From NCBI GenBank assembly GCA_015179025.1, contig WHUX01000117.1:1-64000 (forward strand): a DNA stretch of 64,000 nucleotides. Reading direction: 5' to 3'. Below are positions 1 to 64,000 of this stretch, piece by piece. This DNA comes from Terfezia claveryi. Taxonomy: Eukaryota; Ascomycota; Pezizomycetes; Pezizales; Pezizaceae. The translations under genes were made by a program, and so were the position numbers. The first letter of the stretch is position 1. The number at the start of each line of letters is the position of its first letter. The notes below the pieces were generated by a model that was not told where the DNA came from, searched no databases, and saw only the letters and a list, made by a program, of their open reading frames with translations.

Positions 1-3000
1 ATAGACCTAAAGTAAAGGACTACTATATTAATATTTTCAACTCCTACATGAAAAAAAGATTTTAGAGGATTCCTTAGAATTGTTAATTTTCTTAGCAGAT
101 TTATTCCTGACTTGGTATTGCATACAAGCACCCTGTCAAAACTACTAGAAGAAACCATGAAATAGGAATAGACAGATACACATTGTACAGCATTTGAAAA
201 ACTCAAGAAACTCATGAATTCTCCATATATTTTAAAACTCTAGAATCATAAATCTACCTAACCCAAATATTTAGTCTGTAATACTAGTGATGTAGAAATA
301 GGATTGTGGATTGGTCAAGGACTATTAATATATATTACACCATCATATTTCTACTACAGAAAATTTAATCTAGCCTAACTTAATTATCCTACCTATAAAA
401 AAAGGAATTATTAGTGATTATTGATACATTAAAATATTTTGAAGTGCAATTGAAAGGTCACAAGTTCACTATCCTTACTGACTACAAACTATTAGTAACA
501 TTCCTTACTTAAACACCTACAAGTCAAAAATTGACATGATGGCAAGATTATCTAATGGAATTTGATATAGATATACAGCACACTACAGGAAAGGAAAATT
601 TGATAGCAGATACTCTATCAAGAAAGTATAAATACTTGGACACTCCTACTACCAAGAACAATTATATTTCTAACAGCATCAATTTTCCTAACTATACCTA
701 CCACTAGAACATCTCTAACAACACTTTAAAAACTTTCCACTTACCATGAGCTCCCACTCAGAACAATATGCTTTCTTGCAGAGCTATCAATTTTAAGCAT
801 GTTGACTATGACTTTCACAAATATCAGGGAACTTGAATACTATATCTTTTGTCCATACTTTGAGGGTATCTAAGATGAAGAAAGCGAATATAATATGATA
901 AATAAAGAAGAGTTCTTGGATGATGAGACTCTGTCTACTATACCAGAAGAAGTTTTCAGTGGGTATGATTGTGTACCCAAAATAAACAAGAACAAACCTT
1001 TAACAGTTCTTGGACTAGGACATAGGTCCCCCTCTTCTGAAAACACATAACAAAAAACTCTTGCTCCTAAAGAAGTGAAGAAAATTGCCATTGATCTAGT
1101 TTATAGTAACTGGCAATAGCATAAAAGGATGTATTGGTCCTTTTGTCAAGATTTCTACTATCTAACTCTTGGCAGCTTCCAGGTCATGAACAACTATATG
1201 TTCACTATCAAAATATATATAATCTACAACTACCACGGACATGGCAGTTTGAATTATGACCTATTAGTCTTAGTTCTTAAGAAAGAGAGGGAATTCCTTA
1301 CAACTCGCATTATGCATCTTGTATCTGCAAATAAGTCTCAAAAGGAACTAGCACCAGTACAACAAATACCAGCATATCCATTTCCTTAAGCTCTCAGCTA
1401 TGAAGAAGCTATCTATGAAATCAGAGAATGGGTAAAGAGATGGATCACCAACAAGCTGACTTGCTCCACTTTCTAATCTAGCATTCAGTTTAGGAACTCT
1501 ATTGAATAAATGAGCACCTGACAAATGAAATAGAAGATCAAGAATACTCCTGTTACTCCACAACAGCTATAGAATACACTACAACAACAAGCTGTAACTG
1601 CTAGTAGTAGCAACGCTATTCTAATCAATACCACTACTATTACCACTTATTCCCAAAAGTACGTAGCTACTTTTAAAGACTCAGCACCTTCCTTCATTCA
1701 AAATAACAAGACCTCTATATAGGATTGTGATTTCTATAAGTTTTTAGGACATAATACTTCCACATGCAAGGAGAAGAAACCCACCATTAATAACTTCAAT
1801 CAAAGGATTAAACTGACCTTCAACAAGCTTATTAAAGAGAAACACATCAGTGATGGATGGAAAGACAATAAGGACTACTTCATCATATATTAGCTATACT
1901 AAGGTACAAGTATGAAAGCTACATATTAATCGTATATGAGAATATGTCCTATTTGGAAGAACTACTATAATACTTTTATGAACCATAAAAATTATAAGAT
2001 CAAAGATGGATTTTTGTATGTCAAGAACTGACAAGGACAATGGAAATTAGTCTTGCCCTCTACCTTAAATATTGAAAGTAAAAACTATCTCAAATTAGTT
2101 ATTAAGGATGCACATGAACCAACCACTTATAGTAGCATTGAAAAAATGATGAAATATCTTACTTACTGATATAATTACCAGTCCTTTGCATAACTAACTA
2201 AGGACTATATTAGAAGTTATGATACTTGTCAATGGATAAAGTATTTTTTCAACAAGGTACCACTTGGACTCGTAACTCCTCTATATGTACCAAGCAGGCT
2301 ATGGACAATAGATTTTCTTAAGTTAGCACCTATATTTACTAAGTATTCAATTTTCTACTCAAATATTCCTGTTAAAGAAGATCAAGCAGTTTGTATTTCA
2401 TGACTTTGGACAATTGTCTATAGATAATCAGGATTTAAGTTTCTTATTTCTGTCTCAGATAATTTCACAGCAGAACAATATATTGCTACTTTTGATGCTC
2501 ATATAGTCCCAACTATAGAATACCCTTTTTGTATTATTTTTAATCATGATACTCTTTTTATATCAATGCACTTTCAAAATTGCAGTAGGAATAAAGGAAT
2601 CAAGTTGGAACCGTTTACAACAGATCATCCACATGTAGATGGACAATTAAAAATTATGAACAAAGAAATTCTGTAAGTTGCAAGAGCCTATAAAATTAAA
2701 GGATTTGCTTGGCTACAAAAACTACCAGAGATATAGTTGAAAATTAACTCTAAGTATAACACTGCTAGACAGAATAGCACCTTTTTAATACTATTTGGAT
2801 TTAATACATATCTTGGCGTATTAATACTTCTATACCCTATAAATGCATATGTACTAGTAAATAAATATCATGAGGTAACGTCTAAAAACCTATATGATGC
2901 CAAGAAGACTCAAGCATCTCAAGTGAACAAACGACTACTCAATACAACCAAATTTTCAGTTAGACAATAAGTCATACTTTCCTCAGAACATATTAACTTA

Positions 3001-3609
3001 TTGAATATCTGGTCTAAACTCAAACTAAAATGCTAGACCCATTTTCTATTATTTCTAGTAATCAAAAATACAATAACTATAGGCTAGACCTATCCACTCA
3101 ACCTAACCTCCACCTCATATATAATACCTTTCATATTAGCAAACTTAAACCCTACCATAAAAATAATTCTACCAAGTCCCTCATAGATAAACTCAAGAAC
3201 TGAACTAATTTAAGATGATCATTATGAAGTTGAAAAAGTATTAGAATTCAGAACAGCTCCTCAAATGGAGAAAGACAATATAAGGTTAAATGGCTAGAAT
3301 ACTCTCCTAAATATGATTTCTAAGTAAACACAAAGGATATACTACAAAATTCTCCAAGACTTCTAGACGACAAGAAGTATGGAAGATACATTCAAGAGTT
3401 GTCGAACTACTAGAGAAAAATAAGGAATATGAACTAGAGATGAGACTCCAGCTCTATCTAACAGAATAAAATAGAATTATGAGTCAAGGAAATATTAAGG
3501 ATATTTATGTTAATACTAATATATTAACAATACATCAAATCTTAGGACATATGGAAACAATTTAGTACAGCAAAAGAAGTAAGGATAGGAAATCTTCTAT
3601 ATAGGGAAG
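1..3609 (+). pseudogene. Decayed Ty3/Gypsy element, copy A: RT end, RNase H, linker, integrase, chromodomain
   Basis: No long frame is open, but conceptual translation across stops shows gypsy pol in order. The RT connection region has FLRIVNFLSRFIPDL (about 60-120). RNase H shows GHKFTILTDYKLLVTF (about 455-510), followed by ENLIADTLSRK (about 595-625). A linker carries a zinc-knuckle relic with CDFYKFLGHNTSTC (about 1727-1770). The integrase core has PFCIIFNHDTLF and TTDHPHVDGQ (about 2520-2660). A chromodomain remnant reads HYEVEKVLEF (about 3220-3260). Stops are mostly TAG/TAA where CAG, CAA or TGG is expected. The element is truncated on the left by the window edge. Copy B on the minus strand (22053-25057 plus 15603-15793) is the same family. 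Confidence 0.85.
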
Positions 3610-4284
3610 TATAATAGAGAACATTGTTTTATTGCTTATATAATTATTATATACTTTTGTATTTCCTATATTACTACTATATTATATAACTAAGCCTCTC
3701 GATTGAAGGACTAGCCTTCTACTATTTCCTACTACTTTATAAATATCCATAGCATGTGGAATTTGCTATGGAAAATTCCATGGAACTTACTATATAAACA
3801 TATCCTAATTATGGCCAGTGACTATTGTTTAAGGTATGTGACTCATTACTATAGCCACATGACTATTGTTTAAGGCATATGACTCATTACTATAGCTAAT
3901 AACTTTTTTTGTATATCATACTACTATCTGGTATGCCACCCTTTATTGTATTTATTTTCTTAGTCATCAAATCTCAGAGGAGTATAAATAGGCCTCTGGA
4001 TTCTCTCTGGAATCCAAGAAGCAAGCAAGTAAGCAAGCAAGCATACAGCAGCAAACAAAGCCTATATACTGATTAAATTAAGAACATATAGCTTAGATAG
4101 TATAAATCATATAAGATAGATTACACTAGTTAATTACTGTTCCTTCCAGAATATCCTATATAGTAATCTCCCTACTATTCTGAGGTCCTACCTCAGTAGA
4201 ACTGAAATACACAAACATCTGTATTTACAGATATAAATTGTATAATCCATACCAAATAAATACGGTCTAGTACTATTTATTACA
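3610..4284 (+). repeat. 3' LTR of copy A
   Basis: About 675 bp, starting TATAATAGAG (decayed TG) and ending TTTATTACA. It aligns along its length with the reverse complement of 14890-15602, which starts TGTAATGGAG and ends ATTTATTACA. The alignment includes a shared TATA-like block (GGAGTATAAATAGGC) and repeated GACTCATTACTATRGC units. It directly follows the copy A chromodomain relic, as expected for a 3' LTR. Confidence 0.8.
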
Positions 4285-4811
4285 ATAGCAGAGAACTTTT
4301 TAGTATCCCTATTTAGTTTAATCTTAAAGAAATCTTTTCTGACTTTTAGGTGAGTCTGGTCACTAAACTCTGGTCAGGTAGGGAAACCTTGAGTCTTGAG
4401 TATATAAGATATGTGGGATATTGAGATGTGTGGAAACCAATTGTGTCTAGAGCCATATTTAGGGTTTAGATAGTTCTTCTTTCATTGATTAAGTTATTCT
4501 AGGTAGTTATGAGGTTGTTTTGGCAGGAGGTGAGGTCGGCCTAGCATGAAAGGAGATCTTCAGTGTATATTGTGACTTTATCATTGGTACTAGTCTATTT
4601 TTGTTAACCTTTATATATAGCTAATTCCAGCTGTTGATTTAAGGCATCTGCAGCAAGATAGATATTATAATAGTTTGGTAATAGCAGCTGAGGTCGGCCT
4701 TATTCATAGAGATGGGTAGGGCTTGCTAGTCCCAAAATCTGGTTGTAAGTATAAGAGTAATGTCTTAGGCAGCCATTGAGTATACCAGTTGATTAGAGTA
4801 ATTTAATATAG
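4285..4811. other. AT-rich spacer, nothing recognised
   Basis: Sequence between copy A's 3' LTR and a decayed family-2 LTR. The short motif GGCAGGAGGTGAGGTCGGCCT (about 4535) partly recurs as AGCTGAGGTCGGCCTTATTC (about 4686). No open frame, RNA gene or terminal repeat is evident. Confidence 0.4.
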
Positions 4812-5365
4812 TATAATAAGGGCTCTTGGGATATAGTAACCAAGAAGTATACTAGAGCAAGACTAGGGCTAGGTAACACATATATAGGAATGCTATATGT
4901 ATAACTAGAGGAAGGCTGAGACAGAGAATAAGAGCAAGAGGCAAGAAATATATAGAAGCAGTTACTACATATACCAGAAGTAGGCAGCTCTACTACAGAG
5001 TTATTTATGAGGCAAGGGGAATGTACAGAGAAGGTACATTAATGTAGTGGAAAGCAAGGTCCTGTATTTGGTATACAAGACATTGGATAGGGATTCAATG
5101 ATGGTATAAGAGACAGGGCTATATATATATAGTTTCAGGCTAAAGTAACAGAAGAAATAAGCTTTCCAAGATCTCTATCTTAGAAGCCAAGCAGGATAGC
5201 AATAACTATTACTTGTATTGTAAGTAATATCTAGGGCAATGATAAGGAGATAACTAATGAACAACAATATGAACTTAGGCAAAATCTTATCTGGATATTA
5301 AACAGGACTAAGGTAACATCCTATTACCTACAATCATAGCTGATGACAAAGACAACTAAGAACGC
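4812..5365 (-). repeat. Decayed LTR of Gypsy family 2 (solo or fragment)
   Basis: Matches the element C LTR (38727-39246) in the same orientation, with many transitions. Landmarks are GGCTCTTGGGA near the start, the GCAAGGTCCTGTATTTGG block at about 5064, TATACAAGACATTGGAT, and GATGACAAAGACAACTAAG at the end. A short stretch at about 5218-5310 is not in the intact LTR. The palindrome of the intact LTR survives only as TATTACTTGTATTGTAAGTAATA-like remnants (about 5194-5215). No internal element sequence adjoins it. Confidence 0.7.
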
Positions 5366-8183
5366 CATTATAATAGTAGTAAAATAGCTAATAGTCAACA
5401 ATGGTAATTAATATATTATAGATATTAAGGAAAATAGGTTTATATATATTAAGAGATTTGGAGAGAGGAGGTAAATCAAACCTATATCAGTACTATAGTT
5501 TCAATAGTCTTATACCTAATTGGGAAGGAATTGATATAAGTAGAATATACTATTAAATATTATAAAGATTTATAAGATAATAGTATATTTACAGCATACT
5601 TAGATTCCAACTTAAGTAGGCAGATGACTTCTGCAATAGAAGCTTGATATAGTGGCTCTAAATAAATTATTAATATTTGGTAGTAGTACTATTACATATA
5701 TACAATGTTCTAGGTCTTTTTAACTTAGACATTTCCTAGAAGGAGTTTAAGCTACTTTCTAAGAAGGCTTAGATTTAGAATAGCACTACTAAATAACTTG
5801 AGCCTAGCACCTATGTAAATAACTTACAAGAGCCCTTTAACTTTATAAAATGGAATTTATATATATTGTATACTTTCTATTATACCATAGTTATTTATAT
5901 TTTACTGTTGTATACTCTACTTCTATTTACTATATGCTACAAAATACATAGTATTATAATAATATCTATGTATAATAGAAAGTATATTGTATACTTAGAT
6001 TCTGACTTGCAAGGTTAGAGAGCTTTTGAATGTTATTACTCAGATGCTAGATATTAATATAAAGGTTATAGTCTCATATAGGCTATAGATAGCTATATAG
6101 ATTGCCAACTATATAAAGCCAACATGTCCAATAATTAACATAAAAGTTATGGCCTTATGCAGGCTATATAGAACTAAAGTGACTAGCCAGATTAATTGCT
6201 AATCAAGCAAACATGGTCTACTCTTATGTCTAAGTTTATAAAGTTTATAAATACTTCTATAGATCTATAAATCAATTATTCTTATTCACTATTTACAATA
6301 CTTCCTACTATTACTACTTTAATACCTTTCTGCCATCACTACTTTCTATTTTATTAACACTTAACTAACTAACAATATAAATAATATAAGTATCTCTTAA
6401 AGCATAATTTCTAATTGTGCTATCTAAAATTCCAATATAGTTCATCTAAATACTATCTATAGAGTAAAAGGTTAACTAAACAAAAGTACTATTAGGGTAG
6501 GGGGAGCATAACATCTAGTACTTCTAATGGAGGAACAGGATTAAAGGGTAGGCATGAACTAATGAGATAATGTGGAAAAGACAAGCTAGTAATACTCTCT
6601 AGTATCAATTCAAAACCTATGCCTAGTAAGAAACTAAGCTGCTTGTATTTGGAATTACTCTAATTCAAAATAAGGTAGCAGGTATCAAAAGAGTAGCTAA
6701 AACTACTCTTGACAAGATTTTGTAAGATGTACTCAAAAAGGCTAGAGATATAGAGTAGGGGCATATATTAGCCTAAATAGTAAACCTAGCTGCTAATACT
6801 CTAGATATCTAGTTTGGAGGAGCTAAAACAACTAGTTAGAATATAGAGAACAATAGTTAGAAAGGCTTCCAAAAGCCTATAAGACTATTCCTTATTGATC
6901 TAGCCTATAGCAATGAGGTATAGGATAATATTAGTAGAGAGTATAAATAGGATAAAGCTTCAAGTAATTGTAATGCTATTTTGAAATCAGTATTATTTTT
7001 AGAGATTGTAGATAAGACCTAAGAAAGAATCCTAGTAGGGAGGAAGATGCAGGCTATCTATAGGGTACTAGAGAAGTTGAGTCCAAGTAATGTAATCTCT
7101 TCTGCTATATGTCTGCAAACTAATGAAGAAGTGCAAGCCTTTTTAGAGCTAACCTTATCAAAACCTATTTAGGTACAAGTTATCCTTTATAGAGATCTAG
7201 CTTTAGTGCTTCTAGTTATGAACAGTCTATTGGCAGATAATAGTATATACTTTGAAGCTGACTTCCTTAATCCAGAGAGAAGTATATAGACCTTGCTAAA
7301 GATTCTGACTTATTAAGTTAAAATCTTACTGGCTTTATAAAGTATACATTCCCTTGTATGTAGAAGGGTTTTGAAGTATAGAAGTTAAACATTAGAATAT
7401 AAATTAAGAGGCAAAAGAGAGCTTTGTATACAATGAAGAGGAAAGAGTAGGAAAGGTACCTAGCTGAGAAGATCTACAATTCTAACTCTGAGAGGTAGAA
7501 TATCCAGCAGAAACTAGATCTCTAACCAGAGAATTGCAGGAAAATGGTGCTGGCCAAGGATCTAACTACTACTAGCATAATAGCTATATGAGCTATACTA
7601 GAAGTAAATCCTATAGCTCCTGCAGCGGATAAGAATACTTATAGAGTAAGACAACAAGTAGTATATAATAAAGAAGTAAGGGTAGCCAATAAGGTATGGA
7701 GGGCTTTGGGATAAGGTTGGTATATAAAAAGTAGATATAGAGGTTTATACCAGGGTCTATTTATTAGAATATTTTTGGAGGGTGGTTATTAGGATTTTTT
7801 TGAAAGGTACTTATTGTAATTTTTTCAGGGTATAGTCATTAGGATCTTTTTGGAGATGGTTGTCCAGATTTTTTAAAAGAGTAGATTTAGTTAGCAATTT
7901 GCGTGTTTAATAAAGGTATTGAATGCTATATATTGGAATTTTACTTTTCTAAACTTTACATATAAGTCTTTTATCTACAATAGTTCAAAAATTATTCTCT
8001 CAACAAGCCTTTCTGCCAGCAGGGCAGGCAAGCCATAGATATAAGGCCTTTTAGGCAATAGGTCTTAGTATTGGACTATAGCCAAGAATTAAAACTAGGA
8101 TTGTATATAGGAATGAAATCTTGTTTAATAAAGAAGAATATAGATTGTAATATTTTAGCTATATTGTAAGCTAATTCTAATAT
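5366..8183. other. AT-rich, unrecognised repeat relics
   Basis: There is no open frame longer than about 60 codons in a convincing context. Visible structure includes an inverted repeat (about 5858-5882 with 5971-5995, core ACTTTCTATTATA) and a roughly 37-bp direct repeat (about 6056 and 6137, around AGGCTATA). A purine-rich stretch at 6510-7620 reads, across stops, like a charged coding relic on the plus strand (for example SNVISSAICLQTNEEVQAF at about 7080). I could not assign that relic to a family. Confidence 0.35.
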
Positions 8184-8460
8184 TGTTAGGGGTGAGCTAG
8201 CAATTATGGTGATATCTGTCGGAATATCAATATATAGAGAATATGAAGGTATAATCACTTGCTCGGCCTAACTGGGTATACAATGTGTAAACAATTATAG
8301 CTTCATTCAAAGTAACCTAGCGATACAAAACTTCACTCCAGTCTTAGAGAGGAATAACTAGATGCAAGAACTGGGAATATATATAGGAAAATGAGGTTGA
8401 CTTCAGGCCACCCACTATGGAGTGGTTGTTAGCTCGGGCTGCATAATCTCAGCCATAATA
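8184..8460. repeat. TRIM-like element, left LTR
   Basis: 277 bp, starts TGTTAGG and ends CCATAATA. It aligns with 9511-9788 at roughly 80 to 85 percent by eye, with differences mainly transitions. It is preceded by target duplication AATAT (8179-8183). Confidence 0.75.
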
Positions 8461-9150
8461 GTACTCCTCCTCTGCTAAAGAGCATCCTGACTGACTAACT
8501 TCACTAACCCTTATTTCACTATACTTCATGTAGAGGTAGGAACTCTAACAGTATTGTATATCTCTTTGCTCAAGTATATTGGTCTTTCGACCTGACCAGA
8601 ATATAGGCACCTTAACTGTATTATGTATCTAGTGCTCACGTATTATTGGTCTTAACTCTATATCTACTCTTAAGCATCTTTGGATATGGGCTCCTCAGCG
8701 ATATTGTGACTCTGGTGGTACAGCCACCTATAGAGTAGGGTAGTTCAGAAGGACTGGGGTATTCTCTCAAACTCAGTGGTATTATACTAGAATATAAATA
8801 TCAGACTAGGTATCTTAACATGAAGTGCAATATATATATGGATTATAGATCCGTAACATCTGAAAGATTAGTAGATCTAGAGTAATCTCATAGGGGGAGG
8901 ATATTCTCACATGCCATTGCCATTAAAAACCTCTGCACTGCAAAACCCTGTAGGAAAAAGCCAACATTACAGGAAAAGGTTCAATACATTCTTTTTCAGC
9001 TATCCAACCTAACATGCCAGTACAAGGGGGGTCTTGGTAATTTGCATGCTTGTGGTACTTATTCGGATCTTCTGCACTTTTAGTACTTATTTGGGTCTTT
9101 AGCACTTACAGTGCTAGCTCTAGTCTTCACCCAAAGTGGGGATCTTTGAG

Positions 9151-9250
9151 CTTATGAGCTCGTTCGGCGGTATATAAGCTCGCTCAGTGGCTTGTAAGCT
9201 CGCTTGGTGGCTTGTAAGCTTACTCAGCAGGAGGTTATAGGCTCATTCGG
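9151..9250. repeat. 20-bp tandem repeat inside the TRIM-like element
   Basis: About five head-to-tail 20-bp units. Examples are CTTGTAAGCTCGCTTGGTGG (9191-9210), TATATAAGCTCGCTCAGTGG (9171-9190) and CTTATGAGCTCGTTCGGCGG (9151-9170). The fifth unit (from 9231) is more diverged. Confidence 0.7.
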
Positions 9251-9510
9251 GGCCTTAGAAGCCTAGCTAGAAGCATGTTGCTCAATATTTAAGACTTAGC
9301 AGATCCAGAAATCTCAATATAGGATTAGTAGGTTATTTAGAACAAGCTAATAAGTATATAGAAGAGGGAAATAATTATTTCTAATGTCACTCATATAGCC
9401 AAATAATCTAGCAATATCTCTTTAGCTATATTCTAGCTGTCCGACAGTGTAGTCAGTGAGGGAGAGGTGATTAGCTAGAATGACTGGTTCCTTTTGTTAA
9501 AGTGAAGTAA

Positions 9511-9788
9511 TATTAGGGGTGAGCTAGCAATTATGGTGATATTTATCAGAATGTCAATATATAGAGTGCATGAAGGTATAATCACCTGCTCGGGTCTAAC
9601 TGGGTACACAATGTGTGAAGAATAATAGCTTCATTTAAAGTAACCTAGTGATATAAAACTTTGCTTGAGTCTTAGAGAGAAATAACTAGATATAAGAAGT
9701 GGACATATATATAGGAAAGCAGGGTTGACTTCAGGCCACCTACTATTAGGTGGTTGTCAGCCTGGTCTACATAACCTCAGCCATAACA
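9511..9788. repeat. TRIM-like element, right LTR
   Basis: 278 bp, starts TATTAGG and ends CCATAACA. It is followed by target duplication AATAT (9789-9793). It contains the same TATATATAGGAAA and GACTTCAGGCCACC blocks as the left copy. Confidence 0.75.
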
Positions 9789-9793
9789 AATAT

Positions 9794-12700
9794 AGGATAA
9801 TGGAAATGAATTCTCATCCAATTCCTTATTTGATTTAGATGAAGAAATACTTATTAACATTGCTGTACTTACGCTAAGCATTGGAAAAGGCATGTGAACA
9901 TTTTCAGTAATTCCAAGTGTTTTGCAACCTTTTGGCAGCACTACAAAAAAGATTGTAACAAAATATATATTACATAGGAAACTACTGTTAATACTCAGGG
10001 AAATACTTTTACTAATATAGCATACTTAGTTCAAGGCCTAAATGAAGCTATATTATATAGAATGAGTAAAAGAAGTAGATACTATTATATAGTACTAAAT
10101 CTATTTTACTATATTGGCTTACTAATTAGAAATAGTTTAAAGCTATACAATCTTAAACAAGATTACATCTTATATTTGAATGTTAAGCTAGTATTATAAT
10201 AGTGTATGATATGAGCCAGTTACTAAAGGAAAGCATCAAGACCTATATTAAGTACTTGCTATATCTGAAATAATTTGAGTTTGCCTCTATAGTATCTAAT
10301 CCCACTAATATACTAAAAACAAACTATTAGTTAATGGCATTCCTTGAGGTTGAGTTGTCATTCTAGTAGCATATCCTAAGAGACCCCGCAAGTACATCTA
10401 CCCCTAGTAGTTTCTATTCTAGCAATATTAAGGCCTTGTAGTCTACTATTGGTACTGTGACTGTTAGGTGTTCACTACTAGTATAGTTCCTCTCAAGTAT
10501 CTATTACTAGTTTTATTATCTTTAGTTGTCTACTGTGATCTCTACCTTCCAGTATTTGTTCTAAGGTTGACTCCTCTTCCTTGTCCATATGAGTACCCTC
10601 ACCGTCTAGTAGTGTTATCACCTTTCTTATCATTCCATAGTAATATTCTACCTACTTATCTACTTTGCTCCATTTCACTCATATCCTATACTGATATTGT
10701 TTGACTATGTTATAGCATCATACTAACCTTACTATTCTGATGCTAGTACCTTAGCACTTTAACTCAATTTACTTCTGCTTACCTAATAGGCATAGTCTTG
10801 TCCTAGCCAAACCTAATCTAGTTACCTCTGACTCTTTTACTGTTTGGAGATTGATACTATAGGTTTCCATTTTGATGTACTCATTGTTAGACTCTTAGCC
10901 CTAAAAATATTTATCTGTACTACCTGCTTGTAGTCTAAGCCCATATATTCCTAGTATGTTTCTGCTTTTCATGACTTATATATCTATGCTTTCCCTATCT
11001 TTGCTAGATCTCTATTATATATATATAACTCTTATTATATATAGTACTAGCACTAAATATTTGTATCCTCTGCCCATCCTGCTACATGTCCTCTCTTTCT
11101 TACTAAGAATACTGTTGTCTCCTTTCCATATACTACTGGTAATCTATACATTTCCTCTGACCAAATATATCGATATATATTTATTTCCAATCTATACCTC
11201 CTACGTCTTAGAACTCCTCCTTCCTATCCTACACTTTCCAATAAAAGATTTATTAACTCTATACTCTATCTTGTCCAAAAAAATATCTCTTCTAATCCTA
11301 TATTATCTATGTTCTATAACTTATCTTTAGAATCCCTATTTTTTGACTTGTTATCATTATTATCCCCACTTTCTAAATCAATATCCTTCTAATATCTTTA
11401 GACTTATCCTCTCTATTTTTATATAAACCTTTAGCTGCTACACCCTTATCTTTGCCAGCCTAACTACTAGTATTGTCTCTATCTCTATCCCTATCTGCAG
11501 GCTCCTTCCTCAGTTTATGATATTTATTACATACCGAACTACCTCCAGCTTCTACTAAATCATTTTTTAGCAAGTATGGTTGCCTCATCTTTCTCCTGAC
11601 TCTCTGTATCTAGCAAAGTTAGAAAACCTTCTTCAAAATACCTACCTGGTATTAGATATATTTCTTCTGTCTTTTTTAGATCTTCTGTAAGTTTTTTAGT
11701 ATATTCATCCAGTTCAAAATTGTTTATTATATATAATTCAGCTTGTTCCTATTCCAGTACTTTCTCTTCTAGTTGGAAGTACCTAAGAACCCCTAACTAA
11801 ATTTCTTTCAACAAAGTTTGCTCTAATATGGTTTAGAGACCCTCCTACTACTTCAACATTCAATTAAATACTACTACTGTAGCAAGACTGTTAGTGTTTG
11901 ACTACTAATACTTATAGTTATATATATACAAGAGGAATTCATATAGTTAGAATAGTCTCTATTTTACAATACTCTACTCTTATATGTTATGAGGGCATGT
12001 CACAATATTACAAAAATTAGGAAGATGAATAGACCACTAATTTAGCTTATGAATCTCGTATCTTAGGTTTTGAGTTTCTTAACTCTATCAAAAAGATTCA
12101 TAAAAATGAACTATGCTCCTTCTATTACTCTGAACCTATGACCTCACCTCTGCAATTATTTTCTAGTTTTTTAGTATTTCTTATATCTCAGGTTCCCTAT
12201 AAATTCACTTACTATATATCTTTTATGTTAGCATGTCAAACAATCATTATCCAATAACCAACTAACCTTTTTATGAATGTACTCTAGACTATAGTTTTGG
12301 TCAGATTTATATAGTTTGAAAATATGAATCTTTGCTTCATAGATAAGATATGACCTTATATAAGACTAGATACTCTACAACTAGATAACTATTATTAGTG
12401 TTACCTATAAAAGATTCTAGGACCTCACCCACATATGTATTAAAATTACTAGTGTACTCTTCATCTACTTTGTACTGGATTTCAGCTTCCTTCTATACTT
12501 GTATTAAAAGATATTTTATATAATCAGTATCTAATAATAGCTTTTCAAAAATGTAATCCTCTTAATACAATTTGCCATATTATATACAATAGCTTTTGTT
12601 ATTCCATCAAATTGTATTAAGCTCGAATTTTGCCTTAAATTTTGTTTGGCCTCTATAAGTCACTTCTTGAAACCTATAGGTCCCTTACTATAGAGTTCTA

Positions 12701-13019
12701 TTTTGATACTTAGTAGTAGTGATAATTATAGTAGAATCATATCTGGACTCTACTACTTAATGATTGACTAAGAGAAGCCTTACTCATACTATATCAATAT
12801 GGTTTAAACACATTGTGTAAGTAAATGTCTAGCATATTTTTATGGAATATTTTATTTACCTTTGTACTTTATATAATAGTAGAGCTAGAATTCTGCTGGC
12901 TTCCTGCACCTTTTTATTAACCCTCAGCAGATCCTAATAATTTAGTACTAGATAGTAATTCCTGTGATACTACTATATAAGTACTAGTATTTATAATCTT
13001 GCTGAGTTTCCTACCTCTA
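9794..13019. other. AT-rich, pyrimidine-biased relic DNA
   Basis: No supported gene. 10400-12000 is strongly C/T-rich on the plus strand, so the minus strand reads as Lys/Arg/Glu-rich fragments with many stops (for example RKEPADRDRDRD at about 11480-11510). That is typical of a decayed gag-like or LINE ORF1 frame. Plus-strand open frames here (10468-10704, 10956-11330) are Leu/Tyr-rich shadows of this bias. The family could not be assigned. Confidence 0.35.
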
Positions 13020-13716
13020 CAAAATCAGTACGCAAGCCAGGCAAGCCAAGTATGCTAATGGATCACAGTTGCCAGCCCCTAAGTATTAGCCAGGAGATAA
13101 GGTATGGCACTCCAGCCAGCACTTCTAGACAGAACGGCCTTCTCACAAGCTGGATCATAAGTTCTTGGAGCAATATAAGGTATTAGGGAATGTGGGCACT
13201 CATACCTACTAGTTGAAGTTCCTCAAGGATATCAAATGCCACCTAGTTGTCTATATATTAAAAGTTGAGCATGTGGTAGACAACCCCCTTCCAAGACAAA
13301 AGCATTCCCTACCTCCTCCTATAGTGGTCAAGAGTAAAAAGGAGTGGGAGATCAAAGAGGTATTAGTCTCGAGAAAGAAGTATAGTTATCTACAATATAA
13401 GGTTACATGGTTAGGGGATAACGAGGCTACTTAGTAAACTATAGAGGACTTAGAGAATGTACAGGATTTAGTCACCCTATTCCACTAGTAATACTTAAGG
13501 AAGCCTCACCTACTTGAATGATATTGTACCTTTTAAGACTCATATAATGAGCCCCATTCAACTCTTATTCTTATTGTTTTTATTGTTTAGAGTTGGGGTT
13601 CTTGTTTTTTGGAGCTGAGGTTTTGGTTCTTGGTTTTGTTATTATTTATATTAATTTTGCCGGTTGTTATGCCTAAGCCTCTTTGTCACTATAGCTCCAG
13701 CCTAAAGAGGGGATAG
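13020..13716 (+). pseudogene. Gypsy family 2: integrase C-terminus and chromodomain relic
   Basis: Aligns with element D 20830-21483. 13030-13210 corresponds to the integrase C-terminal region up to GTHAYRLRF. 13330-13430 gives the chromodomain EWEIKEVLVSRKKYSY and YKVTWLGDNEAT, followed by a TAG where TGG encodes W in D. A polypurine tract AAAGAGGGGATAG (13704-13716) immediately precedes the LTR. Substitutions against D are mostly C-to-T and G-to-A (for example CCAACGG to CTAATGG). Everything upstream is missing, so this is a 5'-truncated copy. Confidence 0.85.
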
Positions 13717-14251
13717 TGTTATAACTGTGTACTTAGTTGTCTTTGTCTTTGTCATCACTTGCAATTATAGGTGATAGGATATTATTATTGTTGCCTTCAG
13801 CATCACCTACAATACAGGTGATGGGTTAACATTATCTTGCTTAGCTTCTAAGATAGAGATTTTAAAAGGCTTATTGCTTCCATTACCTTGGTCTGGAATT
13901 ATGTATATATAGCTTCTATCTCTCGTACTATTGTTGGATCCCTATCCAATGTCTTGTATCCTAATATAGACCTTACCTCTTTCTATAAAGCTATACTCTC
14001 TTGTACACTCCCTTATCTTACTTTGTCCTATAAATAACTCTGCAGTACAGCTGCCCCTCTCCAATATACATAGTAAATGCCTCTACATATCTCATGCCTC
14101 TTACCCTCTGCCTCTCTTGCCTTTTGCCCTTACCTTCAATCCTAGCCTTCCCCTAGTTATACACGTAGTGTTCCTACATATGTCTTACCCTAGCCCTGCC
14201 CTTACCCCAATGTACCTCCTAGTTGCCTTGTCCCCTAAAGCCCTCGTTACA
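13717..14251 (+). repeat. 3' LTR of Gypsy family 2 (decayed)
   Basis: 535 bp, starts TGTTATAAC and ends CCCTCGTTACA. It follows the chromodomain relic and PPT directly. It keeps two decayed palindromes (CATCACTTGC..., CATCACCTAC...GGTGATG), so it belongs to the element C-type LTR subfamily, not the D/F type. Confidence 0.85.
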
Positions 14252-14889
14252 ATATTATAAGTCCATTTTGAGAGTTAAACTAAAACCTGTCTAACTTTCA
14301 AAAAGGAACCTTTTCTATCCAGTATTTGCCTTATGTGTTCTGAATATTTATATGTACTTAATTGCATAACTCTTTTGTTTATACTCAATTGGGATATTTA
14401 ACAGTTAAACAAAATATTAATATAACCTTTAAAATAAAGAACCAGGTTTTCTATCAAAGGAATCTACTTTTTTCCTTTATATAGTCTTCTTTCTTTACAC
14501 AATAATCTATTTACTAGCTTGTCCTTCTTGTATCTAATTAAACTCTCTATTATCTATATTACAGGTAATACTTAAGACTTCTCTGGCTTTTAGATAGCTC
14601 AAACTATTTTATCCTGCAGAGACTCTAGTTTTACCCAAGTCTTCTATTTCTCTAATCATATATGTATTCTTTTCTATATATATAATACTTTATACCTATA
14701 TAACTTCTATTAAATATATTAGTTATTACTTGTAATGTAGGTAATACTTAGACTAGCCCTTAAGTACTAGTTTAGTTTGATCTTTGAACAGAATCTTACT
14801 TAAGTATTATATTACTATGTCTCAGTTATCTTCTTGGTATTATTATAAATATATATTCCTTATTACTTATAATACAGGTAATACTTAAC
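14252..14889. repeat. AT-rich stretch with three spaced decayed palindromes
   Basis: A motif of the form ATTACYTRTAATRYAGGTAAT followed by ACTTA occurs at about 14547, 14722 and 14856. It looks like a TpA-converted version of the LTR palindrome seen intact at 39151-39174, so the stretch may be pieces of decayed family-2 LTRs. No gene seen. Confidence 0.4.
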
Positions 14890-15602
14890 TGTAATAAATG
14901 GTACTAGGCAGTATTTATTCAGTACCATTTATACAATCTATATCCATAAGCATGGATATTTGTGCATTTTGGTTCTGCTGAGGTAAGATCTCACAAGGGT
15001 AGGGAGATTACTATGTGGGACATTCTCAGAGGAAACAGTAATTAACTGATGTAATCTATCTTATTTGATTTATACTATCTAAGCTATATGATTTTGATCT
15101 GATCAGTATATAGGCTTGCTTACTGCTATATGCTTGCTTCTTAGTTCTTGTAGATTCCAGAGAGAATCCAGTAGCCTATTTATACTCCTCTGAGATTTAA
15201 TGACTAATGAAATAAATAAAATAAAGGGTGGTACACCAGAAGGTAGTATGCTATACAAAAGGGGTCATGTAGCCATAGTAATAAGTTATATGCTCTAAAT
15301 GATAGTCATGTGGCCATAGTAATGAGTCACATGCCCTAAACAATGGTCATATAGCTATAGTAATGAGTTACATGCCTTTAAACAAAGGTCACGCAGCCAT
15401 AATGAGGGTGTCCTTATATGGCAAGTTCCCTAGAATTTCCAATAGCAAATTCCACGTGCTATGGATGCTTATAACACAATAGAATGTGGTTGAAGGCTAG
15501 TCCTTCAACTGATAGGCTTAGTTATATAACATAGTAGTAATATAGGAAATACAAAATGATTTAATCAATTATATAAGCAATAAAACAACGTTCTCCATTA
15601 CA
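14890..15602 (-). repeat. 3' LTR of Gypsy copy B (minus strand)
   Basis: 713 bp. On the minus strand it runs from TGTAATGGAG (15602) to ATTTATTACA (14890). It is homologous to copy A's LTR at 3610-4284 but better preserved. The adjoining 15603-15793 is the internal 3' end of the same element, interrupted at 15793 by element D. Confidence 0.85.
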
Positions 15603-15793
15603 CTTCCCCATATAGAAAGATTTCCTATCCTTACTTCTCTTACTTTGCTATATTGGTTTCTATACGTCCTAAGATTTGATGTATTGTTAATATATTAGTA
15701 TTAACATGAATATCCTTAGTATTTCCTTGACTTATGATTCTATCTCGTTCTTGTTGAATGAGAGCTCAGGTCTTATCTCTGGTTCATGGTCTT
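15603..15793 (-). pseudogene. Gypsy copy B internal 3' end (beyond the nested insertion)
   Basis: The reverse complement matches copy A 3430-3609 (for example ATAGAATCATAAGTCAAGG against ATAGAATTATGAGTCAAGG). It is continuous with 22053 onward once element D and one copy of its GTCTT duplication are removed. That shows copy B was a single element before D inserted. Confidence 0.85.
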
Positions 15794-16363
15794 TGTCACA
15801 ACCGTCCTTTCCTAGCCAGGTTTGAGAGTCAGACGGGATTCCGTCCGACTCTCGTTATTGTTGGTTGATATAGTTGTTATCTCTGTTCCCGAGATAAGGG
15901 GTCTCGGGAACCTTATTCCTTCCGGTGGCCTTGGCCAGGAAGGAAGCCTGTATATATAGCTTGCTCTCTCCGCCCTCTCGTTGGATCCCTATCCAACGTC
16001 TTGTATACCCAATACAGGACCTTGCTTCCCCCAGCGCTTGTGCACCTCCCTTGAGCACATCCTTGTCTCAAACAAACAACTTTGCAGTACAGTTGCCTCC
16101 CTTGACACACGCGGCAACTGCCTCCGCATGTCTCGTGTCTCTTGCCTCTTGCCTCTTGCCTCTTGCCTCTTGCCTCTTGCCTCTTGCCTCTTGCCCTTGC
16201 CCCCGTCTCAGTCTTCCCCTGGTCTCACACGTAGCGTTCCTACGTGTGTCTTACCCTAGCCTTTCCCCCGATCACACACGTAGCGCTCCTACGTGTGCGA
16301 TTGCCCCTTGCCACTTCCCCAGCGTACCCCTTGGTCGCCTTGTCCCCCAGAGCCCTCATTACA
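15794..16363 (+). repeat. Element D 5' LTR
   Basis: 570 bp, TGTCACAACC...CTCATTACA. Near the start is an inverted repeat (GAGAGTCAGACGG at 15824-15836 against CCGTCCGACTCTC at 15841-15853). At 16141-16189 is a (CTTGCCT)7 heptamer array. Two hairpins CACACGTAGCG..CCTACGTGTG lie at about 16217-16239 and 16273-16297. TATATATAGC at about 15950 is a TATA-box candidate. Confidence 0.95.
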
Positions 16364-16394
16364 TTACGTTGGATCTTTCAGACCAACCGGTACG

Positions 16395-17516
16395 ATGTCC
16401 GCGAACATTCCACTACCCACCTATAGATTCGCAGCCTGGAGGGCGACTCCGATCCCATCAGACCCAACAGAACTATCAGCATACCGACGAACTGTGATCG
16501 AGATATTCACAGATACTTATGCCATCGGCGAGCAACAAGGAGTGGACCTTCAGAAAGCCGAAAGGCGAATCCGAGAAGCTGAAGATGAAATAACCCTCCT
16601 CCGAGAAGATGCAGCAGAGGACAGGATAACCATCCGGAGACTGACTCGCACTTTGGACCTGACCGATGGTCCAAAAACCCAGAAAACACAAGACCTACCC
16701 ACCCCGCCCAAGTTTAATGGGGACCGGGGCCGGCTACGAGCATGGAAAAACTCTGTGCAGATAAAACTCTCTGGGAACTCGGCGAAGTTCCCCACTGTCC
16801 ACCACCAGCTCTCTACGTCTATGGCCTACTGGAGGGTAAGGCCATGGACCAGGTACAGCCTTTCGTCAAGGCCACGGGGATTGATCTGGTAGACATCCCA
16901 GCACTAATGGCAATCCTGGACCGAGCCTTTGGAGACCCGGATCCTAAAGGAACCGCCACCAGGGCCCTGCGAGACCTCAAGCAAAAACACAATGAACTGT
17001 CAGCCTATGTCACTGAGTTCTCTAGGCTAGCAGCAGAGCTCAATTGGAATGACGAAGCCAAGCTCGATCAGTTCAAAGACGGGCTTACCTTCGAGCTGAA
17101 AAAGGCTCTGGTTTACTACCCACCGACCAAGACCCTGGAGGGACTTATTGAACAAGCTAGCTGGGTGGAACAGCAGACAGCGGCACTCAGAGCCCCCCAA
17201 AAGACACTCCCGACCTCGACTCCCCGTACACCATTTCTGACAGCACGCACCCAACAACAACAACCCACACCAGTCAACAAGCCTGCACACCCCTCCCTGG
17301 TAGCGGGTAGGGGCTGCCCCCATGAACCTGTCAGCAGGTAGACCTCGTCTTACCCAGGAGGAAAGGGACCGTCGCCGCACTCAGGGTTTGTGCATTGCAT
17401 GCGGAAAGGGGGACCATTTTATCGCGGCATGTCCCCTCCGCAAGAATCGCTCCCTGGCCATACATGCAGTGTCCGAGACCCTAGAGGAGTCGGGAAAAGC
17501 GGAGTCCCTTGCCTAG
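16395..17516 (+). pseudogene. Element D gag (capsid and zinc knuckle), frameshifted
   Basis: Starts MSANIPLPTYRF. The first frame carries a coiled-coil-like Glu/Arg-rich segment and PTPPKFNGDRGRLRAWKNS, the usual Ty3 gag capsid start. It shifts frame near 16795-16805 into VYGLLEGKAMDQVQPF through LDRAFGDPDP and ELSAYVTEFSRLAAEL. It shifts again near 17310 into a frame with one CCHC knuckle, CIACGKGDHFIAAC. The stop is at 17514-17516. Gag would package the RNA; as read it cannot be made in one piece. Element C carries the homologous gag (minus strand, 44267-43095), which supports these joins. Confidence 0.85.
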
Positions 17517-19650
17517 TTGCTGACACTAGCAAGGGACCTATCATGGGTCATTTATCTTTGTCTGCGTTTTCCTTGCCTGTATCTATGTCTGTTGATGAAT
17601 CTCGCTTGTTTGGCGAGCATTTTGTAGTACCAATAACTGTTAAATTCAATAGTAAAACAGTGGTAACATCAGCTCTCATAGATTGTGGTGCTTCGGGGAT
17701 AGCCTTCATTGATCAGACCTTCGTCAGTAAAAACTCCATACCAACCTCCAAGCTAAAGACCCCCCGCCTTCTTGATGTCATTGACGGCCGCCCTATCTCT
17801 TCTGGGGCTATTACCCATCTCGCGTGTCTGCCCAGTGCCATTGGAGACCATTCGGAGGACCTCCCAATATTCGTGACCAAACTAAAATATCTAATTGTCC
17901 TTGGGATCCCCTGGCTCAGAATGCACGATGTGTCAGTCAGCTTCGGCTCTTACACCTTGCAATTCAACAGCCATTATTGCAGAACAAACTGTGGAGGTCC
18001 AAAAATCACCGTTATGGGGCTATGTGCATTACCAACCCCGATAATCCACCCAACCCAGGTGGTACACCAGCCTGCGCACATCAATGCTGCTCACTGCCCT
18101 GCTCCCCCTGTTCCCCCCGTTCCCCCTACTCCCCCTGTTCAACCTCCCCCAAAGCCCCTGAATATTAGCTTTATTGGGGCAGGGGCTTTCGCTTACCTTA
18201 CAAGGAGACATAAGCTGAAGGCGCATGCCCTTTCCATACATGAGGTGAACCTGGAAATCAACAAGATGCGACCTAAGGAGGAGTGGAAGGCCATGGTCCC
18301 GGAGGAATACCACGAGTTTATTGATCTGTTCTCGGAAAAAGCCGCGGAGAAGCTGGCGCCCCACCGACCATATGACCACACAATTCCGCTGGTAGAGGGT
18401 AAGACCCCCCCCTATGGGCCCCTCTACGGAATGTCCCGGGTGGAGCTGGAGGCCCTGAAGAAATACTTGGAGGAAAACCTCAACAAGAGCTTCATTCGCC
18501 ATAGCTCTTCACCAGCGGGTGCCCCAGTGCTTTTCGTGAAGGAATCGGACGGCTCTCTCCGGTTGTGTGTCGATTACCGGGGCCTAAACGAGATAATGGT
18601 CAAAAACAGTTACCCCCTACCCCTAATCCAGGAGACATTAGCCAGGCTCTCCAAGGCCAAATAGTTCACCAAACTGGATTTAAGAGGGGCTTACAACCTG
18701 GTACGGATTGCAGAGGGGGAGGAGTGGAAAACTGCCTTCCGAACACGATATGGCCATTTTGAGTATAATGTGATGCCCTTTGGACTAACCAATGCCCCTG
18801 CCTCCTTCCAGCACTTCATCAATGACACCTTGCGGGACTTCCTCGATGTGTTCTGCACAGCCTACCTGGACGATATCCTCATATACTTGGACTCCCTAGC
18901 GGAACACAAAATCCATGTGAGGCAGGTGTTAGAGAAGCTGGAGAAGGCCGGATTATACCTGAAACCGGAGAAATGCGAGTTTCATGTGCAGGAGGTCAAG
19001 TATCTGGGGTTAATCATCACCACCGAAGGTATCAGGATGGACCCTGCCAAGGTTACCGCTATCCAGGAATGGCAAATCCCAGCGAATCTCAAGGATGTCC
19101 AGGCATTCCTGAGGTTCCCAACTTTTACCGGCGCTTTATCCTGGGATATTCGAAGATCGTAGCCCCCCTCACCGCCCTGACCAAAAAAGACCGGCGCTTC
19201 GACTGGAATCCAGAAGCCCAATCTGCCTTCCAGAACCTCAAGGAAGCCTTCTGCTCAGCACCGATCCTGGCCCATTTCGACCCAGACAGCGAATGTATCG
19301 TGGAAACTGATGCCTCCGACTATGTCTCCGCGGGGATATTGTCTCAGTATGTCGATGGAGTCCTTCACCCAGTGGCCTATTTCTCCAAAAAGCACTCTCC
19401 GGCGGAGTGTAATTACGAAATCTATGATAAGGAATTAATGGCCATTGTGCGAGCATTCGAGGAATGGAGTCCACACCTGGAATCGGCAAAGGGGGTTATC
19501 GAGGTCCTCTCTGACCATAAGAACCTAGAGTACTTCACAACCACCAAATTGCTAAATCGCCGACAGGCTAGGTGGTCGGAATTCCTCTCTCGGTTTAACT
19601 TCAAGATAAGGTATCGGCCGGGGAAGGCTGGGGTAAGCCGGATGCACTGA
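17517..19650 (+). pseudogene. Element D pol: protease, reverse transcriptase, RNase H (broken)
   Basis: The first open part (17390-18664) has an aspartic-protease motif ALIDCGASG with Cys where Ser or Thr is usual, a Pro-rich spacer, then the RT start ([31 protein letters not shown]). A TAG at 18662-18664 replaces the Trp codon of [11 protein letters not shown]. The next part (18665-19162) carries the RT palm with [11 protein letters not shown] and the catalytic YLDDIL. A frameshift near 19115-19125 leads into RNase H (18973-19650 frame): [27 protein letters not shown]. Element C confirms the uninterrupted order. Confidence 0.9.
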
Positions 19651-19758
19651 CCAGGAGATCAGGAGATCTCCCTAAAGGGGGGGATGAAAGGCTGAAGTAC
19701 CAGAATCAGGTGGTACTGAAACCTGAAAATCTCGACCTGGCAGCCAATACCCTTGCGG

Positions 19759-19848
19759 AAGCTGAGGCTGAGGCTGATGCGGAAGCTGAAGCTGAGGCTG
19801 AGGCTGATGCGGAAGCTGAGGCTGAGGCTGATGCGGAAGCTGAGGCTG
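19759..19848 (+). repeat. Ala/Glu/Asp-coding minisatellite between RNase H and integrase
   Basis: Repeats of GCTGAGGCTGAGGCTGAT and GCGGAAGCTGAG coding for (EA)n and DA units in the pol linker. Element C has a shorter, diverged version at about 40855-40925. Other-strand and other-frame ORFs here (Ser-Ala runs) are shadows. Confidence 0.8.
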
Positions 19849-19957
19849 ACCTCCGACAACTAGTGAGACAGGCATATGAGGACGACCCCCTGGCCAAGGA
19901 AATTATCACCGCAGTGGATTCTGGCCAGCGCCGCCACCCCAAGATCTCCCTAGCCGA

Positions 19958-21307
19958 GTGTACCGTCCAGGAAGGCCTCCTCTACCACCTCAACGGCTGT
20001 ATGTGCCAGAAGGGGAGCTGCGCCTTCGATTGATCAAGGAACACCATGACAGCCTGGTTGCAGGTCACCCTGGAGTGGCCAAAACGTTAGAGCTTCTGGC
20101 CAGGGAATACACATGGATTGACCAACGGAAGGACGTGGAGCGGTACGTACGGAACTGCCACGTTTGCAAGCATGCTAAGCCTGTCCGCCACGCTCCTTAT
20201 GGGACCCTGAAGCCCCTGGAGATCCCAGACCAGCCTTGGCAACACCTAACCATGGACTTTGTGACTGGGTTGCCGGAGGATTCGGGGTTTAACGCTATTC
20301 TTATGGTAGTAGACCGATTGACCAAAATGAGGCATGTTATACCTTGCCATGATACCTGTTCTGCCCGGGACCTCGCCGACCTCTACCTCAACCACGTATT
20401 CCACTACCATGGTCTCCCCAAGTCTGTCGTCTCAGACCGCGGCCCCCAATTCGTCTCGAACTTCTGGAAGGTATTCTGCGAGCTTCTGGGAATCAACGTA
20501 CACCTCTCCACGGCGTATACCCCCAAACAGATGGTCAGTCCGAGCGAATGAATGCAATCATGGAGCAGTACCTGAGAGCATACGTCAATTACCAGCAAAA
20601 CAACCGGGTTTCGCTGCTGGCAACCTGTGAGTTCGCCGCTAACAACCATTTCTCGGAGTCTCTGAAAACCTCCCCGTTCCTGGCCAATTATGGCTGGCAC
20701 CCTCGTTTCGTGGACTCTCTAGCACCTTTGCACAAGGCCAGGGAGAACACCCCAGCTAAGGAGTTCGCCATGGAGATTGCTGAGTTGCACTCCACCCTAA
20801 AGCCGAACTGGTATATGCTCAAGCTAGGCAAGCGGAGTATGCCAACGGATCACGGTTGCCAGCCCCAAGGTACCAGCCTGGAGACAAGGTATGGCTTTCT
20901 AGCAGACACTTCCGGACAGAACGGCCCTCCCGGAAGCTGGATCAAAGTTTCTAGGTCCCTATGAGGTGTTAGCGGCTGTGGGCACTCATGCTTACCGACT
21001 GAGGTTTCCCAGGGAGATCAAGCGCCATCCGGTCGTTCATGTCTCGGAGATCGAGCCAGCTGCCGATGATCCCCTTCCAGGGCAAAAGCACCCCCCCCCT
21101 CCTTCCGTGGTGATTGCAGGTGAAGAGGAGTGGGAGGTTGAGGAGGTACTGGACTCCAGGAAGCGCTATGGACGAGTTCAGTACAAGGTCAAATGGTTAG
21201 GGGACGAGGAGACCACCTGGCAACCAGCAGAGGATCTGGAAAACGCCCCTGACCTGGTCACCCTATTCCACCAGCGTTACCCTCTCAAGCCTCGCCCAGC
21301 TGAATGA
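19958..21307 (+). pseudogene. Element D integrase and chromodomain (frameshifted)
   Basis: The H2C2 zinc-binding start is GELRLRLIKEHHDSLVAGHPG followed by CHVCKHAKP. The DDE core shows MDFVTGLP, VVDRLTKMRH and SDRGPQFVSNFW. A frameshift near 20520 disrupts [13 protein letters not shown]. The next frame (20548-20964) covers the C-terminal region, then another frameshift near 20810-20960. 20966-21307 is open and holds the chromodomain EEEWEVEEVLDSRKRY, VQYKVKWLGDEETTW. The chromodomain may direct integration to particular chromatin marks (family knowledge). Confidence 0.9.
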
Positions 21308-21483
21308 TATTTTTGTCTTGTCTTCGTTGATTTGGAGTTGGAATTATGATTGTTGTTTCTGTTGTTGTCAGGTTGTCCGGCGTTGGGGTTGTGTTATGGG
21401 TTATTGGTTATTCGCCTGTCTTGTTTGTTTGTTTTTTCGCCTTGCCTTGCGTCGCTGGGGCTCCGAGCCTAAAGGGGGGATAG

Positions 21484-22052
21484 TGTCACAACCGTCCTTT
21501 CCTAGCCAGGTTTGAGAGTCAGACGGATTCCGTCCGACTCTCGTTATTGTTGGTTGATATCGTTGTTATCTCTGTTCCCGAGATAAGGGGTCTCGGGAAC
21601 CTTATTCCTTCCGGTGGCCTTGGCCAGGAAGGAAGCCTGTATATATAGCTTGCTCTCTCCGCCCTCTCGTTGGATCCCCATCCAACATCTTGTATACCCA
21701 ATACAGGACCTTGCTTCCCCCAGCGCTTGTGCACCTCCCTTGTGCACATCCTTGTCTCGAACAAACAACTCTGCAGTACAGCTGCCTCCCTTGACACACG
21801 CGGCAACTGCCTCCGCGTGTCTCGTGTCTCTTACCTCTTGCCTCTTGCCTCTTGCCTCTTGCCTCTTGCCTCTTGCCTCTTGCCCTTGCCCCCGTCTTAG
21901 TCTTCCCCTGGTCTCACACGTAGCGTTCCTACGTGTGTCTTACCCTAGCCTTTCCCCCGATCACACACGTAGCGCTCCTACGTGTGCGATTGCCCCTTGC
22001 CACTTCCCCGGCGTACCCCTTGGTCGCCTTGTCCCCCAGAGCCCTCGTTACA
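21484..22052 (+). repeat. Element D 3' LTR
   Basis: 569 bp, TGTCACAACC...CTCGTTACA. Near-identical to 15794-16363, with about a dozen differences including one indel in the start hairpin. Confidence 0.95.
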
Positions 22053-25000
22053 GTCTTTGTTTTCCTTTGTTTATTCAATGTCCCTTGAATATATCTTCTA
22101 TACTTCCGGTCATCTAGAGGTCTTGGACAATTTCAGTAGTAATATCTTTGGCGTTTACCCAGAAATTATATTTAGGATGGCATCTAAGCTATCTGACCTT
22201 ATATTGTCTTTCTCTAGTTCGAGGAACTATTTTGAATTCTAATACATTTTCAACTTCATGATGATTATCTTGAATTGGTCCCGGTTCCTGAGATTGTCTT
22301 TGAGGGAACTGGATAGGATCATTTTCATAATAGGGTTTGAGTTTGCTGATATAAAAAGGATTATATGTGAGGTAGAGGTCAAGTTAACTAGATATGTCTA
22401 GGCTATAGTTATTGCGTTTCCTATTACTAGAAACAATAAGAAATGGGCCTAGCCAATTTAGTTTGAGTTTGGGGAAGACATTTGATAGGTTGACATTTTC
22501 TAAGGAAAGCATAACTTGTTGTCTGACTGAAAATCTGGTTGTATTGGGTAATCATTTGTTTGCTTGAGATGCTTTTGTCTTCTTGGTGTCAAATAGGTTT
22601 TTAGATATTACTTCATGACATTCGTTCATTAGTACATATGCATTAATAGAGTATGGAAGTATCAATACATTAAGATATACATGAAATTCAAACAGTATGG
22701 AAAAGAGGCTATTCTATCAATCAGTATTATACCTAGAGTTAAGTTTTAACTATATCTCTAGTAGTTTCTGTAGTCAATCAAATCCTTCAATTTTACAGGC
22801 TCTTGCTACTTGCAGAATTTCTTTGTTTACAATTTCTAATTATTTATCTGCATGTGGATGATATGTAGTGAATGGTTCCAACTTGATTCTTTAATTCCTA
22901 GCCCAATCTTGTAAGTATATTGATATAAAAAGAGTGTTATAGTCAAAAACAATACAAAAAGGGTATCCCATAGTCGGGACTACATGAGCATCAAAAGTAG
23001 CAGTACATTGTTCTGCTGTAAAATTATCTGAGACAGGAATAAGAAACTTGAATCCTGATTGTCTATCGACAATCATTCAAAGTTATGAAATACAAACTAC
23101 ATAATCTTCTTTAACAGGAATATTCGAGTACAAAATTGAACACTTAGTAAACACAAGTGCTAACTTAAGAAAATCCATCGATATGTCTGTCTATAGCCTG
23201 CTAGGTACATGTAATAGAGTTATGAGTACAAGTGGTACCTTGTTGGAATACTTTGTCCATTGACAAGTATCCGAACAACTTCTGATATAGTCCTTAGTTG
23301 GTTCTGCAAAGGACTGGTAATCATATCGGTCAGTAAGATATTTTATTATTTTTTCAATACCATTATAAGAGCTTGCTTTATATGTATTTTTAATAACTAA
23401 TTTGAGATAGTTCTTACCTTCAATATTAAAGGTAGAAGGCAACACTAATCTCTATTTTCCTTATTGGTTTTTGACATACAAAAATCCATCTTTTCTTCTA
23501 TGATCCTTACGGTTCATAAACGTATCATAGTAGTTCTTCCAAATAGGATTTACTGTCATACATGATTGATATACGGCTTTCATACCTGTATCTTGGTCTA
23601 GCCAATATGTGATGAAGTAGTCCTTATCATCTTCCCATCCATCACTGATGTGTTTCTCTTCAATAAGTATATTGAGCATTGGTTCAATCCTTTGATTAAA
23701 GTCATTGATGGTAGGTTTCTTCTCCTTGTATATAGAAGCATTATATCCTAAAAACTTATAGAAATCACAATACTGTCTGTAGGTCCTGGTGTCTTGAATG
23801 AAAGAGGGTGCCGGGTCTTCATCATTAGCTACTCATGTTTTGGAAGGAGTGGTAACAGTGGTAGTATTGATTGAAATTGCATTGCTGCTGCTAGCGGTTG
23901 CAGCTAGTTATTAAGGTGCATTCCATAGTTGTTGAGGGGCAACAGGAGTATTCATGATCTCCTGTTCTATTTGTCGGGTGCTCATTTGTTCAGTAGGGGT
24001 ACTGAACTGAATACTGGGTTAGAGAGAGGGGTATATCAACTTGTCTGTATTCCATCTCTTTGCCTATTCCTTGATTTCATGGATAGCTTCTTCACAGCTG
24101 AGAGCTTTTGGAGGTGGATATACTGGCATTTATTGTACTAGTGCTAGTTTCTTTTGAGACTTATTTGCAGATATGAGATATACAATAAGAAATATAAGGA
24201 ATTCTTTCTCCTTCTTAAGAACTAAGGCTGACAAGTCACAGTTCAAACTACCATGTCCGTAGTAGTTGCAAATTGCGCATGTTTCAATGGTGAACATATG
24301 GTTGTTCATGGTGTGGGAGCTGCTATGAGTTGGACAGTAGAAATCTTGATAAGAGGACCAATGTATCCTTTTATATTGTGGCCAATTACTATGAGCTAGG
24401 TCAATGGCAATTTCTTTTACTTTTTTGAGAGTGAGGGTGTTTTATTGTGCATTTTCAGAAGAAGGAGGCCTATATCTCAGTCCAAGAACTGTTAAAGGTT
24501 TGTTCTTATTTATTTTAGGTACACAATCATACCCACTGAAAACTTCTTCTGGTATGGTAGATAGAGTCTCATCATCTGAGGACTCTTCTTTCTTCATCAT
24601 GTTATATTCGCTTTCTTCGTCCTGGATACCCTCGAAGTATGGACAGAAGATATGGTGTCCAAGTTCTTTGGCTCTTCTATGACATTTGTTAAAGTCACAG
24701 TCAATATGCTTGAAATTGAAAGCTCCGCGAGAAACTATATCATTCTGAGTGGAGGTTTTTGGTAAGTGGAAAGTTCTTACAGTGTTGGTAGAGATGTTCC
24801 AGTTGTAGGTATAGTTGGGAGGATCGATGCTGTTGGAAATATAATTATCCTCAGTAGTGGGAGTGTCCAAGTATATATGCTTTCTTAATAAAGCGTCTGC
24901 TATCAGATTTTCCTTTCCTATAGTGTACTATATGTCTGTATCAAATTCCATTAGATAATATTGCCATTGCCTCAATCTTTGACTTACAGGTGTTTGAGTA

Positions 25001-25057
25001 TAGAAGGTTACTAATGGTTTCTAGTCAGTAAGGATAGTGAACTTATGACCTCTTAAT
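22053..25057 (-). pseudogene. Gypsy copy B internal region (minus strand): RNase H end, zinc-knuckle linker, integrase, chromodomain
   Basis: Same family as copy A, less decayed. Reading the minus strand from 25057: RNase H (GHKFTILTD), ENLIADALLRK, then a linker of more than 300 residues before the integrase. The linker includes an open 142-residue part (24870-24442) and two zinc-knuckle motifs, CAICNYYGHGSLNC (about 24280-24230) and a damaged one, CDFYKFLGYNAS (about 23770-23735). The integrase shows YIRSCSDTCQWTKYS, IVDRQSGFKFLIPV, YPFCIVFDYNTLF and TTYHPHAD. It ends with a chromodomain relic (HEVENVLEFKIV, about 22280-22240). Stops are mostly TAG/TAA at expected Gln or Trp codons. The 5' part is missing at 25057. 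Confidence 0.85.
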
Positions 25058-26161
25058 TGTTAAGGCTCAGGTAAGGGACCTAACTCTTCGAGGGCTAATA
25101 CCAATACTCTACTACAATGCTAACTGATATGGCCTAATCAACTATGCAGATAGGGTAGTGTGGATAAAGAGATTGGCGTATTGAAGTGTATAGCCTCTGA
25201 TATCAGATCTCATACATATATCTCTCTTCTCATTTCTATTATATTCTATTTGTATGTCATTCATATATCGTTATTAGATGTATTCGAGTTATTTCCTATA
25301 TGTCAGCCTGACTGCAAAGCGTTGTAGTTCTGGCTGCCTAATCAATGTATGTCAGACTGCAATGTTCCTAATTGGGAAGTGTCTTTCTAATCAGGTAACA
25401 ATCTGATATTAATGCTACTAAGCTGTTATAGGAAGCATCATCCAGATCTGATTATCCATTATTAGATCTAAGCTTCTATATAAACTACCGCTTTTACATA
25501 GTTAATACAATAAGACCCAAACAGTATTCTAAGTCTTATATAGCTTCACTCTTATCGAGTCTGCTTTACACCTGAGTTATTACTGCGTCTATATTTGTAC
25601 TTATCACCAGTAACCTCTTTATATACTTACTACCGACTTGTATATTCATAGTTATAGCCCGCCTATAATATTACACCACTTATCTATATACCTTTGTAAA
25701 CACTAATACCCTACAATCTCTTACAACTATATCAATATTGAGAGGATTATTTAGTGATGTGTCTGACGAGCCTATGGCTGACACTGACAATAATAGCATT
25801 GTCCAAGCATAGCAACAAGCTGAACAAGTTATCGAGTAATACTATGCTCCTTCATCTCAGGTTCCACAGTTTCAAGAATGTTGAGGCACCCCCCATCAAC
25901 AAATTGGACTTGGATCAATATCCTCCTCCTCTCCCGAACCTATCATATGATTAGTCGCTCCATCAGTAGCTCCATCTACCAATCCAGGACCCTCCACTAA
26001 AAATAAGCGACCAGCAGCTTGTCACCAAACTCCAGTAGATCCTAGATATGCTGCTATGAAGGCACAGGTTTAGTGACTAGAAGCAGAAAAGAAAGCTGCA
26101 CTTGTACAAGTACAGTAGCTACAATAGACATAAACAGCACATACCTAATTCATTTAGTAAC
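25058..26161 (+). mobile_element. 5' end of another LTR element (LTR plus gag start), truncated
   Basis: At 25058 copy B homology stops exactly where a TG (TGTTAAGGCT) begins. What follows has LTR-like character, with TATATAAACTACC at about 25480 and a possible end CTCTTACA near 25725. It is followed by a plus-strand gag-like relic (25750-26160) reading DVSDEPMADTDNNSIVQ, PSQVPQF, KKAALVQVQ with stops. It is cut at 26161 by element E's LTR. I could not find the rest, and the family is unassigned. Confidence 0.45.
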
Positions 26162-26817
26162 TGTAAAGTATTGTTAGGGGGACTGAAAGATCAGATTAGA
26201 TTAGATAAGGATCTAATCTAATCAGATAATCTCAGGCTAGTAATGTATACTACAAAGTAGATTACTAATAGTGTATTGTTTATTCTCACTATAAAAGTTA
26301 TTACCAGTAGCATAAGATTACTGTAATAGGTAAAGTAGTATAGGAGTGCTAAAGGCACTTAGAAGATTAACCAGTGGAACTTCTATATTGATTGTACTCT
26401 AACTATGTTCTAAGTAACTTGTCTCTCCAACTGAAGGGAAATTCAGGGGACTATATGTGTTTCCAATGGGGCAGTGCTGGGGCAGTGCTGAGGCAGTGCA
26501 CCATGATCTGACCCTTTTATGATTTGAAATCAACATCATAGAAACTTCTAGATAGTACTTCTAAATACTATTTAGTACAAAATAGGTTAAGTCTTAACTT
26601 TGACTTATATATGTGAAAGCATGTGATAACATGTGAAAATATGTGATAATATGTGAAAGCATGTGAAAGCATGTGAAATATTAGCAAGGCAGACAGCACA
26701 CAGAATGTTGTATGTTTTGAGATGCTTGCTGAGTAAGAAAATATATAAGAAATACATTTGTAAGGGAGAGGGTTAGTTATAGGGTATGAGTAAGCCACTT
26801 CCTTACATGCCTCCCTG
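26162..26817 (-). repeat. Element E 3' LTR
   Basis: 656 bp, TGTAAAGTATTG...CTTCCTTACA. Includes an inverted repeat AGATTAGATT..AATCTAATC and, at about 26615-26680, short (ATGTGAAAGC/ATGTGATAAC)n repeats. Near-identical to 35003-35642 apart from small indels in those repeats. Confidence 0.9.
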
Positions 26818-26945
26818 TTTAGATAAAAACTCCATCCTAGGAAATAAACAGAGGAGATGGGTTATGTACATTAGTAGTTAATATTCAACCCATAATACCT
26901 ATTGTTCCTATCTATATAGGTACTACTACCTTCTGCTCCTGTATC

Positions 26946-28555
26946 TTACCTGATATTATTATACCCCTGCTTGAAATCCCTATTAACAGCCATGTCATCA
27001 AAATACTGACCAATCACCTCTTGTGGCTGTTTTTCCAGAAAGAAATGTCTAAGCATCATTTGAGGTAAGTCCACGTCTTTACCTTTGCCTTTGTCAATCT
27101 TGACTGCATTAGATGAAACAGGGGTAGCAAGGACTTTCTTCCTTTCATTATTAATCATTTCCAAGGTTTCTTTCCTTGTCTTAATCTTGCTAAGGTTATT
27201 TTCACCAACCTTTCTCTTTTTATAAGTTATTTGCTTACTACCAGTCAACCAGAATTGTTTTTTCAATGACTCATCAACACTATCAGCATATACCCACTCA
27301 TTAAACTTATAAGGCCATCCCTTCCATTTCACCTTGTACTGTAACTTTCCTGTTTTAGGTTGTGACCTAAATTCCAAAACTCTTTCCACCTCATACCTAT
27401 CTCCCTTAACTGGTCCTGGTTGTTCTAGAGTTCTGGAAGGGAACAGTTGTATTGGATTAGGGAAGAAAGGTTTAAGAAGTGAGATGTGGAAGGAATTGTT
27501 GATATTATTGAGGTCAGGAAAGTCAGAGAAGTCAAGTTTAGCATTTGGACTCCATGGTGAATATTTGGTAATAGTGAAGGGGCCTATCCATTTAGGGGAT
27601 AGTTTGGAGGAGTGGTATCTTGCTGGTAGGTTTTTTGTTGATAGCATCACCTGATCATTGACTTTGTAATCAGGAGAGGCTCTTCTGTATTTATTAGCTT
27701 GCTGAATTTAGTCCTTTTTTGCTTTAGTAAGGTTTTCAGCAACCTGGTAGAATCTGGTTGTAGGGTTTGAATAGGTAGGAATTGGGTGAGGTAGGATAAG
27801 TGGTGACAAATTAGGCTGGTATCCTAGCTTGGTAACAAAGGGGAAAAGTCCTCTTGTAGTACTAACTCTTGTATTTACCTCTGTTTGAACAGAAGGTGTG
27901 GCTGGTACCCAATTCATTCCCTGCTCCAGCTTCTTAGCTGCAAACATAGGAATAATTGTCCTATTCTTCCTTTTACTTGTCCCATCAGTCTGGGGGTGAT
28001 AAGTGGAAGATGCTTTATGCATAATTCCATTCTTTTGCATCCAATCTTGAAATACAGTAGATATAAACAAGGAGTCTTGGTCAGAAACAATTTCATAAGG
28101 GAAACCCACATTAGGCTTAATAAATCTTTCAAAGATATCAATAACCCCTAATGTATCAATATTGTCTGCAACAGGTAACAAGAATGTAAAATCAGAATGC
28201 CTGTCAGTCATGACTAATAACTTATAAAATAATAACATATGAGGCTTATCATCTTTAGGAGTTCTGTAACCAAGTGTAAATTCAGTACATGAGACCATAA
28301 CAGGTTCCATACTAAGAAAATCCCTAGCCATACTACCCCATGGCCTAGTAGGAACATTCAGAGCAGTAAGGAATCCAGGGGGTTTCTGTATGGATCCTTT
28401 GGTGATTTGACAGGTTTCACAACTCCTTACAAATTGTTTAACCTGCTTATAAAAATCCTGAAAGATATACTTATTGGTAAGCTCTTCTGCTGTTTTTGCT
28501 AGGCCTCCATGTCTAGTGGTGACATGTGCTTGTTAGATAAGGGCTTCAGAGGCAG
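26946..28555 (-). pseudogene. Element E integrase and chromodomain
   Basis: Zinc-binding start HVTTRHGG...CETCQ (about 28530-28400). The core (28331-27708) has MTDRHSDFTFLL with D43 of that segment and IVSDQDSLFI with D84. The third acidic residue is Lys (TDGTSKRKN, residue 120, exactly 35 residues after D84), so the copy is catalytically dead. A stop at 27708-27710 separates the next open part (27650-26946). That part has the C-terminal SH3-like region, a chromodomain at about 27401-27255 (DRYEVERVLEF, YKVKWKGW, NEWVYADSV) and about 100 further Lys-rich residues. Confidence 0.9.
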
Positions 28556-30185
28556 GGTTACCTTTAACTTGTAGTCTCTTGGAGATGACCATCCTGCAAG
28601 TAAAATTCTTCAAGAGGTACATAAACTCATCCTGTACCTTTACTGTAGGTACCTGCTCTCCTTTCTTGACTCTTAAGTACAGTAGTCCAAACACTGTATC
28701 TTTTTTCAACTCTTCTCTATAATGCCATTCCAACTTATGATCTCCTATCCACTCAGCAATTACCAAATCTGGTTCCATACTCTTTTCTTCTTCATCCTGG
28801 ACCCCTAGTGTCTTTTTCAGGTAGTCACTGTTATGGAAGGGCTTATTGAGGGCCTTTAAATTGTTTTTCCTAGTATCACAGGAGCTGACAAAGTTTTTGT
28901 TCAGGTTATGGTGGCCAAAACAATACTTGCATCTTGGTACCTCTTTTCCTCCTGTAGTAGTGACTTTGGGAAGGTTTGGGCATAGGTGAGACCAGTGGCC
29001 ATATTGGTTGCATATGTTGTATTTCCTGATGGACTCTTTTGGTAGTGGATAGAGCTTGTTGTCCAGAGGGCACTTATTGCTGAGGTGAGTAGTTTCCATG
29101 CAGTTAGTGCATCTGGGAGGAGGAAATTTAGTGTGTCTAAGACAATCCTCCTTGAAGTGTCCAAATGCCTAACATTTTTTACAAAGATTAATACCAGGGT
29201 CTTTGTTGTTGCATTGGGAAGTATTGTAGTCCACTTTACCACATTGAGAACAGAACTTTTTGGCCTGAGTTCTATTGGAGGAATATGGGAGGATTGGATC
29301 CTCAAGGAATGTGTTAGGAAGGGTGCTAACAGAGGATGCAGGTGAGGCTCCTGGAGGAGGAGGAGGCTGGAAGTGCACCTTCTTGTTGTCTGCCTCATCC
29401 TTACACTTAGGTGAGACAGCCCTTCTCTTTAAGGTACCTTCAAGAGTAGGGTTCCACTCCTGAAGGTTTCCCACAACCACAGAACCCCTGTCAGCCCTTC
29501 TCAAGGACTGTTCCATCTGTTCTGTAGTCATGGGTTCCCTGGCTCTTTCCCATTCCTCAGGTTCATCTGAGTTAGAGGACTCATCCACAAGTGTCTATTC
29601 CTGTAGGTCCTCTGCCTCAGGGGCAGCAAGGGTAGAGGGAGAGAAAGTACTTCCTCTCTCTTCCTCCTATTGTTGCTGTTGGGCCTGGGCCCTGGTAGTG
29701 GTGGCAGCAGTTTGGACTGCTGCTGGCTCCTACTGGAGCTGTCTGAGCCTGAAATTTCTTTGTGGAATGTTAGATTCATCAGGTTCAGGGTCATTCTCAA
29801 CTATGGCTTTGTACCTTTCAGCCTCAAAGACTGCATTTAGGCCATCTCTGTCATGCCAGACAGGCCTGGTGGGATCAACCTCCTTCACTTGTCTTAGTGG
29901 GAGGTTGGTAGTAGTGATTTGGAAAAGAGGGAGTCTCCTTCTCCTTTGGATGGTGTTGGGAGATTGTCTCCTAAGGATTGGTGGGGACACTAGTCTCCCA
30001 GTAGCTCCTCTGATCCTAAGTTGCTGTGGGGAAGGCATTGGTGGTGATGGAGAATGTGGGGGAGGAGTTTTCTTGAAAGTTTGTATAGGAACAGAGAGGT
30101 GGTTGGTTACTACTGGATGTTGTAGTAAGGCAGTTGTGTGGTGAGAACACTGTCCAGTAGAGGAGGATTTAGGGGGACTATATAC
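28556..30185 (-). pseudogene. Element E pol linker with five zinc knuckles
   Basis: Lies between the RNase H end (DNHIADVLSRG, about 30215-30180) and the integrase zinc finger. The first half is Pro/Gln/Glu-rich (LPLRQVKEVDPTRP, EEWERAREPMTTEQ). Then come knuckles CSQCGKVDYNTSQC (29252-29211, Tyr for the usual His), CKKC.AFGHFKEDC (29183-29142, with a stop between), CTNCMETTHLSNKC (29111-29070), YNICNQYGHWSHLC (29021-28980, Tyr for the first Cys) and CKYCFGHH (from 28931). Tyr-for-His and Tyr-for-Cys are single transitions. Zinc knuckles normally sit in gag, so a second cluster inside pol is unusual. A single-stranded nucleic-acid binding role is inferred. Confidence 0.8.
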
Positions 30186-31440
30186 TCCTCTGGATAGTAC
30201 ATCTGCTATATGGTTGTCCTTGCCCTGAATGTATTCTAGGGTTAGGTCAAACTGACTTATAGTCTCTTGCTACCTTCTCTTCATTTGACTTTTAGGGATA
30301 CTATCCATAAATGTGACTAAGGGTTTATGATCTGTTTGGATGATCACTTTGTGACCCTGTAGTTCAGGCCTAAAATACCTCAGTGAGTCAACAATTGCTA
30401 ATAATTCCTTATCAGTTGTTGTGTAATTCATCTGTCCATCATTTAATTTCCTAGAGTAAAACTCTGCTGGCCTAATAACACTATTCTCCATTTGGCTAAT
30501 CCATCTTGAGATCCCTGTATTACTGGCATCAGTAATTAAATAGATTGGAAGGCCTGAGTCATGATTAATTGGTTTGAGCACTTTATTGCTCATTATTAGC
30601 TCCTTAATCTTTTTGAATGACTCATTATGCAAAGGAGTCCACATGTGCTTCTTTGTTGACCCTTGCAATTCTGACAGTGGTTTGGCTATAGCTCTCAATT
30701 CTGGACAAAACCTTCTCAAGTAATTAACTATCCTTAGAAACTTTTGCAATTTCTTTTTTGAGTCATGGATTGGGTAATTTGCTATTGAGTAAATTTTTTC
30801 TGGATCCATTTCTAGCCCTTGTTTGGTGACAATGAATTCCAGTACTTTCAGCCTTAGGGCAAGGATTTGGCATTTCTTTTTATTGAAGAAAAACTTTTCC
30901 TTAGCCAATATCCTGCAGATCCCTCTCAACACTTCTTTATGTTCCTCCAGGGTATCTGTGCCAATCAGAATGTCATCTAGATAAACCATGACAGTCTTTC
31001 CAATATAGTCTCTTAAAAACCAGTTCATAACCCTCATCATGGTTGCAGGTGTATTGCAATCACCCTGCTGCATGACCAATGAGTCAAATTTCCCTAGATG
31101 ATTTGTAAAGGTGCTATGTTTTACTGATTCATATGCATGCCTAATATTGTGATAGCCATCTGCCAGATCAGCTGCTGAGATATATTCCTTGCTAGCTATC
31201 CAGTCTAATATTGCTTTAATATTAGGCATGGGTGTTTTATCCTTTTGTACTAGCTTATTTCTAGGTACACAGTGCAATAAGAATCTGGCCTATTGTTTGC
31301 CATTCTTATCTAAATCCCTTTTAGACTGTATAAACATAAGGATTCTGTTGAGTGAGCTAGATGGCACTATCCTTCCAGATTCTAGCTCTATCCACATTTT
31401 CTCAGTCACTTGATCCAGAAACCTTGTATAGTTTGTATAG
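30186..31440 (-). pseudogene. Element E reverse transcriptase and RNase H
   Basis: Open from 31277 to 30270 (335 aa). RT fingers/palm: PNIKAILDWIASKEYISAADLADGYHNI in pieces, FTNHLGKFDSLVMQQGDCNTPATMMR, catalytic VYLDDILIGTD. Connection region: FLRIVNYLRRFCPEL. RNase H: YLITDASNTGIS, YTTTDKELLAIVDSL, IQTDHKPLVTFMD. The upstream part (31440-31280) is in another frame with stops. The two catalytic Asp of YLDD are intact; the frame ends early at a TAG within RNase H (30270-30272). Confidence 0.92.
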
Positions 31441-33420
31441 TATGCAGGTTCCCAAGTTGCACCATCAGGAACTATAATTTTATATTGTATGATGTCATAA
31501 GGTTCTCTGATTGGTGGTAATGCAGTTGGCTTATCTTCTGGAATAATTCAGGGAATTCTTCAAATATATTAAACTCCACTTCTTCCAGATTAACTGCATT
31601 TGTAATAACTAGAGAGTTTCATCATCTTCTAGCTCTGACTATTCTGATGAGTCAAACCACTCTTGTGAACATTCCTGGTCTTCCTCCAGCTCATCCACCA
31701 GATCATACTGTATCCATGGAATTGCTGGAGTTGGCTTTGGGTGGTATAGTAATCTACCTCCAACTTCAGTTAATATAGTATGTGAGTCTTCATTATTATC
31801 CCAGTCATGTTCTGTTCTTCCTATATTCATACTGCAGTTGTGACTCTTCCAAGTATATCCTTGGTTTTGAGCATATTAATGTCAATCCTTGTCCTGCCTG
31901 TAGGTTGTATAGTAATTGCATTATCTTTGACATTCATAATTGCTTTATAATCCCTTAGAGCAGGTTCACCAAATATAACATTCCAGTCCTTCAGGTTGGC
32001 CACATAGAATATCCTAGTTATTGGTATCCTTGTAGATTTACTGTGACTTTGCTGTATTTGACATTTGAGATCTGCTGCCTTTAATTGCAGTTTCTAGGGT
32101 TTTTGCTGATCTCTTTCAAGGGTATATTAAACAGCTGACAATAATTTGCTGATATCAAGTCTCCACCTGATGTACATAGATCAAATAGTGCATAAGCAAT
32201 ATATCTATTGATTTTAATTTCAGCTGCATTAGAAGTTCTATGGTTTTCTGGCACTAAGAACTTCTTGAGTCATTAGGGTTTCTCATAACCTGAAGTGCAG
32301 CTGACTCTTGTTGTTTCACATCAATTTCCTGATAAGCTGTTTTCACTTTTTGTGGGGGCCAAGTTGGACTAGGTCTAATGGTTGGTAAGGTGGAATCTTC
32401 TGACTCCTGGTCTAGACCCATATATTGGTAAGCTGAAGACACCTTCCTATTAGGGCAATTACTGGAAGTATGACCCGTTTACCACAGTAATAACAGGACC
32501 CTGTTCTTGCAGCCTCTTCCCTCTTCTTCTCTTGTTCACTATAAGGAGTATACTTAGTTTTATCCTTTCTGGCACTAGGGAAGTTACCATAGAGACCACC
32601 TGGTCCACCTTTCTTGCCTGCCACTTTAGCTGCATTCTTAGCCACTTTTCAGGCAATTTGAATTCAGACTTAGTCCATTCCATAGGTTTACCAGGACCCC
32701 ATTGCTTATCAGCCTTCTTTTGTGCTGCTGCAAGGATTTAGTCTCTGTTTAGTACATCCTCCTGACTGCAATTTTATTCAATATTTCCTCAAAGGTTGAC
32801 TCATATGATATCAGTCCTTTGACTTTAGCCCTAAGCAGGGGTACCAGTCCATCTACTAGTTTCATTTTTAGTGCATGATCACTTATATATTTTTCTATTC
32901 AGATCTTGCACTTAATTTTGAACTCTTCTAGGTTCTGTCATACTGCATGACAGTAACATCTGGCTCTGATGGTGTGATAGATATTGTTTCCATAGACTTC
33001 AGGTGCCACTGTAGAGATGAGTTTAACTCTCAGTTTTAACATAAATTATGGAAATTCCTGTCCTCAACATCCTTTCTTAGAGCAATACTGGTTATACCAA
33101 GTCTGAGCACTCTTCTCAAACATAAAGCTTGCCCTATCCAGACTTTCCCAACTTGCTATATCTATCCCTTATACTCTACCCACTTCTGCAATGTTGACAT
33201 AATTGTCAAAGGTAGTTTATCCCTCCATTTCTCTGATACTCCATAATCATTGGGGGATTGGGAATTTTTGCAATTTGTTTGCCTTTTGACTAGAGATTTG
33301 CTAACTGTTGTGATGGCATTTTTGACCAGTCTTTTTAGACCATTCCAAGTGGTGAGGGCTAGGTCCTAGTTGACCTTTTCTTCCTGTCATCTCAGAGCCA
33401 TTATCTAACTCATCACCCTC
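31441..33420 (-). pseudogene. Element E gag and protease region (degenerate)
   Basis: The minus strand shows, across stops and shifts, a gag capsid relic (KLQKFPIP, EMEG..TFDNYVNIAEVGRV, SFMFEKSAQTWYNQY; about 33300-33080). Then comes an Arg/Lys-rich part with a normal gag CCHC knuckle, CYYCGK followed after a frameshift by TGHTSSNC (about 32500-32450). 32442-32254 continues as a Pro/Gln-rich spacer. 32200-31500 should hold the protease, but no clear D-S/T-G was found in the decayed frames. Confidence 0.7.
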
Positions 33421-35002
33421 AATCCAAATCCTGGTCCTCACTTCCACCTCCAGCACACCACTAGAGCTTCTTCTAGATTCTTTCAGGGTCTTACTCTTTT
33501 TGGTATGTTGGCTTTTTCCTATCTTTAGGTGGTGGTGGCATATCTTTTTCAGATATTTCTTTATATTTGTTTTATAGTCTCCATCATCTTCCTCTCATAC
33601 TGCACACTTTTCCCCTTACCCTTGCCTCTAGCTCCAAACAGTTTCCTTCCTATTCTTCATGAGTTTCTACAGGTTCTGTTATTGGAGGCACTATTTCTGA
33701 GTTTCCAGTTATACAGGTTACCCATAAGTATGTACTGTGTCAAGAAAGGCCAGTTTAATACTAGCTATGGAACTCCTTTACATGGGTTATAGGTTGGGTA
33801 AGGCCATACTGCTTTTGAAGTAGATGAGAGTTAAAAGTCCATTTGAACTGACTTGTCAAATTGGTCTTTCTGTTGGAAAATCATGAACTTTTCTGCTTTC
33901 AGCAATAGTTCCTTTTTCCTTTTTGATAACATATTATTTATTGTTAGGTATATAAATACCTGTGATATCCTTTAGTACCATAATGACTCATTTTTATCCC
34001 AAAAGGCTTTTATTGCAGGAGGTGTTATAATCCTTACTTCAGGCATTAATGAATTAGGCCTAATGACTATTTCCCTTGTTTCATTTCTTTTCTGGAATAT
34101 CTTTCCCATTTGGAATTTCTTTTTAGGGGTATTGACTAATTGGCCTTGGTGCTTCTAGCTCCTCACTTGTCATTGCCTTTCTCCTGCCTTTCCTAGCTCT
34201 AGCTCTTCTTCCATTACACTAGTACTTTTTGTTTAGGAGTCTCCATGTCTATCAGATATTATACTACTGATTCCTTGGACTCTGTTTCTTCTATTCCTGC
34301 TTTCTTTAAGGTGGATCCTGATGAGGAAGAATCTACTTCTTATCAACTTCCTTCTTATCCTCTTTTTGTTGCTTCTGATACCAAGGTTGACTATGGTAAG
34401 GGAGAGAGGAGGTTGAAGAGTAAAAGGGTTACTTTTGTTGATGAGATTATTATGGAGCAGGGTTTCCTTAAATGCTGGGAAAAAGTTGAGTGGAAGGATA
34501 GGGTTAGACTACTAGGTACTTGTGTTCTTTTTGGAGGGAGAGGTACAGAAACTTTCCTTGTTCTGCTTACTGGGAGAATTCCCAATTTTTCTTTAGGCTA
34601 GGTAGAGAGTGGGCTGGGATACTCTCTGGAGTTTGGATGTTGATAGGACTGTCCTATATCTCACCCTTATTGGACTTCTGAGGCAGTTTCTAGGTCTCAG
34701 AGTTACCAGATTAGGTAATTGTTGTTTTCTTTGTATTTGCCAGTTAAATACAATTGTTGTTGCCCTCTTATATTGTTTTGCTACTATTTGTATGCTTTTG
34801 CTGTTGCTATTTGTTGAATAGTCTTACTGTTGCTATTTGGGGATAGTCTTACTGCTGACTGTCAGACTTTGTGCTACTATGCTTTGTGCTGTAGGCTTAT
34901 ACTGGCTTTAGTTCTACTCTTGTTGGTAGAAACTTTGTTGATTAGGTAAGGTTGATCAGGCCTTCCTAGTTAGGTAAGAATCAAGTTCTTAGGTTAAAAA
35001 AA
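33421..35002. other. Element E leader, with an antisense open frame
   Basis: About 1.6 kb between the 5' LTR and gag, unusually long. On the plus strand (antisense to pol) 34245-34601 is open for 118 aa (MSIRYYTTDSLD... to ...RIPNFSLG). It is mixed polar/charged, with no membrane segment and no recognised domain. It may be chance or a small antisense gene. Confidence 0.45.
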
Positions 35003-35642
35003 TGTAAAGTGTTGTTAGGGGGACTGAACAATCAGATTAGATTAGATAAGGATCTAATCTAATCAGATAATCTCAGGCTAGTAATGTATACTACAAAGTA
35101 GATTACTAATAGTGTATTGTTCAGTCTCACTATTAAAGTTATTACCAGTAGCATAAGATTACTATAATAGGTAAAGTAGTATAGGAGTGCCAAAGGCACT
35201 TAGAGAATTAACCAGTGGAACTTCTATATTGATTGTACTCTAACTATATTCTGAGTTCTAACTATCTGTCCAACTGAAGGGAAATTCAGGGGACTATATG
35301 TGTTTTCAATGGGGCAGTGCTGGAGCAGTGCTGGGGCAGTACTGAGGCAGTGCACCATCATCTGACCCTTACATGTAATTAAGATCAGCATCATCTGATC
35401 CTCTAGATAGTACTTCCAAATACTATCTAGTACAAAATAGGTTAAGTCTTAACTTTGACTTATACATATGAAAGCATGTGAAAGCATGTGAAAGCATGTG
35501 ATAACATGTGAAATATTAGCAAGGCAGACAGCACACAGAATGTTGTGTATTTTGAGATGCTTGCTGAGTAAGAAAATATATAAGAAATATATTTGTGAGG
35601 GAGAGGGTTAGTCATAGGGTATGAGTAAGCCACTTCCTTACA
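35003..35642 (-). repeat. Element E 5' LTR
   Basis: 640 bp, pairs with 26162-26817, TGTAAAGTGTTG...CTTCCTTACA. Fewer ATGTGAAAGC units than its partner. Confidence 0.9.
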
Positions 35643-35777
35643 CTTACCCTCGCTCTTGCCTTCGTCCTAGCCTTTTTCCCTAGTCATATATATAGCATTC
35701 CTACGTGTATGTTACCCTAGCCTTGCCCTTGCCCTGGCACACTTCTTGGTCGCCTTGTCTCCAGAGCCATCATTACA
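35643..35777 (+). repeat. Fragment of a family-2 LTR (3' end)
   Basis: Matches the last ~135 bp of family-2 LTRs (CCTACGTGTATGTTACCCTAGCC ... GAGCCATCATTACA, compared in pieces). It abuts element E at 35642/35643 without a target duplication, pointing to a rearranged junction. Confidence 0.8.
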
Positions 35778-38726
35778 ATTATAGGCATTCCAATCCTTGA
35801 CTACTCCCTGTTTGGCCCCATTTTATTTTCAACTAATCTAAGTCATTCCTTTTATTATTCTCTATGCTATTTTTTGCTAGCATATACCCTATCTATAACT
35901 CTTCTTCCTATATTTACAAAAACTATATTGTCCTCTTTACTTTCCATTTTAATCCTTCTATCCTATCTCTTATCCTAGTAAACCAGTACCTTTTTCTCTT
36001 TTTTGACCTCTAAACCTAATACAAATATTAAGTTGCTCTGTATCCATTTCCTCTCCTTGTCAACTTAGGCTTCTCCTACTAAAACCAAATCTACTCCTTC
36101 TTCCCTACACTATTCTACAAATATATAGGTATTTATATTGCTTCCCCTTATATTTTAGTAAGCTACTTAGATACCCTTACAAGAGAGTAGGCCTTATAGA
36201 GGGGCCTTCTGCCTTCCCCTAGTCCTCTCTTTACTTTAGCTTAGCCCTACTCTTTTTTCTTATACTTTCTCCTAATAGAGTATATCCTTTCTTACTGACT
36301 ACCTTTTCAAAGCCTTTCTTGTCTACCTTCCTTCCTAGCTTTTTAACTATAGTTTTATTCGAGGCTGCCCTACTTATAGATCTACAATCCTGCCTAATGT
36401 ATCTCTATTCTTAGTAGTTGTAGCACTACACCTTATACCTCTAGTGTCCTAGTTGCTAGAGGTGGTTTTAATATTTAAAGGGCCTTCAGCCCCTTAAATC
36501 TATTAGTATTACTATTCTTTTACTAGCCTCCTATACTGTCTAGCCTTTTAAAACTATTGATATTGCTATTTTTTTAATACTAGCTTTTTATACTACTCTT
36601 TCTTATTCAAAAAAAGCTACCTTTCTTTTCTTACTATCTCACATAATCCTAGCCTTTACCAGCTTTATAGCCTCAGCTGCATCCACTATATTAAATATAA
36701 ATTCTATCACTCTAGCTTCCCTCCAAAGTTTGAGCATATACTTCTCTCTCCTTAAATCTTTATTTTCTTCCCTAAACTTTCTTACCAAAGCCTTCCTATC
36801 TCTAGCTAAGTTCATTAGGGCTAATAGAGTAATCATCTTAACAGATAAGCCCTCCTCAATCTATATATTCAGTATCTTATCAATATGGCCAAAAACCTAA
36901 ATCAACATCTCTCTTACCTCTCTTATAACTTTGAGAGGGTCAATATCTTAAGCTACTTTACCTACTGACTAGATTGACTTATTTGTAAACTCCCATATTC
37001 TAAGCTTTGCTATAACCACCTTAGCTATATGGTCTAACATAACTCCTGTAGTTCTTAGCAGTAGGTTAACCTTTATAACTGTAATTTCTAGCTCACTCTT
37101 ACCTTTTATATTGATTTCCTATTTAGGTCCTATTATAATCTTTACCATTTTGAGGATCTTCTTATTCTCTACCTGTCTAGACTTCCCTACCTTATTCTCT
37201 AGTAGTTATTTGGTTTCCTTTTCTATCTTCTCCTTCATAGCTCTAGTCTCTTTAATCTTCTGTCCCAATTTTATCAGCTTGTTTTTATTGAAAGCTGATC
37301 TGTCCTTTCTAGCTAGTTCCCCCAGTTCCTCCTTATATGTATCTCATGCCTTTCGTTGACTATTTCGAACTTTTTTAGCTTGGGCTACTACCTTCTTTAC
37401 TTCCTTTTAGGCCTTGAATTCTTTCTTCTTCTCAGCCTTTACTTCCTTTCTTTTAGCCTTAATCTTTTTCAGCTCCTTCTCTTTCCTTTTTTTCTCCTCT
37501 ACCCTCCCTTTTCTTACTCTAATAGTCTTTTGAACTTTCACCTACTTTTCTACTATTCCTACCCCGAATAATACTACTAAGAGGGCTAATTGTTCTTTAA
37601 TTTCCTTAAGCTCTAGTTCTAAGCCTTTAAAAGCACTAGGTCTAACTTCCAATATCTATTTTCAATAGTGTTCAGTCTCCATTACTACTAAAACATTTTC
37701 TAGATCCCCTTTAGCTAGCATATATACTGTTAGGGCTTTTTAGCCTCCCTTTCCCTTTACTATTCCATCTATATACTATTCCTCTTCAATACAGTTACCC
37801 CCTAAAATTACCAAGTTTCTAATAATATTAGCTTATTTCTTAAACCTTTAAGATCTCTCCTCTTTTTTAAGCTTAGCTAGCTTTTTTAATACCTTTGCAT
37901 TTTCTATAATAGCCTCTACTACTTCAAACTCAGTCCTGAGCTTATAGGTCTTCCTTTATAAGCTATACTTCTCCTTTCTACTAGTCTTCTCATCATTATC
38001 TTCTATATCCTTATCCTAGCCCTTGTCCTGACTATTATTTCTACTTTGGCCTTCTACTAATTCTGTAGGTAGCCCTTCTATCTCTTCTTCCGATAAGTCC
38101 TTAATAGCATACTTATTATTGTTCTGTATACAGGAGCTATCTAACCATTTCAGTAGCTCTTTAACATCCTCTGCCTAGTCTATTATTACTTAGGTTCCTT
38201 CCACCAACTTCTTTACTTAACTGTTTTGAAGCCTCTATATCAAAGAAGAAACTCCAAAGATATTTGTCTTAATATCTTTTAAGTCCTATAGCATTGCTGG
38301 CTCTATCATATCTATGCCTATCTCCTGCCTCCACTTTTCTAAAGATTTCATATCACTTAGTCTATGCTTCTTATTCTTCTTCCTTATATCTTTATTATGT
38401 GACATTTCCCCCTCCTCCCTAATCTTCTCTAACCTTGTTACCCCCTTTACCAGCTGCCCTTTATCAATATTCCTCTTGCCTTATGGTATAGTTAAGGTCC
38501 AATAGTATGCTATCCTAAACATCGTCCTCCCTATTACTTTTATTGGTCTAACTATAATACTCTCAAGTATCCTATCCTCTTTATTAGCTATTTGGTACTC
38601 TACTTTATACCCCTCCAGCTACCTATTAACTGCTCTATCCTAGATAGCAACTATCTTAGCCAATATCTTAACCACCCTTTCTATTGAAGATTTATCAATT
38701 ACCCTAATTAGCTCTTCCTCTTTCCT
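35778..38726 (-). pseudogene. LINE-like (Tad-type) relic: ORF1 and start of ORF2 endonuclease
   Basis: On the minus strand, continuing from 45130 across element C. A long Lys/Glu-rich coiled-coil-like ORF1 relic runs about 38720-36600; an open piece is 36836-36639 with LARDRKALVRKFREEN. A CCHC-knuckle relic CYNY.E.RYIRQDC lies at about 36420-36375. Then an ORF2 start resembles the apurinic endonuclease of LINEs (REEGVDLVLVGEA.VDKERK, about 36115-36050). Homology to Tad-type elements is inferred from order and motifs. It is truncated at 35778. Many stops, so it is dead. Confidence 0.5.
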
Positions 38727-39246
38727 TGTAACGATGGCTCTGGAGACAAGGCGACCAAGGGGTACGCCGGGGCAAGGGCAAGGCTAGAGTAACATACACA
38801 CATGTAGGAATGCTACATGTGTGACTAGGGGGAAAGGCTAGGACGGGGGCAGGGGCGAGGGTGAGGGAGGCAGAGGGCAGGGGATATGAGACATGTGGAG
38901 GCAGTTGCCACGTGTGTCAGGGGAGGCAGCTGCTGCGCTGCAGAGTTTTTTGTATGGGATAGGGGTGTGCACAAGGGAGGTGCACAAGCGCTGGGAGAAG
39001 CAAGGTCCTGTATTAGGTATACAAGACGTTGGATGGGGATCCAATGACAGTACGAGGGACAGGCTCTATATATACATAACTCGGTCAGGGCAATGGGGGA
39101 AATAAGCTTCCCTATCTCGGAAGCCAAGCAAGGTAACGATAACTATAACCCATCACCTGCGATCGCAGGTGATGACAAAGACAACAATGGCAATGACCCA
39201 TCACCTATGATCGCAGGTGATGGCAACTGAACACACGGTTGTTACA
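38727..39246 (-). repeat. Element C 3' LTR with long palindromes
   Basis: 520 bp; on the minus strand TGTAACAACC...CCATCGTTACA. It holds a perfect 24-bp palindrome at 39151-39174 (half-site CATCACCTGCGA) and a near-perfect second copy at 39199-39222, 48 bp apart. Near the other end is a hairpin CACATGTAG..CTACATGTG. The D/F LTRs have a different start hairpin instead. Confidence 0.95.
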
Positions 39247-39399
39247 CTATTCCCCCTTTAGGCTGGAGCTCCAGTGACTAGGAGGCCTGGGCACGATAAC
39301 CGGCAAAATCAACAAAGAAAACAACAACAGGGGTAGAAACAAGAACCCCAACTCCAAACAATAACAAGAGTGCAAAAGGTCTGACATCATTCAACTGGG

Positions 39400-40830
39400 C
39401 GAGGCTTCCTGTAGTATTGCTGGTGGAACAGGGTAACCAAATCCTGCGTATTCTCCAAGTCCTCTGCGGGTTGCCAAGTAGCCTCCTCATCCCCCAGCCA
39501 TTTGACCTTATACTACAAATGCCCATACCTCTTCCGCGAGTCTAGTACCTCCTCAACCTCCCATTCCTCCTCACCTTCGATTACCACAGGAGGGGGTGGG
39601 GGGTGTTTCTGTCCTGGAAGAGGGTCCTCTGCGGCGGGCTCGATCTCGGAGACATGGACAACCAGGTGGCGTTTGATGTCCTTGGGGAACCTCAGTCGAT
39701 AGGCATGAGTGCCCACAGCGGCCAACACCTCGAATGGGCCCAAGAACTTGTGGTCAAGTTTGTGAGATGGCTGCTCTGTCCGGAAGTGCTGGCTGGAGAG
39801 CCACACCTTGTCCTCTGGCTGGTATCTGGGGGCTGGCAGCCGTAATCCATTGGCATACTCAGCTTTCCTGGCTTGTGCATATCCCAGCTCGGCTTTTAGG
39901 GTACGGTAGAGTTCAGCGATCTCAACCGCGAACTTCTTAGCTGGGGGGTGGGCTTTTTGCAGAGGCGCCAAGGCATCTACGAACTGGGGGTGCCAACCGT
40001 AGTTAGCCAGGAAAGGCGAGGTTTTGGAGGATTCCGAGAACTAGTTGTTCGCGGCAAACTCGCAGGTGGCCAGCAACGAAACCCAGTTATCCTGCTGGTA
40101 ATTGACAAAGGCCCGCAGGTAATGCTCCATAATGGCGTTCATCCTCTCTGATTGGCCGTCCATCTAGAGGTGATATGCTGTAGACAAATGCACTTTAACC
40201 CCCAACAGTTCGCAGAATGCTCTCCAAAAGTCCGAGGTGAACTGAGGGCCACGGTCAGACACAATGGATTCAGGGAGCCCGTGGTACCGGAACAGGTTGT
40301 TGAGGTAGAGGTTGGCCAGCTCCTGAGCAGAACAGGTATCCCGACAAGGTACAACATGCCTCATCTTTGTCAACCAGTCTACCACTATCAGGATGGCGTT
40401 GAACCTCGAGTCTTCCGGCAATCCCGTCATGAAATTCATAATAGGGTGCAGCCAGGGCCGATCCGGGATATCCAGGGGCTTCAAAGTACTATATGGGGCG
40501 TGGCGGACAGGCTTGGCACATTTGCACATATGGCAATTCCCTATGTACCGCTCCATGTCCTTCCACTGGTCAATCCAAGTATACTCCCTAGACAGAAGCT
40601 CTAATGTCTTGGCCACTTCAGTGTGACCTGCCACCAAAGTGTCGTGGTGCTCCTTGATCAGTCTCAGCCTTAACCCTCCTCTTCTGGTATATAGAGCCAT
40701 TCACGGTGGTATAGGAGGCCCTCCTGGATGGTACATTCAGCCAGGGAGATCTTGGGGTGGCGGCGCTGGCCGGAATCCACTGTAGTAGTGATTTCCTTGG
40801 CCAGGGGGTTGTCCTCATATGCCTGTCTCA
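39400..40830 (-). pseudogene. Element C integrase and chromodomain
   Basis: 40700-40164 is open: LRLRLIKEHHDTLVAGH, CHMCKCAKP, VVDWLTKMRH, SDRGPQFTSDFW, stopping at a TAG in [12 protein letters not shown] (CAG expected). 39971-39513 is open: ALAPLQKAHPPAKKF, EDKVWLSSQHFRTEQ, GTHAYRLRFPKDIK, then the chromodomain EEEWEVEEVLDSRKRY, interrupted by a TAG before YKVKWLGDEEATW. All stops fit CAG or TGG turning into TAG. Confidence 0.9.
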
Positions 40831-40999
40831 CCAGTTGTCAGAGGTTGGCTCCTGCATCAGCCTTAGCTTTAGCTTCCACATCAGCTTCCGCATCAGCTTC
40901 CGCATCAGCTTCAGCTTCGGCTAGGACGTTAGCTACTAGATCAAGGTTTTCGGGCTTCAATACCACCTGATTTTGGTATTTTAGCCTTTCATCCCCCCC

Positions 41000-43053
41000 T
41001 TAGGGAGATCTCCTGATCTCCGGGTTAACGCATCAGGCTTGCCACCAGCCTTTCCGGAACGGTATTTAATCTTAAAGTTGAACCGAGAGAGGAATTCCGA
41101 CCACCTAGCCTGCCGTCAGTTGAGCAGCTTGGTGGTTGTGAAATACACAAGGTTTTTGTGATCAGATAATACCTCGATAATCCCCTTAGCTGACTCCAGG
41201 TGTGGCCTCCACTCCTCGAATACCCTTACGATGGCCATCAACTCCTTGTCATAGATCTCGTAATTGCACTCAGCCGGGGAGTGCTTTTTCGAGAAGTAAG
41301 CCACTGAATGGAGGATGCTATTTTCGTCGTTCTGGGACAGGATTCCCATGGAAACATAGTCGGAAGCATCAGTTTCGACGACATATTCCTGGTCAGGGTT
41401 GAAATGAGCCAGTATCGGTGTGGAGCAGAAGGCTTCCTTGAGGTTCTGGAAGGTCAACTGGGCTTCTGGACTCCAGTCGAAGCACTGGTCTTTTTTGGGC
41501 AGGGCTGTGAGGGGGGCCACAATCTTCGAATACCTTAGAATGAACCATCAGTAGAAGTTGGCGAACTCCAAGAAGGCTTGAATATCCTTGAGATTTGCTG
41601 GGATTTGCCATTCCTGGACAGCGGCAACCTTCGCAGGATCCATCCAGATACCTTCCATAGTGATGATTAACCCCAGATACCTGACCTCCTGCATATGAAA
41701 CTCGCACTTCTCAGGCTTGATGTACAATCCGGCTTGCTTCAGTCTTTCCAGCACTTGTCGGATATGGACCTTGTGCTCTGCCAGGGTGTCTGAATAGATT
41801 AGGATATCGTCAAGGTAGGCCGTGCAGAACACATCCAAGAAGTCTCATAGGGTATCATTAATAAAGTGCTAGAAAGAGGCCGGTGCGTTGGTTAGGCCAA
41901 ACGGCATCACATTATACTCAAAATGGCCATATCGTGTCCGGAAGGCTGTTTTCCATTCCTCTCCCTTAGCAATTCGTACCAGGTTGTATGCTCCTCTCAA
42001 ATCCAATTTGGTGAACCACTTTGCCTTGGAAAGCCTGGCTAATGTCTCTTGGATTAGTAGTAGGGGGTACCTATTTTTTACCATTATCTCGTTTAGGCCA
42101 CGATAATCAACACACAACCGAAGGGAGCCATCCGATTTCTTCACGAACAGTACTGGAGCACCCGCTGGTGAGGAGCTATGGTGAATGAAGCTCTTGTTGA
42201 GATTTTCTTCCAAGTACTTCTTCAAGGCTTCCAGCTCTACACGGGACATTCCATAGAGGGGCCCATAGGGGGGGGTTTTACCTTCTATCAGCAGGATAGT
42301 GTGGTCGTATGGTCGGTGGGGTGCGAGCTTCTCCGCGGCCTTTTCCGAGAACAGGTCAATGAACTCGTAGTATTCGTCTGGAACCATGGATTTCTACTCC
42401 CCCTTAGACCTTGTCTTGTTGATTTCCAGGTTTACGTCATGTATGGAGAGGGCATGCGCCTTCAGCTTGTGCCTCCTAGTGAGGTAGGCAAAAGCCCCGG
42501 CTCCAATGAAGTTGATATTGAGGGGTTTTGGTGAGGGGGTTTCAGTAACCATCTGGCTAGGGTCTTCTACCGGGGGTGGTAGAGCACACAGCCCTTTAAT
42601 GGCAGTCCTTGGGGCACCACAGTGCTTCTTACAATACCCACTATTGAAATTCAAGGTGTAAGAGCCAAAGCTAATGGAGACATCATGCATTCGGAGCCAC
42701 GGGATCCCCAGAACAATAGGGTATTTGAGCTTGGTCACAAACATCAGGAGACTTTCTGAGTGGTCTCCAATGGCACTGGGCAAGTATGCGAGGTCGGTAA
42801 TAGCCCCGGAAGAGATAGGGCGGCCATCAATGATATTGAGAAGGCTGGGGGTCTTTAACTTGGAGGTTGGTATGGAATTTTTACTGACAAAGGTCTGATA
42901 AATGAATGCAATTCCCGAAGCACTACAATCTATGAGAGCTGATGTTACCACTGTTTTACTATTGAATTTAATAGTTATTGGTACTACAAAATGCTCGCCA
43001 AACAAGTGAGATTCATCAACAGATATAGGTGCAGGCAAAGAAAACGCAGACAA
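41000..43053 (-). pseudogene. Element C protease, reverse transcriptase and RNase H
   Basis: 43053-42394: protease with ALIDCSASG (Cys-Ser in place of the usual Ser/Thr-Gly), ending at TAG for W in KGEWKSMV. 42387-41869: RT start, [26 protein letters not shown] (Trp intact, unlike D), [12 protein letters not shown]. 41838-41548: palm with [10 protein letters not shown]. 41520-41116: RNase H with [26 protein letters not shown]. Breaks are TAG or TGA at expected CAG, TGG or CGA/CGG codons. Confidence 0.9.
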
Positions 43054-43094
43054 AGATAAATAGCTCTGGGCAGGTCCCTTGCTAGTGTCAGTAA

Positions 43095-44267
43095 CTAGGC
43101 AAGGGACTCCCCTTTTCCCGATTCTTCAACCTCTTCTATCCTTGATTCAGATATGGCATGGGTAGCCAGGGATCGGTTCTTGCGAAGGGGACATGCTACG
43201 ATGAAGTGGTCCCCCTTGCCGCATGCGATGCACAATCTATTGTTGCGGCAGCGATCCCTTTCCCCCTGAGTGAGTCGGGGTCTTCCTGAGGATAGGTCCA
43301 TTAGGGTGGCTCCCCCAGCTACCATAGAAGGGTATGCTGCCTTACCTGGGTCAGGTGGGTTCTAGGTATTCTGATTCTGGGGGCAGGGCTGTGATGGATG
43401 CTGGGGGTGTTGATTCCGGGCATGTTGCATCCCTAATCTGGCTGTTCTTTGTTCCACCTGCGAGGCCAAGTCGATGAGTTCCACAAGAGTTTTTGCTGGA
43501 GACAGAATAAGGTGCTTTTTGATCTCGACACTAAGGCCCTCTTCGAACTGTTCCAGTTTTACCTGGTTGTTCCATGGTATCTCTGCCGCTAGCCTCGAGA
43601 ATTCGGCCACATATGTCAAGAAGTCATTGCCTCGTTGTCTTAGGGCCCGAAGGGCTCTGGTTACTGTTCCTGCCGGGTCTGGATCTCCAAACGCCTGATC
43701 GAGGATAGGAAATAGTGCAGGAACGTATGCTAACTTGATACCAGAGTCTTGTACGTATGGTTGGACTTGGTCCAAGGCTTTATCCTCCAGGAGGCCATAC
43801 ACGTAGGCCAAGTGGTGTTGGACGGTGGGGAACTTTGCAGCATCCCCATTTAGCTTGATATTGATCGAGTTCTTTCAAGGTTTGAGGCGGGAGCTTTCGC
43901 CCTTGAATTTCGGTGGAGTGGGGAGGTCCTGTGTTTTGGGGGCCTAAGGTGCCTGATTCCCAGGGTTTATGGTGTCCAGGGCCCTGGTTAGGGTTTGGAC
44001 AGTCCTCTTTTCATTGACCAAGTCCTTCTGGCAGGATGTAAGGTCCTCTGTGAGTATTGTGATTTCATCTTCGGCTCTGGCTAGTTTCTGTTAGGCTTCA
44101 CGTATAGCTGCTTCTAGTTGCAACCCCATGGTGTCCGCAGTGAGGTAAATGTCGATGCTGGTGTTGCGATAGTTGTCGAAGTCGGTCTGATTTTTTGGGA
44201 TTGGCAGTACTTGCTAGGCTTGGAACCTAGCTCCTGGGAGCGTAGGAGTGGTTTCTTGACTTGCCAT
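43095..44267 (-). pseudogene. Element C gag
   Basis: Starts MASQETTPTLPGARF at 44267. Same frame to the stop at 43095 if about five internal TAG/TGA codons are read through. Capsid: LPTPPKFKGE, VYGLLEDKALDQVQPY, LDQAFGDPDPAGTVTRAL, FLTYVAEFSRLAAE. Zinc knuckle CIACGKGDHFIVAC near 43220. The longest open part is 43811-43362. Homologous to D's gag but with no frameshift, so the two copies decayed in different ways. Confidence 0.9.
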
Positions 44268-44306
44268 AATGTGTATGTACCAGTTGGTCAGGGTGATCCA
44301 ACGTAG

Positions 44307-44826
44307 TGTAACGATGGCTCTGGGGACAAGGCGACCAAGGGGTACGCCGGGGCAAGGGCAAGGCTAGGGTAACACACACACATGTAGGAACGCTACGTGT
44401 GTGACTAGGGGGAAAGGCTAGGATGGGGGCAGGGGCGAGGGCGAGGGAGGCAGAGGGCAGGGGACACGAGACATGCGGAGGCAGTTGCTGCGTGTGTCAG
44501 GGGAGGCAGCTGCTGCACTGCAGAGTTGTTTGTATGGGATAGGGGTATGCACAAGGGAGGTGCACAAGCGCTGGGAGAAGCAAGGTCCTGTATTGGGTAT
44601 ACAAGATGTTGGATGGGGATCCAATGACAGTACGAGGGACAGGCTCTATATATACATAACTCGGTCAGGGCAATGGGGGAAATAAGCTTTCCTATCTCGG
44701 AAGCCAAGCAAGGTAATGATAACAATAACCCATCACCTACGATCGCAGGTGATGACAAAGACAACAATGGCAATGACTCATTACCTACGATCGCAGGTAA
44801 TGGCAACTGAATACACGGTTGTTATA
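44307..44826 (-). repeat. Element C 5' LTR
   Basis: 520 bp, same ends and palindromes as 38727-39246. Followed by target duplication TTCCT (44827-44831). Confidence 0.95.
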
Positions 44827-45130
44827 TTCCTAAAGTCTTTCTCAGCTTAAAAGATATACCTACACTAGTCCCCCTTACTCTACCAGTTCTCTCTTGCTAA
44901 TACTATATTTTACTAGAGTCTGCTCAAGGGCCTTTCTACCCCTCTCTTCCAACTCTACAATTCCTACTCAGCTAGTCATATTCTCTAGTATATACTACCT
45001 CCTTTCTTTTACCCTCTTCTTACTACTAAAATTGAAAAGCAGCTTACAGTTACCTTTGTCCTAGTCCTTAATGAGGCCATAGATAATACCCCCAAAGGAT
45101 GGTACCAAAATTACAGAAGTTGACATATCT
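44827..45130 (-). pseudogene. LINE-like relic, ORF1 start (separated by element C)
   Basis: The minus strand begins MSTSVILVPSFGGIIYGLIKD-like (about 45124) and runs, with stops, through LEERGRKALEQTLVKY to 44827. It then continues at 38721 after element C and one TTCCT copy are removed. Confidence 0.45.
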
Positions 45131-45869
45131 GTTAGCTCTCTATATTTTTGAAAATTTCTATGATATAATTATTGCTATGATAACAATCTATGTATTATAC
45201 AAAAACTTTTAACTTCTAGACTAGGCAGCCAGACTAACTTGAGTTGGGACAGTTATAATATAGATTAGTTAAAGGGAGAAAACCCCACTCTTGAAGAGTA
45301 AAATTTAGAGAACTTAACCCTTAGGAGATTCTGTAGCCTTGATTCTTAAAATTAGGAAAACTAGGCCAGCTTACTCGTGAGAGCTTGCTAAATAGTTTAA
45401 ACTTTTTTATGATATTGTAGATATTCTAAGTGGTAAGATAGTCTAAGCTCTTAGTCCTTAGATATTGATATTATAGCATTTTATATTGAGTACTCTCTAT
45501 AAGACACTTCTTAAAGTTTTAAAACATATACTATTTACATAACTAGTGAAATAATTATGGCATTGTTTCTTATAAGCTTTTAATTATTCCTTTACTCTAG
45601 TCTATAATAATCACTTTTAGAGGTAGATAATGGCTAGATCAGACCTACTCATCTAACTTTATGTAAAAAAAGTTAAAATCTTTACCACTCTTAGCTCAAA
45701 TAAAGTTAAATCTAGTAGAAAAGGTTTCACTAGTATTCATAATTCCAACAAGATAAGCAAAAGGCATGCAAAGTTAGTTATTACTGAAAGTTGCATCACT
45801 TTTAAGAAGAAAGTCTAATATAAATCATTAACATAAATAAATTTGCTTAGGGCTGATAAATAGCATTTG
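45131..45869. other. AT-rich spacer
   Basis: No gene or repeat structure recognised. TA-rich with stops in all frames. Confidence 0.4.
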
Positions 45870-46889
45870 CTCTAAATGACATACAACAATAGTTTGTTTA
45901 ACCTATTCACTCTATCTAGTTCTTGTATAAAATTCTGCTTTTGTCAAAGCTATAAGCATCTGCTCAATAAGATCTGCTAGAGTTTGTAGTGCATCTATTC
46001 GCCTTGTATTATAGAATGTCTTAGGATCTAGAAGGCAGCTAGGTTGTGTCTGAAATTGAAGGTATTCATTATAGCTTGCTCCAGCAAACTGGAAGTTTGC
46101 TGCTTCTACTAGCTGCTTTTGATAGTTTATATCTTGTCACTTATGTTTTGGATAGATAGCGGCTGTATTTTCAACCTCCAATTGATGTGTATGTATTAGA
46201 TTCTTTATAGTCAAAACCTATCCCTTTTTTCCTCCCCCTGCTCTATTATTAACTTTCTTAAAATAGAGAAAGCATATCTACTTACAGTCCTTAGCTCAAG
46301 ATTTTATGTCTCATGTTCGCTCCTCAAGCAGAAGCTGCTGAGTATTCCATGGCTTACCATAGTGAACACAAAGATACTCAATCTACCCTTTCTTTTCTGA
46401 ACCACTGCCAACTACAATAGCAAATCCTGTATACATTATATAGTTCTGAAGACGGTAGTAGGTATCATTTGGAAATGCGTATTGTTCTCTAGTTATTAGT
46501 GCTTATTGATGCAACTTTGAGATTTCATCCACCATGTTTGTCTAGCAGGTAGCAGCCTAGTACTGTAGACTCACTCTATTCTTATTATAGCTGTTATTGT
46601 TATAGCTGTTGTTGTTGTAGCTGTTGTTGTTGTAGCTATTGTTATAGCCAGCCATAGTTCTTATTGCAGTAGATAGGACTTATATAATCACCAAACAGGT
46701 AGAAAGTACTTGTCCCAGGCTAGAGGAACTTTCTATCTGTCTGGAGTTAGTCCAAGATGCTGCTTTGGAGGGTCTAGTAGGGATAAAATTTTCAGGAGTT
46801 AGCACTCCAGTTTCTCTGTATGCAAGATTAGAACCTGCCCAACTATGGGTATAGACTTCAAAATAAAAACAAAAATGAATATCATACAC
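45870..46889 (-). pseudogene. MULE-type transposase relic with FAR1-like DNA-binding domain
   Basis: From about 46655 the minus strand reads MAGYNNSYNNNSYNN, an Asn/Tyr repeat encoded by GTTGTTGTTGTAGCT units. It continues as YRLQNYIMYTGFAIVVGSGS, LCVHYGKPWNTQQ, EERT.DIKS.AKDCK.ICF, VLTIKNLIHTHQLEVEN, with TAG stops. The spacing Phe...Lys-Arg-Tyr-Cys...His-x-His matches FAR1/WRKY-GCM zinc domains at the N-terminus of Mutator-like transposases (family knowledge). An open part at 46889-46680 is in the same frame upstream. The catalytic core is not present. Confidence 0.5.
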
Positions 46890-47345
46890 TTCGCTTCTAT
46901 GTCCAGCTTCCTTATAGCCTGTAAATTGCCTGTAACTGCCATGTAGGTAGCCTTTGCAATACTCAGAGTCTCTATTCCTAGAATTAGATTATCTTGAATG
47001 GGTAATTAGCCATATATATTCAAGCTTCATATTCAAGCTTCAAGTAGCCTAGGGTTGGCTTACTATTTACATCCCTCACAAGCCTTTCTTAACAACTCTT
47101 TAACTCATTATCTGATATTAACCTTTGCCTTTTGGCATCTATCGTGTATGCAACTTATTAGCACTATACCCTTGTCCGGCATAAGCTATCTGCGCTCATA
47201 AATTTCTTTTTTATTAAAATAAAAAAAAGGAAAAAAACGGGAATATTATAGACCAGATGGCCTATACATAAGGAATTTTTTGCCAAAATGAAAATCTTAA
47301 GCAAATGGTAGAATTAGCCAACTTTGCTACTCATCTTACATTTCT
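46890..47345. other. AT-rich flank of the giant hAT element
   Basis: Nothing recognised. A poly-A/T rich patch lies at 47200-47250. Confidence 0.4.
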
Positions 47346-47353
47346 AAAGTCCT
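47346..47353. other. hAT target-site duplication, left copy
   Basis: AAAGTCCT; partner GAAGTCCT at 59928-59935 (7 of 8 identical). Confidence 0.75.
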
Positions 47354-47515
47354 TAGTATGCGCCACGGGGCGAGTACAACTCGGACCTGGTCACCAAGAC
47401 CCGCCTTGGCGAGCGAGTTTTGGAGTTTCAACAACTCGCCGAGTCGGCTTTCCTGTCCTACAACTCGACTCGCGATTAATCGGTGATCTACAGATTACTC
47501 GCCAAGCCTACCCTG
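47354..47515 (+). repeat. Left terminal/subterminal inverted repeat of the hAT element
   Basis: Begins TAGTATGCGCCACGGGGCG, ends with the 34-bp block (47473-47506). In between, ACTCG/CGAGT occurs about nine times in both orientations, a clustered subterminal motif of the kind hAT transposases bind (inference). Confidence 0.85.
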
Positions 47516-47642
47516 TTTTCTTTTTTTTTTTTATTGTTTTGTCCCAACTCTTCTATAATCTCATCACGTTTAACACCCTCATTCCATTCTCCTATATCTT
47601 GGTTGTCTTTGTATAACCGATTCTTTCTACCTTCACGGGTTG

Positions 47643-47846
47643 CTTGCACAGTGCCAGATTGCTTGTCTCGTATTCCTTGCACTATCACGGATTGTATGCA
47701 CTGTGCCCGATTGCCTGTCACAGATTCCTTGCACTGTCACGGATTCCTTGCTTCTTTCCCTATGCCAGATTGCCTGTAACGGATTGGTTGCACTGTTACG
47801 GATTGCTTGCACTATCACGGATTGCTTGCACTGTCACGGATTGCTC
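47643..47846. repeat. TGTCACGGA array 1 (left subterminal)
   Basis: Seven copies of TGTCACGGATT-type words (some TATCACGG, TGTTACGG), spaced by TGCTTGCAC-like sequence. Orientation is opposite to the right-end array (59515-59702). Lies just inside the left inverted repeat. Confidence 0.85.
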
Positions 47847-48551
47847 CCACCCACTGACGAACAATACTAGCAATCTATACTACACGGCCAAACAAAATCC
47901 TTACCCAAATATCGGTTAAGAAATATATTAATATACCTTAAATAAATCACAAGACCCGTCACCATGACTATAACAAAAATCCTTCCCACATCCTACAAAA
48001 CCTGAAAAATCCTTCCTAACCTCACTTGAGTTTACCAATAATCCCCCGTAAATCAATTCATACAACTATACAACATAGAAAGAAAAAAAAAAAACTCTTC
48101 AAAGCAAAACCAAATGCCCTAAACGTTCCCTAAAAAAAGCACTTGGCTGGTGGGATGGTGTTCAACTGGTAGGAAGTCGGGTACCGGAACCTAATTCGCC
48201 AAAGATTCCAATATTTACCTTGGCTGTCAGGCATTCGGGTATCTGTGTTCCTTGGTAATTGACATCTAAACCGGAATTGTGTAACATCAGGGCGGTCCCT
48301 CTTCGACCGTTGATGTAAACCTCCCCACGTTGTGGTCGTTCTTGTAACTATATATTTCATCCTCAGTAACAGTGAACCTTCTGCTAGGTGATGTACGGTA
48401 TGCTAACACAAGGGAATGATTATTGGGTACCTGCGCCTCCTCCTCCTGCTACCCCTCCGCCTGCTACTGCCCCTACCGTTGCTGCTGCTTCTCCTCCTCC
48501 TCCTACCCCTGGTCCTGCTCCGGCTGCTGTTGCTGCTACTACCACCGCCCC
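47847..48551. other. Intergenic or uncertain coding sequence downstream of the H3-like gene
   Basis: The minus strand is open at 48360-48130 (76 aa, MKYIVTRTTTTW...) with a GTAAAT donor-like site after RMPDSQ, so an exon is possible. 48420-48551 is the C/T-rich strand of GGA/GCA repeats reading antisense to the H3-like C-terminus. No confident gene. Confidence 0.3.
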
Positions 48552-49357
48552 TTATCCTCCCCCTGCCCCTGGTCCTGCTCCTGCTGCTGCTGCTGCTGCT
48601 GCTCCTCCTCCTCCTGCCCCTGCTGCTGCTGCTGGCCCTCCTCCTCCGGCTGGTCTCGGTACTGCACGGCGTCCTCTTTTTGCTTTTTGGGGCATTCGTC
48701 GGCTCACAAGAGGTACATGTGGAAATGCCCCCGGCACATTACCCCCGGCCAATATATTCTCCTGAATTTTATGCCATAGTCTAACATCCCGCTGTAGGAT
48801 TGTTTGTCTATTATGTGTTTCACCGCCTTGTGTTGCAATCAGGTTCACCGCTTTTTCCGTATTCATGATTAGTCATATTTGTCCGTGATAGCATCCGTGA
48901 CAGCATCCGTGACATATTTTGACTTACTGGTGAAATACTCATGCATATATGCTTCCGACACCTCCTGTATGGCATCTGTTGCCCTCACTTGGATATGCTC
49001 CACATTATTCCGATCTATGAACTGCGAGTATTTGTCGTTATTATCCCTATTCACATCTTGTACAATCTCCCTGCACAGCCTGCGGAATGCAATCTTCGGA
49101 AATATTAGGTCAACGCTTCTCTGTTGATTCCTAATCTGACGTACGAGGCTGACTGATAATACAGTTAGATTAGTCCTTTTTACTTCATGGAATGGAATGC
49201 TTCATGGAATGGAATGCTAACGTCCTTGTGACCGCTTTCTTATGGTTTTTGATGCCACCGCTTTTTGGGGGGGCACGACTGATTTTATATTCCTAGGGAC
49301 TTGTGACCTCACTGGTTGCCCGGGGTTTTTCTTCGGAACCTGCTTTGTTCTTACCAT
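48552..49357 (-). CDS. Histone H3-like protein, three exons, 219 aa
   Basis: Exons 49357-49222, 49152-48928 and 48850-48552; introns GTTAGC..TATCAG (69 bp) and GTAAGT..AAAAAG (77 bp). Phases match and 660 bp divides exactly. The tail begins MVRTKQVPKKNPGQ, keeping R2, T3, K4 and K9 of H3 but with Asn at S10. Residues 46-79 (LSLVRQIRNQQRS..PKIAFRRLCREIVQD) match H3 alpha-N/alpha-1 (ALREIRRYQKST..RKLPFQRLVREIAQD). ATDAIQEVSEAYMHEYF matches alpha-2. ILQRDVRLWHKIQ matches alpha-3 and keeps D123. Loop 1 is about 14 residues and loop 2 about 4 residues longer than canonical H3. A Gly/Ala/Pro-rich tail (from about residue 165) replaces the usual end. A nucleosomal or centromere-like variant role is inference; the loop-1 extension is larger than in CENP-A. 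Confidence 0.85.
48885..48915. repeat. TCCGTGACA array 2, within intron 2 of the H3-like gene
   Basis: Three units (GTCCGTGATAG, ATCCGTGACAGC, ATCCGTGACAT) at 12-bp spacing, inside the 77-bp intron 48851-48927. Confidence 0.85.
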
Positions 49358-50097
49358 TCTTATATGTTAGCTGGTTAAAGGAGGCGATGAACTTGGTGAC
49401 CTAGGGGCGATAGTGATGATCTTATACGAGACGAAGCAACACAGAGCGTTGTGGGGATCCAGCCCTAACTATCAAACAATGAATCCAAGTTTGCCTGCAT
49501 GTTCCCTCAAGTTAGCTTAGATACATCGATAAAGGAAACCCGACAAAGGAAACGCGACAAACGAAACCCGACAAAGGATATCGACAACTAGCTGTTAGGC
49601 TGTTAGTCGTGTCACAATTAAGCTGAACAAGCATCGTTATGGCAGATTAACTCACCTTTTGCCAAATTCCCCCTGGGGACTGACTCATTTTGGCCCCCTT
49701 AACAGGGCCGCATATGGGTTACTTTTGCCTGCAGGTTGGCTGGGATTACCGGAGGAGACCAGACAAGCTGGGAGGCGATATATACTAGAGTATATATATA
49801 TACCTATCTGTCTCATATGCAACCTTAGAACACCGAGGGACTAGTGCAAGCCGACTCGTGAGTTGTACCCCAGTCTAAGCCTGCACCACTAGCCTAATAT
49901 ACCGGGCTTGTGCCAACCAGACTATACCTTAAGTACTCTATTGTCCACCTAGCGACTAGTCTATACTAACCTATTGCTGTATCCAAAAGAACAATAAATC
50001 AACAATCCTGACCCACAATGATATATCAAACAACCAATACCAAACATTCCATCAGACGACAAGGAAATAGAGAAATAATTGCTGGACAACATAGGGA
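49358..50097. other. Intergenic region between H3-like gene and next cargo gene
   Basis: Probable promoter region of the minus-strand H3-like gene at its left. A short tandem AAAGGAAACCCGACA-type repeat occurs at about 49530-49580 (four units). 49659-49844 is open for 61 aa on the plus strand but unconvincing. No other gene seen. Confidence 0.4.
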
Positions 50098-50144
50098 TCT
50101 GTGACAAAATATAAATTCCGTGACAAAGTGTAAGCTCCGTGACA
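50098..50144. repeat. TCCGTGACA array 3
   Basis: TCTGTGACAAAATATAAAT, TCCGTGACAAAGTGTAAGC and TCCGTGACACC at 19-bp spacing, in intergenic DNA. Confidence 0.8.
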
Positions 50145-50185
50145 CCCTATACGTGGTCGTTATTCATTTTGTTCTTCTCCCTCGA

Positions 50186-50345
50186 CATCATCCTCTCCTT
50201 CACCCTCTTCATCCTCTTCATCCTCTTCATCCTCTTCATCCTCTTCATCTTCTTCATCCTCTTCATCCTCTTCACCCTCTTCATCTTCTTCATCCTCTTC
50301 ACCCTCTTCACCCTCTTCATTCTCTTCATCCCCTTCTTCCACTTC
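50186..50345. repeat. CTTCATCCT microsatellite/minisatellite
   Basis: About 18 units of CTTCATCCT or CTTCACCCT. On the minus strand one frame reads Glu/Asp-rich (EEDEEDEE), possibly an acidic tail joined by splicing to the gene at its right. Plus-strand Leu/Phe or His/Pro readings are shadows. Confidence 0.75.
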
Positions 50346-50381
50346 ATTCTCCTCAATCCCCTCACATCCTCGTAATCATCA

Positions 50382-50831
50382 TCATCTGTGTGCTCGGGAT
50401 AAGTCCTGGGGTGAATCGCCACCAAGATGAGGCAATCCTTTTTGACGTAGCCTCGATGCTGGCCATAATGGAGTTTCGATTACGCTATCCTTTACCGAAT
50501 ATACCTTGGCATCATCGTTGGAATCAGTAAGCTCGGCCTCAGCATCAGATGATGAAAGGTCGTCCTCTAGAACCTGGCCATCGCTTTCATCCTCGGAGTC
50601 CTATGCTATGGTGAATAATATATCACACTTCTGAAGGGAGAGATACATACGGGTTCAATATCCTCAACTGCATCACTTAAACAATCTTCCGCACCCCCTT
50701 CAGCTATTTCCATTTCCTGTATGATCCGATCAGCTATGGCAATTGCATCGTCCTGTGCATGTGGCTGTTCAATTGGGCCCTCGAACCGTGCGTATGCTTG
50801 GCGTGAAATGGGCTCAACACTAACAACGACG
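50382..50831 (-). CDS. Probable downstream exons of a cargo gene (acidic protein part)
   Basis: The minus strand is open as VNEFSVVVSVEPISRQAYARF, then GPIEQPHAQDDAIAIAD, to DAVEDIEP. Next is a canonical 50-bp intron (GTATGT at 50650, ..CATAG ending 50601), then DSEDESDGQVLEDD, AEAELTDSNDDAK, ending ...QDLSRAHR at TGA 50382-50384. It lies directly downstream of the 51486-50842 frame but in a different phase, with no convincing intron between, so the join is unresolved (frameshift or a separate gene). Strongly acidic. Confidence 0.45.
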
Positions 50832-50841
50832 CTAAACTCAT

Positions 50842-51486
50842 TTACTGGCTTTTTCCCGTTTCTTCCAAATCACCTTCTGGAATTGTAAATGCCAGTATAT
50901 TATCACCTTCGCCTAGCTCAAGATAAAACCTCTTCTGCGCTTGGGAGAGCCCATACCAGCGATATAAAATATACGCCTTCTTCCGAACTAACATTACCTC
51001 CCAGGTCTTTTGGACAAGTCGTTCGAACTTGCCGCGTTGCACATCACTGAGCTGATTCCTCTTCGTCCCAATTGGTGCACCGGTAACAGTGGCATGCTCA
51101 CTCTCCGCCACGCCAGCTTTGAGAGCCCTGTTAACTTTTTGGCGCTTCCAGTCCTTGGCTCGTTCGAACGCTAGAAGTGGACCCAGCAATCTTTTCTGAG
51201 TTTCCCGGATTTTTCTGGTGTGTGGATTGGTTGATGTTCCCCAAACTTTACGACCCCCACTAAACTCTTTGTCTGGGTCGAATTCTTTTGAGCCCCAAGG
51301 AAATTCCGCATACTTCTCATATGGGTTTACTGGCGTAACTGGGGCTGGGGCAGGCGCGGCTAGGATAGGCGTGACTGGCACAGTTGTCACAGAAGTCTTT
51401 CTCCGTTTGCGTTTATCTGTTGTTCGATTCCCGGATGTTGTGTTCCTCTTCGATGGCGTCTTCTTTTTCTGTACGGGGCCTACCAT
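50842..51486 (-). CDS. Basic nuclear-looking cargo protein, about 214 aa
   Basis: Start chosen at 51486 (MVGPVQKKKTPSK). The open frame extends upstream to 51675, but that part is the TCCGTGACA array read as VTDG repeats and has the look of an intron (donor GTATGTGC at 51677, acceptor ACAAG at 51532). Residues 7-35 are Lys/Arg-rich with TTDKRKRRKTS, a likely nuclear localisation signal. Then a Pro/Ala stretch, PYEKYAEFPWGSKEFDPD, RKIRETQKRLLGPLLAFERA, and WEVMLVRKKAYILYRWYG. No family recognised. Another exon may lie upstream (ATG at 51893, MQVAGGKITDGDI...). Sits between other cargo genes of the hAT element. Confidence 0.55.
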   Translation of the reverse strand: MVGPVQKKKTPSKRNTTSGNRTTDKRKRRKTSVTTVPVTPILAAPAPAPVTPVNPYEKYAEFPWGSKEFDPDKEFSGGRKVWGTSTNPHTRKIRETQKRLLGPLLAFERAKDWKRQKVNRALKAGVAESEHATVTGAPIGTKRNQLSDVQRGKFERLVQKTWEVMLVRKKAYILYRWYGLSQAQKRFYLELGEGDNILAFTIPEGDLEETGKSQ

Positions 51487-51550
51487 TGTGATCCCTTGCT
51501 TTGATAGTCTGTTTTTTTGGCTACACGCTTTCTTGTCAGATCTATGGACG

Positions 51551-51633
51551 TCCTGGACACCGTCCGTGACACCGTCCGTGACACCGTCCATGACACCGTC
51601 CGTGACACCATCCGTGACACCGTCCGTGACACA
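51551..51633. repeat. TCCGTGACA array 4, in the upstream intron of the basic protein gene
   Basis: Six 12- to 13-bp units of GTCCGTGACACC (one with CCATGAC) in a candidate 146-bp intron (51532-51677). If translated on the minus strand it gives VTDG repeats. Confidence 0.85.
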
Positions 51634-51677
51634 GCCCTTGGAGCACTTTGGATCACGCACGACCTTGGAGCACATAC

Positions 51678-52226
51678 CTGCAGAAATGAGGCCTTCTAAC
51701 CGGCGCTGGCGATAGCCAATAGTGGGTATTATACTGGACGCAGCGTGAGACTTCTACAATTCAGCGAATTACACTATCTTTCCAATTCAGGCAACCCGCA
51801 AGGACACAACCTTTGAATATTCTGAGGCCAAGTTATGTGGGTTAAAATGTCTGTGATGTCTCCGTCAGTAATCTTTCCACCCGCGACTTGCATAGCTGGT
51901 CTCCGGTTACAGAACTTAAAGCACTTACCCCTGAATTATCGTGAGCACAATTTATGTGGGTTGAACTGTCAATGTTTGTTGTGAGAAATGAATGAGATTC
52001 TCAGATGCCTCACAAGTTACGGCGAGTTGAAGTGAACAAAGGGGCAAATTGAACAAAGGGGGAAATTGAACAAAGGCATGCATTCATTCTTTGTATGCAA
52101 GCAAACGATCGAGACTACAAGCAAACTTGGATGTCACGAACCGAAAAAGGAAAATGTGACTTGTATTACTACTAAGCGAGCATGTGTCACTAAGCGCATA
52201 GATGCATTCCAAATAAACCAGATTTA
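51678..52226. other. Upstream region of the basic protein gene
   Basis: A roughly 60-bp imperfect direct repeat (around AACCCACATAA, at about 51840-51790 and 51970-51915 on the minus strand). Candidate small exons (MQVAGGKITDGDITDIL at 51893; RQRRLEGLIS ending at donor 51677). The plus strand 52066-52464 ORF overlaps the next gene antisense and is not supported. Confidence 0.35.
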
Positions 52227-52754
52227 TTATTTCTTAAAATTCATGGTTATAGGGCCAATATGGGCAATATGGATATTTGAACAGCCAGGCCCGATAAGAT
52301 GCCCTTCCATTGAGCTGACCATCTCAGGCTGTCTACCTAGACCTGCCCTCCTTTTTTCCCTCCGCTTCCGATCGCGAGCCCTTCGTTGCTTGCGGAGGAG
52401 CCGCTGTTTAGCGTCCATAGTCCTGAGGGGAGCAACCTCATCCCCATCCTCATCAGGCAAATGACTTATTACTCGCAATGGGGAACGGGGCTTCACTGGG
52501 CAGAAACCAGAAGGGGCGGGGTCTAAAATCATGGGACGTTCTTGGAAGGCAGAAGCAGATGTAATAAATTGGGATAATTCATATTGCGTGCTTGGGACGG
52601 GCTTCTCATTCTCCTTGTTCTCCGGCTGCTCGCTAGGAAAATCGTCTTCAACTTCCTCACCATCTGTAGGTGCTTCGCTTGGGGTGGCAGGGACTTCTAC
52701 TGGCCTGCGAGACTGGTAGCGCCGCGGATATCGGTTCCTAAGATCACTAGAGTA
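52227..52754 (-). CDS. Cargo protein exon(s), Arg/Lys-rich, incomplete model
   Basis: The minus strand is open from a good acceptor (CTAAT...TTTTACTCTAG, ending at 52755) to the stop at 52227. It reads SDLRNRYPRRYQSRRPVEV, EEVEDDFPSEQPENKENEK, FQERPMILDPAPSGFCP, LRKQRRARDRKRREKRR, ending TMNFKK. Upstream, 53129 starts MHTNSSTGIPEQSMAPR followed by a GTATGA donor, but I could not join the parts in frame. The overlapping alternative reading WTEIGAIAVWWAHHL..NFTLVILGTD (about 52840-52720) also looks coding. Function unknown; basic region suggests nucleic-acid binding. Confidence 0.4.
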   Translation of the reverse strand, partial: YSSDLRNRYPRRYQSRRPVEVPATPSEAPTDGEEVEDDFPSEQPENKENEKPVPSTQYELSQFITSASAFQERPMILDPAPSGFCPVKPRSPLRVISHLPDEDGDEVAPLRTMDAKQRLLRKQRRARDRKRREKRRAGLGRQPEMVSSMEGHLIGPGCSNIHIAHIGPITMNFKK

Positions 52755-53228
52755 AAATTCGGATTAGCCGCAGGCTTATAACAAGGTCCTGTTGTTTTCA
52801 AGTGATGTGCCCACCACACCGCTATAGCGCCTATTTCTGTCCACTGGAGCCTTAACTATTTTCTACCACTACAAGCCGCGGTGCTTTTGGCACGTGCAGT
52901 TGCCTATGGCTTCCAAAAGCTCAGTCCCCAGGGAGCAATGAAAATACGATCAGAATCTATCCAGTGCAACCGGTCAATTGGGCAAGCCCATTAAGCCCAG
53001 AATCGCAAATACCAAGATTACGCGGGATAACTGCAAAACGATGATATTGGGCAAGAAACTAAGTATGAGAAGTTCATACCTTGGGGCCATGCTTTGCTCT
53101 GGGATTCCTGTGCTCGAGTTGGTATGCATAGTGTTGTTCGGTGTGTGAGATCTTGAGGATGAGGATTACGGTAGTTGAAGAAGTAGCGTAGTGATTGCTG
53201 TTACTGTAGTTGAAGGAGCAGCGAGGAC

Positions 53229-53459
53229 ATGCGGATTTTATCTACCATTGCTATGGCCACTATCTGGCTATGGTCCACCCTCCAGCCCCTTGATGTCTCT
53301 ATTGCTAAAGTAAAGGAGTCTCAGAAACGAGATAAGACTATGCAACTTAGAGCGAAGAAAAAAAGCCAATACCCGATCGGTATGTGGCTGGTCATTACAT
53401 GTGGAGGTATCTTCTACACGATTGGGAGTTTGATACGGTTGGAATCACCCGGCGGTTAG
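53229..53459 (+). CDS. Small possible membrane protein, 76 aa
   Basis: MRILSTIAMATIWLW..., a charged middle (KVKESQKRDKTMQLRAKKK) and a hydrophobic C-terminal segment (GMWLVITCGGIFYTIGSLI). The stop TAG lies at 53457-53459, just before the 53470 repeat array. No family recognised and no supporting splice sites, so it may be chance. Confidence 0.3.
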   Translation: MRILSTIAMATIWLWSTLQPLDVSIAKVKESQKRDKTMQLRAKKKSQYPIGMWLVITCGGIFYTIGSLIRLESPGG

Positions 53460-53469
53460 TTGGTTGTCT

Positions 53470-53857
53470 TGTCACGGATTGTTTGTCTTGTCACGGACTA
53501 GTTGACTTATCACTTTGTTGTCTTGTCACGGATTGACTGTCTTGTCACGGATTGGATTGTCTTGTCACGTACTCGTTGACTTGTTAGTCGGTTGGCACTT
53601 GACTTGTCACAGACTGATCGTCTTGTCACGGACTTATCACTGAGTGATTGTGTTGGTACGTACTGGTTGACTAGTCTGGTTGCACTACCCCTCGTAGTTG
53701 TCACGGACTAGTTGACTTGTTAGTCTCGATCAGACCCTCGTAGAGGTTGACTTGTGAGGAGGGTGTTGTGCCAACCAGACTATTGACTTGTCACGGACTA
53801 GTTGACTTGTCACGGAATAGTTGACTTGTCACGGACTAGTTGACTTGTCACGGACTG
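53470..53857. repeat. TGTCACGGA array 5 (largest)
   Basis: About a dozen TGTCACGGA words, most with GACTWGT or CTTGT spacers (TTGACTTGTCACGGACTAG), in minus orientation relative to TCCGTGACA. Contains GTGCCAACCAGACTAT, also seen at about 49911-49926. Confidence 0.85.
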
Positions 53858-54517
53858 GTCACTGCTGAGCAGTTTGGTACTTGCGGTTATCCCAAGCAGG
53901 CGTAGGTATTTCGTAGCATTACCGAATATGGTCACATACCGTAGAGCTCCAGTTATTCGGTAGCGTAATTTCAAATTGGGCGGCATACTTAAGTAGTGTT
54001 TCTGTTGAGGCTTAACTAAGCAACTTCACCCAACAGGTATAGATTTCACAAGCTAAGCAGCATTAGCCACCAGATCTTAGCACACTACTGGGTATGTAGG
54101 CCAGATTGAAATAAGGCTACTGAGTAACTAGTATGTACCGATCTAAAGTAGAATAAAGAGGTACGTAAACAGGATACTGTATCCACTGGCGAACAACGAT
54201 CCTTGTCAGTTTAATGACATAGGCCGAGCTTATGCAGTAAAGGTGATGTCCGAGTGCAAAACAGGTGGTGGTAACATGCTCACTGACTTGCTAATAATGA
54301 TGTCTGCAGCGAAAGTCAGAGAACTGACAAGGATCGTTATTCGCCAGTAGATGCGGTATTACAATATCCAGATAATTCCTAGAATAGGCAATAGTCATCG
54401 AATATGAGCAACGAGTTTTTTCTTTTTTAAAAATGAAAAATAAAAAATAAAATAAATGAATAAAACTATATATATATATAGCATGTAGGTATTGCCATTT
54501 CATATTAGCCTAACAAT
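53858..54517. other. Intergenic region with a long inverted repeat
   Basis: 54171-54212 and 54319-54370 form an imperfect inverted repeat (core ACGATCCTTGTCAGTT against AACTGACAAGGATCGTT) with about 106 bp between, able to form a hairpin. TATATATATATAG at 54468-54481 is about 38 bp before the next start codon and may be its TATA box. Confidence 0.5.
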
Positions 54518-55561
54518 ATGGCGGAGAACTATTACAACCCGGATGATGAAGAGTCGTTTGAACGCTTCAGAGTGTTGTGGGAGCAGGACAATGGACTACA
54601 ATATTTCCTGAGCCTGGGTAGCAGTGAATTGGTAAAATTTGAGGCTACGCTGTTGGTTATGGAACGATTCGACCCAAGCAGGATTGAGTCTCGAGTAGCA
54701 GCCCAAGTACTCCTTGAGCTGATCTGGATAGGTCGGTACCACTTACGCCCTGGGCCACGTCTACTTGGGATCCATTTTACCTAGACGACTACACTCTTTA
54801 CGATTTATTGTGGGTTACTCTTTTCAACTTTTACCTGACTCTCTGCCGACCAACTACCAATGGCATGGGTGCGTTATCCTGGGTATATGCGAAAATTGTC
54901 AATTTCCATCTGTAAGTTGACACTGGGCCGAAGAACATCTGAGCCGTAACTTACCTTATTCTAGGTGCTTTCCGAGACCCATCGAATACCAGACGCCTTG
55001 GTGTCTCGACGTCGTGTATTTGTGCCCCAACCATGGCACCCATCGCCCAGAATAATAGTACAATGTTGTGGGGAGCGCATCTCGCTTCTACCTTCCCGAA
55101 GGCATGTTCTTGATGTTGCATCTAATCACAATGTCAGGCTAACTCCATGTAGACCTCCAGAGATTATCAACTTCTACGCAATGCCCGACTGGACTTGGAG
55201 ATGCTCTTTACTACAATGGAACACTCCCACATCTAGCGAGAGCGACACGGACGTGGAAGTGGATATGATTGCGGACAATGTTGAAGAGTGTGCAGTGGAT
55301 TCGGAGTATAGTGGTTCCTCAGGCGCATCCTGCTCAACCAATAGTGAAAGCTTTGGCTCTCCAAGCGAGCTCTGGGGGTCGTCTTCTAGTTTGGAAAGCT
55401 TACAAGCTTCAGAAGCGTCAGAAGCGTCAGAAGCCTCAGAAGCCTCAGAAGCATTGGAAAATGACGATTGGAGTACGCATTGGCCTGCGCGGAGGATTGC
55501 GGCTTTGGATTGGAATTGGGTTTGGTGTGCAGTAGATGCGCAAGGGTCGGCCAATAACTGA
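54518..55561 (+). CDS. Three-exon cargo protein with acidic Ser/Glu tail, 313 aa
   Basis: Exons 54518-54735, 54785-54911 and 54965-55561. Introns GTACCA..CCTAG (49 bp) and GTAAGT..TTCTAG (53 bp). The spliced length of 942 bp is in frame, and joining gives ELIWIGRRLHSLRF and ENCQFPSVLSETHR. Starts MAENYYNPDDEESFERF; the middle has CVILGICENCQ and IVQCCGERISLLPSRR. From about residue 230 it is acidic and Ser-rich with (SEA)n repeats (55409-55450). I recognise no family; a nuclear or protein-interaction role would be a guess. It lies 353 bp upstream of the transposase on the same strand. Confidence 0.7.
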
Positions 55562-55682
55562 CATTTCTTTCCTACTGTATCCTTACTTGTGTAACCTTGT
55601 ATACAACGTTGAGTTTTTGAATTGAAGAGGCACTGCAAGTACCTATGGCATTGGATATGCGCCTCTCGAAGCCACCCACTTT

Positions 55683-55800
55683 TCCGTGACAGAAGTGGTT
55701 TTCCGTGACAGAAGTGGTTTTCCGTGACAGAAGTGGTTTTCCGTGACAGTAGCGGATTTCCGTGACAGAAGTAGTTTTCCGTGACAGAAGTCCGTGATAC
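55683..55800. repeat. TCCGTGACA array 6, between cargo gene and transposase
   Basis: Six units of TTTCCGTGACAGAAGTGGT (19 bp) with small changes, in the 353-bp gap upstream of the transposase start. Confidence 0.9.
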
Positions 55801-55914
55801 TGTCCCCTCTGTCCTAGAGAGTTAATAAATATGTTCAATTCCCTGATGTATTGCTTGACCAGTCCACCAACTACAACAGCCTGAAAGTATCAACCGCCAA
55901 CCCCTTTTACCAAT

Positions 55915-58900
55915 ATGTCTATCTCTCCAAACGTCCTGGTCCCTTCATTTGCGATAGATTCGTCCCTCACCAGGATTCTAGGGGGTACTGCGTTCAAGTG
56001 GGAGGCCGAGAAGTCTGCCTGTTTCACAGAATGGTGGGAGACGACCGAATGGGCCGGCAAAGTCCGTGACAATCTTGCCAAGGACATGCTGAATCGAAAC
56101 AATATTAGCCCACCACGATGGGATTCCAAACTGCGAACGGCAATGCACTGGGCTCAATTCGGTCAAGGCGCAAAGGTCAGTAGTGGAGAACCTTTCATAT
56201 ATTGCTTGGGTTGCAACAGTTCGTTACAGCACCCGAGTGCATTCAACTTGGGTACGACACACATGAAATCACACCTGAGCTCTGGGAGATGCCGCGCCGC
56301 AACTGGGCGAAAGAAGGAGGATATTGCCAACATGTTTGTGAGGGTAATTATATAATCCGTGCCAATGCAGAATACGCAGACTGATATTATCCGTAGGCTG
56401 CAACTACTACTGCTATACAAGTTCCTCAATTTAGTGATGATGTATTTCAACATGAACTGATGAAAACGGTCATTGCATCCAACCTACCTTTCCGGACAAT
56501 CGAGCATCCACAATTCCACCGCCTCCTAAACCTTCTCAGGCCTCGAATAAATATCCCCAGTGCAACTACACTTCGGCGTAGTATACATCATTATGCAGCG
56601 GAAATTCAAGCGAAGCTCAAGAAAAGCCTTCCAGACGATACATTGCTTCACCTCGCCACTGACTGTTGGACCTCACCTAATAAATTAGCATTTATGGGTA
56701 CAACACTCCACTACATAGACAAAGAATGGCAAGTGCGTCAACATACTATCGGATTCCAATTCCTTGGAGGGGAATCTCATAATGCAGTACAACTGGCCAA
56801 TAAGCTAAGCCAAATAATCCGGGACTTGGGTATCACTAGCCGGGTCTTAGCTATTGTCTCAGACAATGCTAGTGTCAACATAGCACTGGCCAAGCATTTA
56901 CAGGCAAATGTATTCTGTCCAAAGTGGAATGCGGAGCAATATAGACTTCCCTGCCTCGCACATGTTATCGCGTTGGTGAGCAACCAGTTTATGAAAGAAC
57001 TTAAGTCAAGCCCAGATAATGATGACACTATCTCATCCGCTCCTCAAGTGGAGACTTCAATCAAAGCACTGCAAGGGTATGCGCCAGGTACATTTGCGCG
57101 ATCAGTATGCAAGGTTAGTCATATTTGCTCTGCAATAACCCCGTCACAGAATTCCACATGTCACGGAATTACACAATGTCACGGAATTCCACATGTCACG
57201 GAATTCCACAATGTCACGGAATCCTATCCCCCAATCCCATGTGCTAACAGTTTTCCAGGTTCGGGAGCTGTGTAAAGCTATAGTGGCTAGTCCTCAACGG
57301 TTGGCACAATTCAAAGAACTCCAAAATGACACTCCCGTGCCAATGGGCCTCATACAGGACGTCAGAACTCGGTGGAACTCCACCTTTGACATGCTTACGC
57401 GAGCATTGCGACTACAGTCATACATTGAACAATGGATCAGTCTGACTACAACTGAAGGAAAGTATAGCCTATTGTGGCTGAGTAAAGAAGAATGGGCCCA
57501 AGTTCAGGAGGCTATAATTTTTCTGAAACCGCTCTCTGATTATACACATGCTATTTCCACAGGCCAGCATGCGACTATACACAACGCGTTATTCATCTAC
57601 AACGACATTTTCGACCACATCGAAAAACAACGCAAACGTATACGCAAACTTCCAGCCAGCGCGACGTGGGCACCAGGATTTTTGTGCGCAACGAAAGGCT
57701 GTCACCTCATATTGCAGAAGTATTATTCGAGAACGGAAAAACAATCACTCATCTACAATCTAGCGACTATCCTGGATCCATCTAAGAAGTTATCCTTGTA
57801 CGCGGATTGGGGAAATGTCTCGGTACAGGATCCTACCATGAATCAGGAGGCTGTTGACTGCATACCATACACAGAATATTACCAGTAAGTATCAATTCTA
57901 CGAACGTTATGGAGTACATTCCGTGACAACAGATGCATCCGTGACAACAGATGCATCCTGACAAAGATGATCCGTGACAACAGATGCATCCGTGACAACA
58001 GATGTATCCGTGACATTATGAAACGAATGAGAATCTGACCTTATTGGGTACTTAGAGTACAGTTTGAGGAATATTTTGATATCAACTACGCCAGGTACGC
58101 ACCGGAGCCCCAGGCTCAGAAGAGTCGCCTCGACGATTCAGAGCAATCCTACATCATGCGTCGACTACAAGAGCGGACAGTGACCAAATCAGAGAATATT
58201 CCGGAGGTCAAGAGATACTTAACCAGTGGTCTGGCCATACTAGATGGGCAGTGTCCCCTATCCTGGTGGAAGGTTCATGCCATTGAATACCCGACGCTAG
58301 CACGAATGGCAAGGGACATATTGAGTATTCCACTGACATCTGTGGCTGTTGAGCGTATATTCAGCGGTGCTCGAGATATTTTGCCTTACCGCCGGAACCG
58401 AATGGGTCACCAGATGATCACAGCGCTAATGTTGACGAAATCTTGGGACTCGATACACGCAAAATATACAGAACCAGACCCTGAGAACACTCCTGCACAT
58501 GTGGAAGAAGGATTAGCTGATCATGATGAAATTGATGTGAGCCAGGAGAGACAGGCTCTCAGATATGACGCAGAATTCCTCTGCCGCATGATGCCAGTCA
58601 CTCTAGATGGACCATCAGGAAATGGTGATACGGTGTCAGAGTATGAGAGTAGCGTGGAGGGAGAGGAAGAGTTTGAGGGAGATGATCTTGATGTGGGAGA
58701 TACAACTTCTCAGATTTCTAGCCCATTCAACAATTTCAGTGCGCAGTCAGCGGGAGGAATTGGCTTATTCCAAGGCAGCCTATTGAGGGAGGAAAGAGGG
58801 ACCCCAACACCCTGCACCCCACATCGCGGGACTAAGCGCCCTGCCTCTCCATCCGTCAACCTGACGCCTTCAATGGCAACGAGGCTCCAGAAAAAGTTAC

Positions 58901-58932
58901 GGCCCACTCAGCGTAGGAATTACAAAGTGTGA
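55915..58932 (+). CDS. hAT-family transposase, four exons, 880 aa
   Basis: Exons 55915-56337, 56397-57113, 57259-57884 and 58056-58932. Introns of 59, 145 and 171 bp with GTGAGG/CCGTAG, GTTAGT/TTCCAG and GTAAGT/ACTTAG ends. The sum of 2,643 bp stays in frame. BED-type finger C97, C100, H116, H120. RNase H-like core with D230 (ATDCWTS), D297 (VSDNAS), CLAH motif 327-330 and RTRWNSTFDML. The dimerisation region PLSWWKVHAIEYPTLARMA, IPLTSVAVERIFSGAR gives the third acidic residue, E688. The acidic/basic tail ends TQRRNYKV. These are the standard parts of hAT cut-and-paste transposases. No frame break is visible, so it may be active. Introns 2 and 3 are long because they hold TCCGTGACA arrays. 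Confidence 0.92.
57149..57222. repeat. TGTCACGGA array 7, in transposase intron 2
   Basis: Five units of TGTCACGGAATTCCACA (about 17 bp; first is CGTCACAG), fully within intron 57114-57258. Confidence 0.9.
57920..58016. repeat. TCCGTGACA array 8, in transposase intron 3
   Basis: Five units of TCCGTGACAACAGATGCA (18 bp) plus one damaged unit, fully within intron 57885-58055. Confidence 0.9.
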
Positions 58933-59514
58933 GCCTGCATACTTGAGGGGGCGCAAACCGAGGTAGGTATGGTCAATTATCCTTTGTTCATTGTTTTTTT
59001 CCTTTGTCCTTTGTACCTGAGTTTTGCTTTTTCCTATTAGCTTCCCTTGTATGGTGGGTTTCTTTTTGTGCGTGGGTTTCCTTAATGTGTTGTTTTTTTG
59101 GTTGAATTGTGATTATTATGACGAGCGACACCAGGGTGGATTAGTTCTCATGATGAATCCGCGGTTGATACTCTTTTTTATTTTTTTTATTTTGGTCATT
59201 GATTACTTACGGGATGTAAATTGAGTTTGGGGAGAATGGGAATAATTCACGATGTGGAACTGTGGGCACTTCTTGGGTGGACGTAGGAATCTTGAGAGCA
59301 TTTATGTATGAATTATTATTAAGATAGGGCGGATGGAGGGTTTAGGGATTAGAAGCAAACGTGAGAAATTTGGGTGCAAGGAAAAGGATAACATGGGGAC
59401 GAGTAGGTAGGACGTTTGATATAGAATGTGTGGACGTATGGCAGCACAAACAGAGCATAGAGAACGTGAGAGAGAAATTTGAAAGAATGGTTCTAGAAAT
59501 CGTGACAGCAGAAG
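58933..59514. other. 3' region of the transposase gene
   Basis: T-rich stretch (58985-59110), no further gene recognised. Confidence 0.4.
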
Positions 59515-59702
59515 CAATCCGTGACTAAGAATGGTGACATTGGCAAAAACCATACAAAGGGACAGGAACGGGGTTTGGTGGGATCGGTGCCATGCTGGAA
59601 GACGAAACGAGCGATCCGTGACAAGACTGGCAATCCGTGACAAGACTGGCAATCTGTGACAAGAGTGGCAATCCGTGACAAGACAGGCAATCCGTGACAA
59701 GC
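59515..59702. repeat. TCCGTGACA array 9 (right subterminal)
   Basis: Six units, mostly ATCCGTGACAAGACTGGCA at 19 bp. Relative to the left array (47643-47846) it is inverted: left reads TGTCACGGATTG, right reads CAATCCGTGACA. Confidence 0.9.
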
Positions 59703-59784
59703 CGTATGCACGGACGAATAGAGGAAAGAACGGAAAACCCTGGACTTGGCAAATGCACAAGTGTGAACGAGGTTAGTAAGGGAT

Positions 59785-59927
59785 CTTGGCGAGTAATCTG
59801 TAGATCACCGATTAATCGGCGAAGTGGTCCGAGGCGAGTTGCAGTAGGCAGAGACCGAGGCGAGTCGATAGCCGAACGAGTTGTAAGGGCCAGAAACTCG
59901 GACCGACTCGCCCTGTAGCGCACACTA
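59785..59927 (-). repeat. Right terminal/subterminal inverted repeat of the hAT element
   Basis: On the minus strand begins TAGTGTGCGCTACAGGGCG and ends with the 34-bp block (59818-59785). ACTCG/CGAGT motifs recur between. The order of motifs matches the left end but the middle is diverged. Confidence 0.85.
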
Positions 59928-59935
59928 GAAGTCCT
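59928..59935. other. hAT target-site duplication, right copy
   Basis: GAAGTCCT; partner AAAGTCCT at 47346-47353. Confidence 0.75.
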
Positions 59936-60027
59936 CTTATTGATATATGCAAAAGGTGACTAGAGGTCGAAAGTAATATTAGTTTCAGGAGAATAACTAG
60001 GATCAGCTCACAGTTAGGATAAAACTC

Positions 60028-61699
60028 TCACCTAGACTCAATACTCAATGCTAACTCAAAGGTATTTATAAGTCCCTTAAATCGATCTAGGTTGTCCTTG
60101 ACTTCCTGCTCTTTGAACGGCCATATAATAACCCTTCCAATGTTTTTTGCACCTTGTCCTGAAATCCGCTCATACAATTTAATCGATGAGTGCACAGATT
60201 TAAGTAGATCGCTGGCGGCCTTGATTGTATCTGGTGTAATCACTTCAGAGATCCTTTGCTTCGAGCCCTAGGTTTGTACTATAGAGCTAGTATTATTTGC
60301 ACTTTTGAGGACAAGTTCATCGATCTAACCGAGGACAGCTTCAAGTCTAGATATCTCACTCAATAGTTGCTTCAGTGCATTTGGACTGTTTCGAAGGGAT
60401 GCAATATATATGTTCTGGGCTGCTCATGGGCATCGGCTGCCCATGGGCAGCATACCCACTATGCCAGCCATGGGAAATTTAAATAATTACCCAATTCGGT
60501 GTATTAATAAAGTACTGATTTACTAGAAAAAAAGAATTGATAATTTCTTAGTGACTGCAAAGGATTCATTGATTTCCCAGTCGATTAGACCCCCCTCTAA
60601 CATTCCAATTTGGTTCAGCTAGAGTAATATAGTCATGATCTATTGATACTTTTGTATGTTAATAAATTAAGCATTTCAGATTATTCTTAAAGTATCGGCA
60701 ACAACAATTAGAGTAGAAGTTTTCGAAACACCAGTAGTTATAGATGCTTGGTAAACTGTGGTTTACTGAGCAGTTAGAGTATCTAAAATATCAAACTCTA
60801 AGCTGGTAAGGTCAGTAGTTGGGTAAAGGTTATCAGGTTTAGTAATATCAAACTACAAATATATGAGGTTTGTTGTAGCAATATGCCATTTGATCTCCTA
60901 TAACACTATAAAATACCATCTACCTGTTGTATAATTCTAGGTAGAACCTGCTTCATTTTGGTTTAAAATTAAAAACTTGGAGCTTAGCAATCTACATTAA
61001 ACAGTACTTATTATTAAGAAAGTACTGCTTTGCACCTGACCTGGATTTTATAAGTGAGGAATAGTCTGGATTTTTCTAGTATAAAAATTAATCTTGCAAC
61101 AAAATGTAGAGAAAAGATTTTATAATTATGATTGCTCCAAATTTCACTGAATTCTACACAGCATATCAATATTCAGCATAAGATGGTCAATATAGCCTGA
61201 GCAATAAGGCACTATCAATAAGAACCCCTACAGATAAAAAACTAAGTAATTTCCAAATACCCATTGGATAGGGTTGTGGATTTTTAGGGCAGCAGTAAAC
61301 TCAGTATCCTCTTCTATATTCCATTTATCATCAGGGGTGCAGTGATGGGTTGTTAGTATCACCAGTATATACTTCACCATCTGGAGGGCTTGGGGTAATT
61401 TTTCTGGAATTCTTGCTTGTTCATGAAATATCTGCTGTCTACTAATCAACAGGAAGGGTATATGATGTGGATAGGGCAGTCAAAATAACTTCTTAGAGTG
61501 TTTTTTGAGTGTCGCAGAATGTTTTGTTTGATTGAGATTTACTAAATTGAGGAATTATATTAATTGCCTGTGACCGGCACAGTGGGTATGCCGCGGCTGT
61601 ACTGCCCGCCAGAACATATGCATAACCTTCTATAAGAATCGGCCTAGCAAGCAACAGTAAACCTGCAATGCTAGTAGCAACAGAGAGTGGATTAGCCAT
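60028..61699 (-). pseudogene. NLR/STAND-type gene start (Helo-like N-terminal domain), broken
   Basis: Minus strand 61699 reads MANPLSVATSIAGLL then EGYAYV, the typical opening of fungal Helo-like/STAND N-terminal domains. It resumes on the other side of a 1.2-kb insertion at about 60411 with YIASLRNSPNALKQLLSEIS, RLEAVLG.IDELVLK, ITPDTIKAASDLLKSV, DNLDRFKGLINTFELAL. Two TAG stops occur (about 60328 and 60272). After 60028 a GTGAGAG donor and a CTCTAG acceptor suggest an intron, and the giant hAT element then lies within the downstream part. The family works in heterokaryon or microbial recognition (family knowledge); this copy is dead. Confidence 0.6.
60412..61615. mobile_element. 1.2-kb TIR element inside the NLR-type gene
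   Basis: Ends GTTCTGG...CCAGAAC, with longer imperfect TIRs sharing GCATACCCACTRTGCCRG. It interrupts the reading frame between EGYAY and IASLR. Flanks ATATATAT and ATATGCAT could be a damaged 8-bp duplication (6 of 8). The left end has a hairpin GCTGCTCATGGGCA..TGCCCATGGGCAGC. The interior is AT-rich; one open part (61449-61228, 73 aa, minus) has no recognised domain, so it is probably non-autonomous. Confidence 0.6.
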
Positions 61700-62063
61700 C
61701 CTTTGATTATTCTCCTAGTTCTCTTAACCTGCCGAATAGATACTCAGTCTTTGCAATATATAATAGAAATATATTTTGCTGCTTATTGCGTGCTCAAACT
61801 ATAGTAAAATTTGTTGTATAGGTGGGTTAAAGGCTGATAACTGTTGCTTAATAATATAAGGTGTAGACTTGATTTCATAGTTTTTGCACTATATGAGAGG
61901 GGCAGTGTACTCAGCCTCTGCTCAATTATATTATTCCAATTTAATACCCGGTTATATATTCACATCACCCAATTTATATATTAGCCATATATCAGGATAC
62001 TTCCCTATACTCCATGATTTAGGGCTCTTAGGTATTTTACAAATTATTCTCTAAACTCGTATG
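61700..62063. other. AT-rich upstream region of the NLR-type gene
   Basis: No gene or repeat recognised; should hold the promoter of the broken minus-strand gene. Confidence 0.35.
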
Positions 62064-62607
62064 TGTAACGTGGGCTCTGGGAACAAGGCGACCAAGGGGT
62101 ACGCCGGGGAGAAGGCAGAGGCTAGGGCAAGACACATGTAGGAACGCTACGTGTGTGACTAGGGGAAGGCTGAGGCGGGAGACAAGGGCGAGAGGCAAGA
62201 GAGAAAGTGGGCAAGGGGCACGAGACACGCGGAGGCAGTTGCCGCGTGTGTCAGGGTCAGGGGAGGCAGCTGGGCTGCAGAGACAAGGCGAGGCAAGGCA
62301 AGGACAGGAGGTTCGCGGGGTGGGCAGCAGGGCTGCAGAGTCGAGGCGAGACAAGGAGGTACACAAGGGAGATGCACCAACGTGGAGAGAAGCAAGGCCC
62401 TGTATTGGATATACAAGACATTGGATGGGGATCCAACGAGAGGGCGGAGAGAGCAAGCTATATATACAGGCTTCCTTCCTGGCCAAGGCCACCGGAAGGA
62501 ATAAGGTTTCCGAGACCCCTTATCTCGGGAACAGAGATAACAACGATATCAATCAATAATAACGCCGTCCGACTCTCAAACCTGGCTAGGAAAGGACGGT
62601 TGTGACA
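62064..62607 (-). repeat. Element F 3' LTR (Gypsy family 2, D-type)
   Basis: 544 bp; on the minus strand TGTCACAACCGTCC...CCCACGTTACA. Start is of the D type (CCTAGCCAGGTTTGAGAGTC), but its hairpin has lost one half. A CTACGTGT-type hairpin is retained. GTATG flanks it on the left; the partner duplication is outside the window. Confidence 0.9.
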
Positions 62608-64000
62608 CTATCCCCCCTTTAGGCTCGGAGCTCCAGCGACTAGGAGGCCTGGGCACGATAACCGGCAAAATCAACACAGGAAACAACAACAACAAGGTAA
62701 GGACAAAAACCCCAACTCCAAACAACAAGAACATAAACAACAACAAGAATACAAAGTCACGACCTCAGTCGACTGGGCGAGGCTTCCTAGTGTATCGCTG
62801 GTGGAACAGGGTAACCAAATCCTACGCATTCTCCAAGTCCTCTGCGGGTTGCCAAGTGGCCTCCTCGTCTCCTAACCACTTGACCTTATACTGAACTCGT
62901 CCATAGTGTTTCCTTAAGTCCAGTACCTCCTCAACCTCCCACTCCTCTTCACCTGCGATCACTACTGGAGGAGGTGGGGGGTGCTTTTGCCCGGGAAGGG
63001 GATCGGCGGCGGCTGGCTCGATCTCCGAGACATGAACGACCGGATGGCGCTTGATATCCTTGGGAAACCTCAGCCGGTAAGCATGAGTGCCCACAGCTGC
63101 TAACACCTTATAGGGGCCTAGGAACTTGTGATCCAACTTACGAGAGGGTCGTTCTGTCCGGAAGTGTCTGCTAGAGAGCCATACCTTGTCTCCTGGTTGG
63201 TATTTGGGGGCCGGTAACCTAGACCCGTTGGCATATTCTGCTTGCCTGACCTGAGCATAACCCAACTCAGTCTTCAGGGTAGAGTAGAGTTCAGAAATCT
63301 GCGTGGCGAACTCCTTGGCTGGGGCATTCTCCCTGGCCTTGCGCAGAGGTACTAGGGAGTCTACGAACCGAGGGTGCCAGCCATAATTGGCCAGGAATGG
63401 GGACGTTTTCAGCGACTCGGAGAACTGGTTGTTGGCGGCAAATTCACAGGTTGCTAGCAACGAAACCCAGTTGTTCTGCTGGTAGCTGATGAAGGCCCGC
63501 AGATACTGTTCCATAATCGCATTCATCCTTTCCGATTGGCCATCCGTCTGGGGGTGGTAAGCTGTTGACAGATGAACTTTGATCCCCAGAAGTTCGCAGA
63601 AGGCTTGCCAGAATTCTGAGGTAAACTGAGGGCCACGGTCAGACACGATCGATTCAGGGAGGCCATGGTATCGGAATACATTATTGAGGTAGAGGTTGGC
63701 TAACTCCGGAGCGGAGCAGGTATCCTGGCAGGGTATAACATGCCTCATCTTCGTCAACCGATCCACCACCATCAGGATGGCATTGAATCCCGAGTCCTTT
63801 GGCAACCCAGTTACAAAGTCCATGGTCAGGTGTTGCCAGGGCCGATCCGGGATCTCCAGGGGCTTCAAGGTTCCGTAGGGGGCATGACGAGTGGGTTTTG
63901 CACGCTTGCAGATATGGCAGTTCCGTATGTACTGTTCTACCTCCTTTCGCTGGTCAATCCATGTGTATTGTCTGGCTAGTAGTTCTAACGTCTTAGCCAC
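62608..64000 (-). mobile_element. Gypsy element F, internal 3' part (minus strand), runs off the window
   Basis: Purine tract (reverse complement TAAAGGGGGGATAG) abuts the LTR at 62608. The integrase/chromodomain frame follows. This is the best-preserved family-2 coding sequence here. Confidence 0.95.
62822..64000 (-). CDS. Element F integrase and chromodomain, partial (392+ aa open)
   Basis: Open from the window edge. CHICKRAKP of the zinc finger; catalytic core [43 protein letters not shown] (D-D-E all present); C-terminal region GDKVWLSSRHFRTERP, GTHAYRLRFPKDIK; chromodomain EEEWEVEEVLDLRKHY, YKVKWLGDEEATW. It ends at TAG 62822-62824 where element C has CAG (NTQDLVTL), so about 17 residues after the chromodomain are lost. 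Only the 3' part of pol is visible; the rest lies outside. Confidence 0.93.
   Translation of the reverse strand: MAKTLELLARQYTWIDQRKEVEQYIRNCHICKRAKPTRHAPYGTLKPLEIPDRPWQHLTMDFVTGLPKDSGFNAILMVVDRLTKMRHVIPCQDTCSAPELANLYLNNVFRYHGLPESIVSDRGPQFTSEFWQAFCELLGIKVHLSTAYHPQTDGQSERMNAIMEQYLRAFISYQQNNWVSLLATCEFAANNQFSESLKTSPFLANYGWHPRFVDSLVPLRKARENAPAKEFATQISELYSTLKTELGYAQVRQAEYANGSRLPAPKYQPGDKVWLSSRHFRTERPSRKLDHKFLGPYKVLAAVGTHAYRLRFPKDIKRHPVVHVSEIEPAAADPLPGQKHPPPPPVVIAGEEEWEVEEVLDLRKHYGRVQYKVKWLGDEEATWQPAEDLENA

What the first reader, a model, noticed from the sequence alone, without database searches (positions are those of the whole stretch)
47354..59927. A 12.6-kb hAT transposon with cargo genes
Inverted termini (TAGTRTGCGC), a 34-bp identical inverted block 120 bp inside each end, an 8-bp target duplication with one mismatch, and an apparently intact hAT transposase define one element. 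hAT elements are normally 2.5-5 kb and carry only the transposase, so 12.6 kb with several spliced genes is exceptional. Terminal structure and gene models are read directly; single-unit mobility is inference.
Basis: partly seen in the sequence, partly recalled or inferred. Interest (0 to 1): 0.95.

Follow-up and report, generated by a model that had tools for sequence, protein, structure and literature searches.

The report
Jumping gene carrying its own histone
A 12.6-kb mobile element in a truffle-like fungus moves as one unit and carries, besides its transposase, a strongly altered histone H3 gene and other long-conserved genes, which suggests that it shapes the packaging of its own DNA.

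Summary
Confirmed: 47354-59927 is one hAT-superfamily transposon. The genome (contig lengths point to Terfezia claveryi) holds other end-to-end copies; 5 of 7 both-end copies have identical, mutually different 8-bp flanks, the window copy 7 of 8 bases. Four uninterrupted paralogous stretches show the unfilled target. 106 further H3-like loci besides two host genes were found; 70 of 108 have gene B just upstream. Old subfamilies keep transposase, D, C, B and H3. H3 exon 2 is under purifying selection, dN/dS 0.07-0.19 in 11 pairs; transposase 0.06-0.09. A 9-bp word, TCCGTGACA, occurs 41 times in the element and 0 times in the other 51.4 kb, 40 of 41 outside exons. No copy examined is wholly intact: gene B is frame-broken here, the transposase has stops in 8 of 8 others. 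H3-bearing hATs are already published in Dothideomycetes, read as passive capture of host H3. New: the five-gene set, its age and selection, the arrays, another fungal class. Likely role, inferred: anti-silencing chromatin, working like VANDAL/VANC.

The parts
47346..47353 (.). left target-site duplication AAAGTCCT
47354..47375 (+). left terminal inverted repeat, 22 bp, 3 mismatches to the right one
47473..47506 (+). left arm of the perfect 34-bp subterminal inverted repeat
   Evidence: pair I11
47683..47840 (-). left subterminal array of the TCCGTGACA word (2 exact, 5 with one mismatch)
48552..48850 (-). H3 exon 3, end of the histone fold and Gly/Ala-rich C-terminal tail
   Evidence: model by inspection of frames, spliced, end; Pfam Histone 6.1e-12 for the spliced 219 aa
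48882..48914 (+). word array in H3 intron 2
48928..49152 (-). H3 exon 2, most of the histone fold
49222..49357 (-). H3 exon 1, tail MVRTKQ...
50098..50144 (+). word array between B and H3
50147..51486 (-). gene B: conserved first exon 50872-51486 and downstream frames ending in a polyacidic stretch; frame closes earlier here than in other copies, and the exons after the first are inferred
   Evidence: relatives
51563..51631 (+). word array upstream of B
52227..52740 (-). gene C, main exon (basic C-terminal half); earlier exons uncertain
   Evidence: relatives in C355 and C27
53470..53854 (-). word array between C and D
54517..55561 (+). gene D, at least two coding pieces; exon borders uncertain
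   Evidence: relatives in C355 and C27
55683..55786 (+). word array between D and the transposase
55915..58930 (+). hAT transposase, exons 55915-56343, 56397-57113, 57259-57884, 58056-58930, 882 aa
57159..57220 (-). word array in transposase intron 2
57920..58015 (+). word array in transposase intron 3
59518..59699 (+). right subterminal word array
59785..59818 (-). right arm of the perfect 34-bp subterminal inverted repeat
   Evidence: pair I11
59906..59927 (-). right terminal inverted repeat
59928..59935 (.). right target-site duplication GAAGTCCT

Best explanation
The segment is one cut-and-paste hAT transposon of an old lineage that carries a resident chromatin module. Shown: it is one mobile unit; a divergent H3 gene and genes B, C and D travel with the transposase through old subfamilies; H3 is under purifying selection; a fixed 9-bp word sits in arrays in its non-coding parts. 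Inferred: an element protein (B, C, D or the transposase's BED-like finger) binds TCCGTGACA; B, with its acidic tail, handles the element's H3; nucleosomes with this H3, whose tail does not keep the ARKS context of K9 and K27, keep the element's regulatory DNA from being silenced long enough to move. I put the anatomy at about 0.95 and the anti-silencing function at about 0.4.
For: Whole copies, flanks and empty sites. H3 identity. B upstream of H3 at 70 of 108 loci, 61 of them at 1.38-2.17 kb. Same genes in same order in C355, four of them also in deep clade C27. dN/dS of H3 exon 2 0.07-0.19 in 11 pairs, transposase 0.06-0.09 in two stretches. Word: 41 in the element, 0 in 51,426 other bases, 1 of 41 in an exon; genome pairs 746 against 1 for the reversed control; arrays at six matching places in C355. 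Copies show excess C>T at CpG and CpA, as if methylated or RIPped, so there is silencing to escape. The arrangement of a 9-base word in introns, borders and terminal parts is that of VANC21 targets (PMC5735166, passages).
Against: No expression, binding or chromatin data. The DNA-binding factor and the function of B are unknown; B has no family or fold match. Decay is heavy: 8 of 8 other family-A copies compared have stops in the transposase and 5 of 8 copies have stops in H3, so protection, if any, does not last. Within family A pN/pS of B is 0.81. Six of 16 usable B pairs have dN/dS 0.42-0.97. Upstream of B the A and C355 arrays still align, so there spacer turnover is not shown.
Confidence: 0.4

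Rival explanations
1. The module serves transposition itself: the arrays are transposase or co-factor binding sites that organise ends and interior or regulate the transposase, and H3 and B help to build or protect that complex, without an anti-silencing role.
For: Arrays lie beside both ends in mirrored orientation, minus at the left and plus at the right; the transposase N-terminus has a BED-like C-x2-C...H-x3-H pattern by inspection; hAT transposases such as Ac bind short subterminal repeats (recalled).
Against: Most exact words (34 of 41) lie in the interior, in introns and gene borders, not beside the ends; a histone gene is not needed for transposition in any hAT I know (recalled).
Confidence: 0.27
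2. The element H3 acts in trans on host chromatin in general, as a dominant-negative or competing H3 that loosens silencing everywhere, and the arrays are unrelated.
For: Divergent tail and loop 1 with key fold residues kept; more than 100 H3-like loci.
Against: Does not explain the element-specific arrays or the constant pairing with B.
Confidence: 0.13
3. Passive transduplication: a host H3 gene was captured and copied along, as published for Dothideomycetes.
For: It is the published reading (PMC3538342, PMC6710886); many H3 loci here contain stops.
Against: dN/dS near that of the transposase and the same gene set in subfamilies whose silent sites are nearly saturated; the same exon read out of frame gave ratios above 1 in 14 of 15 pairs; three exons and a companion gene.
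Confidence: 0.05
4. The arrays are neutral minisatellites that spread within the element by slippage; H3 and B have some other selected role.
For: Tandem units, variable copy number.
Against: The 9-bp core is fixed while spacer and unit length (12, 14, 17-20 bp) vary between arrays and mostly between A and C355; 40 of 41 avoid exons.
Confidence: 0.1

Closest known systems
H3L-bearing hAT of Pyrenophora tritici-repentis (Manning et al. 2013, PMC3538342; passages and section 20 part 1 read)
   Same: hAT transposase, a further ORF of unknown function and an H3-like gene between TIRs; H3 belongs to neither H3 nor CenH3 there
   Different: about 5.6 kb, 10 nearly identical long copies, one extra ORF, read as recent capture; here 12.6 kb, four extra genes, old subfamilies, selection, word arrays. 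Homology of the parts could not be tested: no sequence at hand
H3-bearing hAT of Pseudocercospora fijiensis and relatives (Dhillon et al. 2019, PMC6710886; abstract and parts 1-4 of 7 read)
   Same: about 9.5 kb, 8-bp TSD, hAT (DUF659) plus one or two H3-like stretches; an insertion of 16 residues in one H3-like copy (place not stated in what I read), here about 14 in loop 1
   Different: there intronless, all copies RIPped, no other domains or repeats found; read as captured housekeeping transcript
VANDAL21 with VANC21 of Arabidopsis (PMC5735166, passages read)
   Same: a 9-base word in tandem arrays in introns, gene borders and ends; element with genes beyond the transposase
   Different: a different element family (MULE, recalled) and plant; no histone; its binding and anti-silencing are shown by experiment, here not
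KDZ transposons with TET/JBP genes in mushrooms (recalled; the original paper was not returned)
   Same: fungal DNA transposons linked to a chromatin- or DNA-modifying gene
   Different: other transposase and other cargo

Membership tests
hAT superfamily | hAT transposase with C-terminal dimerisation domain | tested here: met
   Pfam PF05699 E 3.2e-20, 72.1 bits against cut-off 21.4
hAT superfamily | 8-bp target-site duplication | tested here: met
   5 of 7 both-end copies perfect, window 7 of 8, one copy none
hAT superfamily | short TIRs | tested here: met
   22 bp, 3 mismatches here; start TAGTG/TAGTA; the YARNG rule for hAT ends is recalled
hAT superfamily | catalytic D-D-E | tested here: inconclusive
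   candidate residues seen by eye in the translation; not checked by structure or assay
histone H3 family | histone fold related to H3 | tested here: met
   Pfam Histone 46.3 bits against 26.4; the best PDB sequences listed are H3 (60 of 144 shown)
histone H3 family | H3 tail ARTKQTARKS... | tested here: inconclusive
   window tail MVRTKQVPKKNPG, C355 tail MAGTKQRARNVKT: TKQ kept, ARKS contexts not
CENP-A (centromeric H3) | closer to CENP-A than to H3 | tested here: inconclusive
   34.5% to the host CENP-A-like protein, 33.0% to host H3, which are 68.3% identical to each other; no broad tree made
H3-bearing hAT of Dothideomycetes (common descent) | homologous transposase, extra ORF and H3-like protein | not testable with these tools
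   those sequences are not in the collections at hand; architecture alike by the papers' text
VANDAL (MULE) with VANC | MULE transposase | tested here: not met
   transposase is hAT; so it may work like VANC but is not a VANDAL
histone chaperone (gene B) | known chaperone fold or H3-H4 binding | tested here: inconclusive
   no Pfam or credible PDB match, poor models (mean pLDDT 53.3 and 57.8); only the acidic tail and constant pairing with H3 speak for it
Starship giant elements | DUF3435 tyrosine recombinase as first gene (recalled) | tested here: not met
   none among the ORFs scanned

The most novel reading that the evidence does not exclude
A transposon that brings its own nucleosome system: an element-specific H3 is placed by a dedicated partner protein (B) at element-coded 9-bp docking arrays, giving element-only chromatin that the host's silencing machinery cannot read. 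The H3-bearing hATs of other ascomycetes would then be relatives or relics of one old self-packaging lineage, not accidental captures of a housekeeping gene.
Probability: 0.25. Interest if true: 0.95.

Novelty: new variant of a known kind. Interest (0 to 1): 0.78.

Why it matters
Host chromatin holds mobile elements in check. An element lineage that has kept a histone H3 gene under selection, beside a constant partner gene and arrays of one fixed DNA word, would be a direct case of a genomic parasite answering silencing with its own nucleosome part. It also questions the published reading of H3 genes in fungal hATs as accidental captures, and it gives a small testable set: one histone, one partner, one 9-bp word.

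Tried and rejected
Two separate small elements at the ends: rejected, whole copies carry both ends around the same contents. Starship-type element: no tyrosine recombinase among the ORFs scanned. Passenger H3: disfavoured by selection and joint inheritance. A protein search with the spliced H3 gave 7 candidates and no hit; that search needs shared exact words, so it is weak evidence. Fold of B: two predictions, both poor; Foldseek against PDB found nothing below E 1.4; profile searches nothing credible. In one search the frames for genes C and D were out of phase and are not used. In one search the H3 exon was read out of frame; it is kept only as a control and was redone in frame. One search used a wrong sequence for the window (zeros) and was redone; its rows for the loci stand. 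Whether H3 K9 is lost or shifted cannot be settled from the tails. Paper searches. None of the listings describes this element in Terfezia; I saw listings, abstracts and passages only. The 2021 desert-truffle genome paper, looked up under a DOI from memory, is not held, so a mention there is not excluded.
Full report
Where it is. The window is C21:1-64000 of a 72.56-Mb genome in 794 contigs. Two protein records of Terfezia claveryi lie on contigs of 141,316 and 162,729 bases (P0025, P0062), the lengths of C45 and C27 here. So the genome is most likely that desert truffle (Pezizaceae); the name is inference from those lengths.

One mobile unit. Ends, inverted block and near-perfect 8-bp duplication are confirmed. 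Seven places hold both ends with the same contents between them; C773, C54 and C419 are about 98% identical to the window copy in their long aligned pieces. Five of seven have identical and mutually different 8-bp flanks, the window copy has one mismatch, C44 has unrelated flanks. Two pairs of half copies at contig ends share a flank (joining them is inference). Some copies carry extra DNA (C246 17 kb, C98 18.7 kb, C44 19.5 kb). The window's joined flanks match five other places across the junction; the four fetched, all on C21, run through with one 8-bp target, and the A/G difference of the duplication also exists among these paralogs.

The genes. From the left: H3 (-), B (-), C (-), D (+), transposase (+). 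The transposase has four exons, 882 aa. Of 22 relatives found in the large protein set, the best six are Penicillium proteins at 31-34% identity; two basidiomycete ones are at 25-26%. H3 has three exons. The product starts MVRTKQ, has the histone fold (Pfam E 6.1e-12), about 14 more residues in loop 1 than host H3 and a Gly/Ala-rich end. It is 33.0% identical to host H3 (C153) and 34.5% to a host CENP-A-like protein (C773); these two are 68.3% identical to each other. B has a conserved part without known fold and, by inspection of frames, a polyacidic end; relatives in Terfezia boudieri (P0032) and Tirmania nivea (P0069) also end acidic. 70 proteins matched B at E 0.001 or better, among them T. 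claveryi itself, T. boudieri, Tirmania nivea and unnamed metagenome proteins. In the window copy B's frame closes after 303 codons of open frame against 378 in C54 and C419. C and D have no family match.

Old, jointly inherited cargo. The H3 search gave 116 matching pieces. I dropped 11 second pieces of a locus already listed and added 3 loci from the Pfam search: 108 loci, of which 2 are host genes; I did not check each of the other 106 for element ends. For B I kept 95 of 124 pieces, dropping 29 second pieces. 70 of 108 H3 loci have B upstream on the same strand within 8 kb, 61 of them at 1.38-2.17 kb; 69 of 95 B loci have H3 downstream. The 38 H3 misses include the two host genes, loci cut by contig ends and decayed ones. 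Subfamily C355 has transposase, D, C, B and H3 in the same order and orientation at 71-78, 50-52, 34, 59 and 53-55% protein identity, and a TAGTGTGCG end beyond H3; its other end was not fetched. In deep clade C27 transposase, D, B and H3 are found at 32-50, 32, 36 and 35%; there D lies on the other strand relative to the transposase, and a C-like stretch (42%) lies beyond H3, so the order is not wholly kept.

Selection. Codon counts (Nei-Gojobori, own script, stops skipped). H3 exon 2 among C21, C32, C45, C355, C165 and C512, 15 pairs: 11 gave dN/dS 0.07-0.19, three were saturated, and C32-C45 had no silent and a few replacement changes; several of the 11 have dS above 1, where the estimate is rough. 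Four deep-clade pairs on 33-60 codons gave 0.26-0.44. H3 exon 3 (38 codons): 0.13-0.34 in ten usable pairs and 0.57 in one. The out-of-frame control of exon 2 gave 1.29-3.00 in 14 of 15 pairs and 0.42 in one. Transposase C21-C355: 0.09 and 0.06. B: 0.10-0.33 in 10 usable pairs, 0.42-0.97 in 6, all of which involve C204, C25 or C245-C27. D: 0.19 and 0.37. C: 0.35-0.40. Among family-A copies pN/pS is 0.54 for H3 (8 copies), 0.81 for B (9) and 0.60 for the transposase (9), which includes decay after insertion. In that set only the window copy has no stop in the transposase (others 2-14), and 3 of 8 have none in H3. With B broken in the window, none of these copies is wholly intact; the family persists, but which copy is autonomous is not shown.

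The 9-bp word. TCCGTGACA occurs 41 times in the 12,574-bp element and 0 times in the other 51,426 bases; with up to one mismatch 57 against 4; 1 of 41 lies in an exon although 5,193 bases are coding by my rough models; 200 base shuffles gave a mean of 0.075 and at most 1. Pairs of the word 2-20 bases apart number 746 in the genome against 1 for the reversed control; only the first places are listed, so I did not check that all lie in such elements. In C355 arrays occur at six matching places: transposase intron 2, border of D and transposase, border of C and D, upstream of B, between B and H3, and near the end. In five the spacers look unrelated to the window's by eye; upstream of B the two arrays still align (76% over 96 columns). 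C355 has no exact word in H3 intron 2, where the window has two. In C27 the word mostly reads CCCGTGACA (12) or CCCATGACA (11), with one exact copy. Over 207,180 bases of fetched loci there are 421 exact and 212 one-mismatch words; 107 of the 212 are the two CpG transitions and 59 the two CpA-type ones. C>T differences among family-A copies are 0.078 at CpG, 0.037 at CpA, 0.011 at CpC and 0.007 at CpT: the copies are hit by methylation-type and RIP-like mutation.

What it most likely does. The host attacks these elements, yet the lineage keeps a selected H3, a constant neighbour gene and one fixed word through its regulatory DNA. The nearest worked-out parallel is VANC21, which binds a 9-base motif in introns, intergenic and terminal parts of VANDAL21 and causes local loss of methylation (PMC5735166, passages). 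I take anti-silencing by an element-specific chromatin state as most likely (0.4), a role in transposition itself second (0.27). Every step after the anatomy is inference.

Known and new. H3-bearing hATs are known from Pyrenophora tritici-repentis and from Pseudocercospora, Cercospora and Sphaerulina (PMC3538342, PMC6710886). Both papers read them as capture of host H3, and the second reports no other domains in its 9.5-kb element. So this is a new variant of a known kind. New here are the resident five-gene set, its age and selection, the word arrays, and a different fungal class. I found no report of it in the searches named in Tried and rejected.

Noticed in passing
L036 (C27:14900-18300), L037 (C245:1500-4800), L028 (C773:157600-158900): The H3 tail of the deep clade (MPGKQTGRKTIVG) shares TGRKTIVG with the tail of the host CENP-A-like protein, unlike the TKQ-type tails of the other subfamilies; it could hint at a CENP-A origin.
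   Followed up: partly
window 47200-47353 and 59928-60080; L044-L047: The element sits in one member of a dispersed sequence family with at least four more members on C21 and a partial one on C368.
   Followed up: partly
window 48433-48684 and 50163-50370: The Gly/Ala tail of H3 and the acidic tail of B are coded by low-complexity tandem repeats that vary in length between copies.
   Followed up: no
window 54174-54218 and 54315-54359: A 45-nt inverted repeat, 84% complementary with 96 nt between the arms, lies just before gene D (pair I8).
   Followed up: no
L017-L022 (C246, C98, C44): Both-end copies of 17 to 19.5 kb carry extra internal DNA, for example 4.5 kb in C246 between the parts matching 49478 and 49477; probably nested insertions.
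   Followed up: no
L035 (C165:18201-24500): Two H3 genes of different subfamilies (53-56% and 70-82% identical to the window's) lie within 4 kb on one strand, with an element end between them.
   Followed up: no
G000 element copies: C>T differences are raised at both CpG and CpA, as if DNA methylation and a RIP-like process both act in this fungus.
   Followed up: partly
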